Source: Gammaproteobacteria bacterium
GTDB lineage: Bacteria > Pseudomonadota > Gammaproteobacteria > Acidiferrobacterales > Sulfurifustaceae
DNA: 64,000 nt
Direction: 5' to 3'
NCBI GenBank assembly: GCA_016199745.1
Contig: JACQFZ010000051.1
Coordinates: 1-64,000 of the forward strand
Position numbers and translations under genes: made by a program. This document shows, one piece after another, positions 1-64,000 of this stretch. The number at the start of each line of letters is the position of its first letter. Positions within the stretch are counted from its first letter, which is position 1. Under the pieces are notes generated by a model that saw only the letters and a list, made by a program, of their open reading frames with translations, was not told the DNA's origin and did not search any database.

Positions 1-69
1 CCGGGTATCGCCCAGTTCACAGTCCCCAAACATCTGTCGTGACCATTCCAGTGCGTCCTTGGGTATCAT
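1..69 (-). CDS. IS4-family transposase, N-terminal 23 residues (partial)
   Basis: On the minus strand an ATG at 69-67 opens a frame that is still open at position 1. It encodes MIPKDALEWSRQMF followed by GDCELGDTR. The W-x4-F-x4-LGD-x-R pattern is the start of the Tn5-type transposase N-terminal DNA-binding domain (IS50 has ADWAKSVF then ALGDPRRT). The DDE catalytic core lies outside the window, so activity cannot be judged. The match to an IS50-like terminal repeat 52 bp upstream supports the call. Confidence 0.7.
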   Translation of the reverse strand, partial: MIPKDALEWSRQMFGDCELGDTR

Positions 70-139
70 CGTAATCCATCGGTTTTTTGTTTCAGAGAAT
101 TTGAAACTACTTCTCAGTGGAAATGTGATCAAGAGACAG
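1..139 (-). mobile_element. End of an IS4-family (IS50/Tn5-like) insertion sequence
   Basis: The reverse complement of 121-139 reads CTGTCTCTTGATCACATTT. Its first 14 bases match the inside end of IS50/Tn5 as I remember it (CTGTCTCTTGATCA). Inward from this end, at 69, a transposase reading frame starts and runs off the left edge. The 70-bp gap between terminus and start codon suits an IS of this group. The element ends at 139, against a CCCTC-type extragenic repeat that begins at 141. The target duplication cannot be checked because the other end is outside the window. Confidence 0.75.
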
Positions 140-525
140 GCCCTCGCGGGGGAGGGTTAGGGTGGGGGGTGAGTTGAATGGGTTTTTGCGGTTGCTGTTA
201 ATCCCCGTGTGGCGCATTCCGAGCATCGGAGCTTTTGGCCTCGAGCGCGCAGGAGGCGCGCGTCTGGCTCAGTACAGGGATGTACTGTGCCAGACATAGT
301 TAGTCGCCAAAAGTGAGAAGCGGAGGAAGGTTTTGCGCCACCCCGGGGGGTGCTTTCTTTTGGTTACTTTTCGGGTGCTGTACCGGGACGTACGAATGTC
401 GCGAGCGCAGGATGCGCAGGAGCGACCACAAGCAAAGAAAAGTAACCCTGGGCGGCGGGGCGGAGCATCCCGCTGATGACATTTATTACCTCGACCGGCA
501 TCGCCCCTACGGGGCGATTCAACCT
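140..525. repeat. Intergenic region made of extragenic repeats (no gene seen)
   Basis: No convincing coding frame lies between the IS end and metH; two short ORFs here lie over repeats. The region contains a CCCTC/GAGGG hairpin (141-156) with a G-rich tail resembling the one at 59601-59630. It also has a 14-bp inverted repeat with one mismatch (263-276 with 281-294, core CAGTACA/TGTACTG). A perfect 11-bp inverted repeat GGTTACTTTTC/GAAAAGTAACC (362-372 with 437-447) encloses about 64 bp. These look like dispersed extragenic elements. Whether they are transcribed is unknown. Confidence 0.6.
501..517 (-). terminator. Possible hairpin terminator after metH
   Basis: TCGCCCC-TAC-GGGGCGA forms a perfect 7-bp stem with a 3-nt loop, starting 9 bp beyond the metH stop. 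There is no clear U-tract on the minus-strand transcript, so it may only be a processing or stabilising hairpin. Confidence 0.4.
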
Positions 526-4245
<3,720 letters not shown>

Positions 4246-4510
4246 TGTTCGGCGGTTTCCTTTGCCACTTCACTAATTTCAATCGTCGTAATAGGAGCGA
4301 ATTACGAGCTCCCAGCGAGCGGCCACCTTACCATCGGCCGTCAGGAGCGTCATACCGTGACAGCTGTGAGGGCACTGCTAAACTTTTGTATCCGCTCGAG
4401 ATTGGTTGCGGCAAGCGCTTACAAATGGCAGTCGAGCCTACGTCGGTTAGCCGTTTGAGGCATGAATCTTGCGAGAAATACGTCGATTCGTCCACGAGGG
4501 GCGTTTTTGT

Positions 4511-7096
4511 ATGTTGGGGTCCACGGAGAAGGGCAAACCCTTCGCCAGCAGCATCCGCCGGTCGAAGGGGCGATCGCTCAGTCGGCGGGTCGTCACTGCT
4601 ATTTTATTATGCAGCACTGTTTTTGCGCTGATCGCGACCGGCGTACAGCTGCTATTGGATTACCGGCGCGACGTTTCCGAGATCGAAGTGCGCATGCTCA
4701 ACATCGAGCGTTCCTATGTCGAGAGTGTCTCGGTTGCGTTATGGGACTTCGACATGCGGCAGATTCGTACGCAGATTGAAGGCATCCGTCGCTTGCCGGA
4801 CATTCGCTTCGTGTTGTTGCGCGACGCCAGCGGCGACATCGTCGATCAGGTGGGTGCGCGGCCGGAAAAGTTCGACATTATCCATCGGGAAATGCCGGTG
4901 GTGTTCATCAAAGATAATGCGGCGCGGGATCACGTTCCGTTGGGTACGCTGATAATCGACGCCTCGCTCGACGATGTTTATCAACGTCTAGGCGACAAGG
5001 TCCTGGTCATTCTCGTCACGCAGACCATCAAGACATTCGTCGTTTCGCTATTCATCCTTTTTATTTTCAATCGACTCGTCAGTCAGCATTTGACGGTGAT
5101 GGCGCGTTATGCCAGCCGGCTCGATATGAGTAATTTGGGCGAGCAGTTGGTGTTGCCGAGAAAAAAATTGCCACAGCCGGATGAGTTCGACGTGTTGGTA
5201 TCGGCGATCAATAACATGAGCGCTTCGATTCGACACGATGTCGATGAGTTAACGCGCTATCGCGCGCATTTGGAAGAAGTGGTGACCGACCGCACTTCCG
5301 AGCTGGGACAGAAAGTCAGCGAGCTGAAGACAGTGGTGCACCGGCTCAATAATGAAATCAACGAGCGCGAGTTGGCCGAGCGCACGTTGCGTGAAGGTGA
5401 GGAACGCTATCGCCAATTGGTCGAGATGTCGCCCGACGCGATCATGATCGAGCGCGACAGTAGTATCGTTTTCGCCAACGGCGCGACGTTGCGTTTGCTC
5501 GGCGCAGCATCGGCCGAGCAAGTGCTGGGCCGGCCGACGTTGGAACTGGTGCCGCCGGAATGGCACACGGCGACGTGCGAGCAGATACAAAAGTTATTGC
5601 AGGGCGGACGCGAGTTGCGGTTGATGGAGGCGAAGATGCGCCGGGTCGACGGTACCGACATCGACGTCGAAGTGACGCGCGCGGCGTTTCAGTATGCCGG
5701 CCAAGCGGCGATTCAGACGGTGGTTCACGACATCACTCGCCACAAGCAATTCGAAGAGCAATTGCGTCATCAGGCGTTGTACGACGCCTTGACCGGTTTA
5801 CCGAACCGCACATTGTTGATGGACCGGTTGCAACAGGCGATGATCTTGGCCGAACGGCAGCGCCGTCACATCACTGTTGTCTTCATCGATCTCGATCGCT
5901 TCAAGCTGGTCAACGATAGCCTCGGCCACGACGCCGGTGACGAGCTGCTGCGTACGGTTACGCGGCGGATGTCGGCGCATATACGCAAGAGCGATACGCT
6001 GGCGCGTTTGGGCGGCGACGAATTCATTCTGTTGTTAGCCGATGTCCTGGACGAAGCGGCGTTGTCGAATTTATTGCAGCGTTTCACCGGCGCCATTTCC
6101 AGCCCCATCATTCTGCATGGCCAAGAAATCACGCTGACCTGCAGCATCGGTTGCAGTACCTACCCGCAAGACGGTAACGACGCCGGTACCTTGCTCAAGC
6201 ACGCTGATACCGCGATGTATAAGGCCAAGGAAAGCGGGCGCAACAACGTCAAATGTTATCGCGCCGACATGTATACGCGCGTCAGCGAGCAACTGGTCAT
6301 GGAATCCGGCCTGCGCCGCGCGTTGGAGCGCGACGAGTTGTTACTGCATTATCAACCGCAACTCGATCTGCGCAGCGGTGCCGTCGTCGGTATCGAAGCG
6401 CTGATTCGCTGGCGCCATCCCGAGCTCGGTTTAGTCGCGCCCGGTCGGTTCATTCCACTGGCCGAAGAAACCGGCCTGATTGCGCCGATTGGCGAATGGG
6501 TCATTCGCACCGCCTGTGCGCAGGCGCGTGCCTGGCAACGAGCCGGCCTGGCGCCGATACGCATGGCGGTTAATCTGTCGATGCATCAGCTGGTACAGGC
6601 GAGCCTCGAGGCTCAAGTCGGGCGTGCGTTGGTCGATTCCGGTTTGGCGGCCGAATATTTGGAATTCGAAATCACCGAAAGCATGTCGATGAACGACCCC
6701 GAGCTCACGCTCCATATCCTGACGCGATTGAAGGCCATGGGCACCAGCATCGCCATCGATGATTTCGGTTGCGGCTACTCCAACTTGGGGTACTTGAAAC
6801 GTTTTCCGGTCGATCGAATCAAGCTCGACCGCTCGTTCGTGTCCGATCTGGTACGCGAATCCGATGACGGTGCGATCGCCAAAGCCATTATCGGTATGGC
6901 TCACAGCCTACATCTGCCGGTTGTCGCCGAAGGCGTGGAGCATCGTGAGCAGCTAACATTGTTGTTGGCGTACGGTTGCGATGAAATGCAGGGCTATTAT
7001 TACAGTCCACCGCTGCCGGCCGATGAATGTGCGAAGCTGCTGCGTTCGGGCAGAATACTCGATGTTTCGGTGGCCCGGCGTGGCATTCTTAAATGA
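4511..7096 (+). CDS. Membrane-bound sensor with PAS, GGDEF and EAL domains
   Basis: Likely makes and/or degrades the second messenger cyclic di-GMP. The 861-residue protein has a first membrane segment at about 26-48, a periplasmic sensor region of some 120 residues, a second membrane segment near 170-195, a HAMP-like linker, one PAS domain (roughly 300-410), a GGDEF domain (intact LGGDEF, G501-F505) and an EAL domain (intact EAL at 629-631). Both active-site signatures are complete, so it may be bifunctional. I chose ATG 4511 because AGGGG lies 9 nt upstream; a TTG at 4469 would add 14 residues. The next gene starts 16 bp after its stop and encodes a periplasmic binding protein, which may feed this sensor. 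Confidence 0.93.
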   Translation: MLGSTEKGKPFASSIRRSKGRSLSRRVVTAILLCSTVFALIATGVQLLLDYRRDVSEIEVRMLNIERSYVESVSVALWDFDMRQIRTQIEGIRRLPDIRFVLLRDASGDIVDQVGARPEKFDIIHREMPVVFIKDNAARDHVPLGTLIIDASLDDVYQRLGDKVLVILVTQTIKTFVVSLFILFIFNRLVSQHLTVMARYASRLDMSNLGEQLVLPRKKLPQPDEFDVLVSAINNMSASIRHDVDELTRYRAHLEEVVTDRTSELGQKVSELKTVVHRLNNEINERELAERTLREGEERYRQLVEMSPDAIMIERDSSIVFANGATLRLLGAASAEQVLGRPTLELVPPEWHTATCEQIQKLLQGGRELRLMEAKMRRVDGTDIDVEVTRAAFQYAGQAAIQTVVHDITRHKQFEEQLRHQALYDALTGLPNRTLLMDRLQQAMILAERQRRHITVVFIDLDRFKLVNDSLGHDAGDELLRTVTRRMSAHIRKSDTLARLGGDEFILLLADVLDEAALSNLLQRFTGAISSPIILHGQEITLTCSIGCSTYPQDGNDAGTLLKHADTAMYKAKESGRNNVKCYRADMYTRVSEQLVMESGLRRALERDELLLHYQPQLDLRSGAVVGIEALIRWRHPELGLVAPGRFIPLAEETGLIAPIGEWVIRTACAQARAWQRAGLAPIRMAVNLSMHQLVQASLEAQVGRALVDSGLAAEYLEFEITESMSMNDPELTLHILTRLKAMGTSIAIDDFGCGYSNLGYLKRFPVDRIKLDRSFVSDLVRESDDGAIAKAIIGMAHSLHLPVVAEGVEHREQLTLLLAYGCDEMQGYYYSPPLPADECAKLLRSGRILDVSVARRGILK

Positions 7097-7112
7097 TGGA
7101 ATGGAGAAACCC

Positions 7113-7868
7113 ATGTTGACTCAGCGCTGTCGTTCGGTCGTTGCCTGTTTAGCGTTTTTTGCCGCAGTGCTATTCGCATTTCCGGCGTCGGCCGCGGATT
7201 CGCTGCGACTGGTTTCCACCGAATTTCCGCCCTATACCGGCAAGTCGTTAGCGCACGGTGGTATCGCCACCGAGATCGCCACCGAAGCGTTCAAACGTGC
7301 CGGCTATAGCGTGAAGGTGGAATTTCTTCCGTGGGCGCGTGCTTTGCAGGTGGGCCAGACCGGCAAGGTCGACGGCATCGTCGGTATCTGGCACAGCAAA
7401 GAGCGCGAACAATGGTTCGATTTTCGGGAACCGCTGTTGCCGAACTCCATCGGCTTTTACAAGCGCAGCGGTACCTCGGTGGCATACCAGTCAGTCGCCG
7501 ATCTCGCGTCGTACAGCGTCGGCGTAGTCCGCAGCTACGCCAATCCAGAAGTGTTCAACAATGCCAAAAAATTGCGTGTGGAAGAGGTGGTCGATGACGA
7601 AACGAATCTGCGCAAGCTCGGCGCCGGTCGCATCGACCTGGTCTTGATCGACAAGGGGGTGGCGCGCTATCTGCTCGACACCTCGTTGCCCGACCTTAAC
7701 GGCAAGATCGAATGGATCGGGCCGGCCGTTGCCGAAATGCCGCTGTATGTCGCCTTTTCAAAGAATGCCGCCGACCATGAAAAGAAATCGGCTGCCTTCG
7801 ACCGCGGGTTTAAAGCGTTGCAGAAGGATGGAACGTTGAAGAAGCTGCTGAGCAAATACGGCTTATAG
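7113..7868 (+). CDS. Periplasmic solute-binding protein, family 3 (orphan)
   Basis: 251-residue secreted protein with a signal peptide (CLAFFAAVLFAFPASA, cleavage near residue 28) and the family 3 fold typical of amino-acid ABC transport (RLVSTEFPPYTG at the mature N-terminus; a WHSKEREQWFDFREPL segment). The start is the ATG at 7113, with GGAG 7 nt upstream. No ABC permease or ATPase is nearby. It lies 16 bp behind the GGDEF-EAL gene, so it may sense a ligand for that enzyme rather than import it; that is inference. The ligand is unknown. Confidence 0.88.
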   Translation: MLTQRCRSVVACLAFFAAVLFAFPASAADSLRLVSTEFPPYTGKSLAHGGIATEIATEAFKRAGYSVKVEFLPWARALQVGQTGKVDGIVGIWHSKEREQWFDFREPLLPNSIGFYKRSGTSVAYQSVADLASYSVGVVRSYANPEVFNNAKKLRVEEVVDDETNLRKLGAGRIDLVLIDKGVARYLLDTSLPDLNGKIEWIGPAVAEMPLYVAFSKNAADHEKKSAAFDRGFKALQKDGTLKKLLSKYGL

Positions 7869-7893
7869 TTGCCGCGGCCGATCGTCGCCGGTC

Positions 7894-8919
7894 TTAAGCT
7901 TCCATTGTTGCCGGCCGGCTTGCCAGCCCGAACACCAGCAGCCGTTGAATAAATTCCTCGTAGCTCATACCGGCCTTGACGGCCGATAGCGTGCAGTCCT
8001 CATCGCGGGCGATGCCGGGGTTGGGGTTGGCCTCGAGCACGTTTAACTTGTCGTCCGGTGTCAGCCGTAGATCGATGCGGGCATAGCCGTTCAAGTCGAG
8101 CGCGCGGTAAATGCGCTTGCACAGTTGTGTGACTCTAGTGGCGATCGGCGGCGCCAAGCGTGCGAACTGGTATTCGATCTGCCAGCGCGAGCGATATTGT
8201 TCGTCCCACTTTACTTTATAAGTCGCAAGCTTCGGCACGCCTTGGCTGTTGTCGCCGAAGACCAGCTCGCGCACCGGCAGCACTTCGAGCTTGCGATTGC
8301 CGATTACGGTGACGTACAGCTCGCGCCCGTCGATGTACTGCTCGGCGATGGCGTCGCCCTTGAACTTCTCGTGGATCAATTGCACGCGCTCGCGCAGCTC
8401 GCTTTCGTTCTCGACGTACGACGCCTGGGCGATACCGACCGAGCCTTCCTCGAGTAGCGACTTGACGATCATCGGAAAGCGCAACCGGCGCATGCGACCG
8501 ATGCGCTGGCCGTAGGGGAAGACAATGAAATCGGGTACGTTGACGCGATGGTAGGCAAGAATTTTTTTTGATAGCGCTTTATCGCGCGCCAGCAGTAGGC
8601 CGCGCGGATTACAACCGGTGTACGGCAGCTTCATCATCGCCAGATAACTGACGACGTAGTAATCGAATGCGCTATTGCCGGCGAAATCTTCGAGCAGGTT
8701 GAAGGCGATGTGCGGTTTCCATTCTTCGATGGTTTTGCGGATCGGCGTAAGGTCGTCGTATACGCCGACGACTTTTACCTCGTGTCCAAGCTTGAGCAAC
8801 GCCTGCTTGACGTCGAACTCGGTGCGAAATTTCTCCATGCGCGGATCGTCCGCGTCCTTCAGATCTTCCGGCGGCACCAGCGAGTAGTGCACCAGCATCA
8901 GCACGCGCATCTTCTTCAT
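7894..8919 (-). CDS. ATP-grasp ligase, D-Ala-D-Ala ligase/RimK-like
   Basis: 341-residue ATP-grasp enzyme. Such enzymes activate a carboxylate with ATP as an acyl phosphate and join it to an amine or thiol. Visible features: an N-terminal Rossmann-like half (MRVLMLVHY), an ATP-binding middle (PMIVKSLLEEGSVGIAQ) and the metal-binding end motif LEANPNPG near 295-302. The ATG at 8919 overlaps the upstream metallopeptidase stop by 4 bp (ATGA), implying translational coupling. The substrate is unknown. It is not a normal Ddl, since no cell-wall genes are near and the sequence differs. It is the third gene of a TraB/metallopeptidase/ligase operon. Confidence 0.85.
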   Translation of the reverse strand: MKKMRVLMLVHYSLVPPEDLKDADDPRMEKFRTEFDVKQALLKLGHEVKVVGVYDDLTPIRKTIEEWKPHIAFNLLEDFAGNSAFDYYVVSYLAMMKLPYTGCNPRGLLLARDKALSKKILAYHRVNVPDFIVFPYGQRIGRMRRLRFPMIVKSLLEEGSVGIAQASYVENESELRERVQLIHEKFKGDAIAEQYIDGRELYVTVIGNRKLEVLPVRELVFGDNSQGVPKLATYKVKWDEQYRSRWQIEYQFARLAPPIATRVTQLCKRIYRALDLNGYARIDLRLTPDDKLNVLEANPNPGIARDEDCTLSAVKAGMSYEEFIQRLLVFGLASRPATMEA

Positions 8920-10088
8920 AAGGTGACGCGAAAACCGCCGGTGTGTAGTTTGTTCATGACGACCGTCGTCAAGTAGACGGTAATATCGGGTTTCATAGCG
9001 GTATCGTCCTTGGCAACGCGCAATCCGAGTGCGTCGCAACGTGCGACCATCTCCCTAAGTACTTCGCTGATGCGGTAGTTATATTCCGATGTCCAGCGCG
9101 AGACGATGTCGATTATCTCCGAGCGGTTCCGGCGAATATAGTGCGACGCGCGCTCGTTGTGCTTGTGTTCATCGGTGGCGGAGAACAAGCGCGACAGGTC
9201 GGCGTCGAAGAATTCGGGTTGATCTCGGCGGTAGCGTTTTTGTTTGTCGGTGTAGTATTCGCGCAGCGTCATCTTCAGCTCGCGCAGCGGCAACACCAAG
9301 CGACGATTACTGAGTCGCGGTGTCTTCGTTTGAATTTCCGGCATCAAACGATCGACGTACTCGAGTTTTTTCAGCGCCGGCCAATCGCGATAGCGTTTGC
9401 GCCAATCGAGGTTGGGCGTGAGCCAGACGGCGAAGGTCTCGGCCCAATCTTCGTGCGGGTGACTTTGCGCGTACCAGTTCGGCAGGTGCGCGACGAAGCG
9501 TTTGCTGTGCGGTCGCGGAACGTAGGTGTCCGGGTACCGTTCGCTCGAGCGACCGAAGTGCTGCTGCCAGTCGCGCCGACGGTGCAATTCATAAGCGTTG
9601 AGCAGGGCGTGACCGGCCTCGTGGCGCAACAACTTCAGACAATCGTTGTGCGAACCGCCTTCGACTTCGAGCATGCGTTCTTGCTCGAGCCGTTTGAGCC
9701 GCGGGTGCGCGAGAAAAAACGGAATGGCGATGCCGGGCACGCCGTCCGGACTGAACCACTCGTCCGACAGCCAACAGTGCGGCCGAAACTTGAAGCCGCG
9801 GCGCTTGAGCTCGGCGTGCAAGCGACGGACGCGTCTGGACAGCTCGGTGCCTTCGATACGCAGCGGTAAATCTGCGATGCGCAGATCGAGCAGGCGCTCG
9901 ATCGATAAGTCGGCCCATAGCCGCGGAACGCGACGCGCCCGGCGGACGACGCGCTTACGTGCACGCTTCGGCCGACGCTTGCTGACGCGGCGGCGGGTGG
10001 TGGTACGGCGTACCCGTTTGCGCGCACGCACGCGCTTGCGCGGACGGCGGCGCGTGCTGGGGCGGCGAGGGCGGCGCTTGCTGGCCAC
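8916..10088 (-). CDS. Putative zinc metallopeptidase with Arg-rich N-terminal tail
   Basis: 390-residue protein. The first 53 residues (from the chosen GTG) hold about 32 Arg or Lys, in runs broken by Pro, Val, Thr and Ser, like a histone-tail or nucleic-acid-binding extension. The rest resembles putative zinc-binding metallopeptidases: HEAGH at about 156-160 would supply two His ligands and the catalytic Glu, and EDWAE at about 213-217 a third ligand. No signal peptide or membrane segment is seen. The start is uncertain: GTG 10088 lies 7 bp after the traB-like stop, while the frame stays open upstream to 10175 inside that gene. It is coupled to the ATP-grasp gene by an ATGA overlap. The substrate is unknown. 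Confidence 0.75.
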   Translation of the reverse strand: MASKRRPRRPSTRRRPRKRVRARKRVRRTTTRRRVSKRRPKRARKRVVRRARRVPRLWADLSIERLLDLRIADLPLRIEGTELSRRVRRLHAELKRRGFKFRPHCWLSDEWFSPDGVPGIAIPFFLAHPRLKRLEQERMLEVEGGSHNDCLKLLRHEAGHALLNAYELHRRRDWQQHFGRSSERYPDTYVPRPHSKRFVAHLPNWYAQSHPHEDWAETFAVWLTPNLDWRKRYRDWPALKKLEYVDRLMPEIQTKTPRLSNRRLVLPLRELKMTLREYYTDKQKRYRRDQPEFFDADLSRLFSATDEHKHNERASHYIRRNRSEIIDIVSRWTSEYNYRISEVLREMVARCDALGLRVAKDDTAMKPDITVYLTTVVMNKLHTGGFRVTL

Positions 10089-10095
10089 GCGGCGA

Positions 10096-11007
10096 TTAGT
10101 AAACCATAGTGACGCGATAACCTTTGCGTTCGAGCAGCGCCAGCACACCGTCGGCGCCGCCGAGATGGGCGGCACCGATGGCGATGAAGGCGTTGCCTTC
10201 TTTGAGACGCGGTTCCATGCGCTCGACCATGCGCGGGTTGCGATCTTGCAGCAACCGTTTCATCAGCGCGTCGTGCATGTGCGCATCTTGCGGCCGGCTG
10301 TCGTTCATCAGCGCGGCTATGCCGGCGAGATCGCGTGCGAGGTAAGCGCGTGTCAGCTGTTCCATCTGTGGTTTGATGGTGGCGCGATCACGCACTGTTT
10401 CTTTCAGCAGTTGCACTTGGTCCGCCTCCGACAGTCCATCGAACACCGCCACTTGCTCGGCGATGGTCTCTAAACCGTACACCGGTTTACCGGCGGTTGT
10501 CGCCTGTTGTTGCAGCTGCAAATCGAGCGCGACACCGCTGGGTGTGAGGAACATCGTCGCTACGACCCAGGGTTTTTGTTTTTCGAGCAGCTCGGTCGAC
10601 AACCCGAATTCTTGCATCGCCCGACGAGTCTCGGTATATAGCGCCTCGCCGAGCACCGACGGCAGGGTACGCTCGTCGAGATAAAGCATGCGCTCAGCCA
10701 GTGTCGTTATGGCGGCGGCATCGAGCAATGCTTCGATGGTCAAGCTGGTGGTCTGTGCCAGCGATTGCTGTACCGGTGCCGATAGATTGAGTACACGTTG
10801 ATCGGCGCTGTGCAGCGTACCGAAAACGAAGCTGGGTTTACCGATCGGCGGTGTGATGCGCCAAAGCAGGCCCTGCTCGAAACGCTTGGCCGCTTCGACA
10901 CGGGTCGTGGCGGTCGCCGTCGACGTCGCCAGCACCGGCATGCCGCTCGACATCCCTAAGAAGGTTGCGCTGAGCCACAGCAGCAGTGCGCGCGCGCGGG
11001 TGTTCAT
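10096..11007 (-). CDS. TraB/GumN family protein, secreted
   Basis: 303 residues with a signal peptide (LLLWLSATFLGMSSGMPVLA). The TraB/GumN hallmarks are present: SFVFGTLHSAD near the N-terminus and IAIGAAHLGGADGVLALLERKGY near the C-terminus. The family is proposed to be metallo-hydrolases or proteases related to Tiki and ChaN-like folds, but bacterial substrates are mostly unknown. It is the first gene of the operon with the Arg-rich metallopeptidase and ATP-grasp ligase. Its promoter must lie in the short divergent gap shared with the MipA-like gene. Confidence 0.87.
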   Translation of the reverse strand: MNTRARALLLWLSATFLGMSSGMPVLATSTATATTRVEAAKRFEQGLLWRITPPIGKPSFVFGTLHSADQRVLNLSAPVQQSLAQTTSLTIEALLDAAAITTLAERMLYLDERTLPSVLGEALYTETRRAMQEFGLSTELLEKQKPWVVATMFLTPSGVALDLQLQQQATTAGKPVYGLETIAEQVAVFDGLSEADQVQLLKETVRDRATIKPQMEQLTRAYLARDLAGIAALMNDSRPQDAHMHDALMKRLLQDRNPRMVERMEPRLKEGNAFIAIGAAHLGGADGVLALLERKGYRVTMVY

Positions 11008-11057
11008 AACGACCGTCCCTTTTGGTTTATTAGCATTATAGGCAGGTGATACGTAAC

Positions 11058-11900
11058 ATGCGGAATATGCACAAAATAATCATTCGCTGTGGGTTGCTGT
11101 TGGTGGCGCTGTCGTCATTGGCCGCACACGGTGCCGAGCTGCCGCTGTGGGAGGCTGGACTCGGTGTTGCCGGTCTTAGCATTCCCGATTATCGCGGCTC
11201 GGACGAGCGCTCGCAGTTCCTGCTGCCGTTGCCTTATGTGGTCTATCGCGGTGAGAACTGGAAGGTCGACCGCGAAGGGCTGCGCGGCGACCTATTTCGT
11301 AGCAACCGGCTACGGCTCGACCTGAGCTTCAGCGCCGGGCCGCCGTCGAAAAGCGACGATGACGACGGCGCGCGTGCCGGTATGCCCGAACTCGACCCGA
11401 CGTTCGAGGCCGGACCGGCGCTGCGCATCCAGCTCGACGATCGCGAGCAAGACGACCAGCGCTGGTCGCTGGTGCTGCCGGTGCGCTGGGTGGCGGCGAG
11501 CGATTTCCGGCATGCCGAATCGCTCGGCTGGGTATTCTCGCCGTACCTGCGTTATGCCCGGCGCGATCTGATTCCCGGTTGGACGCTCGATAGCTCGATC
11601 GGTTTTATGTACGCCGGCGAGCGTTACCATAATTATTATTATGATGTGACCGACGAATTCGCTACGCCGGCGCGCCCGGCCTACGACGCCGGCCGCGGAT
11701 ACAGCGGCAGCCGCGTGACTGCTGCTATCAGTAAACGCTTCGATCGTTTCTGGGTCGGCGGTTTCGTGCGTTACGACTATCTCGGCGGTGCGGTTTTCGA
11801 CGATAGCCCATTGGTGCGTACCGATCATTCGTTGATGATCGGCGGCGGCATCGCTTGGATTTTCGCGCGTTCCGCCGAGACCGTACCGTCTCTGCAATAG
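11058..11900 (+). CDS. MipA/OmpV family outer-membrane protein
   Basis: 280-residue beta-barrel protein with a signal peptide (LLLVALSSLAAHGAE). Family features include GVAGLSIPDYRGSDERS after the signal, PYVVYRG, and alternating aromatic strands ending in GGGIAWIFAR. MipA in E. coli links murein hydrolases and synthases; OmpV-type proteins are also induced by envelope stress, so the role here is only an inference. I chose ATG 11058 because AGGTGAT, a good anti-SD complement, ends 7 nt upstream; a GTG at 11046 would add four residues. It is divergent from the TraB-like gene. Confidence 0.87.
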   Translation: MRNMHKIIIRCGLLLVALSSLAAHGAELPLWEAGLGVAGLSIPDYRGSDERSQFLLPLPYVVYRGENWKVDREGLRGDLFRSNRLRLDLSFSAGPPSKSDDDDGARAGMPELDPTFEAGPALRIQLDDREQDDQRWSLVLPVRWVAASDFRHAESLGWVFSPYLRYARRDLIPGWTLDSSIGFMYAGERYHNYYYDVTDEFATPARPAYDAGRGYSGSRVTAAISKRFDRFWVGGFVRYDYLGGAVFDDSPLVRTDHSLMIGGGIAWIFARSAETVPSLQ

Positions 11901-11924
11901 CTTTGTTTCTGGTAACATCGACGT

Positions 11925-13031
11925 ATGTCTGGCAATACCCACGGTAAACTCTTTACCGTCACCACCGCTGGCGAATCGCATGGCCCCGCTTATGTGGCCA
12001 TCGTCGATGGTTGCCCGCCGGGGCTCGAGCTGTCGGAAGCCGATATTCAACCCGAGCTCGACCGGCGCAAGCCCGGCAAGTCGCGTCATGTCACACAGCG
12101 ACGCGAGGAAGATAAGGTAAAGATTCTTTCTGGTGTCTACCAAGGCAAGACCACCGGCACGCCGATCGGTTTGCTGATCGAGAACACCGACCAGCGCTCG
12201 CAAGATTACTCGAAGATTGCCGAGCGTTTTCGTCCCGGGCACGCCGATTACACCTATCAACAGAAATACGGTATCCGCGATCCACGCGGCGGCGGCCGCG
12301 CGTCGGCGCGCGAGACGGCGATGCGCGTCGCTGCCGGTGCCATTGCCAAGAAATGGTTGCGTGTGCGCTACGGTACGGTGGTGCGTGGTTATCTGGCGCA
12401 GCTCGGGCCGATACATTGCGCGCTGAAAGATTGGGCGGCGGTCGAGCAGAACCCGTTCTTCTGCCCCGATCCGGCCAAGGTCGACGAGCTCGAAGCCTAC
12501 ATGGACGCGTTGCGCAAAGAAGGCGAGTCGATCGGCGCGCGCATCGATGTGATCGCGTCGAACGTGCCGGTGGGGCTCGGTGAACCGGTATTCGATCGGC
12601 TCGACGCCGACATCGCCTATGCAATGATGGGCATTAACGCCGTGAAGGGCGTCGAGGTCGGCGCCGGCTTTCGCGCGATCGAGCAGAAAGGGACGGTGCA
12701 CCGCGACGAGATCACCCCGCAAGGTTTTCTATCGAACAACGCCGGCGGTATTCTCGGTGGCATCTCCACCGGTCAGGACGTGCTCGTCAGTATCGCGCTC
12801 AAGCCGACCTCGAGTATCCGTTTGCCCGGCCACACGATCGACGTGCATGGCACGCCGGTCGATGTCATCACTACCGGCCGTCATGATCCATGCGTTGGTG
12901 TTCGCGCAACGCCGATCGCCGAAGCGATGCTGGCGTTGGTGTTGATGGACCATGCATTACGGCATCGTGCGCAGAATGCCGACGTCGATTCTGTAACCCC
13001 GGTGGTCCCTGCACAAGTGCCCTCGAAGTAA
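11925..13031 (+). CDS. aroC: Chorismate synthase
   Basis: Converts EPSP to chorismate using reduced FMN, the last common step of aromatic amino acid synthesis, in the cytoplasm. The 368-residue protein has the family length and signatures: [19 protein letters not shown], the [14 protein letters not shown] segment, [18 protein letters not shown], and the C-terminal [11 protein letters not shown]. The ATG start lies 24 bp after the MipA-like gene and gives the expected N-terminus ([19 protein letters not shown]). Confidence 0.98.
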
Positions 13032-13084
13032 CGCCGTCGTTTACTTCAGTCTGGTAGTCGCAGTGCTGTATTTCATCGGAGATT

Positions 13085-14242
13085 GTGGTGCGCCTGCCAG
13101 GCTTGAATAAAACCTACCTACGGTTATCCAGCTTTTATCTCTTCTACTTCGCCGCACTGGGTGTGCTCGCGCCGTATTGGAGCCTTTATCTCCAGTCGCT
13201 CGGCTTCGGGCCGGTGGCGATCGGTCAACTGATGGCGGTTCTTATGTTCTCGCGCATCGTTGCACCGAACGTGTGGGGTTGGTTGGCGGATCATCGTGAG
13301 CGGCGCATGCAGGTGGTGCGTTGGTCGACGTTGTGCGCCTGGCTTTCGTTCGCCGCGATTTTTTTCGGCAGTGGTTTTTGGTGGATTGCGTTGGTCATGC
13401 TGGTGTTCAGTTTCTTCTGGCACGCGTCGTTACCGTTGCTGGAAGTGACGACGATGAATCAAGTCGGTCGATGCGCCGGCGCGTATGGACGCGTTCGCTT
13501 GTGGGGATCGCTCGGTTTCATCGTCACCGTCGTCGGGCTGGGCGTGGTGATCGATTACTACGGACCGACGTGGGTACCGCCGGCGCTGTTCGCATTGATG
13601 ATCAGTATCTGGTTAACGAGCTTATCGCTGCCTGAAGCCGCCGCGCCGCCGGCGACGGAGGCGCCGACGCCGTTGCGGCAGGCGTTGCTACGGCCGGAAG
13701 TGCTCGCCTTTCTAATCGCTGGCGTGCTCATGCAGGTCAGTCATGGGCCGTACTACACGTTCTATTCGATTTATCTCACCGATTTCGGTTACGACGAAAC
13801 GCTCGTCGGCGTCTTGTGGGCGTTGGGTGTGGTTTGCGAGATCGGCGTGTTTTTGCTGATGCAGCGTTTGTTACAGCGCGTCGAGCTGCGCGTCGTGTTG
13901 TTGGCGAGTTTTCTGCTGGCGACGTTGCGTTGGTTGTTGATCGGTTACTTTCCGCAGTGGCTCAGCGTGCTCGTTTTCGCGCAAACGCTGCATGCCGCGA
14001 CCTTCGGCGCGTTTCACGCAACCGCTATTCAGTTCGTGCATCGCTTTTTTACCGGCCGTCATCAGCATCGCGGCCAAGCGTTGTACGGTAGTATCAGTTT
14101 CGGCTTGGGTGGGGCGGTCGGCAGTCTTTACAGCGGCTACGCTTGGGGCAGTGTCGGGCCGAGTGGTTCGTTTGCGATTGCCGCTGCCGCGGCATTGGCG
14201 GCATTCGTCGTGGCGTGGATCGGGCTTAAGCCCAAGTCTTGA
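13085..14242 (+). CDS. MFS transporter, HcaT/MFS_1-like
   Basis: 385-residue inner-membrane protein with about 12 predicted hydrophobic segments. It shows the MFS_1-like (HcaT/LacY-related) pattern: YLFYFAALGVLAPYWSLYL in the first helix and GWLADHRERR in the first cytoplasmic loop. The family imports aromatic acids or sugars in some bacteria; the substrate here is unknown. The start is one of two adjacent GTG codons (13085 or 13088), with GGAGA just upstream. It lies 53 bp after aroC, and its 3' end overlaps the convergent 138-residue gene by 17 bp. Confidence 0.9.
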   Translation: MVRLPGLNKTYLRLSSFYLFYFAALGVLAPYWSLYLQSLGFGPVAIGQLMAVLMFSRIVAPNVWGWLADHRERRMQVVRWSTLCAWLSFAAIFFGSGFWWIALVMLVFSFFWHASLPLLEVTTMNQVGRCAGAYGRVRLWGSLGFIVTVVGLGVVIDYYGPTWVPPALFALMISIWLTSLSLPEAAAPPATEAPTPLRQALLRPEVLAFLIAGVLMQVSHGPYYTFYSIYLTDFGYDETLVGVLWALGVVCEIGVFLLMQRLLQRVELRVVLLASFLLATLRWLLIGYFPQWLSVLVFAQTLHAATFGAFHATAIQFVHRFFTGRHQHRGQALYGSISFGLGGAVGSLYSGYAWGSVGPSGSFAIAAAAALAAFVVAWIGLKPKS

Positions 14243-14642
14243 GGCGGCGTTGCCGACGGAACGGCGCGAGCTCGATGATCTGGGCGTTAGTCGGCGGTAC
14301 GTCTTCATCGGTGCGGTGCGGTGCGGCCGGGCCGAAACTGCGATCGACGATGACACACAGCTCGTTGATAAGACGAAATAGGTCGACATCGGTTTGCGGC
14401 GATTGCAACACCTGCAGCCGGATCGGGCCGATTGCTTCGAAGGTCACATTGTGTTCGATGTTGTCGCTGAGCCGGCGGCAACGATTGCCGCTGTAGATCG
14501 CCTGCGTCAATCGCATCATTAATTCATGATGCAATGGACTGCACTCGAAAAGATTTTTTAGGTTGGTGGCACCGGCATTGAGCGGGATCTGGTGATATCC
14601 CAGATGTGCTTCCAGTTGTTGCATGAGCTCGAAGAATTTCAT
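14226..14642 (-). CDS. Unknown 138-residue protein coupled to the LysR gene
   Basis: I do not recognise a family. It is a soluble 138-residue protein with no signal or membrane segment. It has an amphipathic N-terminus (MKFFELMQQLEAHLGYHQ) and a basic C-terminus ending RRQRRLKTW. Its start codon overlaps the LysR stop by 4 bp (ATGA, 14642-14639), so it is probably translated with LysR. Its 3' end overlaps the convergent MFS gene by 17 bp. The coupling suggests a partner or modulator of the LysR regulator that faces leuC. Confidence 0.75.
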   Translation of the reverse strand: MKFFELMQQLEAHLGYHQIPLNAGATNLKNLFECSPLHHELMMRLTQAIYSGNRCRRLSDNIEHNVTFEAIGPIRLQVLQSPQTDVDLFRLINELCVIVDRSFGPAAPHRTDEDVPPTNAQIIELAPFRRQRRLKTWA

Positions 14643-15508
14643 CCCGCTTCTCGAATCATTTGCACCATGGCTTCGCCGGCATTCGACAACGTGCGCTTCG
14701 CGTGGGTAACGAGACCGAGCGTGCGTCGAATCCTCATGTTTTTAATCTGGACCACTTTTAGGCTCGCGTCAATCATTGTCCGCGGAAGTGCGCTCCAGCC
14801 GAGACCGATGGATGCGAGCATCTTCAACACTTCGAGATAGTTTGTCGTCATGCCCACACGAATCTTCGTGCGCGCCGGACCGAGTGCTTTCAGAATAATT
14901 TCGCGCGTGTAGGTGCCCGGCCCCGGTAGAATCGCCGGATGATCGATTAGCGCGCGCACGTTTACCTCGCGTAATGTTGCGAGCGGGTGATTCGATGCGA
15001 CCACAATATCGAGCGCGTCTTCCCAAATACGTTCCACGCGCAATTGCGGCAACGGTGTCGGCGGTAGTGTGACGACGGCGAGCTCGAGCTCGCCGCGACT
15101 AACGCCGTTGCAAGCTTCCTCCGAATCCATGAAGCGCAGGTCGAGGTGAACGCTGGGATAGCGCGCATGAAACCGTTTGAGCGCTGCCGGGATGCGATGC
15201 AAGCCGATGTGATGGCTGGTGGCGAGCGATAGCTCGCCGCCGATTTTGCCGGAGAGATTGGCGAGCGAGCGTTTGGCGTCTTCGAGCTCGTTTAGGATAA
15301 CGCGCGAGCGTTCGAGTAGGGCGCGGCCGGCTTCGGTCAGGTGGGCGCGACGGCCGATGCGATCGAACAAGCGGGTATTTAGCGCTTGTTCTAGCGCGGC
15401 GATGCGCTTGCTGACGGCCGGTTGGGTGAGGAATACGCGCTCGGCGGCTATGGAGAATGAGCCGGTTTCGGCGACCGCGCGGAAGACTTGGAGGGCGACA
15501 ATATCCAT
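14639..15508 (-). CDS. LysR-type transcriptional regulator divergent from leuC
   Basis: 289 residues: an N-terminal winged HTH (LQVFRAVAETGSFSIAAERV then FLTQPAVSKRIAALEQAL) and a C-terminal periplasmic-binding-like effector domain (SHHIGLHRIPAALKRF onward). It is transcribed away from leuC across a 72-bp gap holding two perfect dyads, one over its own start codon, so autoregulation and control of leuCDB are likely. Pseudomonads, as I recall, also carry a LysR gene next to leuC. The effector may be a leucine-pathway intermediate; that is inference. Confidence 0.93.
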   Translation of the reverse strand: MDIVALQVFRAVAETGSFSIAAERVFLTQPAVSKRIAALEQALNTRLFDRIGRRAHLTEAGRALLERSRVILNELEDAKRSLANLSGKIGGELSLATSHHIGLHRIPAALKRFHARYPSVHLDLRFMDSEEACNGVSRGELELAVVTLPPTPLPQLRVERIWEDALDIVVASNHPLATLREVNVRALIDHPAILPGPGTYTREIILKALGPARTKIRVGMTTNYLEVLKMLASIGLGWSALPRTMIDASLKVVQIKNMRIRRTLGLVTHAKRTLSNAGEAMVQMIREAG

Positions 15509-15518
15509 TACCTAATGG
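15505..15518. promoter_or_regulatory. Perfect dyad over the LysR start codon
   Basis: CCATTA-CC-TAATGG is a perfect 6-bp inverted repeat with a 2-bp spacer. It includes the LysR start codon (15508-15506), so a protein bound here could block LysR expression. It is a candidate autoregulatory operator. Confidence 0.5.
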
Positions 15519-15522
15519 AATA

Positions 15523-15534
15523 TATCACATGATA
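15523..15534. promoter_or_regulatory. Perfect dyad in the LysR/leuC intergenic region
   Basis: TATCA-CA-TGATA is a perfect 5-bp inverted repeat lying 46 bp before the leuC start codon, in AT-rich DNA. It is a candidate LysR recognition site for leuC activation. No footprint data exist, so this rests on symmetry and position alone. Confidence 0.5.
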
Positions 15535-15580
15535 AATATGAATTTGTGTTATCCATGGGGTCGTCCTAAGCTTTGCGCCT

Positions 15581-16986
15581 ATGACTGACCAAACTCTCTA
15601 TGACAAGCTTTGGGTGGCACACGTCGTTCGTAAAAACGATGACGGCACGTGCTTGATCTACATCGACCGTCACCTCGTGCACGAAGTGACGAGTCCGCAG
15701 GCATTCGAAGGGCTGAAGCTCGCCGGCCGCAAGCTCTGGCGCGTCGCTGCTAACCTGGCGACCGCTGACCACAACGTGCCGACGACCGAGCGCTCGCGCG
15801 GTATCGCCGATCCGGTATCGCGGCTGCAGGTCGAGACGCTCGACGACAACTGCCGCGACAATGGCATCGTCGAGTTCGGTATGAACGATCCGCGCCAGGG
15901 CATCGTCCACGTTATCGGCCCGGAGCAGGGCGCGACCCTGCCCGGCATGACCGTCGTTTGCGGCGACTCGCATACATCCACCCACGGCGCCTTCGGCGCA
16001 CTGGCGTTCGGCATCGGTACATCCGAAGTCGAGCACGTGTTGGCGACGCAGTGTTTGATCCTGAAGAAAGCGAAGAACATGCGCGTGCGCGTCGACGGCG
16101 CGATTCCGCTGGGTGTGACCGCGAAAGACATTGTGCTCGCCATCATTGGTCATATTGGCACCGCCGGCGGCACCGGTTACGCAATCGAATTTGCCGGTAG
16201 CGCTATCGAGGCATTGACGGTCGAAGGTCGGATGACGGTATGCAATATGGCGATCGAAGCGGGCGCCCGCGCCGGTATGGTCGCGGTCGATGACAAGACC
16301 GTCGAGTATTTCCGCGGCCGACCGTATGCACCGCAAGGTGCACTGTGGGACAAAGCGGCGGCAGCGTGGCATCAACTCAAAACCGATGTCGGCGCCAAGT
16401 TCGATCGCGAGATCGTGTTGCCGGTGAGCGACATCAAGCCGCAGGTCACCTGGGGTACGTCGCCGGAAATGGTAGCGGCGATCGACGCAAGCGTGCCCGA
16501 TCCTGAGAAGGAGTCGGACTCGACCAAGCGCATCGGTATGCAGAACGCGCTCAAGTACATGGCGTTAAAACCTGGCACACCGATCCGCGATATCGTTCTC
16601 GATAAGATCTTTATCGGTTCCTGTACCAACTCGCGCATCGAGGACTTGCGCGCGGCGGCCACGGTCGTGAAGGGCAAACACATTGCAAAGAACATCACGC
16701 TCGCGTTGGTCGTGCCCGGCTCCGGTTTAGTGAAGCGACAGGCGGAACAGGAAGGGCTCGACCGTATTTTCAAAGAGGCGGGCTTCGAATGGCGTGAGCC
16801 GGGTTGTTCGATGTGTTTGGCGATGAATGCCGATCGGCTCGAGTCGGGCGAGCGTTGTGCCTCAACGTCCAATCGCAACTTTGAAGGCCGGCAAGGCGCT
16901 GGCGGACGCACGCACCTGGTGTCGCCGGCGATGGCAGCGGCAGCGGCGATTGCCGGACACTTCGTGGATGTACGGGAGTTGAGCTA

Positions 16987-16987
<1 letters not shown>
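15581..16987 (+). CDS. leuC: 3-isopropylmalate dehydratase, large subunit
   Basis: With LeuD, isomerises 2-isopropylmalate to 3-isopropylmalate in leucine synthesis. The 468 residues match the family length. [4Fe-4S] cluster cysteines are visible in [16 protein letters not shown] and in the CSMCLAMN motif. The aconitase signatures [17 protein letters not shown] and [16 protein letters not shown] are complete. The stop codon overlaps the leuD start by 1 bp (TAATG), so the subunits are co-translated. Regulation is probably by the divergent LysR protein. Confidence 0.98.
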
Positions 16988-18706
<1,719 letters not shown>

Positions 18707-18726
18707 ATCGCATCAGCGAACTTGTT

Positions 18727-18751
18727 CTCCCTCTCCCTCTGGGAGAGGGAG
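18727..18751. terminator. Perfect 11-bp hairpin between leuB and asd
   Basis: CTCCCTCTCCC and GGGAGAGGGAG form a perfect 11-bp stem around a TCT loop, 20 bp after leuB. It lacks a T-tract, so it may be a partial terminator, an RNA-stability element or a copy of the CCCTC/GAGGG extragenic repeat family seen at other gaps. asd starts 55 bp downstream. Confidence 0.5.
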
Positions 18752-18805
18752 GCGAGCCGAAGGCGCGCCCGACGCGCGCCACTTTATTTTATTATCGAGG
18801 GTCAC

Positions 18806-19915
18806 ATGAAGCGGGTAGGGTTAGTTGGTTGGCGCGGTATGGTCGGCTCGGTATTGATGGGCCGGATGCAGGCGGAGCGGGATTTCGATCATATCGAGCC
18901 GGTGTTCTTCACTACCTCACAGGTGGGCGCCAAGGGTCCGTCGATCGGTAAGGATGTGCCGCCGCTAAAAGACGCGAAAAGTATCGACGACCTGAAGGCG
19001 ATGGACATCATCATTTCTTGCCAAGGCGGCGACTACACGACCGAGATCTTCCCGAAGTTGCGTGCCGCCGGCTGGAAAGGCTATTGGATCGATGCCGCCT
19101 CGACGTTGCGCATGGCCGATGACGCCGTGATTATCCTTGATCCGGTCAACCTCGATGTGATCCACAGCGCCATCAAGAGCGGCGTGAAGAACTACATCGG
19201 CGGTAACTGCACGGTGTCGTTAATGTTGATGGCGCTCGGCGGATTGTTCGAGCACGGGCTGATCGAATGGTTGACGTCGATGACTTACCAAGCCGCATCC
19301 GGCGCCGGCGCGCAAAACATGCGCGAGCTACTGCAGCAGATGGGCGAGGTGCATCTGGCGGCAAAGACGCTGTTGGACGACCCGAACTCGGCGATCCTCG
19401 ATATCGACCGCGAAGTCGCCGGAACACTGCGTGACGATCGTTTTCCCACGGCCAATTTCGGCGTGCCGCTCGCCGGCAGCTTGATCCCGTGGATCGACAA
19501 AGACCTTGGTAACGGTCAGAGCCGCGAAGAATGGAAAGGCATGGCGGAGACCAACAAGATCCTCGGTAGCAAGCGCCCAATCGCCGTGGACGGCGTGTGT
19601 GTCCGCATCGGCGCCATGCGTTGTCACAGCCAAGCGCTGACGATTAAGCTCACCAGGGATGTGCCGCTCGACGAGATCAACGGTATGCTCGCCGCGGCGA
19701 ACGATTGGGTGAAGGTCGTTCCGAACAAGCGCGACATCACCATCAAAGAACTAACCCCAGCCGCCGTTACCGGTACGCTCGCGGTACCGATCGGACGGCT
19801 GCGCAAACTGCCCATGGGCGGTGAATATCTCAGCGCCTTCACCGTCGGCGATCAGCTTCTCTGGGGCGCTGCCGAGCCATTGCGGCGTATGCTGCGTATA
19901 CTGCTTCAGGGTTAA
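18806..19915 (+). CDS. asd: Aspartate-semialdehyde dehydrogenase
   Basis: Reduces aspartyl phosphate to aspartate semialdehyde with NADPH, feeding lysine/diaminopimelate, threonine and methionine synthesis. The 369 residues have the gammaproteobacterial length. N-terminal [18 protein letters not shown] is the nucleotide-binding loop, the catalytic Cys lies in [16 protein letters not shown], and the substrate His/Arg region is near [18 protein letters not shown]. The start is ATG 18806, with GAGGG 6 nt upstream; an in-frame upstream extension lies over the hairpin repeat and is not likely translated. The leuCDB-asd-fimV order is also found in pseudomonads. Confidence 0.98.
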
Positions 19916-20284
19916 TCCTTGACCCTCGTACCGCCGTGTTGATAGCGGCGCGAAGAACGACTATACGAAATAGGGTCGACGCCCGCGCCGCTGTGCGTGG
20001 GCGATCACCGTGACCCGCGGCGATATCGCGGGGCCACGATGGCTCTTTATTTTAATCTGTGGCGGGAGTACCGCCTTCTAAGTACCCCCTGTGCTATTTG
20101 CCCCTGTTCGGAGGCGGGGGGAGCGGGTAATTAGTGGTAGGTTTTGGTCAGCAGAAAAGCGACAATCTGTTCCGTTGGCCGAACTTAGTTGAGATTTATA
20201 AAGGCGCTTACTATTATTACTACGTAACTCCTAGTGCCTAAACACGAACAGGAGGCTTCGTCTGAACGCCGCCGGGGAAAATAG
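19916..20284. other. 369-bp gap before fimV, no gene seen
   Basis: No credible ORF. There is a GC-rich inverted repeat CCCGCG/CGCGGG around a GCGATATCGC core near 20020-20040. Otherwise the first part is GC-rich and the last 100 bp AT-rich, as expected for a fimV promoter region. AGGAGG near 20250 is about 30 nt from the fimV start, too far to serve it, and the frame there leads to no usable start. No specific promoter could be supported. Confidence 0.5.
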
Positions 20285-23035
20285 ATGCGTTATTTAAAAG
20301 TAAAACGGCTCACCGGCCGGTTGGTGTTGGGAGCTTTCTTAGGACTATCTCCGCTGTCGAGCTTCGCCTTGGGATTGGGCAAGTTAAAAGTCCAATCTGC
20401 GCTCAACGAGCCGCTCAAAGCCGAAATCGATTTCACTACCATCGCCGACAATGAACGCCGTGGCCTGAACGTCACGCTCGCACCGCGCGCCGATTTTGAA
20501 GCCGCCGGCGCCGAGCGTTTACCATTTCTCTCCGCTATCAAGTTCGAGGTGGTGAAGCGCCCTGATGGGCACTACTTCCTCGAGCTCAAAACCGAGCAGC
20601 CGATCGAAGAACCATTCCTGCACTTACTGCTGCAACTGGAATGGCCGGGTGGGCGTTTGGTGCGCGAATACACCGCCTTGGTCGATCCACCGGCCTACAT
20701 GGTCAACAAGCCGGCCGCGGTAGAGGTGCCGACTACACCAGCCGAACCGCCGGCGTCCGTAGAAACGGTACCGCCGCCCGAAACCGCGCCGGCACCAGCG
20801 GCAACAACCGAGACGCCAACTGCACCTCAACCGGAGCCGTCGGTGTCGACCGCAGCGCCTGCTGCCGAACCTACCGTCCAAGAAGTGCCGGCACCGGCCG
20901 CCCAAACCGAAGAGGCGGCGCCGCAACCGACGGATACCGGCGAAACGGTACCGTCCGAGACGCCGGCAGCGACCCCGGAATCGACGCCGACGACGGAAAG
21001 CTCGTCCGCGGAATCGACGGCTCCATCGGCCTCTGCCGGTCCGCATGAAGTGACGGTGCGGGCGGGCGATACGGTTTGGGCTATCGCTGAAAATGTCCGC
21101 GCCGACAAACAACTGACCGTTGAACAAGTCATCCTGGCGATCTTCAAGAACAATCCGGACGCGTTCTTCCGCAACAACGTCAACAATCTGCGCGCTGGCA
21201 AGGTTCTAAAGATACCTGAGCGCGAGGTTATCGAAGCGTTGGCAACGGTGCAGGCTCGCAGAGAGTTTCGTGCTCATTACGATTCCTGGCAGGAATACAA
21301 GCTGAAGCTCGCTGCCGGTAGCAACACGCTTAAGGTGAATGAAGAAAGTACCGCGGCGGCTTCGACCGCCGCACCGGCGGCCACCGAATCGGCGACAGTG
21401 GTGCCGGCGCCTGAGGGACAACCGAAGGCAGCTGACGATACGTTGAAGATCGTGCGCGGTGCTGCCGATAAGAACTCGGCGAAAGCCGGCGGTGCCGAAG
21501 CGGTGAAAGATGAACGTACCGCGCTGGCCGATCGAGCCTCGACCTTGGAGGAGTCGCTCGAGTCGAAGCAGCTCGAAAATCGCGAGTTGGCCGATAAAGT
21601 CGGTCAGGTACGCGAACAGATCAAGAATGAGAAACGTCTGATCGAACTAGACAATCAGGCGCTCGCTCAGCAGACGCAGAAGCCGGCCGAGACCAAAGCA
21701 GCTACTACCCCGGAGGTCGCAAAGACCGAACCGGTGCCGGCGCCAGTGGCTCCGGCACCCGAGCCGGCGAAGGCCGAAACGCTGGTTAAACCAGCGCCGG
21801 TCGTACCGAAGCCAGCGCCTGAACCGGTCGCCGAAAAAGGTTTCATGACATCGTTGCTGGAAGACGTGCTCGGTGGCTCGGCATTGCCGATTTTGGGCAT
21901 CCTGTTTGTCGTATTGGGTGGCGGCTTGTTGATCGTCTACTTGCGTCGCCGCCAGCGTTCGATCGCTGAGTTCGAGGAAAGCATTCTCGCTTCCGATGCG
22001 ATTGCCACAGAAACGCCGACCGGCAGTGGCGATACTACCGGCCAAGCGGTAACGACCGGCGATACGTCGTTCTTGAGCGACTTCAGCAAGGCTGGCATGG
22101 GCCACATGCAAACCGATGAAGTCGATCCGATCGCCGAAGCGGAGGTTTATCTCGCTTACGGTCGTGACGAGACGGCGGAAGAGATTTTGAAAGAGGCGAT
22201 CGTCAAGAATCCAGATCGCCAAGAACTAAAGCAAAAGCTGCTTGAGATTTATCACCAGCGTAATGACGTCAACGGCTTCGAAACGCTGGCGGAAGAGCTT
22301 TATGCGTCTCTTGGTGGGCGCGGTGGCAAGATGTGGGAGAAGATCGAGGAGATGGGCCGCAAGCTCAACCCCGATAACCCGATGTTCCGTGGCGGCGCGC
22401 CGGATCGGCGCACTGCCGACAAGCCGGCGAGTACCGAGCCGGTTGCCGCAGCGGCGGATGAGACGGCCATCTTTATACCGGAAGCCGCCGCGTCAGCGGC
22501 AGTAGAATTTTCCGCCGCCAGTGCGCCGACACAACTGGTTGAGCCGACAGCCGCTGGCATCGATTTCGAAGCGCCGGCTGAGCCGGCTGATGCGAGTTTC
22601 GACTTTGACCTCGGTGAGAGCACCCCGGAAACGGTGCCGACGAATGAAGCGGCGGACGACCTCGGTGTGATGGATTTCAGCGCCGGTGGCGATAACGTTA
22701 TTGATTTCGAGTCAGCCAAGTCGGAGCCAGTGGTAGCCGCCGCAAGTGCCGAGTTGGCGGTTCCCCATGCGAACGATGAAGAGATCAAATGGGAGCTCGA
22801 TGCACCGATGCCGGAGACGGCAGTGGTGGAAACGGTCGAACCGAGTGCCAATGGTGCGGGCGAACAGGGTCAGGAAGCGCACTGGGATGAGACTGCCACC
22901 AAGCTTGATTTAGCCAAGGCCTACATCGACATGGGCGATGCCGACGGCGCGCGCAGTATCCTGGATGAGGTACTAGCCGAGGGCAACGAGCAGCAGAAAA
23001 AGCAGGCGGCCGAATTGGCAGCCCAGATTGCGTAA
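20285..23035 (+). CDS. fimV: FimV family pilus/polar assembly protein
   Basis: 916-residue inner-membrane protein that in pseudomonads organises the type IV pilus and other polar machinery by binding peptidoglycan. Features in order: signal-like N-terminus; FimV N-terminal domain (LGLGKLKVQSALNEPLKAEI); a Pro/Ala/Thr-rich stretch; a LysM peptidoglycan-binding domain (about 254-312); a coiled coil (residues about 405-455); one membrane segment near 531-553 (ILGILFVVLGGGLLIVYL); an acidic cytoplasmic region with TPR-like helices; and the conserved C-terminal FimV motif LDLAKAYIDMGDADGARSIL. A stop codon lies directly before the ATG, so no other start fits. Confidence 0.93.
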   Translation: MRYLKVKRLTGRLVLGAFLGLSPLSSFALGLGKLKVQSALNEPLKAEIDFTTIADNERRGLNVTLAPRADFEAAGAERLPFLSAIKFEVVKRPDGHYFLELKTEQPIEEPFLHLLLQLEWPGGRLVREYTALVDPPAYMVNKPAAVEVPTTPAEPPASVETVPPPETAPAPAATTETPTAPQPEPSVSTAAPAAEPTVQEVPAPAAQTEEAAPQPTDTGETVPSETPAATPESTPTTESSSAESTAPSASAGPHEVTVRAGDTVWAIAENVRADKQLTVEQVILAIFKNNPDAFFRNNVNNLRAGKVLKIPEREVIEALATVQARREFRAHYDSWQEYKLKLAAGSNTLKVNEESTAAASTAAPAATESATVVPAPEGQPKAADDTLKIVRGAADKNSAKAGGAEAVKDERTALADRASTLEESLESKQLENRELADKVGQVREQIKNEKRLIELDNQALAQQTQKPAETKAATTPEVAKTEPVPAPVAPAPEPAKAETLVKPAPVVPKPAPEPVAEKGFMTSLLEDVLGGSALPILGILFVVLGGGLLIVYLRRRQRSIAEFEESILASDAIATETPTGSGDTTGQAVTTGDTSFLSDFSKAGMGHMQTDEVDPIAEAEVYLAYGRDETAEEILKEAIVKNPDRQELKQKLLEIYHQRNDVNGFETLAEELYASLGGRGGKMWEKIEEMGRKLNPDNPMFRGGAPDRRTADKPASTEPVAAAADETAIFIPEAAASAAVEFSAASAPTQLVEPTAAGIDFEAPAEPADASFDFDLGESTPETVPTNEAADDLGVMDFSAGGDNVIDFESAKSEPVVAAASAELAVPHANDEEIKWELDAPMPETAVVETVEPSANGAGEQGQEAHWDETATKLDLAKAYIDMGDADGARSILDEVLAEGNEQQKKQAAELAAQIA

Positions 23036-23044
23036 CCGAGCCAC

Positions 23045-23719
23045 TTAAAACATAAAACGCCGCCCGAAGTATAGGGCGGCGCCTCGGTGGTATCCGGTTT
23101 CGCCGACAACTCCGACGTATCCGTTTTCCTCCAATTGAAGCTCCAGTCCGACGAGCGCGCCAGCGGTTGCTGAACGCTTGAGCGTGCGCGTTTCGTTCTG
23201 TGTGCCGTGCAAGCGTTGCTCGCCGTCGACTACGCCGTAACGAGTACCGCCGTAGGCGCGCAGATTGCTGCTGAGTTCGGCTGTCACGCTAACGTAGGCG
23301 CTTGGCTCGTACCAAGCGAGCTCGACGGTTTGCTCGGTCTCTTCGTGCTTTACGCGTTGATAGAGATACGCAGTACCGACAGCCAACCGCAAGCGGTCGG
23401 TTGTCCATACGTCGATGTCGAGTGTCAAGCCGGCGTGATAGCCATTGGGATCGAGGCCGGCGGTTGCCGGATTGTTGGTTTGCGTGACATAGGTGTAACC
23501 GCCGAGCAGGCCGAACTGTAAGCGTTGCCCATAGCGCTCGCGCCAGGCGATGCCGAGCTGTTCAACGGTGGTATCGAAGGTAGTACTGCCGTCGCTTAGC
23601 GCGAGCGTGTGCCGGGCTAGGTTCAAGCGGAAATCGGTCGGGTGTTCGACGTACAGGTCGCTGGCACTGACGTTCGCGCCGAACAGCAACGTGCCGAAAA
23701 TGGTCAGTTGTTTGATCAC
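23045..23719 (-). CDS. Unknown outer-membrane beta-barrel-like protein
   Basis: 224 residues with a signal peptide (MIKQLTIFGTLLFGANVSA). The mature part has many short alternating aromatic/Gly strands (LQFGLLGGYTYVTQTN, HAGLTLDIDVWTTDRLRLAV, YGGTRYGVVDG) and ends in Phe (GRRFMF), as in outer-membrane barrels. I do not recognise the family. Its start overlaps the folA stop by 4 bp (ATGA), so it is translated behind folA, although nothing links its role to folate. Confidence 0.75.
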   Translation of the reverse strand: MIKQLTIFGTLLFGANVSASDLYVEHPTDFRLNLARHTLALSDGSTTFDTTVEQLGIAWRERYGQRLQFGLLGGYTYVTQTNNPATAGLDPNGYHAGLTLDIDVWTTDRLRLAVGTAYLYQRVKHEETEQTVELAWYEPSAYVSVTAELSSNLRAYGGTRYGVVDGEQRLHGTQNETRTLKRSATAGALVGLELQLEENGYVGVVGETGYHRGAALYFGRRFMF

Positions 23720-24219
23720 TTTGGACGCAACCGCTCAAGCGTTACGAAACTAAACGCGTGCGCGTGCTTCTCGTCAGCCGCGTGATATTCACGTGCAAGC
23801 TCGCGCCATTCACGCAAATCGAATTCGGGAAAGAAGGTATCACCGGGAACAACGGCGTGAACGAATGTCAGATAAAGCCGGTCGGCCTGTGCCAGTGTTT
23901 GTGCATAAACCTCGGCGCCGCCGACGATAAAGATCTCGCTCGTGCCGTTGGCGGCCGCGAGCGCAGCTTCTAGCGTATGCACCACGCGGCAACCGGGAGC
24001 GGAGTAGTCGGTGCGGCGGGTGATGACGATGTTGGTGCGTTCCGGCAGCGGTCGGCCGATCGATTCGTAGTTGCGTCGTCCGAGGATGATGGGATGGCCG
24101 ACGGTCAGTCGGCGAAAATACTTAAGATCTGCCGGCAAGTGCCACGGTAGCGTGTTGCGCACACCGATAACACGGTTCTCGGCAATGGCGGCGATTAGGG
24201 ATAGGCGAACCGATGTCAC
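23716..24219 (-). CDS. folA: Dihydrofolate reductase
   Basis: NADPH-dependent reduction of dihydrofolate to tetrahydrofolate. The 167 residues fit the bacterial family. Visible: the Met20-type loop IGVRNTLPWHLPADLKYFRR, LGRRNYESIGRPLP, and the IVGGAEVYAQTL cofactor motif. The start is GTG at 24219. It lies 10 bp after thyA, which produces its substrate, and is coupled to a barrel-protein gene by a 4-bp overlap. Confidence 0.96.
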   Translation of the reverse strand: MTSVRLSLIAAIAENRVIGVRNTLPWHLPADLKYFRRLTVGHPIILGRRNYESIGRPLPERTNIVITRRTDYSAPGCRVVHTLEAALAAANGTSEIFIVGGAEVYAQTLAQADRLYLTFVHAVVPGDTFFPEFDLREWRELAREYHAADEKHAHAFSFVTLERLRPK

Positions 24220-24229
24220 GCATTAGCTC

Positions 24230-25024
24230 CTAGACCGCGATCGGTGCGCGGATGGCGGGATGCGGATCGTAATCGACTAGCTCGAAGTCCTCATATACGA
24301 AATCGAACAGCGAGGTACGCGCTGGATTCAGGCGCATCGTCGGTAATTTTCGCGGTGGGCGCGTTAGCTGAAGCTCGGTTTGCTCCCGATGATTGAGATA
24401 AAGATGAGTATCGCCAAAGGTATGGACGAACTCCCCATACTTCAGGCCAGTTACTTGCGCCAGCATCATCGTTAACAATGCGTAGGACGCGATGTTGAAC
24501 GGTACGCCGAGGAAGATATCGGCGCTGCGTTGGTACAGTTGGCACGATAACCGACCATCGGCGACATAGAACTGGAAGAACGTATGGCACGGTGGCAATG
24601 CCATTCGATCGATCTCGGCGACATTCCAGGCGCTAACGATTAACCGGCGTGAATCAGGATTGGCGCGGATCTGGTTTATCAGTTGCGTGATCTGATCGAT
24701 CTTGCGGCCGTCGGGCGTGGGCCAGGAGCGCCATTGCGAGCCGTAGACGGGGCCCAGTTCGCCATCGGCGTTGGCCCATTCGTCCCAGATTGTGACACCG
24801 TGTTCTTGCAGATAGCGCACATTGGTCTCGCCGCGCAAGAACCAGAGAAGCTCATAAATAATTGAGCGCAGATGCAGTTTCTTGGTGGTGACCACCGGGA
24901 AACCGGCATTGAGATCGAACCGCATCTGGTAGCCAAACACGCTCAGCGTTCCGGTGCCGGTGCGATCGCTTTTTCGTGTGCCGTTGGCCAGCACGTGTCT
25001 TAGCAAATCAAGATACTGCTGCAT
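24230..25024 (-). CDS. thyA: Thymidylate synthase
   Basis: Methylates dUMP to dTMP with methylenetetrahydrofolate, releasing dihydrofolate for FolA. The 264 residues equal E. coli ThyA in length. The catalytic Cys lies in [28 protein letters not shown] and [20 protein letters not shown] are further signatures. It is first in the thyA-folA-barrel operon and divergent from a membrane-protein gene. Confidence 0.98.
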
Positions 25025-25160
25025 GAGAGGCTAGAGCCGACGAATGGTAGCGTTGAACGCTGGGCAGAAAATGCATTTCGGATAGTATGGGCGGCGTCAA
25101 GACAACGCCATTAGTATATTCCTTCACCACAATAAGCACAGCCCGCCGGGGGCTACCAAC

Positions 25161-25787
25161 ATGGAAAAATTTTTGTTCATGCGACCAGTGCTTCGACTGA
25201 TGTCGCAGGATCGATTCCTCTGTCGCGCGGTCGCCATAGCACTCAAGGTTACCGGCGTCATTCTTGTATTGCTCAGCATGACGACTTTTTTCATGGCTGG
25301 CAGGAAAATCTTTGATCTCTCCAATAACGCCATTCTTGGCGGTATGTTGTTCGAGTTGATTTTCGTCATTGCCGTCTATGCCGCCACCCATGTGCTTTTC
25401 ATTCGCGCGCAACAGATCGAGAACGTTGCGTCGGGGCCGTTTATAGCACTGCGGTTCGCCCCGTTTTTGATTTGCGGTTTGGCGGAAGCTTATGCAGCGT
25501 TGGTGGGTCTGGTCGCTATCGGGGGTGGTATCTTCGTATGGTTCACTAACGTGGGCCTCGATGAAGTATTGAACCCGGCGATGCATCCGTTGTTCCCGAA
25601 CGTGGGCGACGACCCAAGCTTTGTCGGCGGTATCGGCTTTTTATTGAGCGGCGTCGCTGTTGCCAGCGCGGTATTATTAATCGCTTATATGCTAGCCGAA
25701 TTGGTTCAGTTGTTGATGCGTTCCGTCAAAGCTATCGAGCCGGTGCGGGCCTCGGCCGAGGAGCGCTTTCGCTCGCGTGTCGGTTGA
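25161..25787 (+). CDS. Unknown inner-membrane protein
   Basis: 208 residues with four likely membrane segments (VTGVILVLLSMTTFFMAG; MLFELIFVIAVYAATHVL; AYAALVGLVAIGGGIFVW; GFLLSGVAVASAVLLIAYML). The N- and C-termini are polar and the protein ends in a basic tail. I do not recognise a family. It stands alone between divergent thyA and convergent rhomboid genes. Hydrophobic pattern and codon use like its neighbours support a real gene. Confidence 0.75.
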   Translation: MEKFLFMRPVLRLMSQDRFLCRAVAIALKVTGVILVLLSMTTFFMAGRKIFDLSNNAILGGMLFELIFVIAVYAATHVLFIRAQQIENVASGPFIALRFAPFLICGLAEAYAALVGLVAIGGGIFVWFTNVGLDEVLNPAMHPLFPNVGDDPSFVGGIGFLLSGVAVASAVLLIAYMLAELVQLLMRSVKAIEPVRASAEERFRSRVG

Positions 25788-25813
25788 AAGCTTGGGATGA
25801 CTTTCACTAGTTT

Positions 25814-26500
25814 TTAGCGCGCCGGCAACCGTACTTGGCGGCGCTTGAATAGCGGGATTAGCGCCATACCGGCGATGAAACCACCGATGTGCGCGCCGAA
25901 AGCAACGCCGCCCGTTGCTTGATCCGCCAACGCTGAACTGACCAACTGCAGTACAAACCACAGTCCCAGCACTAGCATCGCCGGCAGATGTACCAGCTGC
26001 GAGAAGAATCCCAGTGGAATGAAAACCAGCACGTGTGCGCGCGGATGTAACAATAAGTAGGCCCCGAGCACACCGGAAATCGCGCCGCTGGCGCCGACCA
26101 TGGGAATGGCAGAGCTGATATTCGCTGCCGATTGCACTAGCGCCGCCATTGTCCCGGTCAGTAAATAGAACACCAAGAACCGCAGATGGCCCATCGCGTC
26201 TTCTACGTTGTTACCGAAGATCCACAGATACAGCATATTGCCGAACAAATGCATCAAGCTGCCGTGCAGAAACATCGACGTAAAAATCGTTACTAGCGGC
26301 GGTACGACATAGAGTTCCGATGGCAAGCGTATGTCACCGAGCAGCGTCGCTGGAATCACACCGAGGTTGTAGACGACCACTTCAAAACCACGTTTGCCGA
26401 GCGACATCTGCCACAAGTACGCCAACGAGCAGGCAGCGATCAGCGCCCAAGTAATGAACGGCGTAGTGCGACAGGGGACATCATCACGCAACGGAATCAT
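25814..26500 (-). CDS. Rhomboid family intramembrane serine protease
   Basis: 228-residue membrane protein. The catalytic Ser lies in the GASG motif (VGASGAISGVLGAYLLLHP) and the catalytic His in AFGAHIGGFIAGMALIPLF. The HLFGNMLYLWIFGNNVEDAM segment gives the typical N-terminal helix pair. Rhomboids cut substrates within membranes; the target here is unknown. I chose ATG 26500 because it overlaps the mtfA stop by 4 bp (ATGA); a longer frame to 26557 would run inside mtfA. Confidence 0.9.
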   Translation of the reverse strand: MIPLRDDVPCRTTPFITWALIAACSLAYLWQMSLGKRGFEVVVYNLGVIPATLLGDIRLPSELYVVPPLVTIFTSMFLHGSLMHLFGNMLYLWIFGNNVEDAMGHLRFLVFYLLTGTMAALVQSAANISSAIPMVGASGAISGVLGAYLLLHPRAHVLVFIPLGFFSQLVHLPAMLVLGLWFVLQLVSSALADQATGGVAFGAHIGGFIAGMALIPLFKRRQVRLPAR

Positions 26501-27267
26501 TCGCCATCTCCGAGCAATGCGTAAGGGTCCTGGCGGTAAAACTCGCTCAGCTGACAATACACGGCCGGAAAGTCGTGGTACACGATCGACGGTGCGGTGA
26601 AGAAAGTTTCGCTCAGTACGGCGAAGAATTCCGCCGGATCAACCGCGGCATAGGGATCGAGCGGGGTATTGTCGTCAATTTCGACGGCGCGGCAAAAGTG
26701 GTCGAAGCCGGTGCTAAAAACATCAGTCCACTGACGTGCCGCCATCGACGACGGCAAAGGTGGGAAGCCGTCGGCCGCTCCGTTCAAAATATCGAGCTTG
26801 TGTGCGCACTCATGTATCACGACGTCGCGGTCGATGGTATCGCGTTCGTCTTCGATGGCTTGCCAAGACAGCACGATGGGTCCCTGCGTTAATGCTTGTC
26901 CGCATAAGTCGCGTGCTTGCTGATGAACTACGCCGGCATCGTCCATATACTCTTCACGGACGCGGAAATCGGCGGGATAGATAATGATATCGCTCCATCC
27001 TCGGTAGTAATTCATACCGAGATTTAGAATCGGTACGCATGCCTTCAAGGCAACGATCGCGCGTGTCTGCGTTGTCATTTCGAAGCCGGCCGTGCCATCG
27101 ATGTGCTTCGCGCTCAAAAAAGCGACGACAGTGTCACGCAGGCGTTTGCGATCCGATGTTGTCAGCGTTTGCGCATAGCGGCAGTGAGCGAGTGCGTGCG
27201 ACCACAGAGATTGGTCAATCGTTTGCGGCCGCCGGCGCCAGGTTCGCCAAAACTGGGTCCTGCTCAC
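26497..27267 (-). CDS. mtfA: MtfA-type zinc peptidase
   Basis: 256-residue cytoplasmic metallopeptidase. The zinc motif HECAHKLD is the MtfA (DUF980) form of HExxH, and the downstream EFFAVLSETFF supplies the third-ligand Glu region. In E. coli MtfA binds the Mlc repressor and so affects glucose phosphotransferase expression; no Mlc is in view. The start is a GTG at 27267 with no strong ribosome site. pgi ends 17 bp upstream and the rhomboid start overlaps its stop, so pgi-mtfA-rhomboid may be one operon. Confidence 0.92.
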   Translation of the reverse strand: MSRTQFWRTWRRRPQTIDQSLWSHALAHCRYAQTLTTSDRKRLRDTVVAFLSAKHIDGTAGFEMTTQTRAIVALKACVPILNLGMNYYRGWSDIIIYPADFRVREEYMDDAGVVHQQARDLCGQALTQGPIVLSWQAIEDERDTIDRDVVIHECAHKLDILNGAADGFPPLPSSMAARQWTDVFSTGFDHFCRAVEIDDNTPLDPYAAVDPAEFFAVLSETFFTAPSIVYHDFPAVYCQLSEFYRQDPYALLGDGE

Positions 27268-27284
27268 GGGCTGACCGGCGGTTT

Positions 27285-28613
27285 TTAGGAAGCGTGGCGG
27301 ACGCTCTGCAAGTTTTGCAGAGTTAATTGTTTGCCACTTTCAACGGCCGGTTGATCCAATGGGTTGATGCCGTAAAGCAGGCCGGCGTAAACGGTGACGC
27401 GTTGATACAAATCGATGAGTTGACCGAGCGTGTGCGCGCTCAATACCGGCAAGTGGATCGTGAGCAGAGGATGACCGTAGTCGGCGATGACTTGGCGCGT
27501 CGCCAAAAATTCGGCGGCGATGACCTCGTTCAGCGTTTTGCCGGCGAGGTAAGGAAATGCAGCGCGTTCCGTGTCCGTCAGCGGAATATGGACGTCGTGT
27601 GACCAGCGATCGAGCGCGAGGAATGCGAACACTTTGTCGCGGCGCGATTCCAGATACATCTGTAGTTGGCTGTGCTGATCTACCGCGCCCAGCGCCGTTA
27701 CCGGCAATGTGCCGGCGGGTGTGTCATCGGCCCGTCGTTTACCAAGCGACTCCGCCCATAGTTGTCGGTACCAGTCGCCGAACAATCGCAGACTGTTGAT
27801 GTAAGGCATGAGGATCGACAATCGCTTTTGCTTGGCGGTGTCTAACAAGAAATATAGCGCAGCGACTTCCAGTGCTGCATTTTGTTCGATGCGTGCCGAC
27901 TGACAGCGTGCGGCGTTAACGCGGGCTCCGTCGAGCAATGCGCGTATGTCGACGCCGGCGGCGGCGAGCGGCAACAAGCCGACGGCAGTTAGCACTGAGT
28001 AACGTCCGCCGACTCTCGGTGGCACCGCTAGCGTGGGAAGGTTTTCAGCGCTTGCCAATTTGCGCAACCAGCCCTGTATCGGATCGGTCACGATCCATTG
28101 GCGTGTGCGCGCGTCAGTTTCTCCAAGCGCGTCGCGTAGCCACTGGCGCACGATCAGATATTGCGTCGCGGTTTCAATGGTGCCGCCGGATTTACTAATG
28201 GTGATGACGGCGGTGGTGTGCGCGGACAAGCTCGCCAACAGATCGCGCAGATAATCCGGATCGATATTGTCGATGAAGTGCAAACGAGGGCCGGTGCTTT
28301 TGCGGTTGCCGTAGCTCAATGCTTGCAACACCGCCATGGCACCGAGATTGCTGCCGCCGATACCGAGCACGAGGAGGTCGCCGAAGCCGCGCAACCGAGC
28401 GGCTTCGGCTTCGATCGCATCGACCTCGGGCGGCATTAGGGTATGTAAATTGAGGCAGGCGTATTCAGCGTCGAACTCGCCGCGGGTTCGCTCGGTGAGT
28501 TGGGAATGGACACGCTCGAGCTTAGGCGTGAGCGCCGTTAGCTCGGAGGAAGAAACGCCTTCTGCCCCCACGGCGTCGGCGTACAGTAATCGAGTATCGA
28601 TGCGCAATTCCAT
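27285..28613 (-). CDS. pgi: Glucose-6-phosphate isomerase, short form
   Basis: Interconverts glucose-6-phosphate and fructose-6-phosphate. At 442 residues it is about 100 shorter than the E. coli enzyme (549) and resembles the short form of Gram-positives and some delta-proteobacteria. SIS-type motifs are present: LVLGIGGSNLGAMAV, ITISKSGGTIETATQYL, and the GRYSVLTAVGLLPLA segment. The C-terminal VESGKQLTLQNL motif is complete, so it is not truncated. It is likely co-transcribed with mtfA. Confidence 0.95.
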   Translation of the reverse strand: MELRIDTRLLYADAVGAEGVSSSELTALTPKLERVHSQLTERTRGEFDAEYACLNLHTLMPPEVDAIEAEAARLRGFGDLLVLGIGGSNLGAMAVLQALSYGNRKSTGPRLHFIDNIDPDYLRDLLASLSAHTTAVITISKSGGTIETATQYLIVRQWLRDALGETDARTRQWIVTDPIQGWLRKLASAENLPTLAVPPRVGGRYSVLTAVGLLPLAAAGVDIRALLDGARVNAARCQSARIEQNAALEVAALYFLLDTAKQKRLSILMPYINSLRLFGDWYRQLWAESLGKRRADDTPAGTLPVTALGAVDQHSQLQMYLESRRDKVFAFLALDRWSHDVHIPLTDTERAAFPYLAGKTLNEVIAAEFLATRQVIADYGHPLLTIHLPVLSAHTLGQLIDLYQRVTVYAGLLYGINPLDQPAVESGKQLTLQNLQSVRHAS

Positions 28614-28651
28614 TGCCTAACCATCTGCGTAGGTTGTTGGTTATGTAAGAA

Positions 28652-28682
28652 GTGAAACGTCGCTGCGCGAGCGGCGTTTCAC
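28652..28682 (-). terminator. Hairpin between folD and pgi
   Basis: GTGAAACGTCGCT and AGCGGCGTTTCAC pair over 13 bp with one mismatch around a GCGCG loop, 50 bp after the folD stop. The minus-strand transcript continues into a T-rich segment (TTCTTAC). It probably ends folD and leaves pgi with its own promoter. Confidence 0.6.
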
Positions 28683-28732
28683 GATGTTCAACGATGGTAA
28701 CACAAAGAAGTGCGCCGCCAGGCGCGTCGCTA

Positions 28733-29587
28733 TTAGCGTCCGGCTTGCTCGGCGGCTTCGAAGGTATTTAACAGTAGAGTGGCGACGGTCATGGGGCCGA
28801 CCCCACCTGGGACGGGGGTAATCCACGCTGCACGCTCACGTGCGACTTCATATTCAACATCACCGACAACGGTACCGTCGGCATCGCGGTTAATGCCGAC
28901 ATCGATAACAATGGCGCCTGGCTTAATCCATCCCCCTTTTATCAGCGCCGGCTTGCCGACCGCCACGACCAAGATGTCGGCGCCAGCGACGTGCGCCGGC
29001 AAATCGCCCGTAAAGCGATGGCACATAGTTACCGTGCAACGAGCCATCAACAGCTCAAGGCCCATGGGTCGACCGACGTGGTTTGACGTGCCGACGACAA
29101 CGGCATGGAGGCCCTGGAACGAAACGCCGGTCGATTCGAGCAGCCGCATCACGCCGCGCGGCGTGCACGGTCGTAGTACGGGTGCACGCAACAGCAGTCG
29201 ACCGATGTTGTAGGGATGAAACCCGTCGATGTCTTTGCGTGGATCGATACGTTCGATAACCGTGTCTTGATCGATATGTTTCGGCAGCGGTAGCTGCACT
29301 AGAATGCCGTCGACCTCAGGATTGGCATTGAGCTGATCGATCAGTGTTATCAGGTCGGTCTCAGACGTAGCCGTCGGCAAATCGTACGAGAACGAGCGCA
29401 TTCCGACCTCGGCGCACGCCCGGCGTTTGTTGCGCACGTACACTTCAGAGGCGGGGTCTTCGCCAACCATTACCACCGCCAATCCCGGGACCCGTTCCTT
29501 ATTGGCGATGCGTTGCTTTACGCGTGCCTGCAGTTCAGCGAGCAAGGATTTGGCAATACTCTTTCCGTCGATCAAGCGGGCGGTCAT
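28733..29587 (-). CDS. folD: Methylenetetrahydrofolate dehydrogenase / cyclohydrolase
   Basis: Bifunctional enzyme that interconverts methylene-, methenyl- and formyl-tetrahydrofolate. The 284 residues have the usual length. Features: [18 protein letters not shown] (catalytic Tyr and Lys), the Gln-rich [15 protein letters not shown] motif, and the NADP-binding [19 protein letters not shown] and [14 protein letters not shown] segments. It stands alone, divergent from the tRNA cluster. Confidence 0.98.
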
Positions 29588-29700
29588 ATGGGGATTGGGC
29601 GTCTCAGTAGGCAGTTTCGAAGGGCGCGCATGATCGCACGCGATTTAAGCAGTGCCAAGCAGGGCAGTATTAAAGTCACCCCCTAATGCTAGTGGGCGCG

Positions 29701-29729
29701 TTGACGCTCATAAAGGGCGTGCGTATAGT
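29701..29729 (+). promoter_or_regulatory. Sigma-70 promoter of the five-tRNA cluster
   Basis: TTGACG (29701-29706) and TATAGT (29724-29729) are separated by exactly 17 bp. A GC-rich discriminator (TCCGCCC) follows, typical of stable-RNA promoters under stringent control. The first tRNA starts 20 bp downstream. Confidence 0.8.
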
Positions 29730-29749
29730 TCCGCCCTCGCTGTGGCAGC

Positions 29750-29826
<77 letters not shown>

Positions 29827-29866
29827 TCTTGCAAGCGACGGGCGGCTGAACGACGATTCAGTGCAG

Positions 29867-29943
29867 GCGCCCGTAGCTCAATCGGATAGAGCACCAGCCT
29901 TCTAAGCTGGGGGTTACAGGTTCGATTCCTGTCGGGCGCACCA
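29867..29943 (+). tRNA. tRNA-Arg (anticodon TCT)
   Basis: 77 nt. Acceptor GCGCCCG pairs with CGGGCGC, and CCA is encoded. The loop CTTCTAA gives anticodon TCT. The T-arm ACAGGTTCGATTCCTGT is perfect. Confidence 0.97.
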
Positions 29944-30019
29944 AGTTTGGTGACGAAGCCGCTATCCTGAAGGACCGAGGTCGGCCTGGGTGGGTATATA
30001 CTGCAGCGAGATGCGATAT

Positions 30020-30097
30020 GGTGGGCGTAGCTCAGCTGGTTAGAGTCCCGGATTGTGATTCCGGTTGTCGTGGGTTCGAATCCCATCGCTCACCCCA
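30020..30097 (+). tRNA. tRNA-His (anticodon GTG)
   Basis: The extra G-1 at 30020 pairs with discriminator C73, as required for tRNA-His. Acceptor GTGGGCG pairs with CGCTCAC, with one G-T. The loop TTGTGAT gives anticodon GTG. CCA is encoded. Confidence 0.97.
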
Positions 30098-30218
30098 ATT
30101 TTGAGTTGACGCGGTGTAGTGGGCGCCGCGTTAGTGAAGCAAACTTAAGATAAGGCAGGATGCCATGTCGCCGAGGTGTCGCCAGACAAGCCGGCGGATA
30201 GTAGTTTCTTTAAGATAC

Positions 30219-30294
<76 letters not shown>

Positions 30295-30348
30295 TTCCTG
30301 GACGAGGATGTGGTGGTTTCCCACCGGTTTTTTCCCAATATAGCAATC

Positions 30349-30433
30349 GCGAATGTGGCGAAATTGGTATACGCGCTGGATTTAGGTTCCAGTGGGGCAA
30401 CCCGTGGGAGTTCGAGTCTCCCCATTCGCACCA
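30349..30433 (+). tRNA. tRNA-Leu (anticodon TAG)
   Basis: 85 nt with the long variable arm of a class II tRNA. Acceptor GCGAATG pairs with CATTCGC, and CCA is encoded. The loop TTTAGGT gives anticodon TAG. Last of the cluster; an imperfect CCCTC-type hairpin follows at about 30446-30470 and may terminate it. Confidence 0.97.
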
Positions 30434-30613
30434 GATATTACAAAGCTCCCCTTGCCCCGTGCGGGAGAGGGGGCGGCATGGGCGTGCCGGAAGGCAACGG
30501 TTCGTTAGGCTGCTTCATCCTCGGCAACACGTGACCCGAGGCGAGCAAAAGCGGTAGGATCGCTCCCCGTAGCGTTAAAACCCCATTGATTTTAGAGACC
30601 AGAGAAGACATTC

Positions 30614-31921
30614 ATGCAAGTTTCCGTCGAAACCATCGGCAATCTCGGGCGCCGTTTGACCATTGAAGTGCCGGCCGAACAGTTCGAGCAAGCCTTCGCC
30701 AGTCGTCTGCAACGGTTGTCGCGTCAGGTCAAGATGCCTGGCTTCCGCCCAGGTAAGGTACCCGCAAAGGTGGTCGAGGCCCGCTACCGCGGGCAATTGC
30801 TCGAAGAGGCGGCCGGTGAGCTCATTGAGCGCACGCTGCGTGAAGCGCTCGGCACACAGAATTTGCGTTTAGCTGGCGGCACGCGGATTGAACACAAGCC
30901 GCTCGCGCGCGGACAAGGTTTGCAGTACACCGCTGAATTCGAAGTTTATCCGGAAATCAAACAGCTCGATCTCGCCGGTGTCGAGGTGGAGCGGCCGGTA
31001 GCGGAAATCAGCGATGCCGATGTTGACCGCACGCTCGAAACTTTACGGCGGCAGCGTATTACCTGGAACGCCGTTGAACGTTCAGCGCAAAAAGATGATC
31101 AAGTTGTTATCGACTTCGTCGGACGGTTAGACGGCGTTGAATTCGACGGCGGCAAAGCGCAAGGCTACCCATTGGTGCTCGGGTCTGGAACCTTGCTTGA
31201 AGAAATGGAGCAGGGTTTGATCGGCGCCAAACGTGACGAGACGCGCAATGTTGCCGTTAAATTTCCTGACGACTATCGCAACCAGATGCTGGCAGGCAAG
31301 GCAGCGGATTTTGAGATTCGCGTGAATCTGGTGAACGAGCCGGCGTTGCCGGAAGTGAACGACGAGTTTGCGAAACTATTGGGCGTTGCCGAAGGCGGCG
31401 TCGAAAAATTACGTGCCGAAGTGCGCGCCAACCTCGAGCGCGAAGCCGGTAGTCGAGCACGTGCTGTGTTGCGGCGCAATGTGCTGAAGGCATTACGTGA
31501 TGCGAATACGTTCGATACGCCGGAAAGTTTGGTCACCGCCGAGATTGAGCGCATGCAACGCATTGCTCAATCGATGAGCGCGCGCAGTGGGACGCCGATG
31601 CCAAATGGTGACGGCTCGTTTTTCCGTCAGCGGGCGACTGGGCGCGTAGCGCTCGGGCTCATTCTGGCCGAGGTCGTGCATGCTCGCGCTATCAAGGCGG
31701 ATCCGGCGCGCATACGGGCGCGGGTAGAAGATATGGCCAAGGACTACGAGGCGCCGGAACGGTTCGTCGAGTGGTACTACTCGAATCCAGAACGTTTAGG
31801 CGAAGTGGAATCAACGGTATTGGAAGAGCGTATCGTCGAAGAATTACTTGGCACTTCTAAAGTCCGTGATCAGACCGTGCCGTTGACGGACCTTTTAGCG
31901 ATGGATGTTTCCATTGAGTGA
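30614..31921 (+). CDS. tig: Trigger factor
   Basis: Ribosome-bound chaperone and prolyl isomerase that meets nascent chains. The 435 residues match the family. The N-terminal ribosome-binding signature GFRPGKVPAKVVEARYRGQL is clear; an FKBP-like domain lies about 150-240 (DFVGRLDGVEFDGGKAQGYP), followed by the helical C-terminal arms. It heads the tig-clpP-clpX-lon series, as in many gammaproteobacteria. The ATG at 30614 gives the expected start MQVSVETIGNLGRRLTIEVP. Confidence 0.98.
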   Translation: MQVSVETIGNLGRRLTIEVPAEQFEQAFASRLQRLSRQVKMPGFRPGKVPAKVVEARYRGQLLEEAAGELIERTLREALGTQNLRLAGGTRIEHKPLARGQGLQYTAEFEVYPEIKQLDLAGVEVERPVAEISDADVDRTLETLRRQRITWNAVERSAQKDDQVVIDFVGRLDGVEFDGGKAQGYPLVLGSGTLLEEMEQGLIGAKRDETRNVAVKFPDDYRNQMLAGKAADFEIRVNLVNEPALPEVNDEFAKLLGVAEGGVEKLRAEVRANLEREAGSRARAVLRRNVLKALRDANTFDTPESLVTAEIERMQRIAQSMSARSGTPMPNGDGSFFRQRATGRVALGLILAEVVHARAIKADPARIRARVEDMAKDYEAPERFVEWYYSNPERLGEVESTVLEERIVEELLGTSKVRDQTVPLTDLLAMDVSIE

Positions 31922-31957
31922 CGTGTGTATAGTGATCCCTTATCTTATAAATAAGGT

Positions 31958-32605
31958 ATGGATATTAAGGTGATGGACATGATGGATAAATATTCAGGCG
32001 GCGCCTTGCAACCGCAAGGGTTAGGCCTGGTGCCGATGGTGATCGAAACCACCGGCCGCGGCGAGCGCGCGTATGACATTTACTCGCGCATGCTCAAGGA
32101 GCGAGTCATATTTTTGGTCGGTCAAGTTGAAGACCATATGTCGAATTTGATAGTCGCGCAGTTGCTGTTTCTGGAGTCGGAAAATCCCGACAAGGACATA
32201 CACCTATATATAAATTCGCCCGGTGGTGCGGTTACCGCGGGTTTGGCCATCTATGACACGATGCAGTTCATCAAGCCGGATGTCAGCACCGTATGTATCG
32301 GTCAAGCGGCGAGCATGGGCGCCTTGATTTTGGCCGGCGGCGCTAAGAACAAACGTTTTTCCCTGCCACATGCACGCATGATGGTTCACCAGCCTATGGG
32401 CGGTTTCCAGGGGCAAGCGACTGATATCGATATCCATGCCCGCGAGATTTTACGCGTGCGCGAACGCCTTAATCAGATCCTGGTCAAACATACTAGCCGT
32501 ACCCTTGAACAAATCCGTGAAAATACCGAACGTGACTATTTCATGGAAGGTTCGGAGGCGGTCAAATTTGGCTTAATTGATAGCGTCATCGACAAGCGCA
32601 GCTAA
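31958..32605 (+). CDS. clpP: ATP-dependent Clp protease, proteolytic subunit
   Basis: Serine peptidase that forms the 14-mer chamber fed by ClpX or ClpA. 215 residues. Catalytic Ser in [14 protein letters not shown], His in MMVHQPMGG and Asp in the TERDYFM region; the oxyanion region [18 protein letters not shown] is intact. The start ATG 31958 includes a likely propeptide before the mature protein. It is 36 bp after tig and before clpX. Confidence 0.98.
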
Positions 32606-32622
32606 CAAATTACGGCAGCGGG

Positions 32623-32643
32623 TCTCTATATGCTATATAGAGA
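32623..32643 (+). terminator. AT-rich hairpin after clpP
   Basis: TCTCTATAT-GCT-ATATAGAGA is a perfect 9-bp stem followed by TTATT, 18 bp after clpP. It is weak by composition, so partial read-through into clpX is likely. Confidence 0.45.
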
Positions 32644-32721
32644 TTATTCAACGACGATGCGGACTTGCCCGATTCTGAGAAGCGGCATCTTTCATGCATA
32701 GTCCTTCGTGAGGTTCTGAGG

Positions 32722-34023
32722 ATGGCAGACGACAATCACTCCGGTAGGGGCGACGGCAAGGGCGAGAAGCTCTTGTATTGCTCTTTCTGCGGCAAGAGTC
32801 AGCACGAAGTTCGCAAGCTAATTGCCGGCCCGTCGGTATTCGTTTGTGACGAGTGCGTCGAGCTGTGCAACGACATCATTCGTGAAGAAGTTCAGGAAGA
32901 GAAGAACGCTGCGCAGGCGAAGAAAAAATTTCCGACGCCGCGCGAGATCTACCAAATTCTCGACGAGTACGTGATCGGCCAATCCGACGCTAAGAAGATT
33001 TTGTCGGTTGCTGTTTACAACCACTACAAGCGTATCGAGCACGAACCGCGTACCGGTGATGTTGAGCTCTCGAAGAGCAACATCTTGATGATCGGTCCGA
33101 CGGGCTCCGGCAAAACCTTGCTGGCGGAGACGTTAGCGCGTTTGCTTAACGTGCCGTTCACGATCGCCGACGCAACGACGTTGACCGAAGCGGGTTACGT
33201 CGGTGAAGACGTCGAGAACATCATTCAAAAGTTACTGCAGAAGTGCGAATACGACGTCGATAAAGCGCAGAAGGGTATCGTTTACATCGATGAGATCGAC
33301 AAGATCTCACGCAAGAGCGAGAACCCGTCGATCACGCGTGATGTTTCCGGCGAAGGCGTGCAACAGGCATTGCTCAAACTAATCGAAGGCACTGTTGCCT
33401 CGGTACCGCCGCAAGGTGGACGCAAGCATCCGCAGCAGGAATTTTTGCAGGTAGACACGAGCAATATTCTGTTCATCTGCGGTGGCGCATTTTCGGGTCT
33501 CGATAAAGTGATTCAGGCGCGCTCGGAAAAGGGCGGCATTGGTTTCGGCGCCGAGATCAAGAGCAAGGCGAACACCAAGAAAGTGGGTGACGTCCTACGC
33601 TCGGTTGAGCCGGAAGATTTGATCAAATACGGTTTGATTCCGGAGTTCGTCGGACGCTTGCCGGTTATCGCTGTGCTCGACGAGCTCGACGAAGTGGCAT
33701 TGATGCAGATTTTGACCGAACCGAAAAACGCGCTTGCCAAGCAGTATCATCGTTTGTTCAAGTTCGAAGGTGTTGAGCTTGAGATTCGCGATGATGCGTT
33801 GGTTGCGGTTGCCAAACGCGCCATGGAGCGCAAGACCGGTGCCCGTGGATTGCGTTCGATCCTCGAGCGGTGCCTGCTCGAAATCATGTTCGAACTGCCG
33901 TCGCTTGAAGGTGTTAAGAAGGTAGTGATCGAAGAGAGCGTGATTTCAGAAGGTGCTAAGCCGTTGCTTATTTATGCCGAAGGCGAAGAGCAGGGCAAGA
34001 AGCGGGCGTCGGTAAGTCCCTGA
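32722..34023 (+). CDS. clpX: ATP-dependent Clp protease, unfoldase subunit
   Basis: AAA+ unfoldase that selects tagged proteins and threads them into ClpP. 433 residues. The N-terminal zinc-binding domain (CSFCGKSQ then CDECVELC), Walker [19 protein letters not shown], Walker [12 protein letters not shown] and the ClpP-binding IGF-like loop ([10 protein letters not shown]) are all present. ATG 32722 was chosen over an upstream in-frame start at 32665 because MADD precedes the zinc domain as in relatives. Confidence 0.98.
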
Positions 34024-34043
34024 ACTAATAGCTCTGCATCACG

Positions 34044-34070
34044 AACCCCGCCGCAGGCGGGGTTTTTTTT
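34044..34070 (+). terminator. Rho-independent terminator after clpX
   Basis: AACCCCGCC-GCA-GGCGGGGTT is a perfect 9-bp stem followed by a run of T (34063-34070). It starts 21 bp after the clpX stop and separates clpX from lon. Confidence 0.92.
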
Positions 34071-34119
34071 GCCAAGCAAATCGTCGCGTCTGTCGCGTGC
34101 GCCAACCCGTTTATCTCCT

Positions 34120-34147
34120 CTTGAAATGAGGTTGCATTGACCTCACT
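34120..34147 (+). promoter_or_regulatory. Possible heat-shock (sigma-32) promoter of lon
   Basis: CTTGAA (34120-34125) lies 15 bp before CCTCACT (34141-34147). The first box matches the sigma-32 -35 core, and the second partly matches CCCCATNT. lon is a heat-shock gene in E. coli, which supports the reading. Confidence is modest because the -10 is imperfect. Confidence 0.4.
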
Positions 34148-34188
34148 TTGGTTCCAAACTTTGAGGTAAGTACGTCTTTCACTTACCT
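34128..34188 (+). repeat. Inverted repeats in the lon leader
   Basis: GAGGT/ACCTC (34128-34132 with 34141-34145, sequence GAGGTTGCATTGACCTC nearby) overlaps the proposed -10. AGGTAAGT/ACTTACCT is a perfect 8-bp repeat (34164-34171 with 34181-34188) with a 9-nt loop, 51 bp before the lon start. Both could be operators or leader-RNA hairpins. Confidence 0.5.
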
Positions 34189-34238
34189 AAGTGTGACTTC
34201 CCAATTTACTTCGCCCTCATGAGGGAACCGAGCGACCG

Positions 34239-36686
34239 ATGACGCAGAAACCCCAGGAAAAGGTTCCACCTAAGATTGTACCGGGCTCCGATATCACGCT
34301 TCCGGTATTGCCGTTGCGTGACGTTGTAGTCTTTCCCCACATGGTGATCCCGCTATTCGTCGGGCGGCGCAAATCGATCCGCGCCCTCGAGATCGCCATG
34401 GAATCCGGCAAGCAGATCATGTTAGTCGCGCAAAAGAGCGCATCCGATGATGATCCGACCGTGGAAGCGATCCATACGATCGGCACAGTCGCGAGTATTC
34501 TGCAGCTTCTGAAGTTGCCCGATGGTACTGTTAAGGTGTTGGTCGAAGGTGAACGCCGCGCGGTTATTCAGCACTATCTCGAGACCGACGATCACTTCTC
34601 GGCGCTGACAGCGCAACTGGAGATGGACCCGATTGCCGATCGCGAAGGTGAAGCGTTAACGCGTTCGGTGCTCACCGAGTTCGACCAGTACGTCAAACTC
34701 AACATGAAAATCCCGCCGGAGATTCTGACGTCGCTGGCTGGCATCGATGATCCAGGCCGCTTGGCCGACACCATCGCCGCGCACTTGTCGTTGAAGATCG
34801 AAGAGAAGCAGCAGATCCTCGAAGTTCAGAGCGTGCGTGATCGGTTGGAGCGCATCCTGGGCGTGATGGAGACGGAAATCGATTTGTTGCAGGTGGAAAA
34901 GCGCATTCGTGGTCGCGTCAAGCGGCAGATGGAAAAGAGTCAGCGCGAGTACTACCTGAACGAACAAATGAAGGCGATTCAGAAAGAGTTGGGTGAGCTT
35001 GATGAAGGCCCGAACGAGGCCGAAGAGCTAACCAACAAGATCGCCAAGGCCGGCATGCCGAAAGAAGCGCGCGAGAAGGCCGAGTCAGAGCTCAAAAAGC
35101 TCAAGATGATGTCGCCGATGTCAGCTGAAGCGACGGTCGTGCGTAATTATATCGACTGGTTGGTCAATGTGCCGTGGAAGAAGCGCACGAAGATTCAGAA
35201 GGATCTAAAGCGTGCCGCCGACATCCTCGACCAAGATCACTTCGGTTTAGAGAAAGTCAAAGACCGCATTCTTGAGTATCTCGCAGTACAGCAACGCGTG
35301 AATCAGCTTAAAGGTCCGATCTTGTGCCTCGTCGGTCCGCCGGGTGTCGGCAAGACCTCGCTTGGGCAATCGATTGCACGTGCCACTGGGCGTAAGTTCG
35401 TGCGCATGTCGCTCGGCGGCGTGCGCGATGAGGCGGAGATCCGCGGCCATCGACGCACCTACATCGGTTCGTTACCCGGCAAGATTATTCAGAACATGTC
35501 GAAGGTGAAGGTGCGTAACCCGCTCTTCATGCTGGATGAAGTCGACAAGATGGCGATGGACTTTCGCGGTGATCCGAGCTCGGCGTTGCTCGAAGTGCTC
35601 GATCCGGAACAGAACCACGCTTTTAGCGATCACTATCTCGAGGTCGATTACGATTTGTCCGACGTGATGTTCCTGGCAACGGCGAATACCTTGAATATCC
35701 CGGGACCGTTGCTCGATCGTATGGAAGTCATTCGGCTCTCGGGTTATACCGAGGACGAGAAGGTCAATATCGCGATTCGTTACCTCGTACCGAAGCAGCT
35801 GAAGAATAATGGGCTTAAAGACACCGAACTGACGATTACCGAGAACGCCATTCGCGATGTCGTGCGTTATTACACGCGTGAGGCGGGGGTGCGTAGTCTC
35901 GAGCGCGAAATCTCTAAGATCTGCCGTAAGGTCGCCAAGGATTTGTTGCTACAGAAAGACGAGGAGCAGAGTGTCACGGTATCGCCGCGGCGTCTGGACA
36001 AATATCTCGGTGTGCGGCGTTTCCGTTATGGTATGGCGGAAGAGGCTAACCAAGTCGGGCAGGTTACCGGCCTTGCTTGGACCGAAGTCGGCGGCGAACT
36101 GCTGACGATTGAAGCAGTCATTCTTCCCGGTAAAGGGCGACTGACGATTACCGGTAAACTCGGTGATGTTATGCAGGAGTCCATTCAGGCCGCCATGAGC
36201 GTGGTGCGCGCTCGTGCCGCCAAACTTGGATTGCCGGCCGATTTTTATCAAAAGCATGACTTCCATCTACACGTGCCGGAAGGCGCGACGCCGAAGGATG
36301 GTCCGAGCGCCGGTATTGCCATGTGTACGGCGATGGTATCGGCGCTTACCAAAATCCCGGTACGCGCGGATGTCGCGATGACCGGTGAGATCACTTTGCG
36401 CGGTGAAGTATTGCCAATCGGTGGGCTCAAGGAAAAGTTACTGGCGGCCCATCGTGGAAACATTAAGACCGTCATGATTCCCGAGGAAAATCGTAAGGAC
36501 TTGGCCGATATTCCGAAGAACATCCGCGATCGACTCGAGATTAAACCCGTACGCTGGATCGATCAGGTGCTCGAGACGGCGCTTGAGCGGTTGCCCGAGC
36601 CGATTGAAGAAAAGCCGGCCGAAGAACAGCCGGCAGCGGAAGCAGATTCGGCAGAAGAAGTGGCTAATCCTGTTACTACCCATTAA
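34239..36686 (+). CDS. lon: ATP-dependent protease Lon
   Basis: Cytoplasmic AAA+ protease that removes damaged and regulatory proteins. 815 residues, the usual length. LON N-terminal substrate domain ([20 protein letters not shown]), coiled coil, Walker [16 protein letters not shown], Walker [10 protein letters not shown], and the Ser-Lys peptidase domain ([11 protein letters not shown] with the later Lys in [12 protein letters not shown]). The acidic C-terminus ([19 protein letters not shown]) extends past the core. Its leader carries hairpins and a possible sigma-32 promoter. Confidence 0.98.
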
Positions 36687-36761
36687 CGCGGGTAGCTTGC
36701 AGTGCGCATCATAGGTTGCTAAAAAATCCTTCCATGGAGTTCTTTTGCTAGGCTCGTTATA

Positions 36762-36795
36762 GATCACCACACGCCCTAAAAGGCGTATGGTGATC
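36762..36795 (+). terminator. Strong hairpin between lon and hupB
   Basis: GATCACCACACGCC and GGCGTATGGTGATC pair over 14 bp with one C-A mismatch around a CTAAAA loop. It lies 76 bp after lon and 48 bp before hupB, with no T-tract, so it could be a lon terminator or a hupB leader structure. Confidence 0.5.
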
Positions 36796-36843
36796 TGATC
36801 GGCCGATTCGTTTGTATCCCACCACACCTTGGAGGACTCGAAC

Positions 36844-37116
36844 GTGAATAAAACCGACCTGATTCAACAAGTGGCGCAAAGTGCAGAGTTGTCTCAAACA
36901 TCCGCTTCGAAGGCGATCGATGCGCTGTTCAGCGTGATCGCAAATTCGCTACGCAACGGCGAGCAAGTACAGTTGACCGGATTTGGAACCTTCTCGGTTG
37001 CCGAGCGTGCGGCCCGCAACGGCCGCAATCCGCGTACCGGTGAAACAATTACCATCGCGGCATCGCGAAATCCCAAGTTCAAGGCTGGCAAAGGTCTGAA
37101 GGATGCCTTAAACTAG
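36844..37116 (+). CDS. hupB: DNA-binding protein HU, beta type
   Basis: 90-residue histone-like protein that bends DNA and shapes the nucleoid. The HU signature GFGTFSVAERAARNGRNPRT is complete and NKTDLIQQVA is the typical N-terminus. The GTG at 36844 is the start: GGAGGA lies 7 nt upstream. The lon-hupB-ppiD order is standard in Gammaproteobacteria. Confidence 0.97.
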   Translation: MNKTDLIQQVAQSAELSQTSASKAIDALFSVIANSLRNGEQVQLTGFGTFSVAERAARNGRNPRTGETITIAASRNPKFKAGKGLKDALN

Positions 37117-37141
37117 CGGCCCTTTCGGGGGTGCTGTTGCA

Positions 37142-37217
37142 GGGTGCTTAGCTCAGCTGGTAGAGCGTCGCCCTTACAAGGCGAATGTCGGGGGTTCGAT
37201 CCCCTCAGCACCCACCA
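37142..37217 (+). tRNA. tRNA-Val (anticodon TAC)
   Basis: 76 nt. Acceptor GGGTGCT pairs with AGCACCC, and CCA is encoded. The loop CTTACAA gives anticodon TAC. It begins 25 bp after hupB. Confidence 0.97.
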
Positions 37218-37268
37218 TTTAGCAGTTAGCCTTTCCTCCGAAATAGGTGGGGAAGGGTGTGTCACTTA

Positions 37269-37345
37269 GGAGCGGTAGTTCAGTTGGTTAGAATACCGGC
37301 CTGTCACGCCGGGGGTCGCGGGTTCGAGTCCCGTCCGCTCCGCCA
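37269..37345 (+). tRNA. tRNA-Asp (anticodon GTC)
   Basis: 77 nt. Acceptor GGAGCGG pairs with CCGCTCC, and discriminator G plus CCA is encoded. The loop CTGTCAC gives anticodon GTC. The 148 bp that follow hold no gene, only a GCTCGC/GCGAGC inverted repeat that may end the tRNA transcript. Confidence 0.97.
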
Positions 37346-37493
37346 AACTGGCAGCTCGCTGAAGTTCAACGGGCTGCGAGCGCCACAGGGAAGTGTCGCT
37401 CAAATGGCGACCAGAATTTTTGTCCCCATTGGTATATGTAGGTCGATGTAAGTCCTTTAGGCACAAATCCCTTCATTGCCAGAGTAACCGCGG

Positions 37494-39377
37494 ATGCTTA
37501 CCAAGATTCGAGAAAAAACTCAGGGCATCATTGCGACCCTGATTCTTTCATTCCTCACGATACCGTTCATTCTTTGGGGTATTAGCTCCTACTTTGATAG
37601 CGGCTCCGCGGTCGCTGTCGCCGAGGTCAACGGCGTCGAGATCGATCAGCAGCAGTATCACAATGCGCTCGCGCAGGTGCCTGGTCTCGAGCAACGCCCC
37701 GAGAGCCGCGCCATCAAGGAAATGATCCTCAAGAATTTAATCGACCAAACGTTGCTCGTTAAGGAAGCGGAGCAACGCGGTTATCGATTAAGTGACGCCC
37801 GCCTCGCTGAAACTATTCGTACCCTCCCTTACTTCCATCGCGACGGTAAATTCGAGCCGGAAATCTATGAGGCTGTCCTGCGCCAGCAAGGTATGCGCAC
37901 AAGCGATTTCGAGGCTCGTCTGCGGCGAGATAGCGTCGCTAATCAGGTACAGCAGGGCTTAAGCGAAAGTGCATTTGTCACCGAAGGTGATGTGGCGTCG
38001 ATGGTTCGCTTAATGCGGCAAGAGCGCCAAGTAACGCATGCTGTAATCCAGCCCGACGGTTTTTTGCCGAAAGTGGCGGTCAGCGCGGCGGAAATCGAAG
38101 AACATTATCAATCCAACCAGGACGCATTTCGTACGCCGGAAGCGGTGCGTGTGGAGTATGTAACCCTCTCGGCGAGCGAAATCGCCAAGCAGATTCAGCC
38201 GACCGATACCGAACTACACCAGGCCTATGAAACCGACGTCGCTCGCTATGCCACTCCTGAGAAGCGTCGCGTCAGCCATATTCTGATCAGTGTGCCGGCT
38301 AACGCCAACGATGCAATCGTTAAAGCCGCACAGGCTCGTGCCGACGACGTAGCGAAACAGGCGCGCGCCGGCGCTAATTTCGCCACTCTCGCTACGAAGT
38401 ATTCGGATGATAAGGAAACCGGTGCAAAGGGCGGCGATCTCGGCGAGGTTGCACGTCACATGTTGCCGTCGGCTGAACTCGAGACGGCAGTTTACGGAAT
38501 TAAGCCGAAAGAAATCGTCGGCCCCATCCGTTCGCAATTCGGATTTCATGTCGCCACTGTTACCGCGCTGACGCCGGAGCAGCGGCGTTCGTTCGAATCG
38601 GCCAAACACGATTTAACGGAACAGGTGCGTAAACAAAAAGCCGAAGAGCGGTTCTACGAGCTCTCGGAGCGTTTGCGTAACTTGGCCTATGAGCATCCCG
38701 ACGGCGTACGGTCAGTGGCGAAAGAGCTCGACTTGCCGCTGCAAACCAGTGATTGGTTTACCCGCACCGGTGGCGCTGGTGTCGCTGCCCAGCCGCGCGT
38801 TGTCACCGCCGCTTTCGAATCGGAAGTGCTGAGCCAGGTACGTAACAGCGACATCATTGAGCTCAAAGGGAATGAGTTATTGGCGTTACACGTTATAGCT
38901 CGCCGGCCGTCAACCGTGCGACCGCTTACTGAAGTACGGGCGACGATCGAACGCGTTCTTAAAGAGAAACATGCGCGTGAACAGGCGCAGGCAGCCGCGG
39001 CGGAATGGATTAAGAAGCTCGAACAGGGTGGAACGCTGGCCGAGCTCGCGCGTACCACCCATGCAACGCTGCAGCCGTCGAAGACGATGACTCGCGAACA
39101 AGCGACCGGCATCGATCCGCGGTTGTTGAATGCCGTCTTCGCTGCGCCACGGCCGCAGGGCAAGCCGGTATATGGACAGGTCGATTTAGGTAGCCAAGGA
39201 TTTGTGGTCTACGCTCTGGAAGCCGTGCGTGATATTGAGCCGTCTAAGGTAGACGTCGCGTCAAAAGATAAATTGCGCCAGCAACTGCTGCAGCGTCGTG
39301 GCAGCGATTACTACGCGAGTTATCGTGAGGGTCTACGGCGAGACGCCGATGTGAAGATCCACGCTAATCAGCTGTAA
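37494..39377 (+). CDS. ppiD: Periplasmic folding chaperone PpiD
   Basis: 627-residue inner-membrane-anchored chaperone at the Sec translocon exit. An N-terminal anchor (IIATLILSFLTIPFILWGIS), SurA-like N domain, one parvulin domain (about residues 255-355, beginning RRVSHILISV) and a C-terminal helical region are visible. The length matches E. coli PpiD (623). It has its own region behind the tRNAs and ends at a strong terminator shared with fabI. Confidence 0.95.
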   Translation: MLTKIREKTQGIIATLILSFLTIPFILWGISSYFDSGSAVAVAEVNGVEIDQQQYHNALAQVPGLEQRPESRAIKEMILKNLIDQTLLVKEAEQRGYRLSDARLAETIRTLPYFHRDGKFEPEIYEAVLRQQGMRTSDFEARLRRDSVANQVQQGLSESAFVTEGDVASMVRLMRQERQVTHAVIQPDGFLPKVAVSAAEIEEHYQSNQDAFRTPEAVRVEYVTLSASEIAKQIQPTDTELHQAYETDVARYATPEKRRVSHILISVPANANDAIVKAAQARADDVAKQARAGANFATLATKYSDDKETGAKGGDLGEVARHMLPSAELETAVYGIKPKEIVGPIRSQFGFHVATVTALTPEQRRSFESAKHDLTEQVRKQKAEERFYELSERLRNLAYEHPDGVRSVAKELDLPLQTSDWFTRTGGAGVAAQPRVVTAAFESEVLSQVRNSDIIELKGNELLALHVIARRPSTVRPLTEVRATIERVLKEKHAREQAQAAAAEWIKKLEQGGTLAELARTTHATLQPSKTMTREQATGIDPRLLNAVFAAPRPQGKPVYGQVDLGSQGFVVYALEAVRDIEPSKVDVASKDKLRQQLLQRRGSDYYASYREGLRRDADVKIHANQL

Positions 39378-39379
39378 CG

Positions 39380-39415
39380 AAAAAAGCCCGGACAACCAAG
39401 TTGCCCGGGCTTTTT
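39380..39415. terminator. Bidirectional terminator between ppiD and fabI
   Basis: GCCCGG and CCGGGC, with an inner CAAC-CAA-GTTG stem, are flanked by A6 on the left and T5 on the right. Both convergent genes would use it. Confidence 0.93.
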
Positions 39416-39419
39416 ATTG

Positions 39420-40205
39420 CTAGCGGTCGAGGGCGAAAGCGGCGATGTTGAAGCCGGCGTCGACGTAAGTAATTTCGCCGGTGATGCCGGAGGCAAGATC
39501 GGAGCACAGAAATGCAGCAGCGTTTCCGACCTCGTCGATCGTTACGCCGCGACCGAGTGGGGCAACACGGTCGTTGACGTCCAGCAGCTTGCGAAAGTCG
39601 GCAATTCCGGCCGCCGCCAATGTCTTAATTGGGCCCGCCGAAATCGCATTCACTCTGATCCCATCCCGGCCGAGCGCCAGCGCCAGGTAGCGTACATTCG
39701 CTTCCAGGCTAGCCTTGGCTAACCCCATGACGTTGTAGTTCGGTATCGCCCGTTCGGCGCCGATATAGGTCAGCGTAATGAGCGCGCCGTTACGGCCCTG
39801 CATCATCGGCCGGCCGGCCTTAGCCAGCGCTGCCAGACTGTAGGAGCTGATATCGTGGGCGAGGCGGAAGCCTTCGCGCGTCACCGTGTCGACGAACGAA
39901 CCGGACAGCTCTTCGCGCAGAGCGAATGCGACCGAATGAACGATGATGTCGAGCCCGTCCCAATGCTCGCGCAGACGCGCGAATGCACTATCGATCTGTT
40001 CGTCGCTGGCAACATCTAGCGGCAGTGCGATATTGGAACCAAGCTCGGTGGCAACCTCTTCGACGCGCGCCTTGAGCTTGTCGTTCTGGTAAGTGAAGGC
40101 CAGCTCGGCGCCTTCGCGGCGCATCGCCTTGGCGATACCCCAGGCGATCGAGCGTTCGCCGGCGACGCCGACGATCAATGCACGCTTTCCGGCGAGAAAA
40201 CCCAT
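39420..40205 (-). CDS. fabI: Enoyl-ACP reductase (NADH)
   Basis: Last reductive step of each fatty-acid elongation cycle and the triclosan target. The 261 residues match FabI. Short-chain dehydrogenase fold with [17 protein letters not shown] as the cofactor loop and the catalytic Tyr-x6-Lys in YNVMGLAK. The frame is open to 40568, but ATG 40205 gives the conserved [13 protein letters not shown] start, so the upstream part is leader. Confidence 0.97.
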
Positions 40206-40275
40206 AGCAGTTTGTGTTCCCCTTGTAAGAGTACGATTGGCGCGCCGCGTAATGGCCGGCGGTTCGCGAGATGGG

Positions 40276-40290
40276 TCGTTACAGTAACGA
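40276..40290. promoter_or_regulatory. Palindrome between fabI and yejA
   Basis: TCGTTAC-A-GTAACGA is a perfect 7-bp dyad around one base, in the 168-bp divergent region, 71 bp from the fabI start and 84 bp from yejA. It is a candidate operator; the regulator is unknown. Confidence 0.4.
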
Positions 40291-40373
40291 AAATCGCCCG
40301 GACCGGGAAGAGGGCGCAGTTTAATTGATCTGATATAGTTGCGCAGACCGCGAAGGTAGTTAAACACCGAGGG

Positions 40374-42185
40374 ATGATGCATCAGTCCAAGCGAGAGTCG
40401 TGGTGGCGTCGTTGTTTGGGGTTGCTCCTGTTGGCGCTTACGCTGCCGGTCCATGCCGCCCCGTCCGCCGCGCTCGGTTACACTCCTAAATATCCCGCCG
40501 GTTTCTCGCATTTCGACTATGTGCGCGCGGACGCGCCCAAGGGCGGTAATCTCACGCTTGCCGGTCAAGGCAGTTTCGATTCGTTCAATCCGTTCATCTT
40601 AAAAAGCCGTCCTGCCGCCGGCCTCGACTTACTCGTATTCGAGCCACTGATGGTGTCGAGCCTCGACGAACCGTTCAGCAAATATGGCTTGTTGGCGGAG
40701 GACATCAGTCTTGCCGCCGATAAATTATCGGTAACGTTCCGGTTAAATCCGCTCGCGAAGTTTTCGAACGGCAAACCGGTATTGGCGCGAGACGTCAAAT
40801 TTTCGTTCGATACGTTGAAAAGTAACGCCGCCCATCCGCAATACCGCTACTACTGGGTAGATATTAAGCGTGCGGTTGTGGTCGACGCGCGCACGATCCG
40901 TTTCGAATTTGCCCGCGTTAATCCGGAGCTGTATCTCATCGCCACCGAGATCCCGGTGTTCTCGCGCGATTGGGTAGGCGACAAACCATTTAATAAGGTT
41001 GCCACCGAAGTTCCGATCGGCAGCGGCCCGTACATTGTTCAAAGCTTCGATCTCGGTAAGCACATCAGCTTCGTGCGTAATCCCAATTATTGGGGACGTG
41101 ACTTGCCGACGCGCCGTGGCGTTTTTAATTTCGATCGTATTACTTATAAATACTATAAAGACGACACGATTCAACGCGAGGCGTTCAAAGCCGGCGAATA
41201 TGATTTTCATATCGAGTACAGCTCGAAGGCTTGGGCACGTGACTTTGTCGGGCCAGCATTCAATGACGGCGGCATCGTCAAAAAAGAGTTGGTACACCGT
41301 AATAATGCCGGCATGCAAGGTCTGGTGTTCAATACCCGCCGCGCAATTTTTAAGGACAAGCGCGTGCGTAAGGCGATCGGTTTGGCGTTCGATTTTGAAT
41401 GGTCAAACGAACACTTGTTTTATAAGCAATATACGCGCTGCAACAGTTACTTCAGTAATTCGGAAATGGCGTCTTCCGGTTTGCCGCAGGGTGACGAGCT
41501 AAAACTGTTAGAGCCATATCGCGCGCAGCTGTCGCCGGAAGTATTCACGACGGTGTGGCAGCCGCCGATGACCCTGCCGCCGCATTCGTTACGCGAAAAC
41601 CTGAGGCAGGCGCGTGATCTATTGAAGCAGGCGGGATGGATTCTTCGCGATGGCGTGTTGCGCAACGCCAACGGCGAGCCGCTCGAGTTCGAAGTGTTGG
41701 GCGATTCCGTCCAAGGCAGGACGTTCGAGCGTATCCTCGGTCCATTTGCGCAGAACCTTAAGAAACTTGGCATCGTCATGAACTACCGTACGGTCGACGT
41801 TGCGTTGTGGCAGCGACGCACCGATGTTTTCGATTTCGACATGGTGACCGCGGTATACGGCGAGAGCCAATCGCCCGGCAATGAGCTGTACCGGCGTTGG
41901 TATTCAAAGAGCGCCGATGAGGAAGGATCGGAGAATCTGATGGGCGTCAAAGATCCGGTAATAGACGCACTGATCGACAAGGTGGTGCAGGCACCGGATC
42001 GCAAGCATTTGGTGACGGCCCTTAAGGCGCTGGACCGCGTCATGCTGCATGGCGAGTACCTGGTACCGAACTGGTACAACAAGGTGCATCGGATCGCTTA
42101 TCGGAACAAATTCGACATGCCATCGTCGTTGCCGCTGTACTATGCGGCCGAGGGGTGGATGATCGAGACGAGCTGGAGCAAATAA
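40374..42185 (+). CDS. yejA: Peptide/microcin C-type ABC transporter, binding protein
   Basis: 603-residue family 5 periplasmic binding protein. Signal peptide [14 protein letters not shown]. YejA-type features: [20 protein letters not shown], a [15 protein letters not shown] region and a C-terminal [17 protein letters not shown] segment. In E. coli YejABEF imports peptides and microcin C; here the same four genes are in the same order. ATG 40374 and ATG 40377 are adjacent; either may start. Confidence 0.94.
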
Positions 42186-42188
42186 CGC

Positions 42189-43244
42189 ATGGCCGGCTAC
42201 ATTCTTAAGCGGTTGCTCCTCATGATCCCTACCCTGATCGGTGTGATGCTGATCACGTTCACAGTGACGCAGTTCGTGCCCGGCGGGCCGGTCGAGCAGT
42301 TGGTTCATCAATTGCAACACCGCAGCGCCGAAGGCGAGGCCAGCGCCGGTAGTTCCGGCGGTCTATACCGGGGCTCCGCCGGCTTGGATGCCGAGCGTCT
42401 TAAGGAATTGCAGGCGTTATATGGTTTCGATCGGCCGGCGCCAGAACGCTTCTTGCGCATGATGAAGAGCTATCTCACGTTCGATCTGGGTCAGAGCTAC
42501 TATCGTCATCAATCGGTCTTCCAACTCGTCGTATCGAAGTTGCCGGTATCCATCAGCATCGGCCTGTGGACATTTTTTATCGTTTATCTGACGTGTATAC
42601 CGCTCGGTGTTGCGAAGGCGGTGCGTGATGGTTCTCGTTTCGACGTCGTCACCAGCACCATCATTCTCGTCGGCTATGCCATTCCTGGATTCGTGCTGGG
42701 TCTCGCTCTGCTGGTGTTGTTTGGCGGCGGTTCGTTTTGGCACATCTTTCCGTTGCGCGGTTTGGTGTCGGACTATTGGTCGGAGTTGCCGTGGTATTCG
42801 AAAGTGCTCGATTACCTATGGCACATGGCGCTGCCAATCACCGCCTCTGTTGTCGGTAGCCTGGCGGTTGAGACGATGCTGACGAAGAACAGCATGCTCG
42901 AAGAAATCCGCAAGCAATACGTGCTCACCGCCCGTGCCAAAGGACTGAGTGCTAACGTCGTGCTGTACCGGCATGTCTTCCGCAACGCCATGATCCCGCT
43001 GATTACGGGTTTCCCGGCCGCCTTTATCGGCGCGTTCTTTACCGGCAGTTTGTTGATCGAGACATTGTTCTCACTCGACGGTCTTGGCTTACTGTCGTAC
43101 GAATCGGTGGTGCAACGCGACTATCCAGTTGTCCTCGGTACGCTCTATTTGTTCACGTTGCTCGGGTTGTTTGCAAAGCTTCTGTCAGATTTGTGTTATG
43201 TGCTGATCGATCCGCGGATCCAATTTGAGTCCGTCGACCGATGA
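42189..43244 (+). CDS. yejB: Peptide ABC transporter permease YejB
   Basis: 351-residue inner-membrane permease of the oligopeptide type, with six likely segments and the EAA loop around RKQYVLTARAKGLSANVVLY. It starts 3 bp after yejA and its stop overlaps the yejE start by 4 bp (ATGA). The YejB insert after the first helix (SAEGEASAGSSGG region) is present. Confidence 0.95.
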   Translation: MAGYILKRLLLMIPTLIGVMLITFTVTQFVPGGPVEQLVHQLQHRSAEGEASAGSSGGLYRGSAGLDAERLKELQALYGFDRPAPERFLRMMKSYLTFDLGQSYYRHQSVFQLVVSKLPVSISIGLWTFFIVYLTCIPLGVAKAVRDGSRFDVVTSTIILVGYAIPGFVLGLALLVLFGGGSFWHIFPLRGLVSDYWSELPWYSKVLDYLWHMALPITASVVGSLAVETMLTKNSMLEEIRKQYVLTARAKGLSANVVLYRHVFRNAMIPLITGFPAAFIGAFFTGSLLIETLFSLDGLGLLSYESVVQRDYPVVLGTLYLFTLLGLFAKLLSDLCYVLIDPRIQFESVDR

Positions 43245-44338
43245 CAAACATTCGTCCATCAGCGTCGGCAGCGGATGCACAGCTCGTCGGCCATCGGCCA
43301 CCGGAAGCGGATCGACCGATAAATCTGTCGCCGAATGCCCGTGCCTGGCGGCGTTTCAAGGCCAATCGTCGCGGTTATCTCAGCCTGTGGATCTTTGGTG
43401 TGTTATTCGTATTGAGCTTGTTCGCCAATGTATTGAGCAACGATCGGCCGCTGATCGTTCACTACCAAGGCCAGCTTTATTTCCCGATTTTGAAGCACTA
43501 TCCGGAAACAACGTTCGGCGGCGATTTCGAGACCGAGGCTGATTACCACGATCCGTATATACGCGAGCTGCTGACCCGCGGCGGCAACTGGGTGGTGTAC
43601 GCGCCCAATCCACACCGGTTCGATTCCATCAATTATTACGCTGACTTGGCGAACCCGGCACCGCCATCGGCCGATAACTTTCTCGGCACCGACGATCGTG
43701 GTCGTGACGTTTTAGCTCGGCTCATCTACGGCTTTCGCCTGTCGGTGTTATTCGCGTTTGCGCTGACGATCGTCGGTACTATCACTGGTGTCCTGCTCGG
43801 TGCGTTACAGGGTTATTTTGGTGGCCGCTTCGATCTATTGTTCCAGCGCTTCATCGAAATTTGGGGCTCGATGCCCGAGCTCTATCTCTTAATCATCTTC
43901 TCGTCGTTGTTCCAGCCGAGCGTGTTGTTGCTGTTGATCCTATTGTCGTTGTTCGGTTGGATGGGCCTCGCCGATTACGTACGTGCCGAGTTCCTGCGTG
44001 GCCGAAACATGGATTACGTAAAGGCAGCGCGTGCGCTCGGTGTCTCCAATCGCGTCATCATGTGGCGGCACTTGCTGCCGAATGGATTAACGCCGGTGAT
44101 CACGTTTTTACCGTTTCGTATCAGCGGCGCCATCCTGGCGCTGACGAGCCTCGATTTCCTCGGTCTCGGAGTGCCGCCAAGCACCCCGAGCCTAGGCGAA
44201 TTGTTGGCGCAGGGTAAGGCGAACATTGAAGCATGGTGGTTGTCGATTACCACTTTCGGTGTGCTAGTTGGCACGCTCGTGTTATTGATCTTCATCGGCG
44301 AAGCCTTGCGCGAGGCCATGGATATTCGCCGTGGCTAA
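43241..44338 (+). CDS. yejE: Peptide ABC transporter permease YejE
   Basis: 365-residue second permease. A long N-terminal cytoplasmic stretch with WRRFKANRRGYLSLWIFGVL leads into the first helix; the FLGTDDRGRDVLARLIYGF motif is typical of DppC/OppC/YejE, and the EAA loop is MDYVKAARALGVSNRVIMWR. It overlaps yejB by 4 bp and yejF by 8 bp. Confidence 0.95.
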   Translation: MTNIRPSASAADAQLVGHRPPEADRPINLSPNARAWRRFKANRRGYLSLWIFGVLFVLSLFANVLSNDRPLIVHYQGQLYFPILKHYPETTFGGDFETEADYHDPYIRELLTRGGNWVVYAPNPHRFDSINYYADLANPAPPSADNFLGTDDRGRDVLARLIYGFRLSVLFAFALTIVGTITGVLLGALQGYFGGRFDLLFQRFIEIWGSMPELYLLIIFSSLFQPSVLLLLILLSLFGWMGLADYVRAEFLRGRNMDYVKAARALGVSNRVIMWRHLLPNGLTPVITFLPFRISGAILALTSLDFLGLGVPPSTPSLGELLAQGKANIEAWWLSITTFGVLVGTLVLLIFIGEALREAMDIRRG

Positions 44339-45950
44339 GCCTAGCAATAACTTGTTGACCGTCGATGGCTTGAGTGTGCGGCTCGGCCGTGCCGGTGCGC
44401 GCACAGAGGTCGTGCACGATGTCAGCTTCACTGTCGCTGCCGGCGAAAAGTTGGTGGTAGTCGGGGAGTCCGGTTCCGGTAAAACGGTAACGGCGTTGTC
44501 CATTTTGAAGCTGCATGAAACGGCGTTGGTTGATTATCATCGTGGCGCAGTAAATTTCGCCGGCCGCAATTTACTGGCACTGAGCGAAGACGAGCTACGC
44601 CGAGTTCGCGGCCGCGAAGTGGCAATGATCTTCCAGGAGCCGATGACAGCGCTCAATCCGGTCTATCCGATCGGCGAGCAATTAATCGAGCCGCTGATGG
44701 TGCACGAAGGCATGGAGCGGGCGGCGGCGCGGCGACGCATGATCGACCTGCTCGCACGTACCGGTATCTCTGAACCTGAGCGGCGTATGGAGTCGTACCC
44801 GCACATGCTGTCCGGCGGTCAGCGCCAACGCGTCATGATCGCCATGGCCTTAGCCTGCTCACCGAAGTTATTGATCGCCGACGAACCGACCACAGCACTC
44901 GATGTAACGGTCCAGATCCAGATTTTGCAGCTGCTGGAAGAGCTACAGAAAGAGTTCGGTATGGCGTTATTGCTGATTACGCACGATCTTAATCTAGTGC
45001 GACGCTTCGCCGATCGTGTCTGTGTGATGCAACACGGTCGGGTGGTCGAGCAGGGCGGTGTGCAACAGATCTTCACCCAGCCACAGCACGCCTATACACG
45101 CCATTTAATGAACAGCCGGCCGGAGCGGCTGGTGGACGCCGGCGAAGCCCAGGCATTAGCTGCACGGCCGCTACTGGCGGAGCTTGAGCACATTCGCTGT
45201 CACTTCCCCATTAAATCCGGCTTTTTCCGGCGCGAGATAGGACGCATCCGCGCGGTCGATGACGTCAGCGTTGCTGTCCATGAGGGCGAGACCGTTGGCA
45301 TCGTCGGCGAGTCCGGTTCAGGTAAAACGACACTTGGACTTTGTTTGCTGCGCCTTCAAGCCTGCCAAGGTGAGATTCGCTTGGACGGTAAGCGGCTCGA
45401 TTCTTTGTCGCAACGCGAGCTGCGGCCGCTACGGCGAGATTTACAAATCGTGTTCCAGGATCCGTACTCGTCGCTTTCGCCGCGCATGACCGTCGAGGAT
45501 ATCGTCGGCGAAGGGTTGCGCATCCACTTTCCGCAGTTCAATGCCGCCGAGCGCCGCGTCAAGATTATCAAGGTGCTGCAAGAGGTTGGCCTAGATGAGT
45601 CGATGCTATGGCGCTATCCGCACGAGTTTTCCGGCGGTCAGCGCCAGCGTATCGCCATCGCCCGGGTCATCGTGCTCGAACCGAAGTTGGTGTTATTGGA
45701 TGAGCCGACCAGCGCGCTCGATGTTTCTGTTCAAAAACAGGTACTGCAGTTGCTGCGTGAGCTACAACGCCGCCATCGCTTGAGTTATGTCTTCATCTCG
45801 CATGACTTGGGCGTGATCCGCTCGATGGCACACCGGGTCGTCGTCATGCGCAACGGTCAAGTGGTCGAATCGGGCGAAACCGAGGTGTTATTTTCCCAAC
45901 CGCAGGCGGACTACACCCGTACGTTGTTGCAGGCGTCGTTGGTTAACTAA
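44331..45950 (+). CDS. yejF: Peptide ABC transporter, double ATPase YejF
   Basis: 539-residue protein with two nucleotide-binding domains in tandem. First: Walker [13 protein letters not shown], signature [15 protein letters not shown] and Walker [13 protein letters not shown]. Second: Walker [13 protein letters not shown], signature [14 protein letters not shown] and Walker [16 protein letters not shown] start at 44331 overlaps yejE by 8 bp. It completes the importer. Confidence 0.97.
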
Positions 45951-45986
45951 AGGAATGAACAGAGGGGGGTAGGGAGCAGGGTAAAA

Positions 45987-46013
45987 CGCTACCCGCGTAT
46001 TGCGCAGGTAGCG
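45987..46013. terminator. Inverted repeat between yejF and mltD
   Basis: CGCTACC and GGTAGCG are 7-bp arms around 13 nt. It lies between two convergent genes (yejF stop at 45950, mltD stop at 46022) and probably serves both. There is no T-tract. Confidence 0.45.
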
Positions 46014-46021
46014 GATGGATA

Positions 46022-47548
46022 CTACGCCGAAGGCGATTCGTGACCGAAGATCTTGAGCCGCTGGCCCATCCGCAGTACTTCGCCCGGCTTGAGCGAATTC
46101 CAGTCCGCCAGCTGGCGCACCATCACGTTATAGCGCCGGGCAATGCTGCTCAGTGTTTCGCCGGGACGCACGCGATGCAGCGTCGGGCGGTTGGTCGATT
46201 TGGCAACCGTGCGTATCGGCTTTGCTGGCGCAGCTGCTGCCGGCGGTAGCACGGCGTTCGCCGATATGGGTAGTAGCAAGCTTTGACCGGTGCGTAACAC
46301 GCCGCTGGTGAGCTTGTTGGCCGCCTTGATGGCTTCGACCGTCATGCGATAACTGCGAGCGATGCTGTGCAGCGTGTCGCCGTGACGAACTTCATGATGT
46401 TGCCATTGCACGCGCTCGCTTTGCGGCAGATTGCTTAAGCCAGCGACCAGCGCGTCGCGCTTATCGACCGGCACCAGCACCTGGTGCGGGCCGTTAGGGT
46501 CGGTGGCCCAGCGGGTGTAGCCAGGATTGATGTGATACAGGTCGGTCGGCTCCATGCCGGTCAAGCGGGCAACGACGCCGAGGTCAACCTGTGAAGTTGT
46601 GTCGACGCTGGCGAAGTAGGGCTCGTTTGGAATCTCGGGCAAGGCAACGCCATAGGCCCTGGGATTGGTGACGATGTTCACCATCGCCATCAGTTTCGGT
46701 ACGTACTGCCGAGTTTCTTGCTTCAGCTGACGTAGGCTGACGTAATTGGTGCCCAGGCCCTTGCGACGATTTTGCTCGATGGCACGCCCAACCCGGCCTT
46801 CGCCGGCGTTATAGGCAGCGAGCGCGAGCTGCCAGTCGCCGTCGAAATCATCGCGCAGCTTTTCCAGGTAATCGAGCGCCGCACGGGTAGAGGCGATGAC
46901 GTCACGACGGCCGTCGTACCACCAGTTGTTTTTCAAACCGTATAGGCGACCGGTAGACGGGATGAATTGCCATAGGCCGCTCGCGCGCGCACGCGAGTAA
47001 GCGTAAGGCTTGTATGCACTTTCGATGGCCGGCAACAGTGCGATTTCCATCGGTAGGCCGCGCTTCTCGACCTCTTCGACGATGTAATAGAGATAGAGCT
47101 TCGAACGCTCGAACATCGCCTCGCGGAACTCGGCGTTTTCGACGAACCAGCGTTCATGCGGGCCAGTAAGATCCGCATCCATCTTCGGCATTTTGAGGCC
47201 GGCACGGATGCGCGCCCAGACGCTATTTTCCGGAATATCGGCGAAACGGTTGTCATCGGCCGAGACTTCCGCCGGCTCCGTCGCCGCCGGCACGGTCGCG
47301 CCGATTACATTTAACTCCCGCGATTCCCGATTCGAAACGCTAGAAACGATCGGCGATTCGACGGTGTTGTTAGTCGCAGGGACCGCCGGCGCTTTTACCT
47401 GAGAAAGTTTGGCCGCTTCCGCTTCGCGAATCGACTGAGTGGTAACGGTTGGTTCCGAAAGCGTACCGCACCCGCAGAGTATGGCGGGGATGGTGAGCTG
47501 AATGAGGAACTGGATGAGGTGACGCTTGTTACTTATCGGATTGCCCAT
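46022..47548 (-). CDS. mltD: Membrane-bound lytic transglycosylase D
   Basis: 508-residue lipoprotein that cuts peptidoglycan glycan strands with 1,6-anhydro ends. Lipobox LCGC with lipidated Cys27. The SLT domain has the catalytic Glu in LPAIESAYKPYAYSRARASG then LWQFIPSTGR. Two LysM repeats follow (about 385-428 and 457-500), starting HEVRHGDTLHSIARSYRM and LHRVRPGETLSSIARRYNV. Next to gloB, as in other gammaproteobacteria. Confidence 0.95.
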   Translation of the reverse strand: MGNPISNKRHLIQFLIQLTIPAILCGCGTLSEPTVTTQSIREAEAAKLSQVKAPAVPATNNTVESPIVSSVSNRESRELNVIGATVPAATEPAEVSADDNRFADIPENSVWARIRAGLKMPKMDADLTGPHERWFVENAEFREAMFERSKLYLYYIVEEVEKRGLPMEIALLPAIESAYKPYAYSRARASGLWQFIPSTGRLYGLKNNWWYDGRRDVIASTRAALDYLEKLRDDFDGDWQLALAAYNAGEGRVGRAIEQNRRKGLGTNYVSLRQLKQETRQYVPKLMAMVNIVTNPRAYGVALPEIPNEPYFASVDTTSQVDLGVVARLTGMEPTDLYHINPGYTRWATDPNGPHQVLVPVDKRDALVAGLSNLPQSERVQWQHHEVRHGDTLHSIARSYRMTVEAIKAANKLTSGVLRTGQSLLLPISANAVLPPAAAAPAKPIRTVAKSTNRPTLHRVRPGETLSSIARRYNVMVRQLADWNSLKPGEVLRMGQRLKIFGHESPSA

Positions 47549-47612
47549 GCTGTTGAATACTAGGCAGAAGCGGCAGAGGCGTCAATTATAAACCCCGGGT
47601 TTTAGCCTCGGA

Positions 47613-48389
47613 CTATCCGCGGAAGTGGTCCTTCCATCGGCGTAGAGCCGCGAAAACCGCGACATCGTCATTTAATCGTTCGTTCGCGTGTTTTTCGGCC
47701 GTTTCGCGCACTGTCGGCACTGTCGTACGCAGGAACGGATTCACCTGTCGTTCGCGACCGATGGTCGACGGCAGGGTGGGTTGGCCCTGTTCTTGCCGTT
47801 GTTCCGCCTGACGGTAATACGTCGTCGTCTCGGTATTGTTCGGTTCGACGGTCATCGCAAAGCGAAGGTTGGCGAGGGTGTATTCATGACCGCAATAAAC
47901 GGCGGTAGTGTCGGGCAATGCCGCGAGGCAACTGAGCGAACGATACATTTGTTCGGCAGTGCCTTCGAACAATCGACCACAACCGGCGGAGAACAATGTG
48001 TCACCGCAGAACAGCTTGTCGTCGCCGACGTAGGCTATGTGACCGCGGGTGTGGCCCGGGATATCGATGACGTTTAATGTCAGCGAAAGTGCCGGTAGCG
48101 TTACGCGATCGCCCTCGCGCAGCGGATGTGTTATCGCGTCGATCGGTTCGGTTGCCGGGCCGTACACGGGTAGAGAATATTTATCCGCCAATGCCTGCGC
48201 GCCACCAACATGATCATCGTGGTGGTGTGTACACAACACCGCTACCGGAATCAGTTGCTCGTGTTGCAAGTAATTTAATACTGGCGCGGCATCACCCGGA
48301 TCGACGATCGCAACTGCCGGTCGTGTGTCGGCGCGGATCAGCCAGATGTAGTTGTCCTGAAAGGCCCGGACGTGTAAAACAGTTGTCAT
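47613..48389 (-). CDS. gloB: Hydroxyacylglutathione hydrolase (glyoxalase II)
   Basis: Hydrolyses S-lactoylglutathione to lactate and glutathione, the second step of methylglyoxal detoxification. 258 residues. The binuclear metal motif THHHDDHVGG and later HTRGHIAYV and YCGHEYTLANLRFA are complete. I chose ATG 48389 (MTTVLHVRAFQDNYIWLI); the frame extends 18 codons further, but those overlap the divergent methyltransferase region. Confidence 0.97.
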   Translation of the reverse strand: MTTVLHVRAFQDNYIWLIRADTRPAVAIVDPGDAAPVLNYLQHEQLIPVAVLCTHHHDDHVGGAQALADKYSLPVYGPATEPIDAITHPLREGDRVTLPALSLTLNVIDIPGHTRGHIAYVGDDKLFCGDTLFSAGCGRLFEGTAEQMYRSLSCLAALPDTTAVYCGHEYTLANLRFAMTVEPNNTETTTYYRQAEQRQEQGQPTLPSTIGRERQVNPFLRTTVPTVRETAEKHANERLNDDVAVFAALRRWKDHFRG

Positions 48390-48450
48390 GGCGTTCAGTT
48401 TGAAAGGCTCTGACGAAACCGTCAACGAGCATCCTACATGCATTGCGGAT

Positions 48451-49251
48451 ATGCGCGCACAACTTCTGTGCTGGTTCGATAGCCCGCTCGGGCGATCGTT
48501 ACAGGCCGTCGAGGCGCATCGTCTTCGGACGATATTACCGTCGCTCTATGGCACCATTGCCTTGCAGCTCGGCCGCATCGGTAAGCTCGATCTGCTCGAT
48601 GCGTCGGTCGCACCGACGCGCATCATGCTCGATCAAGACGGTCCGCAGCAGTATAAAAATTGTCCGGTCGAACAGATGTTAACCGGATCGCGTACGAGCC
48701 TGGTGTTGGGCGAGACCGACGCGCTGCCGCTCGACGAGCGCAGTATCGACTTGGCGTTGCTGCCGCATACGCTTGATTTTTGCGACGATCCGCATCCGGT
48801 GTTGCGCGAAGTCAGCCGCGTATTACGTCCGGAAGGGCATGTCGTTATTCTCGGTTTCAATAACATGAGTTTGTGGGGCGTGCGCCGATTGTTGGCGCGC
48901 CGACCCAAGTCGGCGCCGTGGTGCGGTCATTTCTTTTCGCTGGCGCGCGTCAAAGATTGGTTGGGATTACTCGATTTCGAATGTACGCACGGCAGTATGC
49001 TGTACTACCGTCCGCCGTTAAGACGCGAAAGTGCGCGCGATCGGCTGTACTTCCTAGAGAAAGCTGGCGATCGCTGGTGGCCGATGATGGCGGCGGTGTA
49101 TATGGTCGTTGCCAAGAAGCGCGCATTCGGTATGACGCCGTTGCCGGTATCATGGAAAAAGCGTAAAGCCTTGGGTCTGGTCGGTGTTGAGCCGGCGGTG
49201 CGCGGCGCATTGACCGGTAGCTATCAGCGGAAAACCCGACGGCATGGCTAA
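48451..49251 (+). CDS. YafS-like class I SAM methyltransferase
   Basis: 266 residues from ATG 48451. The segments [20 protein letters not shown] and [20 protein letters not shown] fit the second half of a Methyltransf_11 domain, but the usual glycine-rich SAM loop is degenerate in the first half, so catalytic ability is uncertain. It matches E. coli YafS in position (between gloB and rnhA) and in local motifs. A frame start at 48388 would overlap the gloB start codon, so I prefer the shorter form. The stop overlaps rnhA by 8 bp. Confidence 0.82.
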
Positions 49252-49681
49252 AGTGGTGATCTACACCGACGGGGCCTGTCGCGGTAATCCAGGTCCCGGG
49301 GGTTGGGGCGCGATTCTTCGTTTCGGCGATACCGAAAAAGAGTTGTACGGCAGCGAACGTCTGACGACCAACAATCGCATGGAGCTGATGGCGGCGATTC
49401 AAGCGCTGGAGGCATTGAAGCGTCCGTGCGAAGTAACGCTGACGACCGACTCGCAATATGTCCGCCGTGGTATCACCGAATGGTTGCCGCAGTGGAAGCG
49501 GCGCGGCTGGAAGACGGCCGCTAAGCAGCCGGTCAAGAATCAAGATTTATGGGAGCGGTTGGAGCGAGCGATCGCGAGTCATCGCGTCGAGTGGGAATGG
49601 ATCAAGGGTCATAGCGGTCATATCGAAAACGAACGTGCCGACCAACTCGCCAACCGCGGCATCGACGAGTTACTGAGTTAA
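49244..49681 (+). CDS. rnhA: Ribonuclease HI
   Basis: Cuts RNA in RNA-DNA hybrids. 145 residues. The carboxylate tetrad is visible: [17 protein letters not shown] (Asp), [12 protein letters not shown] (Glu), [15 protein letters not shown] (Asp) and [12 protein letters not shown] (Asp). It overlaps the methyltransferase by 8 bp and lies 33 bp before dnaQ. In E. coli rnhA and dnaQ are divergent; here they run the same way. Confidence 0.97.
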
Positions 49682-49714
49682 ATCCTTCAGACCAACCCAG
49701 CGAGTCATTCACGC

Positions 49715-50464
49715 ATGCGTCAAGTCGTGCTCGATACAGAAACCACCGGCCTCGATCCCGCGCAAGGTCATCGCATCATTGAAATCGGTTGCGTCGAGGT
49801 GGTCAACCGTCGCCTCACCGGCAATACATTTCACCATTACATCAATCCCAACCGCGAAATCGACGCCGGCGCGATCGAGGTGCACGGTATCACCAACGAG
49901 TTTTTGGCCGACAAGCCGCGATTCGCCGATATTGCCGAGGCGTTTCTCGACTTCGTTAACGGCGCCGAGATCATCATCCACAACGCTCCGTTCGACGTCG
50001 GCTTTATTAACCACGAGTTGTTGCGTCTGGCGGAAGAGGGCAGCGCTGGCATTGCCAACGTCGGCGCCCCGTTGAAAATCGAGACGCTGGCGACAATCAC
50101 CGATTCGCTGACGCTCGCGCGCAGCTTGCACCCGGGGCAGAAGAACGATTTGGATACGCTATGTCGACGCTATAGCGTCGACAATACCCAGCGCACGTTC
50201 CACGGCGCGTTGCTCGACGCCGAGATATTAGCGGATGTTTTTCTGACGATGACCGGCGGCCAAGCCGGTCTGTTCGAAGACAACCGCGGCCCGGCGGCAG
50301 CGGTTGCAGTGTTGGTCGAGCATGAGATCCGGCGCATTACCGCGCAGCAACCGTTGTTGGTGGTTGCCGCCAGCAGCGACGAATTGGCGGCACATCAAGC
50401 GTGGCTGGAAGAGATCGACAAGAAATCCGGCGGCAAGTGCGTCTGGAAGACGTTGAGTATTTAG
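49715..50464 (+). CDS. dnaQ: DNA polymerase III, epsilon (proofreading) subunit
   Basis: 249-residue 3'-5' exonuclease of the replicative polymerase. DnaQ-type motifs: ExoI LDTETTGLDP, ExoII HNAPFDVGFINHEL and ExoIII-epsilon FHGALLDAEILADVF. The C-terminal region includes a segment that can bind the alpha subunit. It ends at a bidirectional hairpin. Confidence 0.96.
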   Translation: MRQVVLDTETTGLDPAQGHRIIEIGCVEVVNRRLTGNTFHHYINPNREIDAGAIEVHGITNEFLADKPRFADIAEAFLDFVNGAEIIIHNAPFDVGFINHELLRLAEEGSAGIANVGAPLKIETLATITDSLTLARSLHPGQKNDLDTLCRRYSVDNTQRTFHGALLDAEILADVFLTMTGGQAGLFEDNRGPAAAVAVLVEHEIRRITAQQPLLVVAASSDELAAHQAWLEEIDKKSGGKCVWKTLSI

Positions 50465-50476
50465 CGACTCCGAAAA

Positions 50477-50506
50477 AATTCTCTCCCTCGCACGAGGGAG
50501 AGAATT
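50477..50506. terminator. Bidirectional terminator after dnaQ
   Basis: AATTCTCTCCCTC-GCAC-GAGGGAGAGAATT is a perfect 13-bp stem, with A-rich DNA on the left and T-rich on the right. It separates convergent dnaQ and the hydrolase gene. Its core CTCCCTC/GAGGGAG is shared with other intergenic hairpins in the window. Confidence 0.85.
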
Positions 50507-50518
50507 ATTGTCGATAGT

Positions 50519-51367
50519 TTAATTCCGCACCATCTTGTGACCTTTGAACGTGACACTGGAACCGGGCTGCATGATCCGGTAAGCGACGCCGATTCGTTCC
50601 AGCTCCTCGGCAAAAATTCTCGGGTCCTGCGTTAACACCGGAAACGTGCCGTAGTGATGCGGAATGACGATCTTGGCCTGCACCGCTTTAGCGGCACGCG
50701 CCGCCATTATCGGTTCCATGCCGAAGTGACCGCCGATGTTGATCAGCGCCACGTCCGGGTCGTATTGCTCACCGATGAGCGACATGTCTTTAAAGAAGGC
50801 GGTATCGCCGCTGTGATAGATCGTCGGGCCGTCTTTGATACGCACGACGATACCGGCGGCGCTGCCGCCGTATACCACATCCGGATCCTTCTCGCCGGCG
50901 AACGGGTCGGTCAGACCGCTCGAATGTATCGCCGGCGTCAACGCCACCATGACTTCGCCGTCAGCGATGGTGATTTCGCCGCCGATGTTCAGCAACGTAT
51001 CGACTCCCATCTGATCTTTTGGATAGCCGTGCAGCTTGGCTAAATTGGTGGCGAGCTCGGGATTGGTGATTAACCGCGCTTTGGTTTTTTTAGCGATCGC
51101 GACGGCGTCGCCGACGTGATCGAAGTGCCCGTGTGTGATGAGGATGTAGTCGACCTTGGTGATCGCCGCCAACGGATCTTTGCCGCTTTTGGCGTTTGGA
51201 TTGACCGGGTTCTTGATCCACGGATCGATCATCAGCACTTTGCCTTTCGGTGTGACGATTTCGAACGCTGAATGACCGTGCCAGGTAAGCGTGGTGTCGG
51301 CCGTCCAAGCGGCGCCGCTCCACATGGCGAGCAATAACCCAATGCCCAGTAACGTACGTCGTATCAT
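50519..51367 (-). CDS. Exported metallo-beta-lactamase-fold hydrolase (UPF0173-like)
   Basis: 282 residues with a signal peptide (LLGIGLLLAMWSGAAWTA). Metal motif THGHFDHVGD, then HSSGL, IYHSGDTAFF and IPHHYGTFP, as in the UPF0173 metal-dependent hydrolases. The substrate is unknown; UPF0173 members are usually cytoplasmic, so the signal peptide is a little unusual. ATG 51367 was chosen because it begins the signal peptide; 17 codons upstream are leader. Confidence 0.87.
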   Translation of the reverse strand: MIRRTLLGIGLLLAMWSGAAWTADTTLTWHGHSAFEIVTPKGKVLMIDPWIKNPVNPNAKSGKDPLAAITKVDYILITHGHFDHVGDAVAIAKKTKARLITNPELATNLAKLHGYPKDQMGVDTLLNIGGEITIADGEVMVALTPAIHSSGLTDPFAGEKDPDVVYGGSAAGIVVRIKDGPTIYHSGDTAFFKDMSLIGEQYDPDVALINIGGHFGMEPIMAARAAKAVQAKIVIPHHYGTFPVLTQDPRIFAEELERIGVAYRIMQPGSSVTFKGHKMVRN

Positions 51368-51475
51368 AGCTATTAAATCCCCATCGTCATTGAATGCCGG
51401 GATAATGTAACACAGCACCTAGAACACTCGGCTGACAAACCCGAGGCGCTACGCTACCCATGCGACGCATGCGTA

Positions 51476-51787
51476 ATGGTGCTGCGTTATGGCCCGGGTG
51501 CCGAGGGCATGGCCTGGTTCGTCGTGTTCGCGTTGCAACCGATCTCTGGCGTTTATTACCCGATCGAGATTTTGCCGGCCTGGCTGCAGAAGCTCACCTT
51601 GTTGTTGCCGTCGACCTACGTTTTCGAAGGCATGCGTGCGGTATTGTTCGATCACATGTTCCGTACCGATCTGTTAGTGCGCGCGGTCGCTCTCAACGTG
51701 GTTTACCTTGCGATCGGTACCGGCGTATTCCTGCTGTACTTCCACATCGCTCGCGTCCGCGGCCAGCTGCTGCACGTCGGCGAGTAA
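51476..51787 (+). pseudogene. C-terminal remnant of an ABC-2 type permease
   Basis: 103 residues match only the last third of ABC-2 permeases: FALQPISGVYYPIEILPAWL, LPSTYVFEGMRAVLF, and a final membrane helix (YLAIGTGVFLLYFHIA). The first two thirds and any ATPase partner are missing; the sequence directly upstream encodes nothing permease-like. A start codon happens to precede it, but a single fragment of this kind could not transport alone. It probably records a deletion. Confidence 0.75.
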
Positions 51788-51788
51788 T

Positions 51789-51805
51789 TGCACTAACTCA
51801 GCGCA
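51789..51805 (+). promoter_or_regulatory. NtrC-like site upstream of nirB
   Basis: TGCACTAACTCAGCGCA fits the NtrC pattern TGCAC-N7-GTGCA with one mismatch (GCGCA). It lies about 98 bp upstream of the sigma-54 promoter. Confidence 0.5.
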
Positions 51806-51821
51806 TCCCGCATCACGGCTC

Positions 51822-51837
51822 CCTGCAACTGTGCAGG
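51822..51837 (+). promoter_or_regulatory. Second inverted repeat upstream of nirB
   Basis: CCTGCA-ACTG-TGCAGG is a perfect 6-bp dyad with the TGCA cores of an NtrC site. About 50 bp upstream of the sigma-54 promoter. Confidence 0.45.
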
Positions 51838-51886
51838 CGCCGGCTGTTCGTCCAGCGATAGTGGCTGAATTCCTCAGATAGTTCGG

Positions 51887-51902
51887 TGGCACGGCGCTTG
51901 CT
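51887..51902 (+). promoter_or_regulatory. Sigma-54 promoter of nirB-nirD-nasA
   Basis: TGGCACG-GCGC-TTGCT matches the sigma-54 consensus (TGGCACG-N4-TTGCW) at every defined base. The predicted start of transcription is about 51913, 26 bp before the nirB start. With the upstream NtrC-like sites it predicts induction under nitrogen limitation. Confidence 0.85.
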
Positions 51903-51938
51903 CTAGGCGTTTACGCGCTCTGTCAGATGAGGTCAGCG

Positions 51939-54380
51939 ATGAAACAAAAGCTTGTACTCGTCGGTAACGGTATGGCCGGCGTTCGTGCGCTTGAGGAGTT
52001 GTTAGCGTTGGCGCCGGACTTATATGAGATCACGGTGTTCGGCGCCGAGCCGTACGGTAATTACAACCGCATCCTGTTGTCGCCAGTGTTGGCCGGCGAG
52101 AAGACGTTGCCGGAGATCATGCTGAACGATCTCGCCTGGTATCGTCAGCACGGTATTCGTATGCACTTCGGCAAGACCGTCGTCGAGATCGATCGCCGCC
52201 GCCGGCGTGTCATCGCCGACGATGGCACGCTGGAAACTTACGATCGGCTGCTGCTCGCTACCGGTTCTAGCCCCATTCTGTTGCCGTTGCCCGGAAAAGA
52301 TTTGCCCGGTGTCGTCACGTTCCGTGACATCCATGACGTTGATCGTATGTTAGCCGCCGCGCGCGACGGCGGCCGCCATGCGATCGTCATCGGCGGTGGT
52401 TTGCTGGGTCTCGAAGCGGCCAACGGCTTGGCCAAGCAGGGCATGCAGGTGTCGGTGGTGCATCTGTTGGATACGTTGATGGAGCGCCAGCTCGATGCGC
52501 CGGCCGCCGGCTTGCTCAGGGCGGCGCTCGAGCAACGCGGGCTGAGTTTCTTGCTGCAACATCAGACCGAGGCAATTCTCGGCGATAGCCATGTTCGTTC
52601 GATTCGATTCAAGAATGGCGTCGAGCTGCCGGCCGACTTGGTGGTGATGGCAGTCGGTATTCGTCCCAATATCGAGCTAGCAAAGCAGACCGGGTTGCAC
52701 TGCGAGCGCGGTATCGTCGTCAACGACACGATGCAGACTTACGATCCGCGCGTTTATGCCGTCGGCGAATGTGTGCAGCATCGCGGCCAGACATATGGCT
52801 TGGTCGCACCGTTGTTCGAACAGGCGAAAGTGTGCGCCAATCATTTGGCCCGCGCCGGCGTTGCCCGTTACACCGGTTCGCTCACCGCCACCAAGCTCAA
52901 GGTCACCGGCATCGAGGTGTACTCCGCCGGCGACTTCAAAGGTAACGAGCACACCGAATCGCTGGTATTCCAAGACACCGCGCGCGGCGTGTACAAGAAA
53001 TTGGTATTGCGCGACAACCGCATCTGCGGCGGCGTTTTGATCGGCGATACCGTCGACGGTCCTTGGTACTTTCAATTGTTGCGCGACAGTACCGACGTTT
53101 CGAATTTGCGCGAACATTTATTGTTCGGCCAAGCGCACGTCGGCGATTCCGGCCACGGTGCCGGCAGTGCGACAAAAGTCGCGGCGTTGCCGGACGACGC
53201 CGAGATCTGCGGTTGCAACGGCGTGTGCAAGGGCACGATCGTGCGCGCGATTACCGAGAAGGGTTTGTTCTCGCTCGACGAGGTGCGCGCCCATACCAAG
53301 GCATCGAGCTCGTGCGGTTCTTGCACTGGTCTGGTCGAGCAGTTGCTGGCATCGACCGTCGGTGATGTGTCGCCGACGCAGAAGCACAAGCCGATGTGCC
53401 CGTGCACGACCTACACTCACGATGAGGTACGGCAGGCGATTCGCGCCAACGCGTTGAAGAGCATTCCGGCGGTGACACGTTTCCTCGAATGGAAAAGCGC
53501 CGACGGCTGTCAGAAGTGTCGGCCGGCATTGAACTACTACTTGATCTGCACCTGGCCCGGCGAATATGCCGACGACAGCCGCTCGCGTTTTATCAACGAG
53601 CGCGCCCACGCCAATATTCAAAAAGACGGTACCTATTCCGTTGTCCCGCGTATGTGGGGCGGCGTTACCACGCCGAAAGAATTGCGCGCCATCGCCGATG
53701 TCGCCGAGCGTTATCAAGTGCCGACGGTCAAGGTTACCGGCGGCCAACGCATCGATTTGCTGGGCGTGAAAAAGGAAGACCTGCCGCAGGTGTGGCGCGA
53801 TCTCAATGCCGCCGGCCTGGTGTCGGGTCATGCTTACGGCAAGGCATTGCGAACCGTGAAGACCTGCGTCGGTTCGGAATGGTGCCGCTTCGGTACGCAA
53901 GACTCGACCGGTATGGGCGTCCAAATGGAGAAGATGACGTGGGGCTCGTGGACGCCGCACAAGGTCAAGATGGCGGTGTCGGGTTGCCCGCGCAATTGTG
54001 CCGAGGCGACGATCAAGGACTTCGGTGTCGTCGCCGTCGATTCCGGTTGGGAAATTCATGTCGGCGGTAACGGTGGCGTGAAGGTGCGCGTTACCGATCT
54101 GCTGTGCAAGGTGCGGACGATGGACGAGGTGCTGGAGTACTGCGCCGGCTTCATGCAGCTGTATCGCGAACAGGCGCGTTACCTCGAGCGCACCGCGCCA
54201 TGGATCGAGCGTGTCGGCCTCGCCTATTTGACCAAGCGTTTGGTGGAGGATGCTGAAAGTCGGCGAGTACTGGCGGCACGTTTTCTGGAATCACAGAAAA
54301 GTGCACAGATCGATCCATGGGCCGAGCGCGCCGCCGGCCACGATCAAACTGAGTTCCGTTCGATCTCGTTAAATGTGTAA
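51939..54380 (+). CDS. nirB: Assimilatory nitrite reductase, large subunit
   Basis: Reduces nitrite to ammonium with NAD(P)H. 813 residues in order: FAD/NAD-binding reductase (LVLVGNGMAGVRALEEL), BFD-type [2Fe-2S] domain (CGCNGVCKG at about 424, SSCGSC further on), then the siroheme/[4Fe-4S] domains with cluster cysteines at about 643, 649, 683 and 687 (CVGSEWCRFG and SGCPRNCAEA). ATG 51939 is preferred over ATG 51927 because GAGGT lies 5 nt before it. It is the first gene of the operon and carries the sigma-54 promoter. Confidence 0.97.
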   Translation: MKQKLVLVGNGMAGVRALEELLALAPDLYEITVFGAEPYGNYNRILLSPVLAGEKTLPEIMLNDLAWYRQHGIRMHFGKTVVEIDRRRRRVIADDGTLETYDRLLLATGSSPILLPLPGKDLPGVVTFRDIHDVDRMLAAARDGGRHAIVIGGGLLGLEAANGLAKQGMQVSVVHLLDTLMERQLDAPAAGLLRAALEQRGLSFLLQHQTEAILGDSHVRSIRFKNGVELPADLVVMAVGIRPNIELAKQTGLHCERGIVVNDTMQTYDPRVYAVGECVQHRGQTYGLVAPLFEQAKVCANHLARAGVARYTGSLTATKLKVTGIEVYSAGDFKGNEHTESLVFQDTARGVYKKLVLRDNRICGGVLIGDTVDGPWYFQLLRDSTDVSNLREHLLFGQAHVGDSGHGAGSATKVAALPDDAEICGCNGVCKGTIVRAITEKGLFSLDEVRAHTKASSSCGSCTGLVEQLLASTVGDVSPTQKHKPMCPCTTYTHDEVRQAIRANALKSIPAVTRFLEWKSADGCQKCRPALNYYLICTWPGEYADDSRSRFINERAHANIQKDGTYSVVPRMWGGVTTPKELRAIADVAERYQVPTVKVTGGQRIDLLGVKKEDLPQVWRDLNAAGLVSGHAYGKALRTVKTCVGSEWCRFGTQDSTGMGVQMEKMTWGSWTPHKVKMAVSGCPRNCAEATIKDFGVVAVDSGWEIHVGGNGGVKVRVTDLLCKVRTMDEVLEYCAGFMQLYREQARYLERTAPWIERVGLAYLTKRLVEDAESRRVLAARFLESQKSAQIDPWAERAAGHDQTEFRSISLNV

Positions 54381-54426
54381 TAGATGAACCCAGGGCAGGC
54401 CGCTGCGTCGCCCTAAAGGAGAGCCT

Positions 54427-54786
54427 ATGTCGCAAACCTGGATCAAGGTCGGTGCGCTCGACGATATTCCGCGTCTCGGCGCACGGGTGATCCGCGGCCC
54501 GCGGGTCAATATCGCTGTTTTTCGCACTGGCAACGACGAAGTGTTCGCGCTCGAAGATCGTTGCCCGCATAAAGGCGGGCCGTTGTCGCAAGGTATCGTC
54601 TTCGGTCGGCGGGTCGCGTGCCCGCTGCATGAATGGGTGCTGGAGCTGAAGACCGGCGATGCCGTTGCGCCCGATATCGGTTGTACGCGCGCCTATCCGG
54701 TGCGTATCGATGACGGCATCATCTGGTTGTCGTTGGTCGCGCAACGTCGTAGCGCCGCCGATTGTGTGTCTGCCGTGTCGGCATGA
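54427..54786 (+). CDS. nirD: Nitrite reductase, small (Rieske-like) subunit
   Basis: 119 residues with a complete Rieske [2Fe-2S] site: CPHKGGPLSQGIV and CPLHEWVLEL. Many NirD proteins lack these ligands, so their presence is worth noting and suits the assimilatory NirBD type. It starts 46 bp after nirB, and its stop overlaps nasA by 4 bp (ATGA). Confidence 0.94.
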   Translation: MSQTWIKVGALDDIPRLGARVIRGPRVNIAVFRTGNDEVFALEDRCPHKGGPLSQGIVFGRRVACPLHEWVLELKTGDAVAPDIGCTRAYPVRIDDGIIWLSLVAQRRSAADCVSAVSA

Positions 54787-57440
54787 CGAGTGTCGCCACG
54801 ACTTGTCCGTATTGCGGTGTTGGCTGCGGATTGCGCGTGACCCGTGCGCCTGACGACACCATTCAGGTTGCCGGCGATCCGAACCATCCGGCAAACGCCG
54901 GCCGCCTGTGTTCCAAGGGCGCCGCCTTGGCTGACACGCTCGGTCCGGAGGATCGGTTGCTTTACCCGGAGATCGGCAGTCAGCGCGTATCGTGGGACAT
55001 GGCGCTGGCGATCGTCGCCGACAGCTTGCGCCGTACGGTAGAGCGGCACGGTCCCGGTGCGATTGCGTTTTATGTCTCTGGTCAGTTGCTCACGGAAGAC
55101 TATTACGTCGCCAATAAGCTGATTAAAGGATTCCTCGGCAGTTCGAATATCGATACCAATTCGCGCCTGTGCATGGCGTCGGCCGTTGCCGGCTATCAGC
55201 GTGCCTTCGGCGAAGACTTGGTGCCGAACAGTTACGAAGACTTGGATATCGCCGATCTGGTCGTGATTGTCGGCGCCAACAGCGCGTGGTGCCACCCGGT
55301 CGTATTCCAGCGTCTGCAACGCGCCAAGGAAGCGCGACCGCAATTACAAATCGTCAACATCGATCCACGACGCACCGCGACGAGCGAGCTCGCCGACTTG
55401 CAGTTATCGCTTCGGCCAGGTACCGATGCAGTGTTGTTCAACGGCTTGCTCAATTATTTGCGCCTGGCCGATCGGCTCGATCTGGAATACATGGAGCAGC
55501 ATGTCGACGGTTATGGCGCCGCGTTGACCGCCGCACGCAATGCGGCGCCGTCGATTCCAGCGGTCGCTGCCGCTTGTGGATTAGCCGAAGTCGACGTGGC
55601 GCGCTTTTATCAAGGGTTCGCCGGCACCGAACGTGTGGTCACGTTGTTCTCGCAAGGTATCAATCAATCGTCGAACGGCACCGACCGTGTCAACAGCATC
55701 ATCAATTGCCATCTCGCGAGCGGTCGCATCGGTCGGCCGGGCATGGGACCGTTCTCGCTCACCGGGCAACCGAACGCGATGGGCGGCCGCGAAGTCGGTG
55801 GGCTCGCCAACCAGCTGGCGGCACACATGGGTTTCACACCGACAACGACCGATCGGTTGGCGCGGTTCTGGGGCTCGACTCGTGTCGCTACCCAGCCTGG
55901 ATTGAAGGCGGTCGATATGTTTCGGGCGATCGAACGCGGCGAGATCAAAGCGGTTTGGATAATGGCGACCAATCCGGCGGTCAGCATGCCCGATGCCGAC
56001 CGTGTGCGTGCGGCGCTTAAGCAGTGCGAACTCGTGATCGTTTCCGATTGCGTACGTCAGACCGATACGGTTGATTGCGCACATATCGTATTGCCGGCCG
56101 CCGGCTGGGGCGAAAAGGATGGGACGGTCACGAACTCCGAGCGCCGCATTTCGCGCCAGCGGCGCTTTATGGCACCGCCGGGCGAGGCGCGACCGGACTG
56201 GTGGATTATCACGCAAGTCGCGCAGCGGCTCGGTTGGGCGGCGCAATTTCCGTATGCGCAGCCGGCCGATATTTTTCGCGAGCATGCACGGCTCTCGGGT
56301 TTCGAAAACGACGGCGCGCGCGTGTTCGATATCAGCGCGCTCGCCGATATCACGAACCTAGCGTACGACGCGTTGACGCCGGTGCAGTGGCCAGTGACCA
56401 CTCAGGCGCCGACCGGTACGGCAAGATTGTTCGATCAAGGCCGGTTTCCAACATCGTCGGGTCGGGCGCAAATGATCGCGATCGCGGTGCGCGGGCCGGC
56501 GCAACCACCGACCGACGACTATCCGCTGATACTGAACACCGGTCGCATCCGCGATCAGTGGCATACGATGACGCGGACCGCGCGTGCGCCGCGGCTCAAT
56601 GCGCATATCAGCGAGCCCTACATCGAGATCCATCCGGATGATGCTGTCCGTGCCGAGCTGGTGGCCGATGATTTGGCGCGGGTGACGACGCCGTATGGAG
56701 AAATGTTGGCACGAGTGCAAGTGAGCGAACGGCAACGACGCGGCTCGATCTTCGTGCCGTTTCATTGGAGCGATTCGGTTGCGCGTTTGGCGAAGGCTGA
56801 CGCGTTGGTCAATCCGGTGACCGATCCGATTTCCGGCCAGCCGGAATTCAAACACACGCCAGCGCGGGTAGCGCCGTATAGACCGTTGTGGCACGGCTTC
56901 TTGCTGATACGTGAGCCGCTGCGCTTGGATGGTTGTCAGTATCGCGTGCAAGTGAAAGGGCAGGGTTACTGGCGTTACGAGATTGCCGGCGAGCAGCTGC
57001 CGCCATCGTGGCGCCAACAAGCGCGTGCTTGGTTCGGTGCCGATGGCGAATGGCTCGAGCTCGAGGACGTCACCGCCGGTCGTTATCGAGCGGCGCGCAT
57101 TGATCGGCAACAACTGACCGGGTGTTTGTTTATAGGGCCGTCGGCTAGGCTACCGGCGCGTGCCTGGCTCGAATCGTTGATGGCGAGCAACAGCCTTGGC
57201 GCTGACCAACGGCTGGGCTTGTTGTCCGGCCGGGCGCCGCTCGGTACGCGGACCGAGGGCAGCATTATCTGTGCCTGTTTCGGCGTCGGCCGTGCGCGCA
57301 TTCTCGATGCCATTCGCAGCGGCTGTGCCACGTCGCAAGCCGTGGGCGTGCGAGTGCAGGCGGGAACGAATTGCGGCTCGTGCCTGCCGGAAATTAGGGC
57401 GCTAATCGCTGCTGTTGCCGCACCTGCTTATACCACGTAA
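54783..57440 (+). CDS. nasA: Assimilatory nitrate reductase, catalytic subunit
   Basis: 885-residue molybdopterin enzyme that reduces nitrate to nitrite. N-terminal [4Fe-4S] motif CPYCGVGCG with a fourth Cys in GRLCSKG; molybdopterin domains follow; a C-terminal BFD-type [2Fe-2S] domain (CACFGVGRA and NCGSCLPEI) ends the protein. ATG 54783 overlaps the nirD stop. No NasC-type reductase or nitrate importer is in view, so electrons and nitrate uptake must come from elsewhere. Confidence 0.95.
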   Translation: MTSVATTCPYCGVGCGLRVTRAPDDTIQVAGDPNHPANAGRLCSKGAALADTLGPEDRLLYPEIGSQRVSWDMALAIVADSLRRTVERHGPGAIAFYVSGQLLTEDYYVANKLIKGFLGSSNIDTNSRLCMASAVAGYQRAFGEDLVPNSYEDLDIADLVVIVGANSAWCHPVVFQRLQRAKEARPQLQIVNIDPRRTATSELADLQLSLRPGTDAVLFNGLLNYLRLADRLDLEYMEQHVDGYGAALTAARNAAPSIPAVAAACGLAEVDVARFYQGFAGTERVVTLFSQGINQSSNGTDRVNSIINCHLASGRIGRPGMGPFSLTGQPNAMGGREVGGLANQLAAHMGFTPTTTDRLARFWGSTRVATQPGLKAVDMFRAIERGEIKAVWIMATNPAVSMPDADRVRAALKQCELVIVSDCVRQTDTVDCAHIVLPAAGWGEKDGTVTNSERRISRQRRFMAPPGEARPDWWIITQVAQRLGWAAQFPYAQPADIFREHARLSGFENDGARVFDISALADITNLAYDALTPVQWPVTTQAPTGTARLFDQGRFPTSSGRAQMIAIAVRGPAQPPTDDYPLILNTGRIRDQWHTMTRTARAPRLNAHISEPYIEIHPDDAVRAELVADDLARVTTPYGEMLARVQVSERQRRGSIFVPFHWSDSVARLAKADALVNPVTDPISGQPEFKHTPARVAPYRPLWHGFLLIREPLRLDGCQYRVQVKGQGYWRYEIAGEQLPPSWRQQARAWFGADGEWLELEDVTAGRYRAARIDRQQLTGCLFIGPSARLPARAWLESLMASNSLGADQRLGLLSGRAPLGTRTEGSIICACFGVGRARILDAIRSGCATSQAVGVRVQAGTNCGSCLPEIRALIAAVAAPAYTT

Positions 57441-57570
57441 ATAATGTGGTATTTAAGGTCGGGAATATCCTGAAAGAAAAGTGGAGGGCACGTAGTCTAT
57501 GCTTCTTTAATACAGTGATTCGTCGCGCGCTTTTTTTGTCTTCGGCAAACGCATCATGGAGGATGAGCCG

Positions 57571-59487
57571 ATGCGTAAACAAGTGCTTCTTCCAAGCTGG
57601 ACCCCGATTGCGGCGTTGACGCTGCTTTACGTCGTCGTCGGCGTTGGTGGTTACACCACCAACGCGGCGCTATTGTGGCAAGTGTTCATCGCTGCCGTCG
57701 CTGTTGCCCTGGTCGCATTAGCCGTCGCCGAGCGTCGACGACTCACCACGGCATTGCATCAAGGCGAGCAACAATTTCGCGCCGAGTACCAGCGCGCGGA
57801 GGAATCGCAACGCTGGCTCGCCACTATCGTCGAATCATCGAGCGACGCCATTCTTAGTCAGACCCCCGACGGCATTATCCTTTCTTGGAACCAAGCAGCG
57901 GAACACATTTACGGTTATTCGGCGGCCGAAGCGGTCGGCCAACCGATTTCTATGTTGGTGTCGCCGGAGTGCACCGACGAAGAGCAGCATTTTCTTGAGC
58001 GCCTCCGTCAGGGCGAACGCATTCTGCACCACGAGACGGAGTGCGTTCGCAAAGACGGCAAACGGATTTATGTGTCGCTGACGATCTCGCCTATCAAAGA
58101 TGCAGTCGGCACGATCCGCGGCGCATCGGTGATTGCGCGCGATATCACCGATCGCAAGCGCGTCGAAGAGCGCATCCGCTATTTAGCGCAGCACGATACG
58201 CTGACCGGTCTGCCGAATCGAATTTTGTTTCGCGACCGCATCGGCCAAGCGATCGCGCATGCGCAGCGCAATCAGCGGATGGTCGCGGTGCTGTTCCTCG
58301 ATCTCGACGGCTTCAAGCACATCAACGACTCGCTCGGCCATCAAGTCGGCGACCGGCTGTTGCGCATGACCGCGCGGCGGTTACAACGTTGCCTGCGTGA
58401 CGGCGACAGCGTCGCCCGTTTGGGCGGCGACGAATTCGTCGTTTGTTTGCCGAACCTGCTCGAAAACGACGACGCGCGCCACATTGCCGAAAAATTATTG
58501 GTGGCATTGCGCGACTCGTTCTTCATAGAGCACGATGAGCTGCATATCAGCGGCAGTATCGGCATCAGCCTCTATCCCGCCGACGGTCTCGACGCTGAAG
58601 TATTGATGCGTGCCGCCGATACCGCCATGTATCACGCTAAAGAAAAGGGACGCAATAATTTCCAGTACTTCACACCGCATTTGAATAAAGCTGCCGAACG
58701 CCGGCTGGTAATCGCCAATCGCCTGCACAATGCGCTGGAGCGCGGTGAGCTGACGCTCGAGTATCAACCGCAGGTCGAACTCGGCAGCGGTAGAATCTAC
58801 GCGGCTGAGGCGTTGCTGCGTTGGCGGCAAGCGGATTTGGGGAAGATCTCGACCAGCGAGTTCATCAAGATCGCCGAGGAAACCGGCTTGATCGTGCCGA
58901 TCGGCGAGTGGGTGTTACGACAGGCGTGTTTACAGCTGCGGACCTGGCGCGACGCGGGTGCACGGGACTTGCGCATCGCCGTCAATTTGTCGCCGCAGCA
59001 ATTTCGTCGCGTCGGTCTGCCGGAACTCGCGGCAAGTGTGTTGCAGGAGAGCGGTTTGACCGCGGATGCACTAGAGATGGAGATCACCGAAGGCGTGCTG
59101 ATGACGCAGAGCTTGGAGAACTTCGCCGTGCTAGAGCAGCTCGCCAAGGCGGGCGTGCGCTTGGCAATCGACGATTTCGGTACCGGTTATTCGAGCTTGG
59201 CGTACTTGCAGCGTTTCCCGATCGATACATTGAAAATCGATCAATCGTTCGTTCCCGGCATCGGCCGCGATGCGAACGATACCGCCATCGTCAGTGCCGT
59301 CATCGCGATGGCGCACAGCCTGCATTTAAAAGTCGTGGCCGAGGGTGTGGAGACCGCCGAGCAAGCGGCGTTTCTCAAGGCGCGGTCGTGTGATGGGGCG
59401 CAAGGTTTTTACTACAGTGAACCGGTGTCCGCCGAAGCGTTCGGTGCCATGCTCGGCCAGCGGGCAACGTTGGCGTCCGTATATTAA
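57571..59487 (+). CDS. PAS-GGDEF-EAL protein with N-terminal membrane anchor
   Basis: 638 residues. Two membrane helices (IAALTLLYVVVGVGGYTT; VFIAAVAVALVALAVA) with hardly any periplasmic loop, one PAS domain (about 75-195, with a QTPDGIILSWNQAAEHIYGY core), GGDEF (intact LGGDEF, G285-F289) and EAL (intact, 413-415). It may both make and break cyclic di-GMP. I chose ATG 57571 because GGAGG is 8 nt upstream; ATG 57556 would add five residues. 130 bp separate it from nasA. No gene was seen in that gap. Confidence 0.93.
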   Translation: MRKQVLLPSWTPIAALTLLYVVVGVGGYTTNAALLWQVFIAAVAVALVALAVAERRRLTTALHQGEQQFRAEYQRAEESQRWLATIVESSSDAILSQTPDGIILSWNQAAEHIYGYSAAEAVGQPISMLVSPECTDEEQHFLERLRQGERILHHETECVRKDGKRIYVSLTISPIKDAVGTIRGASVIARDITDRKRVEERIRYLAQHDTLTGLPNRILFRDRIGQAIAHAQRNQRMVAVLFLDLDGFKHINDSLGHQVGDRLLRMTARRLQRCLRDGDSVARLGGDEFVVCLPNLLENDDARHIAEKLLVALRDSFFIEHDELHISGSIGISLYPADGLDAEVLMRAADTAMYHAKEKGRNNFQYFTPHLNKAAERRLVIANRLHNALERGELTLEYQPQVELGSGRIYAAEALLRWRQADLGKISTSEFIKIAEETGLIVPIGEWVLRQACLQLRTWRDAGARDLRIAVNLSPQQFRRVGLPELAASVLQESGLTADALEMEITEGVLMTQSLENFAVLEQLAKAGVRLAIDDFGTGYSSLAYLQRFPIDTLKIDQSFVPGIGRDANDTAIVSAVIAMAHSLHLKVVAEGVETAEQAAFLKARSCDGAQGFYYSEPVSAEAFGAMLGQRATLASVY

Positions 59488-59500
59488 AAAAGACTTTCTA

Positions 59501-59784
59501 CCGACCTGTTCCCGCCCAGTGTGCGCGAAAATCACGCGCACCCGTTCGCTGGCGCGAGTGTCCACTGGACACTCGCGAAATCTCCGACTCACCCCCCTCA
59601 GGGGGAGGGCAAAGGGTGGGGGTGGGTTTAACGGAGGGGGCAGAATCGAGTGAAGCCACTAAACCCACCCCCACCCCGACCTGTTCCCGCCCAGTGTGCG
59701 CGAAAATCATGCGCACCCGTTCGCCGGCGCGAGTGTCCACTGGACACTCGCGTAACCTCCGACTCACCCCCCTCAGGGGGAGGG
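59501..59784. repeat. Two direct copies of a 109-bp extragenic repeat
   Basis: 59501-59609 and 59676-59784 are the same length and differ at only a few bases. Each copy contains a perfect 25-bp palindrome with arms CGCGAGTGTCCA and TGGACACTCGCG around one C, and ends in CCCCCCTC/GGGGGAGGG. The 66 bp between them hold a perfect 17-bp inverted repeat (59614-59630 with 59660-59676, core GGGTGGGGGTGGG). No coding frame is credible. Confidence 0.85.
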
Positions 59785-59810
59785 AGTAAGGAATCCAGCC
59801 TCTGCGGAGA

Positions 59811-61619
59811 TTAGTTAGCAGTGCCTTTCTTCTTATCCTCATTTGGCGCCATTTTTAAAATTTCTTCGATCGTCGTTAAGCCGGTGTGCACTTTTTCGGC
59901 GCCGCTTAAGCGCAATGAGCGCATGCCTTCCTTGCGCGCTTGATCGCGCAGATGACTAACGTCGATTTCCGACTGTACTAGCTCGCGTACCGATGCGCTC
60001 AACCTCAAAATTTCATAGATGCCGACACGTCCGAGGTAACCGGTATTGCGGCATTCGAGGCAGCCTTTCGGGTAGTACACCTTCTCCGGTGGTGTGACGC
60101 GCCACGGACGGGTGACTTCTTTCCAGTCATCGAGGTCGACGTCGCCGGCTTCCTTGCAATGCGGGCACAACGTGCGTACCAGCCGTTGGGCAACGACGCC
60201 GAGCAGGGTGGCATTGAGTAGATACGGTGGGACACCGAGATCGAGCAGACGAGTGATCGCGCTCGGCGCGTCGTTGGTATGTAGCGTCGACAGCACCAAG
60301 TGGCCGGTGAGCGCCGCTTGCACCGCCATTTCCGCAGTTTCGAGATCGCGAATCTCACCGACCATAATGATGTCCGGATCCTGGCGCAGCAGCGCGCGTA
60401 CGCCGGTGGCGAAGTCGAGGCCGATGTTCTGTTGCGTTTGCGTCTGATTGAACGACTGCTCGACCATTTCGATCGGGTCTTCGACGGTGCAAACGTTCAC
60501 ATCCGGCGTCGCTAGCTGCTTGAGCGTCGAGTAAAGCGTCGTCGTTTTGCCCGAGCCGGTCGGTCCGGTAACGAGAACGATGCCGGTCGGTTGGCCTACC
60601 ATCGATTGCCAGCAGGCGATCTCGTCGTTGTTAAAGCCGAGCTCGCGGAAATTTTTCACCAGCACATCGGGATCGAAGATGCGCATCACCAGTTTTTCGC
60701 CGAACGCCGTCGGCATCGTCGATAGGCGCAGCTCGATCTCTTTGCCGTCGGGCGATTTGGTTTTCAATCGGCCGTCGAGCGGGCGACGTTTTTCCGCCAA
60801 GTCCATGCGCCCTAAGATTTTGACGCGACTTATTACCGCCGCCATCACCGGCGTCGGCATTTGGTAGACCAGGTGCAACACGCCGTCGATGCGAAAGCGC
60901 ACGTTGCCGTCGTCGCGCCGCGGTTCAATGTGAATGTCGCTGGCGCGCTGCTCGAAGGCATACTGCAACAGCCAATCGACAATGTTGATGATGTGCTGAT
61001 CGTTGGCATCGAGCCGGCCGCGCCGGCCGAGTTCGACGAGTTGTTCAAGATTAGTGATTTCGCCTTGGGCGCTGGTTTGGGTCTTGCCGCGCGCCTGCTG
61101 CACCGAGCGCGATAGTGCGTAGAACTCGACCAGATAGCGGCTGATGTCGAGCGGATTGGCGATGACGCGCTCGATCGGTTTACGTAGAACGTGATTCAGT
61201 TCTTTTTCCCATTCGGTGACGTCGGGCTCGGCAGTGGCGATGATGACTTTGTCGGGCTGGATGGCAACGCACAGGATGTTGTAGTGGCGCGCGTAGTTGT
61301 ACGACATGACGGCGGTAACGGCGGTGACATCGACTTTGAGCGGATCGATACGGTAATACGGTAAGCCGACGCGCTCGGCAAACCAGGTGGTTAATGTTTC
61401 GAGCGTAAGCGTTTTGTGCGGCGGTTTCGCACTGCTCAAGTCGCGGGTAGCGATCAGCGCGAGCGGATGATTCTCGGCCGCATCTTTGCTGCGGATCGGG
61501 CGCACGCTGGATGCGTCATCGCTACCCAATAGTCCGTCGGCGACCAACCAAGACAGCACATTAGCGAGTGTTTGTTTTTGATTGTTCTTAGAGGGTACTC
61601 GCGCTTTGACGTCGGCCAT
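59811..61619 (-). CDS. GspE/PulE/PilB-type secretion ATPase (orphan)
   Basis: 602-residue hexameric ATPase of the type II secretion/type IV pilus family. N-terminal MshEN-like region (TTWFAERVGLPYYRIDPLKV), Walker [16 protein letters not shown], Asp box VCTVEDPIEM, Walker B DPDIIMVGEIRDLETAEMA, His box LVLSTLHTNDAPSA, and two Zn CxxC pairs (CPHC, CLEC). No other pilus or secretion genes adjoin it, although fimV is in the window. It could power a pilus whose other genes are elsewhere. Confidence 0.93.
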   Translation of the reverse strand: MADVKARVPSKNNQKQTLANVLSWLVADGLLGSDDASSVRPIRSKDAAENHPLALIATRDLSSAKPPHKTLTLETLTTWFAERVGLPYYRIDPLKVDVTAVTAVMSYNYARHYNILCVAIQPDKVIIATAEPDVTEWEKELNHVLRKPIERVIANPLDISRYLVEFYALSRSVQQARGKTQTSAQGEITNLEQLVELGRRGRLDANDQHIINIVDWLLQYAFEQRASDIHIEPRRDDGNVRFRIDGVLHLVYQMPTPVMAAVISRVKILGRMDLAEKRRPLDGRLKTKSPDGKEIELRLSTMPTAFGEKLVMRIFDPDVLVKNFRELGFNNDEIACWQSMVGQPTGIVLVTGPTGSGKTTTLYSTLKQLATPDVNVCTVEDPIEMVEQSFNQTQTQQNIGLDFATGVRALLRQDPDIIMVGEIRDLETAEMAVQAALTGHLVLSTLHTNDAPSAITRLLDLGVPPYLLNATLLGVVAQRLVRTLCPHCKEAGDVDLDDWKEVTRPWRVTPPEKVYYPKGCLECRNTGYLGRVGIYEILRLSASVRELVQSEIDVSHLRDQARKEGMRSLRLSGAEKVHTGLTTIEEILKMAPNEDKKKGTAN

Positions 61620-61735
61620 GCAGATTCCTGAGCGGCTATTCGAAAGGAAAACACAGTACTACTTTAGCTTACCGCATGATTCAGTGTGGGTGGTTGTCGG
61701 TACTATCGCATCGAATGCGGGGGAACTGAAGGAGT

Positions 61736-61756
61736 CTCGGCGGCGGCGCCGCCGAG
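61736..61756 (-). terminator. GC-rich hairpin after the SET gene
   Basis: CTCGGCGGC-GGC-GCCGCCGAG is a perfect 9-bp stem 30 bp beyond the SET stop. No T-tract follows on the minus strand. Confidence 0.45.
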
Positions 61757-61786
61757 AGGGTACGGGTTCAAACGGCTTGCTGACGA

Positions 61787-62272
61787 CTATGCGGCAACAC
61801 TTTGCGCTGTGCTGTTTTCGGATTTATCAACGTATGCAGCGCGGAGGTAGGGCAGCAGCCACGGCTTAAGTCGGTTCTGTGTCGCGCTATCGAGATGCCG
61901 GAATGATTTCACGACACCGCGACAGGACGGGCGGCGGCACCAACAAGCCATTCCTGCAAAATCTGCCTCATCGATAGCCGTGCTGTAATCCCACGTAATT
62001 TCTTCGCCCAGTTGAATGTCGCGCAACGCGACCAATCCGTAGCCGCCATCGAAACCGCTATTCGGCTCGCACGAATGATTTAAATAATCATCGGCCAGAC
62101 CGGACGGACCGAAATATAAATCAGGTCCCACCTGCAAATGGTATTCATCGGTGCGCAATTCGGCGCGTACTAACAATGGGCCACTGAAGACTAAAATGCG
62201 CTCGCCTTTCGTTATCGCTTCGGTCGCAAATACACCGCGCCCATGCTGAACCGGCCTAACGCAGCATTTCAT
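61787..62272 (-). CDS. SET-domain protein (putative lysine methyltransferase)
   Basis: 161 residues with the SET hallmarks: GRGVFATEAITKGERILVF at the start, the SAM and active-site motif YLNHSCEPNSGF, and GEEITWDYS. A Cys-rich post-SET segment follows (CWCRRPSC). SET proteins methylate lysine in proteins using SAM; in bacteria the targets are mostly unknown. ATG 62272 is preferred (AGGGG 7 nt upstream) over a TTG at 62302. Codon use does not obviously differ from neighbours. Confidence 0.88.
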   Translation of the reverse strand: MKCCVRPVQHGRGVFATEAITKGERILVFSGPLLVRAELRTDEYHLQVGPDLYFGPSGLADDYLNHSCEPNSGFDGGYGLVALRDIQLGEEITWDYSTAIDEADFAGMACWCRRPSCRGVVKSFRHLDSATQNRLKPWLLPYLRAAYVDKSENSTAQSVAA

Positions 62273-62389
62273 CCGCTCGCCCCTAAATTTATTGCGGGAC
62301 AATTAATGTACGCGAAATAGCGGCCGCGTCCACTGGAGGGGAACAGAGCCAGCATTGTGTGTCGACGTGCTAGGACTCGCGACAGGCGT

Positions 62390-63991
62390 CTACGTGTCCA
62401 GCCAGATTTTCTCCGGCGCGCGAAAGCCGCCTAGTAGGGCAGAACTTGGGACCGGTACAAAGCCTTTGACCTTCACCGAGGCGGCATCGATGGTGTTGTT
62501 GAATACGGGAATGATCACGCCGCCGTCGTCGTATAGCATCGCCTGCAGTTGGTAATACAGGTTCTTACGCTTACCGAAATCGAGCTCAGCGCGCGCGGCT
62601 GCCAACAGTTTGTCGAAATCCGGCCGCTGCCAGTACGTCTCATTCCAAGCGGCGGTCGTGGTATAAGCGGCGGAAAACATGAGATCGGCATTGGGCCGAC
62701 CGTTCCAATAAGAGGCGAAGAACGGTTTCGTCATCCAGACGTTTTCCCAGTAACTCTCAGCCGGCTCCTCCTGGACATGCAGCTTGATGCCTGCCTTGGC
62801 GGCGCTTTCCTCGAAGATTCTGGCGCAGCGTATGGCGCCGGCAAACGCCGCATCGGAAACATTTAGCGGAATGGCGCCGGTAAAGCCGGATTTCTTCAGG
62901 TGATACTTGGCGCGTTCCGGATCGTATGGGCGTTGTGCTAGGGTCGGCGAAAGGAACGGGTCTTGCGGATGGACCGGATGATCGTTGCCAAGTTTGCCGT
63001 GATGATGCAACACGTTGGTGAGTATCGACTGCCGGTCGATGGCATATTTGAGAGCAAGGCGTAAATCGTGATTGTCGAACGGCGCTCGGTTGCAACGCAT
63101 CGAAAAGCAGTAATGCGAGCTGCCGGAGATCTCGAAAATTTGTAGCCGCTTATCATTGACCAACTGGATCATGTCTTTCGGGTTGACGCGGTTGATGAGG
63201 TGTACCGAACCGCTCAGCAGCGCATTGAGCCGCACTACCGGATCACCGATGGTGCGGATCTCGACGGAATTGACGAACACGCCTTCGGCACGGAAATAGT
63301 CGGGATTACGTCGGCTGACGATGCGTACGCCCGGATCGAACTCCTGCAGAATAAACGCGCCGGTGCCGACGCCGTCGGTGAAGGTGCTGCCGGTGGCGCC
63401 GATACATAGATGATAATCCGCTAACAAGTAGGGGAAGTCGGTGTGACCGGCGGCCAGGGAAATCGTGACCTCGTAGGGTGCGCTTACCTTGATGCTCACG
63501 ACCGATTCCAGCAGCAGCGCCGTCGTTGCCTCCGGTTGTCGGTGATAATTGAGCGAATAAGCGACGTCTTCGGCGGTGAGCGGCTTGCTGTTGTGGAAGG
63601 TGACGTCTTTGCGGATCTTGAAGACCCATTCTTTGGCACCGTTTTTGGGCTCCCAGCTTGTCGCCAGCGCTGGCCGCACCATCGGTTTTAGACGCACATC
63701 GTCGCCGACTTCGATATCTACCAACGTGTTGTAGATCTGCGGGCCGATGACTTGAAGTTGAATGCTGGAAGAGGTCAGCGGATCAAGGCTGTCGTGTGGG
63801 CTGCCACCGTCGAGGGCGATGATTAAATGACCGCCGCGTTTCGGCGTTTCGGTATCGGCGCCGGCGATTTGCGGTAATCCAGCGCCTGAAAGGGCGGTGG
63901 AAACGCCTAATGAAGCTGAACGCTTTAGGAAATTGCGCCGACTGACGAAACTATTTCCTGCTTTTTCGTCAGCATCATCGGTATAGCCCAT
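62390..63991 (-). CDS. Family 5 ABC-type solute-binding protein, Tat-exported
   Basis: 533 residues. The N-terminus has a twin-arginine signal (SRRNFLKRSASLGVSTAL). The SBP family 5 signature is clear in the SWEPKNGAKEWVFKIRKDV then TFHNSKPLTAEDVAYSLNYH region. These proteins bind peptides, nickel or other solutes for import. No permease is in view; the gene starts 9 bp from the right edge, so partner genes could lie outside. Confidence 0.9.
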   Translation of the reverse strand: MGYTDDADEKAGNSFVSRRNFLKRSASLGVSTALSGAGLPQIAGADTETPKRGGHLIIALDGGSPHDSLDPLTSSSIQLQVIGPQIYNTLVDIEVGDDVRLKPMVRPALATSWEPKNGAKEWVFKIRKDVTFHNSKPLTAEDVAYSLNYHRQPEATTALLLESVVSIKVSAPYEVTISLAAGHTDFPYLLADYHLCIGATGSTFTDGVGTGAFILQEFDPGVRIVSRRNPDYFRAEGVFVNSVEIRTIGDPVVRLNALLSGSVHLINRVNPKDMIQLVNDKRLQIFEISGSSHYCFSMRCNRAPFDNHDLRLALKYAIDRQSILTNVLHHHGKLGNDHPVHPQDPFLSPTLAQRPYDPERAKYHLKKSGFTGAIPLNVSDAAFAGAIRCARIFEESAAKAGIKLHVQEEPAESYWENVWMTKPFFASYWNGRPNADLMFSAAYTTTAAWNETYWQRPDFDKLLAAARAELDFGKRKNLYYQLQAMLYDDGGVIIPVFNNTIDAASVKVKGFVPVPSSALLGGFRAPEKIWLDT

Positions 63992-64000
63992 AGCGCTTTT

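What the first reader, a model, noticed from the sequence alone, without database searches (positions are those of the whole stretch)
7894..11007. Three-gene operon: TraB/GumN, Arg-tailed zinc metallopeptidase, ATP-grasp ligase
Two predicted metallo-hydrolases and a peptide- or amino-acid-joining ATP-grasp enzyme are packed head to tail: 7 bp between the first two genes and an ATGA overlap between the last two. A ligase beside proteases is the pattern of a peptide-modification or peptide-recycling system, but I know no described pathway with these three. The TraB-like protein has a signal peptide and the other two do not, so the system may span both compartments.
Basis: partly seen in the sequence, partly recalled or inferred. 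Interest (0 to 1): 0.7.

Follow-up and report, generated by a model that had tools for sequence, protein, structure and literature searches.

The report
Conserved ligase and zinc-peptidase gene pair
Two neighbouring genes, one for an enzyme that joins amino acids or peptides and one for a zinc enzyme that probably cuts them, travel together as one unit across at least a dozen bacterial phyla with no job that I could find in print, while the third gene in the finding is only a local neighbour.

Summary
The unit is the last two: a Peptidase_Mx zinc peptidase followed by an ATP-grasp ligase of the D-Ala-D-Ala-ligase (Ddl) fold. In 77 of 80 named loci (12 phyla) the ligase gene directly follows the peptidase gene; 80 of 97 loci measured share the exact 4-nt overlap. 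In one genus sampled at 60 genomes, the same 30 have both and 30 have neither. In two genomes where the genes lie apart, both are still present. TraB/GumN adjoins the pair only in part of the window's order (15 of 25 testable loci; 2 of 80 named loci, both of that order). The Arg-rich tail is N-terminal and lineage-specific. The ligase is not the housekeeping Ddl, and three Ddl motifs are replaced. The peptidase has a PPEP/ATLF-like zincin core with HExxH and Tyr-x6-Glu invariant. Distant Peptidase_Mx relatives lie in Anbu-type peptide-ligase clusters in 7 of 25 loci. Best reading: a cytoplasmic ligase-peptidase module working like RimK-RimB, substrate unknown; a new variant of a known kind, directly testable.

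The parts
7894..8919 (-). ATP-grasp ligase of Ddl fold (P0001, 341 aa), second gene of the conserved pair
   Evidence: PF07478 1.5e-27; AlphaFold model pLDDT 91, Ddl fold Z 32.9, rmsd 2.7 over 308 residues; best NCBIfam Ddl model below cut-off, 126.4 against 243 bits
8916..10088 (-). Peptidase_Mx-type zinc metallopeptidase (P0002, 390 aa), first gene of the conserved pair; HExxH at residues 156-160, Tyr206 and Glu213 invariant
   Evidence: PF15887 31.1 bits over cut-off 27; 62 of 62 aligned members match PF15887 at E 0.001; invariant columns; zincin core Z 9.5 over residues 81-255
8916..8919 (-). ATGA stop/start overlap between peptidase and ligase genes
   Evidence: Sequence; the same 4-nt overlap in 80 of 97 loci, starts assigned by script
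9918..10088 (-). Lys/Arg-rich N-terminal tail of the peptidase (residues 1-57), lineage-specific
   Evidence: 33 of 57 K/R; relatives range from no tail to 123 aa with 77 K/R
10096..11007 (-). TraB/PrgY/GumN protein with signal-like N-terminus; neighbour upstream of the pair, judged not part of the conserved unit
   Evidence: PF01963 1.9e-58; only TraB match in the genome; beside the pair in 15 of 25 testable order-level loci, 2 of 80 named loci

Best explanation
The conserved thing is a two-gene module: a zinc peptidase and, overlapping behind it, an ATP-grasp ligase of the Ddl fold. Shown here: gene order, 4-nt overlap, co-inheritance, conserved catalytic motifs in both, and loss of three Ddl motifs. 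Inferred: both are cytoplasmic and translationally coupled; the ligase activates a carboxylate with ATP and joins it through an amide bond to an amine acceptor, with substrates other than two D-Ala, making a small peptide or adding residues to a protein; the peptidase cuts that bond or trims the product, so the pair sets a steady state, in the way RimB removes the glutamates that RimK adds. TraB/GumN is a bystander that sits upstream in part of this order.
For: Ligase gene directly behind the peptidase gene in 77 of 80 named loci from 12 named phyla, with the exact 4-nt overlap in 80 of 97 loci. All-or-none presence: the same 30 of 60 genomes of one genus carry both, side by side by coordinates in all 30; the same 9 of 398 Pseudomonadota genomes (strong hits); 12 strong peptidase and 11 strong ATP-grasp genomes of 274 in the class, the twelfth ligase cut by a contig end. 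L056 and L058 lack an adjacent ligase, yet their genomes hold one elsewhere. Distances on the two trees correlate, r 0.86 against a maximum of 0.18 in 1000 label permutations. Flanks change within one genus while the pair stays together (by eye). Fold and residues. Peptidase relatives sit in peptide-ligase clusters in 7 of 25 COG4307-type loci. Precedent for ligase plus counteracting protease: RimK-RimB (passages of PMC11957791 and PMC12239564).
Against: No substrate, product or phenotype is known to me for any member. Nothing shows that the peptidase acts on the ligase's product; it could make the ligase's substrate instead. The fold match of the peptidase is moderate (Z 9.5, rmsd 3.1 over 135 residues); Foldseek alone had a best E-value of 0.11, and the solved fold relatives include endopeptidases (PPEPs). 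Eighteen of 25 COG4307-type relatives have none of the sought ligase-cluster genes in the stretch fetched around them. Tree correlation partly reflects shared species history.
Confidence: 0.5

Rival explanations
1. Peptide salvage: the peptidase frees amino acids or small peptides from proteins or cell-wall fragments, and the ligase re-joins them into a useful dipeptide or precursor. The peptidase feeds the ligase rather than opposing it.
For: Peptidase is the first gene in the pair; Ddl fold of the ligase fits dipeptide synthesis.
Against: No transporter, wall-recycling or amino-acid gene recurs with the pair at a fixed place among 91 loci within 7 kb (ORFs of 70 aa or more; an ABC ATPase group, named by eye, appears in 10 loci at scattered positions).
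Confidence: 0.25
2. Small-metabolite pathway: the ligase makes a dipeptide-like compatible solute or signal, and the peptidase degrades it when not needed, like a synthetase and its hydrolase.
For: The pair can be absent as a unit (30 of 60 genomes of one genus without either) and sits in different contexts, as a self-contained accessory pathway would.
Against: No export, regulator or other biosynthetic gene is conserved with it; a fold shared with endopeptidases is an odd choice for a dipeptide.
Confidence: 0.18
3. Three-gene envelope system, with periplasmic TraB acting on the same substrate.
For: TraB adjoins the pair in 15 of 25 order-level loci with upstream sequence; 7-bp spacing in the window.
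Against: TraB found in 2 of 80 named loci (nine of the 80 have under 1.3 kb of upstream sequence), and not beside the pair in the only other genome of the window's genus that was sampled (L248).
Confidence: 0.05
4. The ATP-grasp gene is a spare D-alanine--D-alanine ligase.
For: Ddl fold and matches to Ddl models in 57 of 57 members at E 1e-5.
Against: Score far below the Ddl cut-off (126.4 against 243) while the genome's own Ddl scores 427.8 and lies near murB, ftsZ and lpxC homologues, named by eye; GGxSxERE, HGxxGEDG and PGMTxxSL motifs replaced.
Confidence: 0.04

Closest known systems
RimK-RimB (and the RimBK hybrid)
   Same: An ATP-grasp ligase and a protease encoded together; RimB removes glutamates that RimK adds to RpsF and stimulates polyglutamate synthesis by RimK (passages of PMC11957791, PMC12239564).
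   Different: RimB is an aspartic retropepsin, not a zinc enzyme; P0001 scores below the rimK_fam cut-off (36.6 against 143.4 bits) and no match in the window's genome reaches it.
Anbu operon (ATP-grasp, Alpha-E, transglutaminase, Anbu), with COG4307-type Peptidase_Mx in some genomes
   Same: Peptidase_Mx next to amide-forming enzymes; peptide synthesis or protein tagging proposed, not proven (passages of PMC5666114, PMC6376114). Peptidase_Mx found inside such clusters here.
   Different: Our ATP-grasp matches PF07478, not the circularly permuted models; no third gene recurs with the pair; P0002 lacks the zinc ribbon PF10005.
D-alanine--D-alanine ligase (Ddl)
   Same: Same fold; best match a D-Ala:D-Lac ligase, Z 32.9, Ddls tied just below.
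   Different: Three Ddl motifs replaced and scores below every curated cut-off listed.
Pro-Pro endopeptidases and other M34-type zincins
   Same: Zincin core; HExxH plus Tyr-x6-Glu: Tyr206/Glu213 here, Tyr190/Glu197 in PPEP-3 (passages of PMC12828418).
   Different: No sequence match to them by phmmer; PPEPs are secreted (abstract of PMC12828418, listing).
Methyltransferase-ATP-grasp fusion plus M32 carboxypeptidase (L032)
   Same: Ddl-like ATP-grasp, 30% identical to P0001 over 317 residues, whose gene overlaps a metallopeptidase gene by 4 nt.
   Different: Different peptidase family, ligase gene first, and an added methyltransferase domain.

Membership tests
Peptidase_Mx (PF15887) | Profile match over curated cut-off | tested here: met
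   31.1 bits over 27; 62 of 62 members match at E 0.001
Peptidase_Mx (PF15887) | HExxH zinc motif | tested here: met
   H156, E157, H160 invariant in 62 sequences
COG4307-type Peptidase_Mx | N-terminal zinc ribbon PF10005 | tested here: not met
   Absent from P0002 though present in the three COG4307-type relatives scanned; most other rows of A4 were trimmed at the N-terminus, so the rest of the family is not tested
PPEP/M34-type zincin | Tyr-x6-Glu after HExxH | tested here: met
   Y206 and E213 invariant in 62 sequences; PPEP-3 residues
PPEP/M34-type zincin | Sequence homology | tested here: inconclusive
   phmmer gave no zincin; fold match only, Z 9.5
D-alanine--D-alanine ligase | NCBIfam Ddl cut-off (NF002378, 243 bits) | tested here: not met
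   P0001 126.4 bits; own true Ddl 427.8
D-alanine--D-alanine ligase | Motifs GGxSxERE, HGxxGEDG, PGMTxxSL (motifs read off the aligned Ddls; their roles at the D-Ala sites recalled) | tested here: not met
   Alignment of 57 members with five Ddl or Ddl-like proteins, four of them over the Ddl cut-off
RimK-RimB | RimK-family ligase over cut-off | tested here: not met
   36.6 against 143.4 bits
RimK-RimB | Aspartic retropepsin partner | tested here: not met
   Partner is an HExxH Peptidase_Mx protein
RimK-RimB | Ligase product cleaved by partner | not testable with these tools
   Needs enzymology
Anbu operon | Anbu, Alpha-E, transglutaminase and CP-ATP-grasp neighbours | tested here: inconclusive
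   No third neighbour recurs across the 91 pair loci within 7 kb; none appears among the four window neighbours scanned, but neither the whole window nor each locus was scanned for them
TraB/PrgY/GumN (PF01963) | Profile match over cut-off | tested here: met
   198.9 bits over 26.8

The most novel reading that the evidence does not exclude
A widespread bacterial write-and-erase system: an ATP-grasp ligase related to Ddl attaches one or more amino acids, untemplated, to a cytoplasmic protein, and its overlapping partner, a zinc peptidase, takes them off, as ATP-grasp ligases and metallocarboxypeptidases do on tubulin tails. It would be a zinc-peptidase counterpart of RimK-RimB, with Anbu-linked Peptidase_Mx as a sister.
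Probability: 0.25. Interest if true: 0.8.

Novelty: new variant of a known kind. Interest (0 to 1): 0.55.

Why it matters
A pair present or absent as one unit, with the same 4-nt gene overlap kept across a dozen phyla, is strong evidence for one shared biochemical job, for which I found no name in print. Its peptidase family also occurs beside Anbu, whose physiological substrates were unknown to the authors of the two Anbu papers whose passages I read, so solving the simpler two-gene system could show what this family of peptidases cuts. It is small enough to test with two purified proteins and two deletions.

Tried and rejected
Three-gene operon: rejected as the conserved unit, because TraB is confined to part of the window's order. 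Precursor peptide beside the pair: of the small ORFs (20-90 aa, within about 1.2 kb on either side) the twelve largest groups, the only ones printed, each came from species of one genus, where flanking genes are conserved anyway; smaller groups were not looked at. Defence system: no PADLOC match for any of the three proteins. Spare Ddl: rejected. Third conserved neighbour: none recurs beyond related loci or scattered common genes. Memo-like and AMMECR1-like genes near the pair in four loci of two phyla were left as a chance or weak link; a fifth locus suggested by clustering (L048) was not borne out. Basic N-terminal tail as a family hallmark: rejected. My script's mean of 21% K/R against 9% D/E is not used, because its anchor misplaced several rows (L081, L097, L106, L110, L114) and its start choice is rough; relatives L256 and L257 have no tail. 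A peptide-ligase setting for COG4307-type relatives in general: only 7 of 25. The place of the Ddl substrate-amine glutamate (E15, recalled) could not be fixed: my first notebook entry put E34 there, but the alignment does not bear that out. Plasmids: five records match P0001 at 31-33% identity only, not family members. Promoter and terminator scan: nothing clearly beyond shuffles.

Limits of the counts: A4 holds 61 relatives and A3 56, chosen by me out of about 100 loci for length and spread. The tree set leaves out L023, L024, L026, L042, L060, L077, L083, L085, L094 by name, and any other with a segment of 250 residues or less. In the wide genome searches only the best 5 to 7 first-look candidates per genome were scored. 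At least four places are counted twice in the 97 loci (L023/L039, L024/L042, L026/L043, L088/L174). The 274-, 398- and 60-genome samples share some genomes. Paper listings were capped: 20 of 101, 0, 2 of 2, 20 of 44, 12 of 20, 10 of 85.
Full report
Observation. The window holds three minus-strand genes at the stated place: TraB/GumN 11007-10096, a zinc peptidase 10088-8916, and an ATP-grasp protein 8919-7894. The gap of 7 bp and the ATGA overlap are as described. Pfam confirms PF01963, PF15887 and PF07478. The Arg-rich stretch is the N-terminus of the peptidase (33 of 57 residues K/R).

What the unit is. A search of 274 genomes of the class found strong peptidase relatives in 12 genomes, with weak ones in four others, and strong ATP-grasp relatives, above 500 bits, in 11; the next ATP-grasp proteins fall to 171 bits. 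The 11 are all among the 12, and in the twelfth the contig ends inside the ligase gene. A scan of named genomes returned 80 loci (best 80 of 381 relatives). In 77 the ligase gene follows the peptidase gene on the same strand; L085 ends at the contig border; L056 and L058 have no ligase in the locus, but their genomes carry one elsewhere, with no peptidase match in the 13-14 kb around it (L165, L166). Named phyla are 12: Pseudomonadota 21, Planctomycetota 21, Nitrospirota 11, Acidobacteriota 10, Gemmatimonadota 7, Myxococcota 3, and one each of six others; one record has none. The overlap is exactly 4 nt in 80 of 97 loci measured; in the other 17 the script's gap runs from -16 to +216 nt.

Co-inheritance. 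Among 398 genomes of the phylum, nine have the strong peptidase (20 more have only weak matches, short and around the zinc motif) and the same nine have the ligase at E below 1e-50. In one genus of that phylum, sampled at 60 genomes, the peptidase is in 30 at E 1e-30 and the ligase in the same 30 at E 1e-60, side by side in all 30 by coordinates; 30 have neither and none has one alone. This is the clearest single result. Within that genus six of eight loci share an upstream flank while L168 and L173 have others (by eye), so the pair keeps together while its surroundings change. Tree distances of the two proteins over 90 rows correlate at 0.86, against at most 0.18 in 1000 permutations; part of this reflects shared species history. 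In the window's own family 19 of 20 sampled genomes carry the peptidase.

TraB. A profile of four TraB proteins finds TraB in L028, L036 and L053 alone among the loci; nine of the 80 named loci have under 1.3 kb of upstream sequence. In 27 loci of the window's order, all with the pair, TraB lies beside it in 15; two of the 27 begin at a contig end before any upstream gene, giving 15 of 25. The window genome has no other TraB match. TraB is therefore a regional neighbour.

The ligase. The predicted structure (pLDDT 91) matches the Ddl fold at Z 32.9, rmsd 2.7, 308 aligned. It is not the housekeeping enzyme: the genome's Ddl lies on another contig next to a murB-like gene with ftsZ- and lpxC-like genes further on (names by eye) and scores 427.8 bits on the Ddl model with cut-off 243, whereas P0001 scores 126.4. 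In an alignment of 57 members with five Ddl or Ddl-like proteins, positions K114, K153, R281, D283, E296 and N298 are kept (roles at the ATP and magnesium site recalled from Ddl), but GGxSxERE, HGxxGEDG and PGMTxxSL are replaced. A different pair of substrates is the plain inference.

The peptidase. All 62 aligned members match PF15887. H156, E157, H160, Y206 and E213 are invariant. The model (pLDDT 82) has a zincin core resembling M34-type proteases and Pro-Pro endopeptidases, Z 9.5, rmsd 3.1 over 135 residues; plain Foldseek gave no confident match, best E 0.11. PPEP-3 uses HExxH, Tyr190 and Glu197 (passages of PMC12828418), the same Tyr-x6-Glu spacing. A profile comparison aligns the family with a COG4307-type Peptidase_Mx at probability 95.9 (the name COG4307 is recalled). 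In L032 that relative lies in one stretch with a circularly permuted ATP-grasp, Alpha-E, transglutaminase, DUF2126 and Anbu-like proteasome gene; in 7 of 25 such loci at least one of these genes is near, in 18 none. Anbu operons have been proposed to make and cut peptide tags, without proof (passages of PMC5666114 and PMC6376114).

Mechanism. A ligase whose gene overlaps a peptidase gene, and which at these thresholds was found only in genomes that have the peptidase, fits a make-and-remove cycle. The characterised precedent is RimK-RimB: RimK adds glutamates to RpsF and RimB takes them off and stimulates RimK (passages of PMC11957791 and PMC12239564). In eukaryotes ATP-grasp ligases add residues to tubulin (passage of PMC4431377) and metallocarboxypeptidases trim tubulin tails (passages of PMC10499314). 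The window pair is like these at most by analogy: its protease is a zinc enzyme and its ligase is not of the RimK family by cut-off. Salvage and small-metabolite readings remain open. The basic tail may help bind an acidic partner (inference), but it varies from none to 123 aa with 77 K/R within one family and so cannot be essential to the pair.

Novelty. No paper in the listings that I saw concerns the pair (capped as told under Tried and rejected), and the library lacks Iyer et al. 2009, the survey most likely to mention it, so I claim only that I found none. I rate it a new variant of a known kind: ligase-peptidase modules exist; this one has its own ligase and peptidase families and a wide, strictly paired distribution.

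This is an inference from matching lengths.

Noticed in passing
L032:720-5966: A methyltransferase-ATP-grasp fusion whose gene overlaps an M32 carboxypeptidase gene by 4 nt, beside a GNAT-histone-deacetylase-like protein and next to an Anbu cluster: a second ligase-peptidase pair with a different peptidase.
   Followed up: partly
L036:13027-15489, L108:12531-13986, L065:6669-8170, L069:6871-8568: Memo-like and AMMECR1-like genes lie within a few kb of the pair in two loci of the window's order (downstream) and two acidobacterial loci (upstream); a radical SAM gene follows in L036.
   Followed up: partly
L210:3953-9249, L216:368-4180: Two Ddl-like ATP-grasp genes beside a lysine-2,3-aminomutase-like radical SAM gene, in L210 also with a histone-deacetylase-like gene; possibly another uncharacterised amide-ligase cluster.
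   Followed up: partly
L246, L252, L253 (start of the peptidase gene): Very long Lys/Arg-rich N-terminal extensions, 157 aa with 61 K/R in L246 and 123 aa with 77 K/R and no acidic residue in L253, in one bacterial family; relatives lack them. The L252 extension may be over-read upstream.
   Followed up: partly
G281 (L088 genome): C34 and C134: One Nitrospira genome carries two high-scoring copies of the ligase (476 and 455 bits).
   Followed up: no
window:4469-7868 and 11046-14242: Neighbours: a CHASE5-PAS-GGDEF-EAL protein, a family 3 solute-binding protein converging on the ligase, a MipA protein diverging from TraB, and an MFS transporter; a chorismate synthase-like ORF at 11925-13031 named by eye.
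   Followed up: partly
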